Shown one piece after another: positions 1 to 28,920 of a stretch of DNA of 28,920 bases. The notes beneath the pieces were generated by a model that did not search any database, had not been told where the DNA came from, and saw nothing but the letters and a program-made list of their open reading frames with translations. The translations under genes and the position numbers were made by a program. Origin of the DNA: a virus. The stretch's first letter is position 1; every line of letters begins with the position of its first letter. Location: IMG/VR virus record IMGVR_UViG_3300046007_006334, positions 1 to 28,920 of that record; one strand, given 5' to 3'.

Positions 1-1
1 A

Positions 2-1669
2 AGTAGATATAGTGCAGGTGATATAATTGACATCGAAGTAAAAGAAGGTGTACTAATCCATTATAAAGAAGATGTCGGATTAGCCTATATTATCGATCAC
101 GACAATGTAATGCCGGATATTGAAGGTCTAACTCCTATACATGGCAATTACTTTGACATAGATTATGATTCAATCGAGGAAGACGGTATAGATATGTGGG
201 TTTCGGAACCCCCTTATAAGTCAACTCAGAGATGGATTAAAAGAGACTTCAATACCGATGTACCTCTTACTAGACTTGATGCAATGGACAACACTTTCAC
301 TGCAATAAGAAACATTGAGCATAGAAATATACGTGTTCAGTTCAACTATAACGGAGTGGGTAGATTACCAACAGAAGGTTCACACATTCACTTAGTATGT
401 TTGATATCAAGTGGTTCATATGGTATAGCTGAAGACGATATTAAGCTGAATGATGAAAATGTGTTAAATATTGATGTTCTACCCGGTTTTCAAAAACTCA
501 TGCGTCAAGGTACTGAAGAAGAGTCGGATGATGATATCAAAGAACATGCTCCGTTGTTTCACTCTTCTGCTTATAGAGCTGTAACAGCAGATGATTATAA
601 GGTCATTCTTAACAAGAACGCATTAGTAGATTCGACTCAGGTATGGGGAGGTGAAGAGACATTCCCACCTGTTTTAGGACATGTATGGTTCAGTTCAGTA
701 TCAAGCAAAATCCGTGAAGCTACGTTAAGGTATGCTAATGGGTCATGGACTAGAAACTACTCAGTTTCAAATCTAACGGACTTGTATGTTGAGTCCCTTG
801 ATATAGACAATATGATACTAGACCTTGAAGGGTTTAAAATTATTACAATTCAAACACACCATGAACAACCCAAATTCATGAGAGTGGATTTTGAGATAGA
901 TATTATCAACGAGTCGTTTATACTCGATGAGATTAAACAAAAGATGGCTACACGTTTATTTGAACTGTTCACAAATAAGTACGAAGTGTTTGATAGCGAG
1001 TTCTACGAGTCAAACATCATTAGAGAGCTTGATACTATATTAGGTGACACTAACGGTATCACATGTAAAACTTCTAGCCATATGATTCTTACTCACAAGG
1101 ATATGGTACCGATTGTATCATATGATGAGTATTGGGCTGTAGGTGAAGAGGATAGATACATCAACACTTGTGGATTATGTTTAAATGACGAATATGCAAG
1201 TGACTACGGTTCAGATATCAATCTATTCCTTGGGTTCCCATATGAACGTGTATTCAATACAACTACAGGTGAGCTAATAACTGATAATCTACCTCAAATA
1301 GATACCGACAATTTCTTACAGAATATAGGGTTAAATATCCCTATGTACAATAAGTTATATGTCAACTGGGATGGTGCTTTTAAACAGTATACAAGTGAAG
1401 ATAAGTTCATGACGTTCCCTATCATGTTCAATGAGAAAATCTCTGGTAGATATATGATTATCAACACTTCTAAGCGTAAGTACATTCAGATCAAACTATA
1501 TGTAGGTAGCAGACGAGGTAAAACATTTATTGATCGATATGACCTATCAGGTTTGTTAGACACTCATTTTGAAGAAGCTGCACAAAAGATAAATATAGTA
1601 TATAAAACACCTGATATCAGGTTCATTAAAAATACTATACCATTGTTAAATAAAGTAACATTTGTTTAA
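2..1669 (+). CDS. 6: Baseplate wedge protein gp6 (5' partial)
   Basis: The reading frame is open from the first base, so the gene begins outside the window; the visible part is about 555 codons. The segment APLFHSSAYRAVTADDYKVI is the signature of the T4 gp6 family, which forms the inner ring of the baseplate with gp7 and gp53 and changes shape on contraction. T4 gp6 is about 660 aa, so roughly 100 residues are probably missing. The C-terminal part is a mixed alpha/beta region with no membrane segment. gp7 follows 14 bases after the stop, which matches the T4 6-7 order and supports the call. Family identity is from sequence recognition; the role in the baseplate is from T4 knowledge. Confidence 0.88.
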   Translation, partial: SRYSAGDIIDIEVKEGVLIHYKEDVGLAYIIDHDNVMPDIEGLTPIHGNYFDIDYDSIEEDGIDMWVSEPPYKSTQRWIKRDFNTDVPLTRLDAMDNTFTAIRNIEHRNIRVQFNYNGVGRLPTEGSHIHLVCLISSGSYGIAEDDIKLNDENVLNIDVLPGFQKLMRQGTEEESDDDIKEHAPLFHSSAYRAVTADDYKVILNKNALVDSTQVWGGEETFPPVLGHVWFSSVSSKIREATLRYANGSWTRNYSVSNLTDLYVESLDIDNMILDLEGFKIITIQTHHEQPKFMRVDFEIDIINESFILDEIKQKMATRLFELFTNKYEVFDSEFYESNIIRELDTILGDTNGITCKTSSHMILTHKDMVPIVSYDEYWAVGEEDRYINTCGLCLNDEYASDYGSDINLFLGFPYERVFNTTTGELITDNLPQIDTDNFLQNIGLNIPMYNKLYVNWDGAFKQYTSEDKFMTFPIMFNEKISGRYMIINTSKRKYIQIKLYVGSRRGKTFIDRYDLSGLLDTHFEEAAQKINIVYKTPDIRFIKNTIPLLNKVTFV

Positions 1670-1683
1670 CACAAAGGCTTTAA

Positions 1684-4600
1684 ATGAGAAATAATGAAGA
1701 ACTGAAGCTCCTATTAGAATCTATTATTCCCGATAATATAAAGAGCAACCATGCTCTTTTTTATAAGATGTTCGAGATTTTCTTTGAGTACATTGCCGAT
1801 GCTTATATGTTAGGTGCTAACCCTAACCTATTGATAGAACCCAATGAAGATATGTGGGAATCTAAGTTTTCATCATTATATCATACCGACCTTAAAGAAA
1901 TCAAAAAAGAATTGATTAAAACATATCTTTATGATTACCATAAGTTTATCGAAGCTATGGAAAATGACCCGGAGATTTACGATTACTTCAAGGATGTTTA
2001 CAATAATACTGTAAATGAGCATCTTATTGATATCGATACGTTTGTAAGTAGAATAGATTCAGATGAGTTCTTGAGCCATAAAAAAGTGTCACAACAAAAA
2101 ACAATCCCTATTTTGTTCAATTACCTAATGGCTTTCTTTAAGAAGATGAATATACCCAACATTCATGGTGTCGACACATTTTTAGAGATGTATCAAGGTT
2201 CATCTATGAACCCTAAAAAGCCGTTCTCATACACTATCAATAGCTCGATCCCAAAACCAGTCTACGAGAAGGCTATACACAATAGAATACACCCGGTGGG
2301 GTTCAATAGTGAATTCAAATACGAATCAGCTTGGACTCTTCAAGACTTTGTTAACCTAAGAATATACAACGAAGACTGGAAAGTATATACTATTACAACT
2401 GAAAAGGAAAACGATTACTTTGATTATAAGATCAAAACTAAAAAGCTTCCTGAGTGTTCATTGACGTATAGAGGAGATGAGTTATTATCACAATTTGATG
2501 TTAACTATAAGAATACCTTAAGTTTATATGGTAAAAATATCACTGAAGCTACTGCTATAGGAGATGGGAAAAATCTTGTAAGAGTATCAGAGAACGAGTA
2601 CAAATTATTGATTGATACACCTACCATACACGATTCAGCATTCAATGGTGTCAAATTAGTTGAACCCGACATTAATGGGGGGTATAGTACATATGATGAA
2701 GAAGACTTCATTGAAGATAACAACCTATCTGCGCATGGAGGTATGATTGCCACTGACGGGTCTATCCTTATCGATGGACAAACCGTACCGGGTTACAAAG
2801 TTGTACAGAACGTCTTATTAGTAGAGAAGACAACCGATACAGGTACGTATTGGGAGGCGGATAATTCATTCGAAGTGGTAGATGGATTCGTATTTAAGAT
2901 ATCAGTAAAAGACCTGTACACTCAACAAGCTGCACGATTTGATGAAAGAAGTGACTTTATTAAAGTATACGATCACACTGAAGATGTAGAGATATTCAGC
3001 ACTGTAAACGCTCATTCATTTTTTATAACATTGTTAAACCTCACTGAACCTAACTATATTTTCTCAACAAATGACCGAGGTGGAGCTATTACTCACTCGT
3101 TGACAATATCTAAAGATAGATTGACAATTTACGAGAGAGGTGGTTATGTACTAGAAGCTTTCAAACAATTCACTACTAACCAACCTTACCACATAGTAGT
3201 ACAATGGGATTCCAATGGTAGAAGAATTTATGTGGATAATGAAGAACTATTCGTTACAAATAAAGCTAGATTTTATCCTGAAAAAATCTATTTTAAAACC
3301 ATTAAAAACGATTGGGATTTAGATTCAAGCTTAAATGTAACTTTCTCTTATAAAGAGTATTCTGTTACGTATAACAGAGCTTATGAGTACGATAAGAGTA
3401 TAACAGTCCCTTATAAAGTATCGTTCGTTAAATCGGGTAATATTCTAAACGGTACTACTCAGGTAAAAACGGATTACGTTTTATTGGAAAGCCTTTCAGA
3501 GTACAATGACATATATGACCTAAGAAAAAAATTAGCGGATAATAGAGACTTGATTACCCAGCAAAAAGCGGAGATACTAAGACAGTTTGCTATAAACGCT
3601 CAGTCAATGACAGCAGTTCAAAGTCAAATGGAACTCAACAGAATAAATGAAATGTTTAGCTCATTTGACGAACTATCGTCTAATAATGATAAGTTCAGTG
3701 TGACGTTTATAGACGAAGATGTGCTATTCTCAGATATAACAGTAGAGAAAGATGAATTTAAGATTAAGTCGTTTTTCGACAACATCCTGGATATCAATAA
3801 TGCTGTATTCAATGAGTACTCTATCACACCTGATGATAGCACATTCTTATACAGACCTGAAATAAACCAGATCATTATAGGTAATACATTGTTCCATTAC
3901 ACCCAAGGGCTTTGTAGAGTGAATTATATCATCGATAACTATGACATTTATTCACGTCCATTAACAGTCAATGAGATTGATAAACTTTATACAAACCATG
4001 ACCTTTACCTTTCATCGGGGGATCTACCTGACGATATAGAACTTAGATGGAACTTAGATAATGCTATTTGGGATAGTTATCACTCAGAAATGGACTTCCA
4101 CAAACCTAAACTATGGGATATAAGTAACACCTATAGTATAGGGATGGAGAACTTGTTAATCAAGTGGTATATCGCCAGTAACTATAAAGGAGCTACATTC
4201 GATTGTTCTATAGATAAGTATATAGATCATCCTAAAGCACTTATAGACTGGACTATCATGTACAATCCTGAGACGGTTGAATGGACCAATGTAGAGAATG
4301 TTACAGAGACAATAGATGCTGATAACAATCTATTCATCGTAGCCGAACTTAAAGACGGTACACGTCTTGAATACGTTAAGAACAAGTACCTTAAACATGT
4401 TAAACGATACATAAGTGATAGAGACGGGAATGTTTACGATTTAGACATACCTTTAACTAGAAAAGCTATTTTAGAGACTGAATCTGATTACAGAGCTTAT
4501 GGTTTAAAAGAAGTCAAGTACATTCCTATTACAGATTTTAACACATTCGCAGTTAAAACAATAGTAAGGATGCCCGAATTTGAAGGTGTTACCGATTATA

Positions 4601-7485
4601 ATAATAAGTTAAATGCTGTTAAAATAGATGTGGCAAGACCTCTAGTACAAATGAAAGGTGTTTATATAATGCAGGATCCCGCATTAGTGTCTAATCCAGA
4701 GACATTAGAGATCGTTGTAAAAGGTATAAGCTCATATGAGTATCAAAAGAATCAATTAGAGGATTTTGAAGGTAGAACTGTTTATGACAGTTACATAAGC
4801 CTAGAATTCTTAAGCAATTATGATGATCCTTATATCAAGACATTTAGATGGGACGAGAGTGAGAGTTCTTTAACATTCGAAGAAGCATTGGCTACAATCG
4901 ATACAGAGGATAACTACATAATATTGACTAATGAATATGTGTTCATAATATTAGATGACGGATTTAAACAAATTCTAACAGATGTAGAAATTCAAGACCT
5001 TAGAAGTGATACTATATTATTGAACGAGAATGGTGTAGAAGTGTTCTATGATGAAGACATCATTAAGCAGTATCCTTCAACGTCATTTATGGACTACTCT
5101 TACAAGATCAGAATTGAGGCTTTAGGTTCCGACGATTCTGAATATGTAGTTGAAATTGAGCTAGGTGACGAATATATGCCAGATGCCAAGTATCAGGAAG
5201 AGATCGTACCTAAATTATGTACAAGAGTTACAGACGGTAAAATCTACTTAAACATGGATACAAGAGCTACAATAGCAAATTGGCCGCTTGTTCGACATTA
5301 CGACTATGTATACACTATGGATGAAGAGTACGAAATGTTGCTCGAAGGTAATGGTATCGGTGGTGTGTTAGAGAGCCTAGTTAAATTAGGATTCTTGATA
5401 TCAGATATCAGTAAGACGGTTGACCTTACTATGTGGAAAATAACAACATCTGATAATAGCAGAAAAATTGATGTAATAAACAACAAGTTTACAGACTTTG
5501 ACGGTGCTTTCATCGCAATGGACGCATCGAAAATGTATGTAGGTATACCCGATGATCCTCAAAATGAAGCTATACTTAACAGATACCCGGTAAGTGTAAA
5601 AGATCAACTTAATTACTATTATATGAGTCCTATCAATGAGAGAATTTATATTGATGAAGATGAGTTCCCTGAAATTAAGACATTATGGCAACTGGATTCA
5701 TCGGGTAACATTCTCAAAGACTCAAACGGTAAGCCTATTCCAGTACTAACAAGTGCAGGTCAGATCAAACGTTTTTATGACGTTCCGAAGTACACACGAC
5801 ATGAAGTACTAATACAAGAAATTACCGTACCGACTGCACCTACGTTTGTTGGATACGTTAATAATATGTCGGTATCTCAGTTACAGCATGAAATGAGTGT
5901 AGAGAACAATTACATATTAGATGAGCCGGTATTTGAAGTAGAGATCACCGATTTTGTATCTGTTATCGAACCTGGATACTGGATTAATTCAGATGGGTTT
6001 AAGGTAGATGTTGTACCATCTAAAGAGTTTGTGTATTACTATGACGGCATTTACAAAGTACCAGCTAACTTGGATATGTCATTGAGAGATAGTAACACAT
6101 TGTATATTTGGGTAGGTGGTTATAGAGAGACTATCACAAAGGCTACAAACGGGGATATGTACTACATCTCAACAGGTAGCGGGGCAACTGTTTATGTGAC
6201 AGCTGTTGATCTAGTTGATATATTCTATTACGTGCCTAAAGTATCAGGTGGTTCAATACCTGTACCTTATAACCCGGCACAAGTTACAAGTAGCACAGTA
6301 TGGTACTTAGAAGCTGGAGGTAACAGAATATGGAGAGAGAACGCTATATTAGAAGATAGAATGTTCTATTATGATAACGGCACTGAAACTCCTTTAAGTG
6401 ATATTCAATTACCACAGGTATATACTATGGGTGGTATAGGTATAAAAGATATGCAAACTCGTTATTTGGTGAACACTCCATCGAAGGACAATTGGTTCTA
6501 TTTCAGTAGTAATCTATGGAATCATGTTACGGGTGAACATTATAGAATATATCTTACACCTTATGAAGTAAACTTAGTTCAACCTGACGGTAAAGCGACA
6601 TTGAGTATCAGCGACGAAGCTGGGAATATAACAGAAAGAGTGGTTCAATGTTATGTTCCCAAAAATTACGTAGACTCATACAACTCTATAGTAACAATCA
6701 AGGAAACTGAATATAAACTTATAGAGAAGCAGTATGATGGACAAGAGTTTATCACAATCACTACTCAGGTGTCGGTTGCTCAAGAAGAGTACATCAAAGT
6801 ACCTGAAACTATAAAATATGAGGTATTATCACGTACTACTAATGCTCATTTCATAGATGAAAATGGTATAGCTGTATCACTTATCAATAGATTAGATGAA
6901 ACATATTTCGATCCTACATCGAATAAGTACTATGTCAATATACCTTATATTCGACACAAAAGAATATATGCCGATGAAAATAATCAGTGGGTATATTATT
7001 ACTTTGAAGGTACAGATAAAAGATATATTGATAAATGGAACTTTGAATGGTACTCTAAGAGTTTCTTAAGTAATGCTACTAAGTTCATTGATATTCCTTA
7101 TAAAGAAGAAAAACAAACGTTCGAAGAAGTTAGACAATTAAGATTCTTTGTTAACTCATTAGGTACCACTAAATGGTTGGACAAATCGGGTTATGAGTTC
7201 TTATCTGCTAAAGAAGGTAGATATATGTATATGACAGGAGATGGTAGACTATATCCTACATCATATGACAACTTGGGTAGATATTATAGAGACGAAGGTG
7301 ACAATACAATATATATTGAGAAATTCAACGAGTACATGCTCAATAATAATGTATGGTGGCATATTGAGTACGAAGGTGATAATACGTATGTTTCAAGAGA
7401 AGGTATGTTCAATTATAGACAGAATGAAATTGCGGCACTAGATTGTACTAGAACGTCAAATACGTTGTTCCATTCTGCTTTATGA
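1684..7485 (+). CDS. 7: Giant baseplate wedge protein gp7
   Basis: A 1933-aa protein directly after gp6, started by ATG behind AAAGG at a spacing of 6. Position and the N-terminal helical region (IPILFNYLMAFFKKMNIPNI, about 140-160; HPVGFNSEFKYESAWTL, about 200-216) fit T4 gp7, which links the baseplate centre to its periphery. T4 gp7 is about 1030 aa, so this one is nearly twice as long. The extra length includes a LamG/concanavalin-like beta region (about 390-520; YHIVVQWDSNGRRIYVDNEE) and a predicted coiled coil (about 609-666). A typical LamG closing motif (YSRPLTVNEIDKLY, about 753-766) follows, so the lectin-like fold seems interrupted by the coiled coil. The C-terminal third is tyrosine- and tryptophan-rich beta sequence. 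A single open frame without frameshift. Family call is firm from context, moderate from sequence. Confidence 0.78.
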   Translation: MRNNEELKLLLESIIPDNIKSNHALFYKMFEIFFEYIADAYMLGANPNLLIEPNEDMWESKFSSLYHTDLKEIKKELIKTYLYDYHKFIEAMENDPEIYDYFKDVYNNTVNEHLIDIDTFVSRIDSDEFLSHKKVSQQKTIPILFNYLMAFFKKMNIPNIHGVDTFLEMYQGSSMNPKKPFSYTINSSIPKPVYEKAIHNRIHPVGFNSEFKYESAWTLQDFVNLRIYNEDWKVYTITTEKENDYFDYKIKTKKLPECSLTYRGDELLSQFDVNYKNTLSLYGKNITEATAIGDGKNLVRVSENEYKLLIDTPTIHDSAFNGVKLVEPDINGGYSTYDEEDFIEDNNLSAHGGMIATDGSILIDGQTVPGYKVVQNVLLVEKTTDTGTYWEADNSFEVVDGFVFKISVKDLYTQQAARFDERSDFIKVYDHTEDVEIFSTVNAHSFFITLLNLTEPNYIFSTNDRGGAITHSLTISKDRLTIYERGGYVLEAFKQFTTNQPYHIVVQWDSNGRRIYVDNEELFVTNKARFYPEKIYFKTIKNDWDLDSSLNVTFSYKEYSVTYNRAYEYDKSITVPYKVSFVKSGNILNGTTQVKTDYVLLESLSEYNDIYDLRKKLADNRDLITQQKAEILRQFAINAQSMTAVQSQMELNRINEMFSSFDELSSNNDKFSVTFIDEDVLFSDITVEKDEFKIKSFFDNILDINNAVFNEYSITPDDSTFLYRPEINQIIIGNTLFHYTQGLCRVNYIIDNYDIYSRPLTVNEIDKLYTNHDLYLSSGDLPDDIELRWNLDNAIWDSYHSEMDFHKPKLWDISNTYSIGMENLLIKWYIASNYKGATFDCSIDKYIDHPKALIDWTIMYNPETVEWTNVENVTETIDADNNLFIVAELKDGTRLEYVKNKYLKHVKRYISDRDGNVYDLDIPLTRKAILETESDYRAYGLKEVKYIPITDFNTFAVKTIVRMPEFEGVTDYNNKLNAVKIDVARPLVQMKGVYIMQDPALVSNPETLEIVVKGISSYEYQKNQLEDFEGRTVYDSYISLEFLSNYDDPYIKTFRWDESESSLTFEEALATIDTEDNYIILTNEYVFIILDDGFKQILTDVEIQDLRSDTILLNENGVEVFYDEDIIKQYPSTSFMDYSYKIRIEALGSDDSEYVVEIELGDEYMPDAKYQEEIVPKLCTRVTDGKIYLNMDTRATIANWPLVRHYDYVYTMDEEYEMLLEGNGIGGVLESLVKLGFLISDISKTVDLTMWKITTSDNSRKIDVINNKFTDFDGAFIAMDASKMYVGIPDDPQNEAILNRYPVSVKDQLNYYYMSPINERIYIDEDEFPEIKTLWQLDSSGNILKDSNGKPIPVLTSAGQIKRFYDVPKYTRHEVLIQEITVPTAPTFVGYVNNMSVSQLQHEMSVENNYILDEPVFEVEITDFVSVIEPGYWINSDGFKVDVVPSKEFVYYYDGIYKVPANLDMSLRDSNTLYIWVGGYRETITKATNGDMYYISTGSGATVYVTAVDLVDIFYYVPKVSGGSIPVPYNPAQVTSSTVWYLEAGGNRIWRENAILEDRMFYYDNGTETPLSDIQLPQVYTMGGIGIKDMQTRYLVNTPSKDNWFYFSSNLWNHVTGEHYRIYLTPYEVNLVQPDGKATLSISDEAGNITERVVQCYVPKNYVDSYNSIVTIKETEYKLIEKQYDGQEFITITTQVSVAQEEYIKVPETIKYEVLSRTTNAHFIDENGIAVSLINRLDETYFDPTSNKYYVNIPYIRHKRIYADENNQWVYYYFEGTDKRYIDKWNFEWYSKSFLSNATKFIDIPYKEEKQTFEEVRQLRFFVNSLGTTKWLDKSGYEFLSAKEGRYMYMTGDGRLYPTSYDNLGRYYRDEGDNTIYIEKFNEYMLNNNVWWHIEYEGDNTYVSREGMFNYRQNEIAALDCTRTSNTLFHSAL

Positions 7486-7491
7486 TAAATA
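7484..7491 (+). promoter_or_regulatory. Possible late promoter (GATAAATA)
   Basis: The octamer GATAAATA differs from the T4 late consensus TATAAATA only at position 1. It overlaps the gp7 stop codon and lies 27 bases before the next ATG. Expected transcription start is near 7497, ahead of the AAGAAAGG ribosome site. Could be chance in AT-rich DNA. Confidence 0.4.
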
Positions 7492-7518
7492 GTCTAAATA
7501 TAAGAAAGGTTTAAAAAT

Positions 7519-8142
7519 ATGATAGACACTATAGATTTTAAACTAAGAGGTGAATTTACACTTGAAGCTATCAAAGACGGCAAAATCGTCGATAGCTTTG
7601 AAGATAAAAACCTAGTAGTTGATGGGGCTAGAGCCGTTTTAGCATCTTTGTTATCTGGTATCAATAGACCTGTACCTATCAACAAACTTTCCCTCGGTAC
7701 TATGGGACACAATGAAGCTTTTGATAAGTTTGTTCCTAAGATCGTAGGTGGAGAATATCAAGTAGGACCTAACACAGTAAAATTTGATACAACAAGACCT
7801 ATGCTTTTCTGTCAAGAATACGAAATGGATACGCTCGATCTTAACTTCATTACTCTAGGTAACGAAGATGTCCAGCAAGTAGTATCTCTCAATGCTTCTT
7901 ACGGTTCAAGTGACATAGAAACTAACAGCTCTAAAGTAGAGGTGACATGTACATGTAACTCTATTGTTTATAAATTCGAGATTGAACAAGGTGTGGGTCA
8001 CGGTGCAGGTACAAGTTCAGTAATGGCGTACACTGAAGCTGGTCTTTTTGCTGATGATATTCTATTTGCTATAAAAACATTCCCGGCAAAAGTAAAAGAT
8101 AGTGCTACAAAATTCATAATCACATGGAAAATATTCACATAA
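7519..8142 (+). CDS. Baseplate/fibre-associated structural protein
   Basis: A 207-aa protein between gp7 and a fibre gene, where T4 has gp8. I see no gp8 similarity. The pattern is instead that of a phage structural family with an N-terminal DGKIVDSFEDKNLVVDGARA segment (about 19-38), a middle LSLGTMGHN segment (about 57-65) and a C-terminal EAGLFADDILFAIKTFPAKV segment (173-192) ending in TWKIF. Such proteins are usually near fibre genes and are thought to attach fibres or form a small baseplate part. ATG follows AAAGG at a spacing of 9, and the fibre gene starts 11 bases after the stop. Function is inferred from position and family pattern only. Confidence 0.5.
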   Translation: MIDTIDFKLRGEFTLEAIKDGKIVDSFEDKNLVVDGARAVLASLLSGINRPVPINKLSLGTMGHNEAFDKFVPKIVGGEYQVGPNTVKFDTTRPMLFCQEYEMDTLDLNFITLGNEDVQQVVSLNASYGSSDIETNSSKVEVTCTCNSIVYKFEIEQGVGHGAGTSSVMAYTEAGLFADDILFAIKTFPAKVKDSATKFIITWKIFT

Positions 8143-8153
8143 AGGAACATTAA

Positions 8154-10238
8154 ATGGCTAAATTATTTGTAAACAGTATCGAAGGTTTAACAACTGAAAC
8201 TGATTTTGACATATATTTTGCACCTAAGAACGGTCAAAGAGCAAACGAACTCAATATAGGTAGACCAAGCAAACGTCTCAAAAAAGAACTTAACATTGTT
8301 CAGGACATGCTATCAGTTCTCGTTAATAGACCTATAAGAGCATATGATGTGGATACAGTGTATCAATATGGTGAGCTTGTACAAGTAACAGATCAAGCAG
8401 GTGACGCTGAGTACATCGAGTTTTGGCAGTCACAAATTGATAACAACTTAGCGGTACACCCTCACTTTGATGAAAATGCTAATGGTGTTTACTGGAAGCA
8501 GTATGAACCGTTCGGTACATACCCAGCAGAACAATTAGGTGCTGACTATAAAAACGACGTTAAGTTCGGTTTCAATATGCACAACTCAGGTTACTTCATT
8601 GTAGGTGAAAGAAGAGGACGTAATATTTCTATCGACCGAGATGAAATCTCAGCTAGAATATTCAACCTTAACACTAATGAGGTTCATTCATCACTATTGA
8701 GAATTCAACCTAACGGTGGTATGCTTACTATTCATGGTAACCTTTGGGAAGTGACATCTGAAAGACATAGAGTATCTACATTTACAGACGATGGAAGATT
8801 TATCTTAGGTAATAAAGAGACTGTTAACAATGATGTCGATCCGCATCCATTTGACAAATGTTACAAGTTTGAGTGCTGGGGTGACGCTCTAATCACTCAG
8901 GAAGCTAGATTCGGGGGTTGGGTTTCTTTCGATAAAGGTTTCTCTAAAGTTCCTTCTATTACTGTACAAGATGGTGTTGACACGTCACTCTCAGATAGAT
9001 TGGTAATTGAACCCAATGAAACTACAGGAAATGTCGAGCTTAACTCGTTACAGCCTCTTTTGGATAAAGGTTCTACTATGTTTGTTCAAAATCACCCGTC
9101 TCAGACAGGAGATTTAATCATTAACTCAGGACCTAATACAGTTCATATTACAAATGAAGGTAGAATGGGTATCAAAAAACTTGCACCTGAGTTCGCTTTA
9201 GATGTTAATGGGCAAGTAGCGTCTAACTCAGGATCGGCATCTGCTGTTAAAGTCATTAATCAAACAAGTTCATTAGTCATTAATACATGTACTAATAGAG
9301 CGTTCTATATCAACGCATATGCAGGAGAAGATCCTGAGTGTCTTCACATTCAAAATGCAGGTGGGGATACATATTTCAACTGTACCGATAATATCGTACA
9401 CATTACATCAACCGGACGTGTAGGTATAGGTGTAGAGAATCCTACGTGTGCTCTTGACGTTATGGGTAACGCAGTATTCAATGGTACTACATCTGCTCTT
9501 TCAGGTACATTCTTAAACGCTACTAAAAAGTTACGGTTTGAAACAGTTGCAGGTTCAGACGACTATAGAATCTTTACTGCGGCAAATGATGGTGGTACGT
9601 CGACGCTGTATCTACAAGACAACCTTTTCTCTGATGTTGTCATCAATGGTAAAGACTCTGCGTGTATTGCGGCACGTAAAACTATTCACTTCACCGAAGA
9701 TGGTAATGCCGGTATAGGTACTGCAAACCCGGCTAAGAAATTAGTAGTAGCAGGTGACTCAGAATTTAGAGATCACATGTATGTATCTCACCCAGCAGGT
9801 GCAGGTGGTACAGCAATCGAGACTAACGGTAGAATTAGAGCCGTATATTTTGATGGGTTGGCTGCGGGTGTTTATCATGCGGACATCGCGGAAAGATATG
9901 AATCTGATATCGTTTATGAAATGGGTACAATTCTTTCAATCGGCGGAGACAAAGAAGTTACATTAGCTCAAGCTAATATGCCTTTAGCAGGTATTGTTTC
10001 TGTTAATCCTGGATTCAAAATGAATGACAGCGAAGAAAACTATAGAGATGATATGCCATTTATAGCTTTAAAAGGACGAGTTCCTTGTAAAGTATCAGGA
10101 CATGTGAAGAAAGGTCAATACGTTGTAGTTGACAAAGATGGTATGGGTAAAGGGGTTGATACACCAACTAACCCACTCATAATCGTGGGTGTAGCACTTT
10201 CAGATAGTGAAGGTGAATACGTAGAGGTTAAAGTTTAA
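8154..10238 (+). CDS. Tail fibre protein with GIGT-type repeats
   Basis: A 694-aa virion fibre started by ATG behind AAAGGA. The N-terminus (1-140) is a unique, probably baseplate-attaching region. Three repeats of a fibre-shaft pattern follow at about 335, 421 and 516: GRMGIKKLAPEFALDVNG, GRVGIGVENPTCALDVMG and GNAGIGTANPAKKLVVAG, spaced 86-95 aa. Such G-x-x-GIG-x-x-x-P motifs are common in phage fibre and neck-appendage proteins. The C-terminal 120 aa (from HADIAERYESD, about 574) resemble the beta-sandwich domain that caps many cyanophage and T4-like fibre proteins and is related to the self-cleaving Peptidase_G2 domain (GIVSVNPGFKMNDS aligns with its GVVSGNPS region). The Ser expected at the cleavage site in Peptidase_G2 (SADYAE) is His here, so self-cleavage is doubtful. 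Likely receptor contact or trimer cap. Confidence 0.75.
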   Translation: MAKLFVNSIEGLTTETDFDIYFAPKNGQRANELNIGRPSKRLKKELNIVQDMLSVLVNRPIRAYDVDTVYQYGELVQVTDQAGDAEYIEFWQSQIDNNLAVHPHFDENANGVYWKQYEPFGTYPAEQLGADYKNDVKFGFNMHNSGYFIVGERRGRNISIDRDEISARIFNLNTNEVHSSLLRIQPNGGMLTIHGNLWEVTSERHRVSTFTDDGRFILGNKETVNNDVDPHPFDKCYKFECWGDALITQEARFGGWVSFDKGFSKVPSITVQDGVDTSLSDRLVIEPNETTGNVELNSLQPLLDKGSTMFVQNHPSQTGDLIINSGPNTVHITNEGRMGIKKLAPEFALDVNGQVASNSGSASAVKVINQTSSLVINTCTNRAFYINAYAGEDPECLHIQNAGGDTYFNCTDNIVHITSTGRVGIGVENPTCALDVMGNAVFNGTTSALSGTFLNATKKLRFETVAGSDDYRIFTAANDGGTSTLYLQDNLFSDVVINGKDSACIAARKTIHFTEDGNAGIGTANPAKKLVVAGDSEFRDHMYVSHPAGAGGTAIETNGRIRAVYFDGLAAGVYHADIAERYESDIVYEMGTILSIGGDKEVTLAQANMPLAGIVSVNPGFKMNDSEENYRDDMPFIALKGRVPCKVSGHVKKGQYVVVDKDGMGKGVDTPTNPLIIVGVALSDSEGEYVEVKV

Positions 10239-10486
10239 CTAAGAGGGAAGCAAATTCCCTCTCCTTCTACAAAAAAATTCAAATCATTCAATTGATCTTC
10301 TACTTTTCTAAGCAGATAAGTATTTCTCTCAACATCAAACAATAAAAAATCATTAATAACAGTAACGTTAGTCACTTTAAAACCGAATTCGGATAATTCT
10401 TTCATCAATTTACTTATTCTCTCACCCGAAGGTGAGACTTCAAATGACAACTCTTCCTCTATCGGTATAAGCGAATCTTCTATCAT
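10235..10486 (-). CDS. Hypothetical acidic 83-aa protein
   Basis: A small acidic protein without a recognised domain. It starts in an ATGA overlap with the stop of the downstream uvsX half, so it is probably translationally coupled to it. Its own stop shares the palindrome TTAA with the tail-fibre stop on the other strand. Predicted pattern is helix (SGERISKLMKELSEFG, about 19-34) followed by beta strands (KVTNVTVINDFLLFDV). No membrane segment or signal peptide. Coupling to uvsX hints at a role in recombination, but that is only context. Confidence 0.6.
   Translation of the reverse strand: MIEDSLIPIEEELSFEVSPSGERISKLMKELSEFGFKVTNVTVINDFLLFDVERNTYLLRKVEDQLNDLNFFVEGEGICFPLS
10242..10262. terminator. 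Bidirectional hairpin between convergent genes
   Basis: A perfect 8-bp stem (AGAGGGAA, loop GCAAA, TTCCCTCT) just after the tail-fibre stop and inside the last codons of the convergent 83-aa gene. It is the natural place for transcription to end on both strands. There is no strong U-tract on the + side, so the terminator call is tentative. Confidence 0.45.
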
Positions 10487-11040
10487 TCAGTATCGTCCCA
10501 GTCGAAATCTTCATCATTAATCTCAGCATGCTCGAATGTGTACTTTTTCTCAATGTACTGCTTGAAATCAGTGTTAGCAATGATAGGTGCCCAAAACTCT
10601 TTTGAATACAAGTCACGCTCACGCCATTTCTTATCATTTTCTACACAAGGACGTGTATACCAACCTACGTTAGGTTTATCGACATATCCACCCTCAAGAG
10701 CATCTTCAAGAATACCATAAAATGGAGAAATACCACCGTCATAGTTAATCAAGTACTTAAGTTTAGAGTTTTCTTTAGCGAAACGTGACTTCTTAGTACT
10801 TGCTGTTACGATAGCACCTGTAACTTCATCACCCGTTTTGTCTTTAGCTTTACTTGAACCCAATACAATAGATGAAGAGGCAAAGTAGATACCACGACCA
10901 CCACCGATTGCCAACGGGTCGTACTGATTCATTGAGTTGTGACTAATCAAACCATTAGATAAGATGTAGTTATGACAAGGAGTTTCAATATCATATACCG
11001 TTGTTTTTTGTTCACTTAATTTAACTGATTTAACCTTCAT
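10483..11040 (-). CDS. uvsX: UvsX C-terminal half with split-intein C part
   Basis: A 185-aa protein. Residues 1-35 are a C-intein: it has the block F pattern TTVYDIETPCHNYIL and ends in the block G LISHN, with penultimate His and terminal Asn. The next residue is Ser (+1 nucleophile) followed by MNQYDPLAIGGGRG. From there 150 aa match the C-terminal part of T4-type UvsX/RecA (GGG-G after the L2 loop, LINYDGGISPFYGILEDALE, VGWYTRP, acidic tail ending in DFDWDDTE). The ATG at 11040 is chosen because AAAGGA sits 5 bases upstream and the product then begins like other C-inteins; an ATG 11 codons earlier has no such site and lies at the predicted transcription start. After trans-splicing with the other half the protein would be 341 aa (T4 UvsX is about 390), the strand-exchange recombinase for phage DNA. 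Confidence 0.92.
   Translation of the reverse strand: MKVKSVKLSEQKTTVYDIETPCHNYILSNGLISHNSMNQYDPLAIGGGRGIYFASSSIVLGSSKAKDKTGDEVTGAIVTASTKKSRFAKENSKLKYLINYDGGISPFYGILEDALEGGYVDKPNVGWYTRPCVENDKKWRERDLYSKEFWAPIIANTDFKQYIEKKYTFEHAEINDEDFDWDDTE
10936..11040 (-). other. Split-intein C fragment (IntC, 35 aa)
   Basis: Codes for MKVKSVKLSE through LISHN. Splice junction is N35 | S (codons GTT-complement AAC at 10936-10938, then TCA at 10933-10935). Length and block F/G motifs are those of known split-intein C parts such as gp41-1 and NrdJ-1. Confidence 0.9.
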
Positions 11041-11064
11041 ATTATTCCTTTGTTTGTGTATGTT

Positions 11065-11084
11065 ATTATACACTGTTTTAACTT
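11065..11084 (-). promoter_or_regulatory. AAGT-N10-TATAAT promoter of uvsX C half
   Basis: TATAAT (11065-11070 on the minus strand) with AAGTTAAA placed so that exactly 10 bases separate AAGT from TATAAT. Predicted start near 11058 gives an 18-base leader with AAAGGA. A 6-bp inverted repeat (GTGTAT/ATACAC, 11056-11073) spans the -10 box. The same architecture occurs at four other genes in the window. Confidence 0.7.
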
Positions 11085-11980
11085 TATTTTATACCTTTCT
11101 CTATAGTATAACCATATAGAGAACTATTGGGACCTATTTTATCTGTTTTACCGGCTCTCAAATTACAAAAACGATCATAACTATGTCCAAATGTCTTACA
11201 CCATTTTATGATATCTTCTTTTGTATATAGATGAGTCTTATTTCCTCCGTTATCAATTACAGTCACTTCGGATATGTAATGATTGTATCGATACATAGGA
11301 CTCACCCTGTCATACCACATAGAGTACTGAATAGTTTTTAGTTCATGTAATACATCGTCATCGTCGTTATCAAATGAGGTGTACTCTTTATAAGACCAAC
11401 CCTCATTATTAGACTTGTTTTTGAACTTTTTTGAACTTAAAATATCAGTTAAACCATTCGACCTAATAAATTCTGTAACACCCATATCAGCTTTAAATAA
11501 TTCACCTAACGGACTTAAAAAGTAGAAGTACTTAAACTTAGGATTTTTAGACCCGGATACATCAGCATGGTTCTCTTTCAGTTTGTCTTTGTGAGAGTCA
11601 GTAAAGACTCTACCTTTTTGTTTCGCTGACATTTTTTCTCTTTGTAATATTGATCGTTCCTGACCATATATTTCTTCATACGTCTTGCCTTTAGTAGTAA
11701 CATATAATGAGTCACCACCTAAGGTCAAATTATAACCATTGTTATATGTATCATACAAAGATATATAGTACTGTTCTCTTTCATTTAGATAATAAATGTC
11801 ATCTATACCCTCTTCAAGAACTGTAGTGACTATAGATTCGACACCATATTTCTTAATAGCCTTATGAAAAAGGTGACCTGATCTAATATGTTGTTTAAGA
11901 CGATCTTGCACTTCTTTTGTTGTTATGCCTATGTATCCCTTTCCATTGGGAAACTTATGATAATATACCTTTCCGTTCAT
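11084..11980 (-). CDS. GIY-YIG homing endonuclease
   Basis: A 298-aa free-standing homing endonuclease lying between the two halves of uvsX. The GIY-YIG nuclease domain occupies about 1-90: KVYY (4-7) and GYIG (15-18) replace the name-giving motifs. R27 and H31 fall at the same positions as the catalytic residues of I-TevI. E69 in EREQYY matches the metal-binding Glu and N84 in GYNLTLGG the conserved Asn. Residues about 115-150 (GRVFTDSHKDKLKENH, SGSKNPKF) are NUMOD3-like DNA-binding motifs, followed by a NUMOD1/helix-turn-helix-like region (LFKADMGVTEFIRSNGL). Start is set by AAGGAG 6 bases upstream. A late promoter octamer lies just before it. By analogy with T4 I-TevI and Seg enzymes it would cut an unbroken uvsX and spread this arrangement by repair. 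Confidence 0.88.
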   Translation of the reverse strand: MNGKVYYHKFPNGKGYIGITTKEVQDRLKQHIRSGHLFHKAIKKYGVESIVTTVLEEGIDDIYYLNEREQYYISLYDTYNNGYNLTLGGDSLYVTTKGKTYEEIYGQERSILQREKMSAKQKGRVFTDSHKDKLKENHADVSGSKNPKFKYFYFLSPLGELFKADMGVTEFIRSNGLTDILSSKKFKNKSNNEGWSYKEYTSFDNDDDDVLHELKTIQYSMWYDRVSPMYRYNHYISEVTVIDNGGNKTHLYTKEDIIKWCKTFGHSYDRFCNLRAGKTDKIGPNSSLYGYTIEKGIK

Positions 11981-11997
11981 AAATAACTCCTTCGAGA

Positions 11998-12005
11998 TAT
12001 TTATA
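11998..12005 (-). promoter_or_regulatory. Late promoter TATAAATA for the homing endonuclease
   Basis: A perfect T4-type late octamer on the minus strand in the gap between the uvsX N half and the endonuclease. The expected start (near 11992) falls at the edge of the AAGGAG ribosome site, so the transcript would have almost no leader. The T4 td intron endonuclease I-TevI is also expressed from an internal late promoter. Confidence 0.65.
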
Positions 12006-12010
12006 TGAAC

Positions 12011-12034
12011 TCATAAACTCATACGAGTTTATGA
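12011..12034 (-). other. Hairpin over the uvsX N-half stop codon
   Basis: A perfect 10-bp stem (TCATAAACTC / GAGTTTATGA) with a 4-base loop that contains the stop codon of the uvsX N half. No U-tract follows on the minus strand, so it is not a classical terminator. On a read-through transcript AUAAACUC could instead pair, with one bulge, with GAGUUAU next to the endonuclease ribosome site. Confidence 0.5.
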
Positions 12035-12901
12035 TAACGTATATAACTTTGTGTCGTCATAAAGTAAAATATCATCGTCAGGTACTAAATCACCCACAGG
12101 TACCCAAATATCTTTACCTTCTCTACTTACTAAGAATTTATGACCTTCAGTGAATGACATTATTGAACCGTCTTCCATTTCAATATCATATGTTATAGCA
12201 TCTGTATATTCAAACTTGTTTTGCACAGTCTGCCATCCTTCAGTAGTCATAACGCTATCACCAACTAATATGTCTTTGAGTGATACACTTCCATTAGAAG
12301 TCATAACAGTAACATTTTCTGTACCACAATCATAGACCTGATTTATCACAAACACGGTGAAACCAAGTCCAGTTAATAGACGAGCAAACGAGTTCTTTTT
12401 CTTAGATACTGTCATATCCGAAACGTCTTTACCTATTGTAGCATCTTCAACTGTCTTAGATGTAACAAGTCCACCCCAAGAGTCGATAACAAGAAGGATT
12501 TTAGCCCTCTCTTCTTTTTCAAGATCATTAGCAATCTGCATTACTGTTTGTAACAATGATTCAATCTGATTGTCCTGGATAACAAGGATTTTATCAGTAT
12601 TGATACCTACGTTCTCAGCGAAGACGGGATCGTATGCGAACTCGCTGTCAAGATATACAACTTCCATACCTTTCTTTTGAGCGTTCTTTGCTACTTTCAT
12701 ACCGATAAAAGACTTACCGAGTGAAGAAGGTGCTGCAATCTGATTGACTTTACCTACTGGAATTCCCCCGTCGAGTTTTCCACTAAAGAGAATGTTCAAC
12801 GAAAGACAACCTGTGTTAATGAAGTCTTTAGGTGTTTGTTCATCTTTATAGATGAACTCCTGGATTTTCTTGTTCTTAGAGAGTTTACCGATTAAGCTCA
12901 T
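12029..12901 (-). CDS. uvsX: UvsX N-terminal half with split-intein N part
   Basis: A 290-aa protein. Residues 1-191 are the N-terminal part of a T4-type UvsX/RecA recombinase: Walker A APSSLGKS (57-64), the conserved VVYLDSEFAYDP (81-92), Walker B ILLVIDSWGG (135-144) and a strand ending in VFVINQVYD (183-191), which leads into DNA-binding loop L2. Residues 192-290 are an N-intein: Cys1 (C192), block A-like VTVMTSNGSVSLKDILVGD, and block B SFTEGHKFLV with the T-x-x-H catalytic pair (T251, H254). The frame then stops. The other half is encoded 1 kb downstream beyond an endonuclease gene. Start ATG follows AAAGGA at a spacing of 5-6. Trans-splicing joins D191 to the Ser of the C half. Not a frameshift or decay: all splicing residues are intact and each half has its own promoter and ribosome site. 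Confidence 0.93.
   Translation of the reverse strand: MSLIGKLSKNKKIQEFIYKDEQTPKDFINTGCLSLNILFSGKLDGGIPVGKVNQIAAPSSLGKSFIGMKVAKNAQKKGMEVVYLDSEFAYDPVFAENVGINTDKILVIQDNQIESLLQTVMQIANDLEKEERAKILLVIDSWGGLVTSKTVEDATIGKDVSDMTVSKKKNSFARLLTGLGFTVFVINQVYDCGTENVTVMTSNGSVSLKDILVGDSVMTTEGWQTVQNKFEYTDAITYDIEMEDGSIMSFTEGHKFLVSREGKDIWVPVGDLVPDDDILLYDDTKLYTLS
12032..12328 (-). other. Split-intein N fragment (IntN, 99 aa)
   Basis: Starts at the Cys codon 12326-12328 directly after extein INQVYD and runs to the stop. The length is in the range of natural split-intein N parts. Contains GDSVMTTEGW and the T-x-x-H motif TEGH. No endonuclease domain is embedded. Confidence 0.9.
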
Positions 12902-12930
12902 ACGTTTCCTTTAATCATTATATAAGTTGT

Positions 12931-12950
12931 ATTATAGTACAATTGTACTT
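12931..12950 (-). promoter_or_regulatory. AAGT-N10-TATAAT promoter of uvsX N half, with palindrome
   Basis: TATAAT (12931-12936) and AAGTACAA with exactly 10 bases between AAGT and the -10 box. The spacer and AAGT box are covered by a perfect 14-bp palindrome AGTACAATTGTACT (12936-12949), a possible operator. Predicted start near 12924 gives a leader of about 23 bases. Confidence 0.7.
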
Positions 12951-12952
12951 AA

Positions 12953-13246
12953 TTATTCAGGTTGAGGTAGGTTCTCGTTAAACGTGGACACACCATTGTA
13001 TAATAGGTTGTATTCACTCTTAACATGTTTGTATTCCTGTACAAAGGCATTAAAATCTTCTGCGGGTAAAATCACATATGTAACGTTGTTTTCTGTACGA
13101 GTACCAACATTCTTGATGTCGTACTTTCCCATAGGAGAAAACTTTTCTATGGGGAATACTGCAGGTTTAGAGCTAACATTTTGATATGCGATAGGTGCAC
13201 AACCAGTTATAAAAAGAACACTACACGCTAATAGTAATTGTCTCAT
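12953..13246 (-). CDS. Outer-membrane spanin lipoprotein (Rz1-like)
   Basis: A 97-aa lipoprotein: signal peptide MRQLLLACSVLF and lipobox I-T-G-C with the lipidated Cys at position 16. The start overlaps the end of the preceding coiled-coil membrane protein by 26 bases in another frame, the classic arrangement of two-component spanins, which fuse inner and outer membrane at lysis in Gram-negative hosts. The mature part is about 82 aa, longer than lambda Rz1, and not Pro-rich. ATG follows AAAGG at a spacing of 9. The role is inferred from topology and pairing, not from sequence similarity. Confidence 0.72.
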   Translation of the reverse strand: MRQLLLACSVLFITGCAPIAYQNVSSKPAVFPIEKFSPMGKYDIKNVGTRTENNVTYVILPAEDFNAFVQEYKHVKSEYNLLYNGVSTFNENLPQPE

Positions 13247-13559
13247 TTGGTTTTACCTTTTCTAATTGAGATTTAATATCATTTACTTGAGCATCAATTT
13301 CGAGAACCGCTTCAGTTCTTTTCTCTAGGACCTCAACTGTAGATTTATGAGCCAACTCTTGAGCCTCTTGTTCAGCTTCTTTAATCTGAACTTCAGCTTT
13401 AGCAGACTCGTTCGCTACCTGATCCTTTATGTCTTCTAATTCATTCTCAGCATCTCTTCTATCATCATAATTTTTCCATAGAAGAAAGCCTAAAGCCAAT
13501 GTCACACCTGTTATAACCATATTCTTTATGTTACTAAAGAACGCTATAATAGTATTCAT
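13221..13559 (-). CDS. Inner-membrane spanin (Rz-like)
   Basis: A 112-aa protein with one N-terminal membrane segment (about 13-28, MVITGVTLALGFLLW) and a long charged coiled coil (about 33-100, rich in E, A, K, Q) expected in the periplasm. Such N-in topology plus coiled coil, next to an overlapping lipoprotein gene, defines i-spanins. ATG follows AAAGGA at a spacing of 6. It is the fourth gene of the dnaJ operon; no holin or endolysin is visible nearby, so the lysis genes are dispersed. Confidence 0.72.
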   Translation of the reverse strand: MNTIIAFFSNIKNMVITGVTLALGFLLWKNYDDRRDAENELEDIKDQVANESAKAEVQIKEAEQEAQELAHKSTVEVLEKRTEAVLEIDAQVNDIKSQLEKVKPNETITISV

Positions 13560-13561
13560 AA

Positions 13562-13819
13562 TTATCCTTTCTGATTAGGTATATACCTTTGAAACCCGTT
13601 AAGTTTATCATTATCACTCACATAAATCTCTCTAACGTCGGAAAACGCCACTAGCTTATATGTTACGTCTTTACGGGATTTTGATTCCATGAATACTTGA
13701 TTGTCTTTAATAACGTATCTTTTATCCATGTCCCTAACTGTCTTTACGAGGGACCCATCCCTCGGATCGACTTTGAATCCTTTTCGCAATAAAAAAGAGT
13801 TTAAATCGCTCAATGTCAT
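13562..13819 (-). CDS. Hypothetical 85-aa basic protein
   Basis: No recognised family. Starts within an ATGA overlap with the nuclease stop, behind AAGGAG at a spacing of 5, so it is well translated and coupled. The sequence suggests a short helix (LSDLNSFLLRKG) followed by beta strands (KRYVIKDNQVFMES, VTYKLVAFSDVREIYV). No signal or membrane segment. Tight coupling to the Cas4-like nuclease makes a nucleic-acid role possible, unproven. Confidence 0.6.
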   Translation of the reverse strand: MTLSDLNSFLLRKGFKVDPRDGSLVKTVRDMDKRYVIKDNQVFMESKSRKDVTYKLVAFSDVREIYVSDNDKLNGFQRYIPNQKG

Positions 13820-14538
13820 ACGGTCTCCTTAGCATCACAAATGCCTTGTTTTTTATAATCACACCAGTCACAAAGTCTACCTACTGATTTAGGGAATACA
13901 GTTTCAGTCTCGATTGCTTTAATGTGGTTAGCGTATGAACGTGTGTAATTTTTGTAGTACTGACGTTCAAATCTGAATGTATTTATTTCATTGTGCTCGA
14001 CGTACACATAATCGGCAATAACAGTGTCTATGTCGGAGAACATGTTAAATGCCCAAATAGAATAAAGCATTACCTGATCGTTTGTTTGGTATTCCTGGGA
14101 CTTCACTTTACCAGTCTTCCAATCGACGACAATAAGAGTTCTACCATCTTTAATTAAGAAGTCAATCTTACCCCGAAGCATAGTGTTAGGATTGTGATAG
14201 TTAGAGGGTGACAACTTAGTGTCCAGTCCCATATGTATCTCATGTCCTATAGCACCGGGATGAAGTAAGTAAGATTGACCCATCTCAGACTGAATGAATT
14301 TTAAGGCTATATTTTCAGCCTCTTGCTGTTTCTCTTCAGATAGTAAAACGTAATTAAACGCGGGTAGTTCTTTTTGGTTAGGTACCCAAAGTTCAATGAT
14401 CTGATGTACACGTGAGCCTTTTTCAAGGGCTTCATTTGTAGTGAATACCTTTATCTTATCTATGTATGATAATTTAAACTTATGAGGGCAATGTTTAAAC
14501 GAATCGATCTTGCTATATGAATAAGGACTAAACTTCAT
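13816..14538 (-). CDS. PD-(D/E)XK exonuclease with Cas4/AddB-type Fe-S cysteines
   Basis: A 240-aa nuclease of the RecB/Cas4-like PD-(D/E)XK family. Visible elements: N-terminal [14 protein letters not shown] (C17), GSRVHQIIE (H45), motif II GKIDFLI (D126), motif [11 protein letters not shown] (D139, K141) and the Q-x-x-x-Y helix (Q155, Y159). Three more Cys are at C223, C226 and C234 in [14 protein letters not shown]17 with this C-terminal cluster is the 4Fe-4S layout of Cas4 and AddB nucleases. ATG at 14538 is chosen over a GTG two codons earlier because AGAGG lies 5 bases before the ATG but touches the GTG. It overlaps the end of dnaJ by 11 bases. Probably 5'-3' or end-processing exonuclease for recombination or host DNA degradation. 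Confidence 0.82.
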
Positions 14539-15205
14539 TTTCACCTCTCTTAGGAAACTCTACATTAAATCTAACATATAGATCACCTACAGCGTTAAAC
14601 AGTCCATGTCTCATTCCGTGTCCTTTTACTCTAAGAACATTAGTCGATGAAAATTTATCAGGTATCATTACTGTACACACGTCTCTACCCCAAAGCTTTA
14701 AATGATGTGGTTTACGATCTAACATATCGTCAAGAGATACATTAGCAAGTACCTCTAAATCTAACGGACCCACCTGTTTCACTTGATCGTCCATTTGGAT
14801 ATAGACTTTTATTATCATATCACCCACACGTTTACCGTCGGTGTCACCTTTACCGGGAATAACGAGTGTACTTCCGTTTGTCATACCTCTAGGTACGTCT
14901 AACTCGACAATCTTTCCGCCTTTGTTTATCTTTACCTTCCCACCGAAGTAAACGTGTTCAATTGGAACATTGTACATCTGATAAATGTTAAGGTCGCGAA
15001 TTGTATATGACGAACTAAACTGTAGATCATATCCAGCTTTTTTGTTTGGGTCGGATAAGATAGAATAAGCCTCATTGACTTCTTTGAAGATGTTTTCATC
15101 ACCACCTTTGTCGGGATGATGAAGTTTAGCTTTAGCTCTATATGCTGATTTTATTTCGTCGGGTGTACTGTCAGGTGACACCCCTAAGGTTCTGTAGTAT
15201 TTCAT
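14528..15205 (-). CDS. DnaJ/CbpA-like J-domain co-chaperone
   Basis: A 225-aa J-protein. The J domain is at 1-65 with the HPD tripeptide at 30-32 ([10 protein letters not shown]) and [14 protein letters not shown]. After a short linker two beta-rich C-terminal substrate-binding domains follow ([29 protein letters not shown]), so it resembles the CbpA/type II class; the zinc-finger CxxCxGxG repeats of DnaJ are absent. It would stimulate the ATPase of host DnaK. The ATG at 15205 (MKYYRTLGV, the usual J-protein start) is chosen; an ATG six codons upstream is possible. No clear ribosome site precedes either. First gene of an operon with the Cas4-like nuclease and spanins. Confidence 0.85.
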
Positions 15206-15231
15206 GTTGTTATTATACAACATGTTTACTT
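15203..15231 (-). promoter_or_regulatory. AAGT-N10-TATAAT promoter of dnaJ, with inverted repeat
   Basis: TATAAT at 15212-15217 and AAGT at 15228-15231 with exactly 10 bases between. The -10 box lies in the centre of a perfect 8-bp inverted repeat (CATGTTGT/ACAACATG, 15203-15224). The predicted start falls at or next to the A of the dnaJ ATG, so the message may be leaderless. Confidence 0.6.
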
Positions 15232-15237
15232 ATTTTA

Positions 15238-15765
15238 TTATTCGATTGTCGTATCAGTAACCGTTGTGTTAGTTGTGCTAGTTGTGCTCTTAGTGAGTAC
15301 GGCTCGTTTTCTATCAGATTGATTTTTTACAATAGACCCACAAATCATAGCAAGTGTTTTAAGATTCATTTTAGAAGCGTTATACTCCATTATTTCATCA
15401 AATAAACAGTACTGTAGGAATCTAGATACAATCTCAGCATCGTACCATTTATCACCCGACTGAAACCCTAACCCCAAGTACTGACCTAGAGTAGCACCGA
15501 ATGTGTCAAAAGGTTTACCTATCTGTCGTTGTAAGAACTTTTCAGCCTTAGTGTAAACATAAGCATTTGGTACTAGTATATCAAATGATACATCAGCCTT
15601 ATGTTTAAGGAATTCGTAAGGTGATACTGTAACTTCTCCGTTTGTGACTTGATATACTTTATTGTTAAGCAGAAGACTAACTGCCGCATAATCGTCAAAC
15701 ATCATTCTAACATTTTCTAACGAGTTTTTTGGGTCTTTGTTAAATAAAATTCTTGCTCTTAGCAT
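15238..15765 (-). CDS. Putative degenerate papain-like (YiiX/NlpC-type) protein
   Basis: A 175-aa protein behind AAAGG. The segment VPNAYVYTKAEKFLQRQIGK, then F-D-T-F-G, and the helix KWYDAEIVSRFLQYCL resemble the permuted papain-like hydrolases (YiiX family), where this helix normally reads W-x-C-S-E-L-V and carries the catalytic Cys. Here D-A replaces C-S, so catalysis is unlikely. The last 20 residues are a Thr-rich tail (TKSTTSTTNTTVTDTTIE). It is divergent from gp14 and has its own late-like promoter, suggesting a virion or assembly role. The family link is weak and could be wrong. Confidence 0.45.
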   Translation of the reverse strand: MLRARILFNKDPKNSLENVRMMFDDYAAVSLLLNNKVYQVTNGEVTVSPYEFLKHKADVSFDILVPNAYVYTKAEKFLQRQIGKPFDTFGATLGQYLGLGFQSGDKWYDAEIVSRFLQYCLFDEIMEYNASKMNLKTLAMICGSIVKNQSDRKRAVLTKSTTSTTNTTVTDTTIE

Positions 15766-15783
15766 GTGTAACCTTTACTATCA

Positions 15784-15791
15784 TATAAATA
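15784..15791 (+). promoter_or_regulatory. Late promoter TATAAATA for gp14
   Basis: A perfect T4-type late octamer, 27 bases before the gp14 ATG, with an expected start near 15797 and the AGGA ribosome site downstream. Confidence 0.75.
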
Positions 15792-15799
15792 TATTTATC
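15792..15799 (-). promoter_or_regulatory. Possible divergent late promoter (GATAAATA)
   Basis: On the minus strand GATAAATA abuts the gp14 late promoter and lies 27 bases before the start of the papain-like gene at 15765, giving a back-to-back late promoter pair. Confidence 0.4.
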
Positions 15800-15817
15800 T
15801 AACATTAGGAACTGTAT

Positions 15818-16630
15818 ATGTCATGGAATCTAAACAATTATGATGAAGAGTACGAACTATTCAACTCAATGACCGAAGAAAATATAGACATGTTTGGTCT
15901 TACAATAACATACGTTAAATCTACCGGACAGAACTTAGACCTTATTTTCGGGGAGTACACCCATAAAAAATTCAAGCAGAGTGACGTTTTAAAAGTCAAT
16001 GTACTACCAGAGAACTCCGAGGATTTTGAATCATTGGGTAATATGTTCGGAAAGTTCGGGTTTGTTAATACTGAAACCTTCAATTGTTATATAAGCGCTT
16101 CAAATGCTGATACTATAGGATACGAACAATTCAAATTACAAGCGGTAGGTGATATATTAGTACTACCTAACGGAAAGAAATTTGAGGTTACTTATGTCGA
16201 ACATACAGTACCCGGAATGAATAACATGTTCACTTATACAAATAAAAAGAATGTGTATCTAATGAAAGCTAAGTTATGGGCTTACAATGCAGATCAAAAA
16301 GAGGCTCCGGTAGAACAAACTGAGGACTTCTTAAATGATTTTAACTTCACTACATTAGATAAAGTCTTCAACAAACCTGAAGGAGATCCTGTATTAGTAC
16401 CACTGGGAGCAAATCCTAAGTTGAATGTAGATGAATTTATGGAAGCATTCAATAAACAGTTAACAGACGAAATCGACCCAATAGATGATGATGAGGTAGA
16501 AGAACCTATAGATGAGACTCCTTTAGAAACAATTCCGGCACCTGAAAAAGTACCATCTAGGATAACTCAGAATAAAGAGGCTATAAACATTGAAGTTGAT
16601 ACAAGAGATGTATTTGGTGAGTGGGGTTAA
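15818..16630 (+). CDS. 14: Neck protein gp14
   Basis: A 270-aa protein with the T4 gp14 pattern: NLDLIFGEYTHKKFKQ (residues about 38-53, matching PDLIFGEDLKNKF of T4), a middle segment about the mismatch of head and tail, and VGDILVLPNGKKFEVTYVEH (about 110-129), matching the T4 region DLIYFPMDNSLFEINWVE. T4 gp14 is 256 aa. It forms the ring that joins the filled head to the tail with gp13. The last 80 residues are acidic and Pro-rich and probably disordered. A lone + strand gene between two minus-strand blocks; its stop shares TTAA with the stop of gp17. Confidence 0.85.
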   Translation: MSWNLNNYDEEYELFNSMTEENIDMFGLTITYVKSTGQNLDLIFGEYTHKKFKQSDVLKVNVLPENSEDFESLGNMFGKFGFVNTETFNCYISASNADTIGYEQFKLQAVGDILVLPNGKKFEVTYVEHTVPGMNNMFTYTNKKNVYLMKAKLWAYNADQKEAPVEQTEDFLNDFNFTTLDKVFNKPEGDPVLVPLGANPKLNVDEFMEAFNKQLTDEIDPIDDDEVEEPIDETPLETIPAPEKVPSRITQNKEAINIEVDTRDVFGEWG

Positions 16631-18363
16631 TCCACTTCCCAAGGACCTTTTTCTGAACCAAACGGGTCATATTCATTATGATAAGAGTTATATGACATCC
16701 TACCATCGAGTGAATCCCCCGCATATGGATTCTTATAATCAGAGTCACTATGATCCTCAAATGCCCCAATTTTTAAGAGTGCTTTAAGCTCCGTCTCCTC
16801 GTGTTTATCTTCCTTATTTTTACCATTCTGAAGCAATTCAACGTATCTAGCCATGTCTTCAAAGTTTTTTACTTCATTAAGAAATGATATAGCTATACCT
16901 AAACACATTACAAGATCATCATGATACCCTTCATCTGCCTGGAATTTACCTCTAATCTCTAAGAAGTGAAAGAACTCTTCCTGAGTCTCTTTGTCATATA
17001 TGATTAAGTTATCAGATTCAATAAGAGCTTTAAGCTGGGTAAGCATCAACTTACGTGTTTTTGTAGTGTTACGGAACCCGTAGAATTTTTTACCTTTATC
17101 TTTATATAAGTTTTCATATTCATATACATTCCATAACATGTCAGCAATCGACTGACCCGCACCTTCATTATTCTCAATGATAACAAACGCTTCGTTGTAT
17201 TCTAATGCGATGTTATATATGGGTAGTGCCAAATCTAAGTAGTTAATCTGTAAGTTAGCTGAAAGAACTTGTTTGAACGGGATAGTCGTTACATCTATAA
17301 TTTGGATTGCGAAGTAGTCTAATCCATCTTTCGCAGGGTCAACCCCTAGTACATAGTTATGTCCAGGTATAGGCTTCTCATATGTACGTATGCCGTGTAT
17401 ACCTTCTTTTTTAATGCTTATAGGTTCATCTACAGGTAAGTTCTTTAGTACACCGGCGTCGATAAGTGTACTACTAGAACCTAAGAACTCATTACCAAAG
17501 TTCTGATTGAAGTATATAAGAGAGTTTTGTGCTATAACGTCTTCACGCCACTTGTTATCACGACCAGGGACTTCCCACCACTGCATCTCGTTATACTTGT
17601 ATCCTGATTTACCAGACTTGGCACCCTTTACCATTTGATAGAAGTGATTAAGACCGTTAGCAGTACTTGTTATGATTATTTGTGAACCTTCGATTGCCGA
17701 TACTGTAGGGAATACCGAGTCTTCAAACTCTTTCCAAGTTTTACCACTAATAAAAGCACACTCATCCACGAATAATAGGTGTAATGAATAACCCCTGAAT
17801 GAGTCACCATTAGTAGCAGATGTCATTACACGGCACCCATTTTCGAACTCTATGTATCTTTTGTTCCATACTTTGATACCTTGAGATAACCATATAGGTA
17901 GGTTAAGGAATATATTTTTGATCTTATCAAGAATCTCGACAGCAAGACCTAATTTGTTCGCTGCAATACCAATGTTCTCTTCTTTACCAAACAACGCTCT
18001 CCATAAGAGATATGTAGCAGTGGTAACAGTCTTACCACTTTGCCTAGACCAAAGACCTATGATTCTATGATGATTTATTAGATCATCACAAAGCCTTTTC
18101 TGATAGTCCCTTTGTTCTACGTGACCATATCCAGTCTTTGTAAGAATGATACAATAGTTGTCCCTAAAGTACTCAAAATCTTGAGCACACTTAACAATCT
18201 CTTCGACATGTCTACGTGTTAGAGGTAGCTTTGTATAAGCCCTTTTGAGTGTTCTTATTCCTTTAAATGATATTCTATGACCATATGCATCGAGATAGTA
18301 ATCCTCATTATCACGAGGTAAATCTAATTCACGTATGATATCATCTATATTAGGCAGTTTCAT
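16627..18363 (-). CDS. 17: Terminase large subunit gp17
   Basis: A 578-aa packaging motor. ATPase domain: Walker A SRQSGKT (106-112), Walker B LLFVDECAF (D200, E201) and the coupling motif ITSTAN (231-236). Nuclease domain: VLGVDPAKD (D342), VIIENNEGAG (E397) and HDDLVMCL (D482/D483), matching the three acidic residues D401, E458 and D542 of T4 gp17. T4 gp17 is 610 aa. It pumps DNA into the prohead through the portal and cuts the concatemer. It starts one base after the stop of the pseudo-receiver gene, with its AAGGA ribosome site inside that gene, so the two are coupled. No small terminase (gp16) is recognisable next to it. Confidence 0.96.
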   Translation of the reverse strand: MKLPNIDDIIRELDLPRDNEDYYLDAYGHRISFKGIRTLKRAYTKLPLTRRHVEEIVKCAQDFEYFRDNYCIILTKTGYGHVEQRDYQKRLCDDLINHHRIIGLWSRQSGKTVTTATYLLWRALFGKEENIGIAANKLGLAVEILDKIKNIFLNLPIWLSQGIKVWNKRYIEFENGCRVMTSATNGDSFRGYSLHLLFVDECAFISGKTWKEFEDSVFPTVSAIEGSQIIITSTANGLNHFYQMVKGAKSGKSGYKYNEMQWWEVPGRDNKWREDVIAQNSLIYFNQNFGNEFLGSSSTLIDAGVLKNLPVDEPISIKKEGIHGIRTYEKPIPGHNYVLGVDPAKDGLDYFAIQIIDVTTIPFKQVLSANLQINYLDLALPIYNIALEYNEAFVIIENNEGAGQSIADMLWNVYEYENLYKDKGKKFYGFRNTTKTRKLMLTQLKALIESDNLIIYDKETQEEFFHFLEIRGKFQADEGYHDDLVMCLGIAISFLNEVKNFEDMARYVELLQNGKNKEDKHEETELKALLKIGAFEDHSDSDYKNPYAGDSLDGRMSYNSYHNEYDPFGSEKGPWEVD

Positions 18364-18364
18364 C

Positions 18365-18697
18365 TTATTCCTTATTCATATTGTAAATGTATTTATTTAA
18401 GGCACGTTTAAGCATAGAGTTCAACTCTTCTACATCTAACGGTGCCTTAAATATATAACTGACATGATTGGATAAGGATATCATTTTCTTATCATTTTCT
18501 TTCAGTATTAGCCATATAGGAGTATTATAAGTTTTACTTATATTAATTATTTCCTCGTCACTGTATAGCTCGTATTCGAGTATTAGCAGGTCTGCTTTGA
18601 TACCTTTTCTAAATATGAGGGTTTTAATAACATTAACATTATAACTCATATAAGAACTGACATATTTAAAATATTTTTCTGTGGTAGCTATAACCAT
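18365..18697 (-). CDS. CheY-like pseudo-receiver protein
   Basis: A 110-aa protein whose pattern fits a response-regulator receiver fold: strand 3 DLLILEYEL (36-44), strand 4 TPIWLILKEND (59-69), strand 5 with conserved Lys YIFKAP (K84), and helix 5 VEELNSMLKRALN (89-101). The phospho-acceptor Asp is replaced by Glu (E41), a change that often mimics phosphorylation, and the N-terminal acidic pair is missing (VIATTEKY). It therefore probably cannot be phosphorylated. ATG follows AGAGG at a spacing of 6. It occupies the place of gp16 in T4 and is tightly coupled to gp17. Function unknown: a packaging partner or a decoy for host signalling are both possible. Confidence 0.55.
   Translation of the reverse strand: MVIATTEKYFKYVSSYMSYNVNVIKTLIFRKGIKADLLILEYELYSDEEIINISKTYNTPIWLILKENDKKMISLSNHVSYIFKAPLDVEELNSMLKRALNKYIYNMNKE
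18390..18397 (-). promoter_or_regulatory. Weak late-like promoter before gp17 (AATAAATA)
   Basis: One mismatch from TATAAATA, inside the end of the pseudo-receiver gene and 27 bases before the gp17 ATG. The distance equals that of the gp14 promoter, but the codons (N-K-Y) could produce it by chance. Confidence 0.3.
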
Positions 18698-18726
18698 AAT
18701 TAGCCTCTTATGCTGTTAATTACAAT

Positions 18727-18734
18727 TATTTATG
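18727..18734 (-). promoter_or_regulatory. Possible late promoter CATAAATA
   Basis: One mismatch from TATAAATA, 30 bases upstream of the pseudo-receiver ATG and properly placed before its AGAGG ribosome site. It would drive the pseudo-receiver and gp17. Confidence 0.4.
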
Positions 18735-18784
18735 ATGTGGATTGTTTATGTTTGAAGGAAAAAAGGAAGCAGCAATTGCGAAGT

Positions 18785-18845
18785 GACCTCAAAATTTCAA
18801 TAAAAATTTTATTTTGAGGTTGATTCAAACATGAAGTTTGAATTT
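18785..18845. other. Two stem-loops in the clpP/pseudo-receiver gap
   Basis: The 159-base gap 18698-18856 holds two hairpins: a 10-bp stem ACCTCAAAAT/ATTTTGAGGT (18786-18821) with an AT-rich loop, and an 8-bp stem ATTCAAAC/GTTTGAAT (about 18823-18843). Read on the minus strand they follow the clpP stop and could end the clpX-clpP transcript. Read on the plus strand they follow a 12-codon ORF (18749-18787). No classical U-tract, so terminator or small RNA cannot be decided. Confidence 0.45.
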
Positions 18846-18856
18846 ATTGTATTTAT

Positions 18857-19441
18857 TTAGATTTTACCAACGATGCTATCGATGATACCTAATTCTAATG
18901 CCATTTCAGGTGTTAAGAACTTATCACGTTCCATTAGATGTAGCATTTTTTCGTACTCTTGACCTGAATGCTCACTTATTTTAGTAGTAAGGAGCTTTTT
19001 AAGCCGTTGAATCTCGTTGTTAGTAATCTCGATGTCAGTTGCTTGACCACCTGCACCACCTAATGGTTGATGAATCATGATAGTGCTATGAGGTAAAGAT
19101 ACACGTCTACCCTTTTCACCTGCACTTAGAAGAAATGCTCCCATAGAACATGCTTGACCAATACATACAGTCTTGACAGGACTTGTAATAAAGTTCATGG
19201 TGTCATATATCGCAAGTCCTGATGTGATGACACCACCGGGTGAGTTAATCCATAGACTAATCTCTTTACCCGGGTCCTGAGTCTCAAGGAATAGTAGTTG
19301 TGCTACAACTGCATTGGATACATCATCGTCAATCTCTGTACCCAAAAAGATGATTCTATCCTTGATTAATCGAGAATAGATATCATAGGTTCTCTCAGTA
19401 CTACCTGATTTTTCAATTACTGTTGGTATGTAATATGGCAT
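18857..19441 (-). CDS. clpP: ClpP serine protease
   Basis: A 194-aa ClpP with the full catalytic triad: S99 in [12 protein letters not shown]124 in IMIHQPLGG and D173 in ERDKFL. The handle helix and substrate strand ([16 protein letters not shown], 65-80) are intact. The N-terminus [20 protein letters not shown] is typical and includes the axial-loop region. Length equals bacterial ClpP. It starts in a TAATG overlap with the end of clpX, behind AAAGGA, so the pair is co-translated. It should assemble a tetradecamer and degrade proteins fed by ClpX. The clpX-clpP order is the reverse of the common bacterial clpP-clpX order. Confidence 0.96.
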
Positions 19442-20706
19442 TAGTTTCCTTTTGATACTAGTTTAGGTAAGTCTTTACCTTTTTGTTTGATAGACATTGT
19501 AACATTTCTTTTATTAATAATGACTTCACTGGTAGTTCCAATGTTGTACATGTAAGGTGTTAAAATCTTCTCCATTATACGTCTAAGACCTCTAGCACCC
19601 ACTTTAGTTTCAATTGCTTCTTCTGCTATTCGGTCGATAGCTCCTTTATCGAAACTTAATTGGACATTATCTACTTCAAAAATAGACTTATATTGATCTA
19701 CCATAGAGTTTTTTGTACCTACAAGCACATTTACTAAATCTGTCTTTGTTAATGTATCAAGTGTTACTACTACAGGTACCCGTCCTAAGAACTCTTGAAG
19801 GAAACCATACTCTACTAGATCCTCAGTTTTCAAATCTTCTAGCCACTCTTCATTATCTTTGCTTATTTTTGTGTGTCTATCACGATCAAACCCGATCACG
19901 TTGTTATTCTGATGTTCTTTAATGATATCAATAAGCCCATCAAATACACCTGACATGATGAACAAAATATTAGTGGTATCAATCTCTACCAACTTTTGTT
20001 CATGTGAACCTTTTGTAAATGTAGGTGGTACTTGTATCTTGTTACCTTCAATCATTTTGAGTAAGTTTTGTTGTACTCCTTCACCTGTAGAGTCTCTACC
20101 TTGCTTGTCGGGTCTTTTGGATATCTTATCAATCTCATCAATGAAAATGATACCTCTCTCAGTCTTTCGAACATCATTACCCGATTCAATATAAAGATGA
20201 GTTAACATAGATTCTACATCTGAACCAATGTATCCCGTTTGTGTCAATGAAGTAGCATCTGCTATAACAATAGGTACGTCCATAATTTCAGATATCTTTT
20301 TGCTTAGAAATGTTTTACCCGAACCTGAAGGTCCGATCATCATAATGTTAGCTTTATCTACATTGATATCTGTATTTTTTGATAGTACGATTCTTTTGTA
20401 GTGATTGTAAATGGCAGTTGAAAGAACGATTTTAGCTCTGTCTTGTCCTACTACATGTGTATCTAGTTCCCTATGGATGTCGGTAGGCTTTTTAAGTTTG
20501 GATAATAGTTCTGAAACATCACCTTCAAAATTGTCACGTACTGTCTTCTTTTGTGATGCTTTATCTTTGATATCCGATACTACTTCTGCCGCAGATGTAA
20601 CACATAGTTTACATATATTGACCTCATCGTTACCGTCAATAACAGATGTTAGCATCGGGTTTAGTGGTGTCTCTCTCTTACCACAAAAGCTACATTTTTT
20701 AAACAT
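19441..20706 (-). CDS. clpX: ClpX unfoldase
   Basis: A 421-aa ClpX, the normal bacterial length. N-terminal zinc-binding domain with C5, C8, C32 and C35 (CSFC, CKLC). AAA+ module: Walker A GPSGSGKT (125-132), pore loop GYIG (158-161), Walker B FIDE (188-191), arginine finger in FLGRVPV (R309) and sensor 2 GARGLRR. The RD/pore-2 region [20 protein letters not shown] is present. The ClpP-docking IGF loop is kept (IGF, 271-273), so it is built to work with ClpP, either the phage's or the host's. ATG follows AGAGGA. The zinc domain normally binds substrates and adaptors; a phage version may redirect host targets. Confidence 0.96.
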
Positions 20707-20734
20707 ATAAATCCTCTCTCATTTTATGTCGTTA

Positions 20735-20754
20735 ATTATATCTCAATTTAACTT
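20735..20754 (-). promoter_or_regulatory. AAGT-N10-TATAAT promoter of clpX-clpP
   Basis: TATAAT at 20735-20740 and AAGTTAAA with exactly 10 bases between AAGT and the -10 box; the 8-mer is identical to that of the uvsX C-half promoter. A 12-bp palindrome CTTAAATTTAAG (20752-20763) overlaps AAGT. Predicted leader about 22 bases. Confidence 0.7.
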
Positions 20755-20764
20755 AAATTTAAGG

Positions 20765-23467
20765 TTACTTCATAAAGTACTTGAAGTACTTAGATACATC
20801 CGGGTTTAAGTGATACCTAGATGCCTTTTTGTCGTATCCTACACGTCTTAGTACCTGTTTGAAGTCGTTTAGTTTATACTGTACCTGAATGTCACGTATG
20901 TCATTCTCGGAGTACCAATCACTCAGCTTAAATGTAAATAACTTACTTATGTCTCGTAGGAAGTTAACTTCATTTTTGACCTCAGTTGTCGTTACCCCAC
21001 TTGTTATGATCTTATCTATCTGATTATTGATATACAGTACATCTTTTTTGTACAATAGCAAGAGATTAGAGATCCTCTTGGTCATTTTGTAATCACTAGC
21101 TACTTCAGCTTTGGCTATATCAATCAATTCTGAATCGTTATAACCTGTTACTTTTTGTTGAATCTCATATATGATGATATCAGCCTTTTCGTTGTCACTT
21201 AACGCCCTACCTGATTTAAGAAGATCGACCACATCGTCACTATAACATATGCTCTCTTTTGTGTCTATAAGCATCATCATCTCATCTTTGATTCTCTGCT
21301 TAGTCTGCTTGATACATTCACTGAAGTTGATTGAGCTTCTTTCGGTAACTTCTACTGATGTTGTAAATCTGAACTGCTCACCTAATAGAACATTAAAAGA
21401 TAGCTTATGATTGTTTTCTAATCTGTTTTGAAAGGCTTGTATTTTATTCATGAACTTCCCTATAGGACTTAGAATAAAATTGGCATTATCATCTACTTGA
21501 ATATTGATACCGTTAGCCTGACCTTTGAAATACCTCTCTATATTCTGATTGAATAGTTCATTTAACGTGTCTGCATCTGTTGGTTCAAGTCTAACTATTT
21601 CTTTTAAGAATAGATGAAGCTTCTGCATTCGACGTGTTCTCTTAACCATTTGTAGTGACGATATGACATCTGCCGCATTCCCCGCATCATAATGAAAATG
21701 ATGTGTACACTTATTCATGTTTGATACACCTACTGTCAAGGTTGGGCTATATAATAGAAGATCCCAGGTTTCATTTACATCTTTTTCAAACAGCTTGTAT
21801 ATGACTTTCTTAACGTCATCTGATGTAGACCCGGTCAATTTGAACACTTTAAACCCGGCATCTGTTGCTATGTCATATATGGCATTTATAACGTCATTGC
21901 TCATGATACTAGCAGTCACGGTTTCATCGTCTTCTTTTTCACCTAGTGCTTTGATTATACTCTCGACGAATATATCTCTTTTGTTATAGTACATTACGTC
22001 TATTACGTCCCGGTGATTGTTCTGAATGTAATAAATGTCCTTTTTCTCGTAAAAGTCGTCTTCATACCCTGAAAGGAAAGCATCTGCTAATACTATCTTC
22101 TTGTTTTTCAGTATGTGGTGAAACTTTGCTGAGTTGTACGGTCTCATATCATCTTTCATGGAGTTTATCACTTGAAACATAAGAGATACAAACTCATCTA
22201 AAATAACTATATCAAAGTCTTTTAGATTGTACTTCCATAAAGAGTCCATTTGTACGATCAAGTCCTCACCTGGTTTCCATGCATCATCACCATCGATTAA
22301 GTAAGTCTTAATGTTATATTTGTTAGCATAGTCTAATGCTACCGAGATCCTATTCGATATCAATAATACCCGGTGTGATAGTTCTTTAGCTTCAGAAATA
22401 ACCTCATCAATAACAAGAGACTTTCCTGTACCCATAGCTGACTTTATTTTAAGCACATCGCCTTTAGTCATGAATCTTTTAATGAAAGCCTTCATTTTAT
22501 CATCAATCGATATCAGAGGTTGATTTATGATGAGTTCGTTTTTATATATTTTTTTGTGTTCTTCAAACTGTTTTTTGAGAGAATATGCACTCTGCTCTTT
22601 GATGAAATCCTGACCTTCTTTTGTTTGTCTAATCTCATTGAAGATATTGAAGCTCTTTTCTTTATTGTGGTGGTGCATTATATGAGGTGAGTCAATATAC
22701 ATGAAATACCCACCCCGAGACTTGACTTCAGACGAGTGTTCCCAATTTAATGTCTCTCCTCTTGAAGCTATAACTTTAAATCCCTTTCTTATATAGATGC
22801 TATAACATAACTGAATGAGTTTAGCCGTATCCACCGTCTGAATGAACTCATTTTGCTTTTTAGTCTCAATGTACTTGTTATTGAGGGTTATATAGTCTTC
22901 ATCTATTTTTAATGTACTATCAACCTTATGTAATAAAATGTCACTTCTAAACGTGGGTGCTTGTAATGATACATCGGTTGAAGCTGAAATGTCAATGTTA
23001 CCTAAGCCTTTAATTTGGTCTTTAAGAATCATCATGAATTTTTTAGAGTTATGCCACGTATTGGTGAAACTTATTTCCATGAACCCTTTTAGATTGAATT
23101 TTTCTTTCCCGTCCCAATTCTTAGACTTACCGATAATCACATTGTAATCACTATTTTTAAAGTGTTTGATAATAGCTTTCATGTGCTCATATGTTTTGAT
23201 GTCATCTATGTCTAATACCATAACTCCAGGTGAAGGACAACGTAAATGGCTTAGGTTGACTTTTTTTCGTTCTGTGGTTATAGGTGAGTCGATACATATT
23301 GCGTTGGAAAGTATCCAGTTGTTGCTAAGAACGTCAAAGCATTCTTTAAGACTTTTGACATCTATAGTAGTGAAAGTGAATGATTTTGATAACGCGGAAC
23401 TTTGGTTAAAGGGTGACCTAGGTTTCTTGTTATGATTTTTTAAGGCGTTGAACGTAGTTATTTTCAC
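20765..23467 (-). CDS. Primase-like/SF2 helicase (origin-binding-protein type)
   Basis: A 900-aa replication protein. The N-terminal 200 aa look like an archaeo-eukaryotic primase (AEP) domain: DxD-type motif VMVLDIDD (82-89), LKGFMEI (127-133) in place of the usual s-x-H, and IDIS (158-161) before a PTFRSD segment. The SF2 helicase part has Walker A SAMGTGKS (343-350), motif Ia LLISNRIS, DEFV box VILDEFVSL (421-429), SPTLTVGVS (574-582) and motif VI QMVKRTRR (606-613). This matches herpes UL9-like origin-binding helicases found in large phages. The C-terminal 270 aa are helical and unassigned. The start is GTG (23465-23467) with AAAGG 6 bases upstream. Likely loads on or primes phage origins. 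The helicase is firm; the primase activity is not, since the second AEP motif is degenerate. Confidence 0.78.
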   Translation of the reverse strand: MKITTFNALKNHNKKPRSPFNQSSALSKSFTFTTIDVKSLKECFDVLSNNWILSNAICIDSPITTERKKVNLSHLRCPSPGVMVLDIDDIKTYEHMKAIIKHFKNSDYNVIIGKSKNWDGKEKFNLKGFMEISFTNTWHNSKKFMMILKDQIKGLGNIDISASTDVSLQAPTFRSDILLHKVDSTLKIDEDYITLNNKYIETKKQNEFIQTVDTAKLIQLCYSIYIRKGFKVIASRGETLNWEHSSEVKSRGGYFMYIDSPHIMHHHNKEKSFNIFNEIRQTKEGQDFIKEQSAYSLKKQFEEHKKIYKNELIINQPLISIDDKMKAFIKRFMTKGDVLKIKSAMGTGKSLVIDEVISEAKELSHRVLLISNRISVALDYANKYNIKTYLIDGDDAWKPGEDLIVQMDSLWKYNLKDFDIVILDEFVSLMFQVINSMKDDMRPYNSAKFHHILKNKKIVLADAFLSGYEDDFYEKKDIYYIQNNHRDVIDVMYYNKRDIFVESIIKALGEKEDDETVTASIMSNDVINAIYDIATDAGFKVFKLTGSTSDDVKKVIYKLFEKDVNETWDLLLYSPTLTVGVSNMNKCTHHFHYDAGNAADVISSLQMVKRTRRMQKLHLFLKEIVRLEPTDADTLNELFNQNIERYFKGQANGINIQVDDNANFILSPIGKFMNKIQAFQNRLENNHKLSFNVLLGEQFRFTTSVEVTERSSINFSECIKQTKQRIKDEMMMLIDTKESICYSDDVVDLLKSGRALSDNEKADIIIYEIQQKVTGYNDSELIDIAKAEVASDYKMTKRISNLLLLYKKDVLYINNQIDKIITSGVTTTEVKNEVNFLRDISKLFTFKLSDWYSENDIRDIQVQYKLNDFKQVLRRVGYDKKASRYHLNPDVSKYFKYFMK

Positions 23468-23497
23468 AAATGACCTTTATTGTAGTCGTTTGTGAAA
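23462..23497 (-). promoter_or_regulatory. 13-bp inverted repeat over helicase start
   Basis: Arms 23462-23474 and 23485-23497 pair over 13 positions with one mismatch (a G-U on the other strand); loop 10 bases. The GTG start lies in one arm and most of AAAGG in the loop. It abuts the -10 box. It may be an operator or a translational control hairpin; if transcription starts near 23490, only part of the hairpin would be in the RNA, favouring a DNA operator. Confidence 0.5.
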
Positions 23498-23516
23498 TTA
23501 TATTATAGAAATACTT
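23497..23516 (-). promoter_or_regulatory. AAGT-N10-TATAAT promoter of the helicase
   Basis: TATAAT at 23497-23502 and AAGT at 23513-23516 with exactly 10 bases between; a second overlapping TATAAT is at 23502-23507. The AAGT context reads TTAAGTATTT, close to the -35 sequence proposed for Campylobacter. Predicted leader about 23 bases. Confidence 0.65.
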
Positions 23517-23529
23517 AATTCTTGTTTAA

Positions 23530-24240
23530 TTATCCTATAACTACACCAAGAGGGGGTGACCATCGTTTAAGAAGTTCTTCATTTAACCTTTCAATATCGG
23601 TCATACCGTCGGACTTGATGTCCGAGTAGTTTATGGTGTTGCCGTTGATAAGAGCACCACTGTACTTACCTACGTTGTTACCCCATTGGTACTTACATTG
23701 TGCCACTGTCATATCTTTTACCCATGGTTGATTGTATATCAAGTCAAAGGCTTCAGGTTCATAATCTAGCGATGCATCAATTAGAGCATTAGAGTAAGCG
23801 CTAACGTCTTCATGAAATGTTAATATTTTACTAAGACCGTTAAATGAATAATTGGGTCTAACATCAAAAAGGTGCTCAAATTTTGATATTTTAGCCAATG
23901 TTGTTTCATAATCAGCTAAATTGAGTGTCAAAGGAGTCATCTTTGTCATGTCATAAACATATCCTTGAGGTAGACCATAATTGATACCACCTCTAAGAAT
24001 TTTAAGATCAATGACACTAGAAATCCTATTATCTAGCTTGTACTCTTTGACATTCGGGAACAAAGGTATTAACATAGGTTTTGACATTTGCCCGTCATAA
24101 GCGAACTCAGAGAATTTTGTTATAGTCTCATCAATGATGTAACCTATTTGAGTATCGGTTAACTCAACTCTAATAATAGGCTCACCCAATCTACTTCTAA
24201 CATATTCTACTAGTTTTTCTCTTGTATTGATCTTATTCAT
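23530..24240 (-). CDS. 13: Neck protein gp13
   Basis: A 236-aa head-completion protein. The N-terminus TREKLVEYVRSRLGEPIIRV followed by an acidic I-x-x-x-ID-E-x-I-x-x-F helix is the gp13 signature, and KDMTVAQCKYQWGNNVGKYS (about 175-194) matches the conserved L-K-x-Q-W-G-x-N block. T4 gp13 is 309 aa, so this is a short version. It joins gp14 in the neck. The two are adjacent in T4 but are on opposite strands and 7 kb apart here. It starts 10 bases after the preceding gene with AAGG at a spacing of 9. Confidence 0.88.
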   Translation of the reverse strand: MNKINTREKLVEYVRSRLGEPIIRVELTDTQIGYIIDETITKFSEFAYDGQMSKPMLIPLFPNVKEYKLDNRISSVIDLKILRGGINYGLPQGYVYDMTKMTPLTLNLADYETTLAKISKFEHLFDVRPNYSFNGLSKILTFHEDVSAYSNALIDASLDYEPEAFDLIYNQPWVKDMTVAQCKYQWGNNVGKYSGALINGNTINYSDIKSDGMTDIERLNEELLKRWSPPLGVVIG

Positions 24241-24250
24241 TTAATAAACC

Positions 24251-24763
24251 TTAAGCTTTAAGTTTATCTTCAAGCTCTTTAAGCATGTTTTTGAGTGATT
24301 TTTGTTTGTTCAACTCAATACCGTAGTCTCTAGCGAAAGCTTCAAGTTCGTTTTTTGTCAAGATTTTAGATGCTTCTGATAAAACCTCATCAGCGTCAAC
24401 TGCAACTACATCTTCAGAAACGATAGGTGCTTCTTCAGCAGGTGCTTGAGTTTCTTCATCAACTACATCTTCAGCAGGTGTTTGAGTTTCTTCAGAAACA
24501 ATAGACGCTTCTTCAGCTGGTGCTGATTCTGTAACAACAGGTTCTGGTATGTGTGTAACTACAATCTCAGGAGCTGCTTCTACTTCTTGTTTAGGAGTCT
24601 CACCTATAGTTTCACCCATAGCTTTGAAAAACTGAGGATATACTTCTACTACTTTATTTTTCTTCATCTTTTGACCATGGATAATTTCCCAGCTATATCC
24701 ATCAATAGATACAACTTTTCTTTTAACCCCAATCGCAGATAGATCAACTACATAAAATTCCAT
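24251..24763 (-). CDS. Acidic repeat protein with SAP/HeH-like C-terminus
   Basis: A 170-aa protein behind AAAGGA. Three parts: an N-terminal 55-aa beta domain (YVVDLSAIGVKRKV... IIHGQKMKKNKVVEVYPQFF), an acidic Pro/Ala/Thr/Val-rich middle (about 56-125, with E-T-Q-x-P-A-E and IVSE repeats) and a helical tail TKNELEAFARDYGIELN (about 135-151) resembling HeH/LEM or Rho-N-like motifs of other phages. The N-terminal domain looks related to the whole of the 95-aa protein just upstream. Adjacent to gp13, so a virion or head-decoration role is plausible. Not recognised as a T4 protein. Confidence 0.6.
   Translation of the reverse strand: MEFYVVDLSAIGVKRKVVSIDGYSWEIIHGQKMKKNKVVEVYPQFFKAMGETIGETPKQEVEAAPEIVVTHIPEPVVTESAPAEEASIVSEETQTPAEDVVDEETQAPAEEAPIVSEDVVAVDADEVLSEASKILTKNELEAFARDYGIELNKQKSLKNMLKELEDKLKA
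24432..24494 (-). repeat. Tandem 36-bp repeat in the acidic linker
   Basis: Two copies of a 27-base block (24432-24458 and 24468-24494) with one mismatch, 36 bases apart, encode E-T-Q-x-P-A-E. A second longer-period repeat (CTTCAGAAAC... near 24413 and 24491) flanks them. Suggests growth of the linker by slippage or unequal exchange. Confidence 0.7.
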
Positions 24764-24781
24764 TTATAATCCTTTCTTTGG

Positions 24782-25069
24782 TTATGTCGTTTCTATGATG
24801 ACATCATCATCATTTTCAACATTATTTATATCGTCTTCCATGAAATCATCTACTGTAGATGACATTTTTTCCTGGGCAGGTTCGATTACCTCTTCTACTG
24901 TAGGTTTATCTTCAGTAGGTTTATACTCGATGAACATTTTCGGATATGTTTTTCTTATGGGTGCATCTTCATTGAAAATTTCACCATTTTTGATAGTGAT
25001 GTACGAACCCCTATAAAGAATAGTTTGATAATCTTTACCTGTAGGTAAATGAACAATGTACTGTTTCAT
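24782..25069 (-). CDS. Hypothetical 95-aa protein with acidic tail
   Basis: The first of two adjacent ATGs (25072) is 2 bases from AAGGAG and the second (25069) is 5 bases, so 25069 is the likelier start. The N-terminal 50 aa (YIVHLPTGKDYQTI, YITIKNGEIF, YPKMFIEY) resemble the N-terminal domain of the next gene, suggesting duplication. The last 45 aa are strongly acidic (DDFMEDDINNVENDDD) and probably disordered. No known family. Confidence 0.6.
   Translation of the reverse strand: MKQYIVHLPTGKDYQTILYRGSYITIKNGEIFNEDAPIRKTYPKMFIEYKPTEDKPTVEEVIEPAQEKMSSTVDDFMEDDINNVENDDDVIIETT
24823..24830 (-). promoter_or_regulatory. Possible internal late promoter TATAAATA
   Basis: A perfect octamer on the minus strand in the acidic tail of the 95-aa gene, about 60 bases before the next ATG (24763). 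It overlaps D-I-N-N codons and may be chance. Confidence 0.35.
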
Positions 25070-25087
25070 CATAGCTCCTTTTATTGA

Positions 25088-25095
25088 TATTTATT
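25088..25095 (-). promoter_or_regulatory. Possible late promoter AATAAATA
   Basis: One mismatch from TATAAATA. It faces away from the sheath promoter and lies 19 bases before the start of the 95-aa gene, a back-to-back pair like the one at 15784-15799. Confidence 0.4.
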
Positions 25096-25099
25096 CTCT

Positions 25100-25107
25100 T
25101 ATAAATA
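25100..25107 (+). promoter_or_regulatory. Late promoter TATAAATA for tail sheath
   Basis: A perfect T4-type late octamer 38 bases before the sheath ATG, with an expected start near 25113 and AGGAG downstream. The best late promoter in the window. Confidence 0.8.
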
Positions 25108-25145
25108 CCGTTAAAATAGTATAAATCTTAAAATAGGAGAACATA

Positions 25146-27125
25146 ATGTTAAGTCCAGGTGTAGAAGTAAGAGAAATTGACCTGTCCCTCAGAGTTGACC
25201 AAGTAAGTAACTCGATTGCTTGTTTCGGTGGTATCTTTGAGAAAGGACCTGTTGATGACAAATTGCTAATTACAAGCGTAGAAGATTTTATATCGTTCTA
25301 TGGTTACCCAAGTAATGACAATTTCAATCAATGGTTCCAAGTTTACAATTTCTTGCAATATGCTAACAAAATTTGGGTTGCGAGAGCATTTAACACTCTA
25401 GCAGGTAACTCATTTGGTTATGTAAACAATAGTGAAGTAGGTGGCACGATGACTTCAGGTAATGCTGAAGATAGAGTGTTTATTAAAAATGGTGATGATT
25501 GGGAACAAATGTTCTTATCTGTAGTAGATACTGAAGTATTGGCTAGAAAACCTAAATTCTTGACAGATTCAAATAAGCTTTTCATTGCTGCACAAACATT
25601 CGGTACATGGGGTGATAAAATCCAAGTAGGTATCGCTAATAAACGTGACTTCATTGAAGGTAAAAAAGTTGCTGGTTATAAATTCGAGGATTTATTCGAA
25701 TATCACCCAGGTAATGAGATTTTCCCAGCTACAATTTCAGCAGACTCTATGGTTACTGAGCTTGAAGATGAAGGTGAATTATATTTCTCAATCAGAACTA
25801 AAGTTATTGAAGAAGTAGGAGAAGAACTACTTTGTAAGGTTAAAAGAGGTACAGTAGAGACACTTGAACTTTTACCAATCGTACAAAAAGAATATAATGC
25901 TAATCTGAACATTACTGAACTTGTTCTTGATGTTACGTTTGATGGTGACTTAGATAAAAAATGGACATCTTTACCAGACCTAATTGTTGCGGCACCTAAG
26001 TCTCTTGAAATTGCTTTCGTGGTTCTTTTCGATGGTAACATTGTTGAAAAATTCATTGTATCTATGGATCCAACTGCTAAAGATTACACTGGTAAGTCTA
26101 CGTACATTACTAACGTTATCAATAGACAATCAGGCTTTGTGTATGTTATGTTATCTTCAGATGATAAAATGCCAGCATCTATCAATGATACAACAGGTCT
26201 ATTAAGATTGGCTGGAAGTTTCGACAATACTGCATCAGGTGATGTAATCGATCTTTATGCTACTAACACTGATGGTGGTATATTCGCTAACAAAGAAGAG
26301 GTTGATATCGATATCGTTATCGCAAATGAACTTTGTAACCCACAAGCTATTCTATTGGCTAAAGATAGATCGGATTGTATAGCGTTCATTGGTGCTAAAG
26401 CAGGTGATGCTATTTGTAACAAATCAGCTATCGCTGTTAACAACTTGATCGAATATGTAACTGTAGGTGAGCTTAACGTTGAATCTTCATTCGCTGCATT
26501 TTTCGGTAACTACAAATACCAATACGACAAATACAATGACGTATACAGATGGGTAAACATCGCAGGTGACGTTGCAGGTCTAAGAGCAGACACATCTACA
26601 AAAAGAGAAATCTGGTGGGCTTCAGCGGGTATCGAAAGAGGACAAATTCTTAATGCTGTTAAATTGGCTTTCAATCCTACACAAGGTGAAAGAGACCTTC
26701 TTTACAAAAATAAGATCAATCCAATTGTTAGTTTCCCAGGTCAAGGTAATGCTATTGTATGGGGTCAAAAGACTCTTCAATCTAAAGCATCTGCGTTTGA
26801 TAGAATCAACGTTAGAGGTCTTTTCAATACACTTGAAAGAGCTATTTCAATCATGGCTAAAAACTATGTGTTTGAGATCAATGATGAATTTACAAGATTC
26901 AGATTCGAATCTACGGTTAACTCTTACTTAAGAGAAATCAAAGCTAATAGAGGTGTTTATGACTTCTTTGTTAGATGTAATGAGCAAAACAACACACCAC
27001 AAGTTGTTGACTCTAACCAATTCATCGCTGATATCGCAATTAAACCAACTAGAACTGCTGAGTTTATTACTCTTAACTTCATCGCAGTATCTACTGGTGT
27101 TGAATTCAACGAAATTTTCGCTTAA
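25146..27125 (+). CDS. 18: Tail sheath protein gp18
   Basis: A 659-aa contractile sheath subunit, the same length as T4 gp18. The N-terminus LSPGVEVREIDLS and the block IACFGGIFEKGPVDDKLLIT are the sheath-family signature, as is the C-terminal domain from about 480 (W-W-A-S-A-G-I-E-R-G; NKINPIVSFPGQGNAIVWGQ; FNTLERAISIMAKNYVFEIN; DEFTRFRFESTVNSYLREIK). It forms the helical outer tube that contracts to drive the tail tube into the cell. ATG follows AGGAG at a spacing of 6. Codon use is smoother and more host-like than in the neighbours (frequent AAC, GGT, GAA), as expected of a highly expressed virion protein. In T4 the tube gene 19 follows; here it does not. Confidence 0.96.
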   Translation: MLSPGVEVREIDLSLRVDQVSNSIACFGGIFEKGPVDDKLLITSVEDFISFYGYPSNDNFNQWFQVYNFLQYANKIWVARAFNTLAGNSFGYVNNSEVGGTMTSGNAEDRVFIKNGDDWEQMFLSVVDTEVLARKPKFLTDSNKLFIAAQTFGTWGDKIQVGIANKRDFIEGKKVAGYKFEDLFEYHPGNEIFPATISADSMVTELEDEGELYFSIRTKVIEEVGEELLCKVKRGTVETLELLPIVQKEYNANLNITELVLDVTFDGDLDKKWTSLPDLIVAAPKSLEIAFVVLFDGNIVEKFIVSMDPTAKDYTGKSTYITNVINRQSGFVYVMLSSDDKMPASINDTTGLLRLAGSFDNTASGDVIDLYATNTDGGIFANKEEVDIDIVIANELCNPQAILLAKDRSDCIAFIGAKAGDAICNKSAIAVNNLIEYVTVGELNVESSFAAFFGNYKYQYDKYNDVYRWVNIAGDVAGLRADTSTKREIWWASAGIERGQILNAVKLAFNPTQGERDLLYKNKINPIVSFPGQGNAIVWGQKTLQSKASAFDRINVRGLFNTLERAISIMAKNYVFEINDEFTRFRFESTVNSYLREIKANRGVYDFFVRCNEQNNTPQVVDSNQFIADIAIKPTRTAEFITLNFIAVSTGVEFNEIFA

Positions 27126-27135
27126 TTGTGATTTA

Positions 27136-27157
27136 AGAGAGTTCTTAGGAACTCTCT
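27136..27157 (+). terminator. Hairpin between sheath and portal
   Basis: A perfect 9-bp stem AGAGAGTTC/GAACTCTCT with a TTAG loop, 10 bases after the sheath stop. No U-tract follows, so it may stop transcription partially or stabilise the 3' end of the abundant sheath message. Confidence 0.55.
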
Positions 27158-27181
27158 ATAAAACACATAAGAAAGGTAAAC

Positions 27182-28756
27182 ATGAACTTAGCTGAAGCAT
27201 TGAAAACTAAACTGTTCAAAGATAAGATACCCACAACCTTAACCGACCAGGATGTGGACGTAAGACATGTAGATAAAGCTGTAAAAGTAGATCATGACTC
27301 AGTAAATCCCAACATAGGATTTTATGACGAAACCGACGATCAAACTTTATCACTGTTTAGACGCTCTAGCAGGACAGGTGTTCTATATCAACAAGCAGAC
27401 CTAATTAATGAGTACAGACGTATATCAAACTCACCTGAAGGCAGAATGGCAGTAGATGAAATCGTAAATGAAGCTATCTTTACACCCGGTCAGTTAAAGA
27501 CGTTAAAAATTTCAGTAGACGAAACTGAACTTACCGAACGTACATGTAACGCTATTATAGAATCATTTAAAGAGATTGAAGACATTTTCGACATTGAGAT
27601 GAATATTGGATATCTATTTGAAAAATGGTATGTCGATGGTCAATTGGCTATAAACGTTGTATATGATAACAGCGACCTTAATAAAGGTATCGTAGGATTT
27701 AACGTACTTGAACCTAAGTTCCTAACATATAACAAGGATAAGAGCTACTGGATTTACGCTGAAGAACTTGTTGCTGGATTGACAGGAAGAAAAGAACTTA
27801 AAGTACCCGATGAAGGTAGAAAGTACACAGCTGAAGAGATCATTTATATATCAAGTGAACTATTTGAGGACTCTGCGGCAGATGTGAACAACGAAGGCTA
27901 TAAGATCGTAAAATCATATCTACATAACGCAATAAAAGTACACAATCAGCTAGTAACACTTGAAGACATGCTTATTCCTATGAGGTTTAGTAGATCCGTA
28001 TCAAGACGTGTATTTAATGTCGATGTAGGAGATTTACCTGCTACTAAGGCAGAAGCTGCACTTACTAAAATTAAAGACAAATTTAAGTATAAAAAATTCT
28101 ATGACGTTGAGAAAGGGACTATATCAAATCAGATGCACGTTGCTTCTCTTGTTGAAGATTATTGGTTTCAGAATAGAGAAGGTAGTAAAGGTACAACCGT
28201 TGATACATTAGACGAATCTGGTAACTTAGGTGAACTGGGTGATATCGTTTACTTCAGAAAAAAACTTTATAGTGCCTTAAAAATTCCACTTACACGTGTC
28301 AATGATGAAAAAGATACCCAATATGTGGATGTCGACTATACATCATCACAGGTGTCAAGAGAGGAGATCAAATTTTTCTCTTTCATTCAGAAATTAAGAA
28401 GACAGTTCCTAAGAACATTTAGGGATGCTCTTAAACGTCACATGCTCTATAAAGGTCTAATTGCTAATGAGAGTGAGTGGAATGAGATTAGAAAACACAT
28501 TACTATAAGTTTCTACAAAGAAAACGTTTTCTTAGAGAATATGGAGACTGATAATCTAGTACAAAAAATATCATTGTACAACGATGTCGAACCTCTTATA
28601 GGTAAAGAGTTCTCTAAGGCGTGGGTTAGAAGAAAAGTTCTAAAAATCTCAGATGAAGATCGAGAACAAATCAAAAAAGAAATCTTACAAGAGACCGATG
28701 AAGGTGAGTATGGTGATGCAGAGGGAGAAGAACCTGAATCACCCGAAAGCTGGTAA
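27182..28756 (+). CDS. 20: Portal protein gp20
   Basis: A 524-aa portal, the same length as T4 gp20. Conserved blocks: NEYRRISNSPEGRMAVDEIV (about 80-99), AIKVHNQLVTLEDMLIPMRF (about 256-275), RRVFNVDVGDLP, DVEKGTISNQMHVASLVEDY (about 317-336) with YWFQNREGSKGT, YFRKKLYSALKIPLTRV and DVDYTSSQVSREEIKF. It forms the dodecameric ring at the head vertex through which gp17 packages DNA, and it nucleates prohead assembly. The C-terminus is acidic (GEYGDAEGEEPESPES). ATG follows AAAGG at a spacing of 6. Confidence 0.95.
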   Translation: MNLAEALKTKLFKDKIPTTLTDQDVDVRHVDKAVKVDHDSVNPNIGFYDETDDQTLSLFRRSSRTGVLYQQADLINEYRRISNSPEGRMAVDEIVNEAIFTPGQLKTLKISVDETELTERTCNAIIESFKEIEDIFDIEMNIGYLFEKWYVDGQLAINVVYDNSDLNKGIVGFNVLEPKFLTYNKDKSYWIYAEELVAGLTGRKELKVPDEGRKYTAEEIIYISSELFEDSAADVNNEGYKIVKSYLHNAIKVHNQLVTLEDMLIPMRFSRSVSRRVFNVDVGDLPATKAEAALTKIKDKFKYKKFYDVEKGTISNQMHVASLVEDYWFQNREGSKGTTVDTLDESGNLGELGDIVYFRKKLYSALKIPLTRVNDEKDTQYVDVDYTSSQVSREEIKFFSFIQKLRRQFLRTFRDALKRHMLYKGLIANESEWNEIRKHITISFYKENVFLENMETDNLVQKISLYNDVEPLIGKEFSKAWVRRKVLKISDEDREQIKKEILQETDEGEYGDAEGEEPESPESW

Positions 28757-28763
28757 ATAAATA
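28756..28763 (+). promoter_or_regulatory. Possible late promoter AATAAATA
   Basis: One mismatch from TATAAATA, overlapping the portal stop codon and 26 bases before the next ATG, the same distance as at gp14 and the 207-aa gene. Confidence 0.4.
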
Positions 28764-28788
28764 TAACAAATCAAAAGAAAGGTTAAAG

Positions 28789-28920
28789 ATGGACGATAAA
28801 GTCTTAGATTTAGCTAAAGATAAGAAAATCGGTGACTTCGCTAAAGTTGTCAAAGATGAGCTTAGAAAAAAGCTAATGAAAAACGATTATATCGCTTCTC
28901 AAGCAGACGAACTTCAAAAG
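28789..28920 (+). CDS. Probable prohead core protein gp67 (3' partial)
   Basis: The first 44 codons of a gene that runs off the window, started by ATG behind AAAGG at a spacing of 6. The sequence is a charged helix (DLAKDKKIGDFAKVVKDELR, then KKLMKNDYIASQ). In T4 the gene after the portal is 67, a small prohead core protein with a similar pattern (short acidic start, then S-N-D-L-x-x-A-R-K-x-F and a Lys/Glu-rich helix). Position is the main argument; the identity is tentative. Confidence 0.5.
   Translation, partial: MDDKVLDLAKDKKIGDFAKVVKDELRKKLMKNDYIASQADELQK

What the first reader, a model, noticed from the sequence alone, without database searches (positions are those of the whole stretch)
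10483..12901. Fractured uvsX: split intein with a GIY-YIG homing endonuclease between the halves
Seen: a UvsX frame ends in a 99-aa N-intein (Cys1, T-x-x-H), a separate gene begins with a 35-aa C-intein (LISHN | Ser), and a 298-aa GIY-YIG gene lies between. Known: 'fractured genes' with split inteins and a free endonuclease have been found mainly in metagenomic phage sequences, often with VSR-like (EDxHD) endonucleases. Inference: this is a working trans-splicing system in a recombinase, split in the L2 DNA-binding loop (D191 | S), with a GIY-YIG partner, a combination that may not be described. The active recombinase then depends on splicing, and a homing event rides in the very gene that drives homing repair.
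Basis: partly seen in the sequence, partly recalled or inferred. Interest (0 to 1): 0.92.

Follow-up and report, generated by a model that had tools for sequence, protein, structure and literature searches.

The report
Phage recombinase gene split by intein
A phage's DNA-repair gene (uvsX) has been cut in two by a mobile element, so its two half-proteins are predicted to be stitched together by a split intein; the same kind of break recurs in many phages, including laboratory-grown T4-like ones, so it is real and interesting but not unique.

Summary
On the minus strand, uvsX is in two genes: UvsX-N::IntN (12029-12901) and IntC::UvsX-C (10483-11040). A 298-aa GIY-YIG homing-endonuclease gene (11084-11980) lies between. 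All splicing residues are present, both exteins are under purifying selection, and an 84-85% identical, syntenic 111-kb relative has the intact, empty-site uvsX. A contiguous mini-intein at the same site folds as an intein (AlphaFold and Foldseek; gp41-1, NpuDnaE and NrdJ-1 among the matches). The best reading is a 'fractured gene' that makes UvsX by protein trans-splicing, with the endonuclease as the past or present homing driver.

It is not unique. I found at least 11 other distinct fractured uvsX genes at this exact L2-loop site in IMG/VR. They carry GIY-YIG, HNH, unclassified or decayed endonucleases, or none. Ten cultured T4-like phages have uvsX fractured 13 residues further on, with GIY-YIG-family genes between; Yersinia phages TG1 and fHe-Yen9-01 form a 93%-identical filled/empty pair. 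No held paper names uvsX split inteins, but the key paper (Dassa 2009) could not be read.

New here are the distinct insertion site, endonuclease turnover on a retained split intein, and a relative whose uvsX is probably in three pieces. Splicing and cutting are inferred, not shown.

The parts
12329..12901 (-). UvsX N-extein, residues 1-191 (Walker A APSSLGKS; ends VINQVYD at the start of loop L2)
   Evidence: RecA/UvsX profiles; 85% aa identity to intact uvsX of L019
12029..12328 (-). IntN, 99 aa + stop: Cys1, block-B T60-x-x-H63
   Evidence: aligned with 11 same-site IntN; gp41-1 split intein hit 5e-4 alone, 4e-10 with profile
11084..11980 (-). GIY-YIG homing endonuclease gene, 298 aa; Y6, Y16-I-G, R27, H31, E69, N84 conserved
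   Evidence: phrog_314 1.4e-31; profile vs I-TevI 3e-7; full-length relatives L022 and L174 lie in the same split intein
10936..11040 (-). IntC, 35 aa (VYDIETPCHNYIL...LISHN): block F, penultimate His34 and Asn35
   Evidence: TIGR01443 above cut-off; invariant across same-site relatives
10483..10935 (-). UvsX C-extein, 150 aa + stop, +1 residue Ser
   Evidence: T4_UVSX_C 1e-10; T4 UvsX 3IO5 hit 3.5e-20; 85% aa identity to L019
11041..11052 (-). Shine-Dalgarno region of IntC::UvsX-C (AAAGGAATAAT before ATG); analogous SDs precede ATG 11980 (GAAGGAG) and ATG 12901 (AAAGGA)

Best explanation
This is a fractured uvsX. Two genes encode UvsX residues 1-191 fused to an N-intein, and a C-intein fused to UvsX residues 192-341. 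The two intein halves associate and splice in trans: Cys1 attacks, the chain transfers to the +1 Ser, Asn35 cyclises. This restores one continuous loop L2 and an active recombinase (inferred). The GIY-YIG gene between the halves is a homing endonuclease that would cut intein-free uvsX at or near the L2 codon junction; recombination repair, itself UvsX-dependent, then copies in IntN, the endonuclease gene and IntC together (inferred). Relatives show the cycle: empty site, endonuclease present, endonuclease replaced by HNH, endonuclease decayed to a relic, endonuclease gone with the split intein retained. Shown: anatomy, motif and residue conservation, the same-site family, the empty site, endonuclease relics, selection on both exteins. 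Inferred: splicing, cutting, homing.
For: Splicing residues: Cys1, block-B His63 and SHN|[ST] are invariant in the aligned same-site copies, and the block-F HNYIL-type motif is strongly conserved. They also stand in copies whose endonuclease is gone (L165, L021, L169). A contiguous 141-aa intein at the same site (L175) models at pLDDT about 70-94 per block and matches Mtu RecA, gp41-1, NpuDnaE and NrdJ-1 inteins (TM-target about 0.7-0.8). Purifying selection on both exteins against intact L019: dN 0.12/0.14, with dS saturated for the N half and about 3.8 for the C half. IntN and IntC against L165: dN/dS about 0.18 and 0.08. Only one UvsX locus in the 155-kb and 110-kb fractured relatives, and it is the fractured one. 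Intact, syntenic relative L019/G003. I-TevI catalytic residues are all present. The only relatives that match far beyond the nuclease domain of this GIY-YIG protein, L022 and L174, sit in the same intein, which suggests a shared target. Intein and extein histories differ: window vs L166 extein 31%, intein 55%; window vs L173 extein 63%, intein 42%; intein data reject the extein clade, p-AU 0.024.
Against: No splicing or cutting data. The record is a 28.9-kb fragment, so a second uvsX in this very genome cannot be excluded. Pfam intein scores for the window halves are below Pfam's own cut-off. The AU test of incongruence is moderate and its clade was chosen after seeing the trees. The AlphaFold model of the endonuclease was too poor to use (pLDDT 47).
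Confidence: 0.9

Rival explanations
1. Genes-in-pieces without splicing: the two UvsX halves simply assemble non-covalently, as reported for the endonuclease-split NrdA of phage Aeh1, and the intein motifs are vestigial.
For: A precedent exists (Friedrich 2007, cited in PMC10448857).
Against: Splicing residues and both intein halves are conserved in widely diverged copies and show low dN/dS, also where the endonuclease is gone. The break is in the DNA-binding loop L2.
Confidence: 0.04
2. The split intein splices, but the GIY-YIG gene is a bystander that does not cut uvsX; it merely landed in a safe gap.
For: Endonuclease genes at this site are swapped (HNH in L166-L168) or lost, so the association is loose. 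Free-standing phage endonucleases often cut far from their own gene (PMC2988022).
Against: Similarity beyond the nuclease domain to the window protein was found only in the two other uvsX-intein copies. GIY-YIG genes recur inside uvsX at two different codons. T4 SegA, a GIY-YIG enzyme next to uvsX, is reported to cut uvsX (PMC2988022).
Confidence: 0.2
3. Decayed or non-functional uvsX, with an intact recombinase elsewhere in the same phage.
For: The window is a fragment.
Against: Purifying selection on both halves; single fractured uvsX in two relatives of more than 100 kb.
Confidence: 0.04
4. Assembly chimera or sequencing artefact.
For: None found.
Against: Same arrangement at the same codon in at least a dozen contigs from different samples, and in ten separately isolated, sequenced phages at a neighbouring codon.
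Confidence: 0.005

Closest known systems
Fractured uvsX of cultured T4-like phages (Yersinia TG1, Shewanella Thanatos-1, Enterobacter EnC07, Shigella SP21535, Escherichia ELT1, Pseudomonas PspYZU05, Vibrio vB_VmeM-32 and EniLVp02, Salmonella SEA1, Proteus Pm5461)
   Same: Same gene, same order UvsX-N::IntN / endonuclease / IntC::UvsX-C; GIY-YIG-family genes (phrog_314/7504) between in those tested; class-1 residues Cys1 and HN|T.
   Different: Insertion codon is ...GG|TG, 13 residues further into L2; intein sequence clearly different. Window site is NQVYD|S.
'Fractured genes' with new split inteins (Dassa et al. 2009, NAR, cited in PMC6892783 and PMC10448857; not readable here)
   Same: Host gene broken within a conserved motif, split-intein halves on the two ORFs, free endonuclease ORF between; phage-borne (general knowledge).
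   Different: Host gene uvsX. I could not check that paper's gene list.
Pseudomonas phage MIJ3 split DNA polymerase B intein (PMC6892783)
   Same: Phage gene split by a putative split intein with a free endonuclease between.
   Different: PolB and an HNH endonuclease.
gp41-1, NrdJ-1, NpuDnaE and Mtu RecA inteins
   Same: Same Hint fold; gp41-1 is the closest solved split intein by sequence.
   Different: Other host genes; the other RecA-family inteins found here in phages sit at GG|(T/S)G or in Walker A, not at this codon.
T4 SegA
   Same: GIY-YIG homing endonuclease linked to uvsX and reported to cut it (PMC2988022).
   Different: Free-standing next to an intact uvsX. The near relative G003 shows a SegA-like layout, with a free GIY-YIG gene close to intact uvsX.
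Aeh1 NrdA genes-in-pieces
   Same: Endonuclease gene splits a phage enzyme gene.
   Different: As reported, the two peptides function as separate chains; here both intein halves are present.

Membership tests
Split intein (class 1, trans-splicing) | Nucleophile Cys/Ser at position 1 and block-B TxxH in IntN | tested here: met
   C1, T60-x-x-H63; C1 and H63 invariant in aligned same-site copies
Split intein (class 1, trans-splicing) | Block F/G, penultimate His and terminal Asn, +1 Ser/Thr/Cys | tested here: met
   LISHN|S; TIGR01443 above cut-off
Split intein (class 1, trans-splicing) | Hint fold formed by the two halves together | tested here: inconclusive
   Shown for the contiguous same-site intein L175 with the split halves as alignment rows; the window's own two-chain complex was not folded
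Split intein (class 1, trans-splicing) | Ligation of two polypeptides shown | not testable with these tools
   Needs expression
Fractured gene | One conserved host gene in two ORFs, each ending or starting in an intein half | tested here: met
Fractured gene | Free-standing endonuclease ORF between the halves | tested here: met
   11084-11980
Fractured gene | Uninterrupted homologue exists (empty site) | tested here: met
   L019/L020, L028, L078
EDxHD / VSR-like homing endonucleases | VSR-like nuclease domain | tested here: not met
   The window endonuclease is GIY-YIG; not filed there
GIY-YIG homing endonuclease | GIY...YIG core with catalytic Y, R, H, E, N | tested here: met
   Y6, Y16-I-G, R27, H31, E69, N84 match I-TevI; phrog_314 1.4e-31. 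Pfam GIY-YIG itself scores only in relatives L022, L019 and L174
GIY-YIG homing endonuclease | Cuts the intein-free allele and drives its own copying | not testable with these tools
   Needs a cutting assay and mixed infections
UvsX/RecA recombinase | RecA core plus T4-type C-terminal domain reconstituted by the two exteins | tested here: met
T4-like GG|TG uvsX intein allele | Same insertion codon | tested here: not met
   Window site is 13 residues upstream
Genes-in-pieces without splicing (Aeh1 NrdA type) | No intein at the break | tested here: not met
   Both intein halves present

The most novel reading that the evidence does not exclude
The fractured state of uvsX is not just debris of homing but has become a stable control point: recombinase, and hence homing repair and recombination-dependent replication, appears only after the two halves meet and splice. 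This would explain why the split intein persists with conserved residues after the endonuclease is lost or swapped, and why one relative (L021) seems to carry two split inteins and make UvsX from three chains. The evidence does not exclude this; simple irreversibility (only an exact deletion restores the gene) explains it as well.
Probability: 0.12. Interest if true: 0.8.

Novelty: new variant of a known kind. Interest (0 to 1): 0.5.

Why it matters
UvsX is the recombinase that phage homing is reported to rely on, so an element that breaks uvsX and survives by protein splicing is a neat test of how far selfish genes can load an essential function. The family found here lines up, at one codon, the empty site, a cis mini-intein, split inteins with GIY-YIG or HNH endonucleases, decayed relics, and split inteins with no endonuclease. 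That makes the gain, swap and loss cycle directly testable, and it adds natural split inteins and a testable near-isogenic pair (TG1 and fHe-Yen9-01).

Tried and rejected
AlphaFold of the endonuclease with three sequences: pLDDT 47, not used. First intein alignment misplaced the short IntC rows; replaced by one that also carries the C-extein, in which IntC rows are still partly misplaced, so the L175 model rests mainly on the IntN rows. Genome-contig scan: no relative. Megablast of the window against phages: no match. Literature searches for uvsX with split inteins: none held; Dassa 2009 not held. Looked for other genes fractured with close relatives of this GIY-YIG enzyme among the ~100 loci fetched with it: only uvsX in L174/L208. 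A co-conversion gradient around the site was not visible against L019. The count of 37 phage records covering >=80% of the N query was not used as a census, because some (e.g. pEJ01) are intact.
Full report
WHAT IS THERE. All three genes are on the minus strand. UvsX-N::IntN is 12029-12901 (290 aa), the GIY-YIG gene 11084-11980 (298 aa), IntC::UvsX-C 10483-11040 (185 aa from the ATG with a good Shine-Dalgarno; the listed GTG start at 11073 has none). The N gene carries a RecA/UvsX core (Pfam RecA 7e-17; phrog_97 7.5e-44), the C gene the T4 UvsX C-terminal domain (1e-10). The break is VINQVYD191|Cys1 ... His34-Asn35|Ser. IntN has T60-x-x-H63. IntC matches the curated intein C-terminal model above its cut-off. 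IntN alone finds the gp41-1 split intein among solved structures (5e-4); a family profile does so at 4e-10.

EMPTY SITE. The nearest relative (L019/L020; contig G003, 111 kb) has one intact uvsX, 84-85% identical to the two window exteins, reading straight through ...NQVYDSMNQYD.... Most genes of the window, from uvsX to the portal gene, have counterparts in the same order in G003, with local differences. So the window carries an insertion in a conserved locus. Substitutions between window and L019 exteins are mostly at third positions (99 of 143 and 75 of 112); dN is 0.12 and 0.14, with dS saturated or about 3.8. Both halves are therefore under purifying selection. G003 also has a free-standing GIY-YIG gene (12850-13644, 41% over 123 aa of the window enzyme) about 600 bp upstream of its intact uvsX, separated from it by two small genes. 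That layout recalls T4 SegA, which lies next to uvsX and is reported to cut it (PMC2988022).

SAME-SITE FAMILY. Profile searches of IMG/VR and a UvsX HMM found the same break, at the codon after N[QH]xYx or its equivalent (C...HN|[ST]), in contigs L021, L022, L165 (=L067/L073), L173 (=L066/L076), L171 (=L071), L166, L167, L168, L169/L170, L172 and L174, plus an N half in L176. What lies between differs. A full GIY-YIG gene stands in the window, L022 and L174. L171 has a 268-aa gene with an I-TevI-type DNA-binding domain. L166-L168 have an HNH gene. L172 has a 241-aa protein without a Pfam hit. L173 has only a truncated NUMOD3 piece, L170 a 119-aa remnant. L165 has a 91-bp gap that still encodes the last ~20 residues of the L022 endonuclease (0 of 2000 shuffles as good). 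L021 has a ~130-bp gap with a weaker relic (30 of 2000). L169 has almost nothing. L175 has an uninterrupted 141-aa intein at the same codon. Its model is confident over the intein part and matches solved inteins, including Mtu RecA, gp41-1, NpuDnaE and NrdJ-1. Endonucleases are thus swapped and lost while the split intein stays and keeps its splicing residues.

MOBILITY. Intein and extein similarities disagree. Window against L166 (a distant UvsX lineage): extein 31%, intein 55%. Window against L173 (a close UvsX lineage): extein 63%, intein 42%. Extein data unite window, L021, L022, L165 and L173 (support 100/98). Intein data reject that clade (p-AU 0.024), a moderate result for a clade chosen after the fact. 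Among all hits to the window endonuclease, only L022 (residues 12-295) and L174/L208 (residues 14-232) match far beyond the nuclease domain, and both sit in this same intein; this suggests a shared target. All I-TevI catalytic residues are present.

CULTURED PHAGES. Ten T4-like phages opened here have uvsX fractured in the same way, with GIY-YIG-family genes between (phrog_314/phrog_7504 in the five tested, alignment for the rest), several annotated as homing endonucleases. Some are decayed: TG1 lacks the GIY-YIG half, vB_VmeM-32 the other half. Their codon is GG|TG, 13 residues downstream of the window's, and the intein is a different allele. TG1 and fHe-Yen9-01 are about 93% identical in DNA around the locus except for an exact ~1.4-kb insertion at that codon. 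The vB_VmeM-32 annotators had already written 'conserved domain HintC' on the C half. No held paper joins uvsX and split inteins.

ONE UVSX. In the 155-kb and 110-kb fractured relatives the only UvsX match is the fractured one. The window itself is a fragment.

CONCLUSION. A real fractured uvsX whose product almost certainly depends on protein trans-splicing (inferred from anatomy, conservation and selection), with a probably active GIY-YIG homing endonuclease (inferred). It is a new variant of a known kind: a new insertion codon in a known type of arrangement, in a gene where the arrangement turns out to be common.

Noticed in passing
L021 1-2020 (IMGVR 3300026521_000082): uvsX appears to be in three pieces: an atypical split intein in Walker A (SSLGK|C, 28-aa IntN then stop; ~143-aa IntC ending GIIHHN|SFIG) plus the L2 split intein. 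The first piece is cut by the contig end.
   Followed up: partly
L083 5302-7131 and L084 2872-4701: RecA-like gene split in Walker A by what looks like an atypical split intein (ESG|CLHPTQ..., short IntN; long IntC ending SNHN|TGKT).
   Followed up: no
L039 5001-6560: Contiguous intein in Walker A of a UvsX whose L2 site is empty; related to the split Walker-A intein of L021 (31% over 148 aa).
   Followed up: partly
L175 1600-3318: Contiguous 141-aa mini-intein without endonuclease at the window's exact L2 codon, a possible relative of the pre-split state.
   Followed up: yes
L009 2881-6015 (Prevotella phage Lak-B2, TAG read as Gln): RecA-like gene fractured at AMG|C...HN|SG with two ORFs between; one looks VSR-like by eye (FEYDGGQGVFHQ), but no Pfam or PHROG family supports it.
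   Followed up: partly
L016 2380-4350 (Salicola phage SCTP-2): One RecA-like protein with two contiguous inteins, in Walker A and at GG|SG in L2.
   Followed up: no
L202 12850-13644 (G003): Free-standing GIY-YIG gene related to the window enzyme, close to an intact uvsX; SegA-like layout.
   Followed up: partly
L169 and L170: Identical UvsX halves but different endonuclease remnants between them (almost none versus a 119-aa ORF), i.e. endonuclease loss caught within one phage type.
   Followed up: partly
L007 1-3839 (Vibrio phage vB_VmeM-32): DNA polymerase gene annotated in at least four pieces, with an I-LimII-like ORF between two of them, just upstream of the fractured uvsX.
   Followed up: no
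L017 5241-6620 (Proteus phage Pm5461): A second, Hef-like homing endonuclease directly downstream of the C half of the fractured uvsX.
   Followed up: no
window 14528-15223: Phage gene with DnaJ J-domain and DnaJ C-terminal domain.
   Followed up: no
window 1684-7485: 1,933-aa protein with no PHROG match, between baseplate-wedge-like and tail-fibre-like genes.
   Followed up: no
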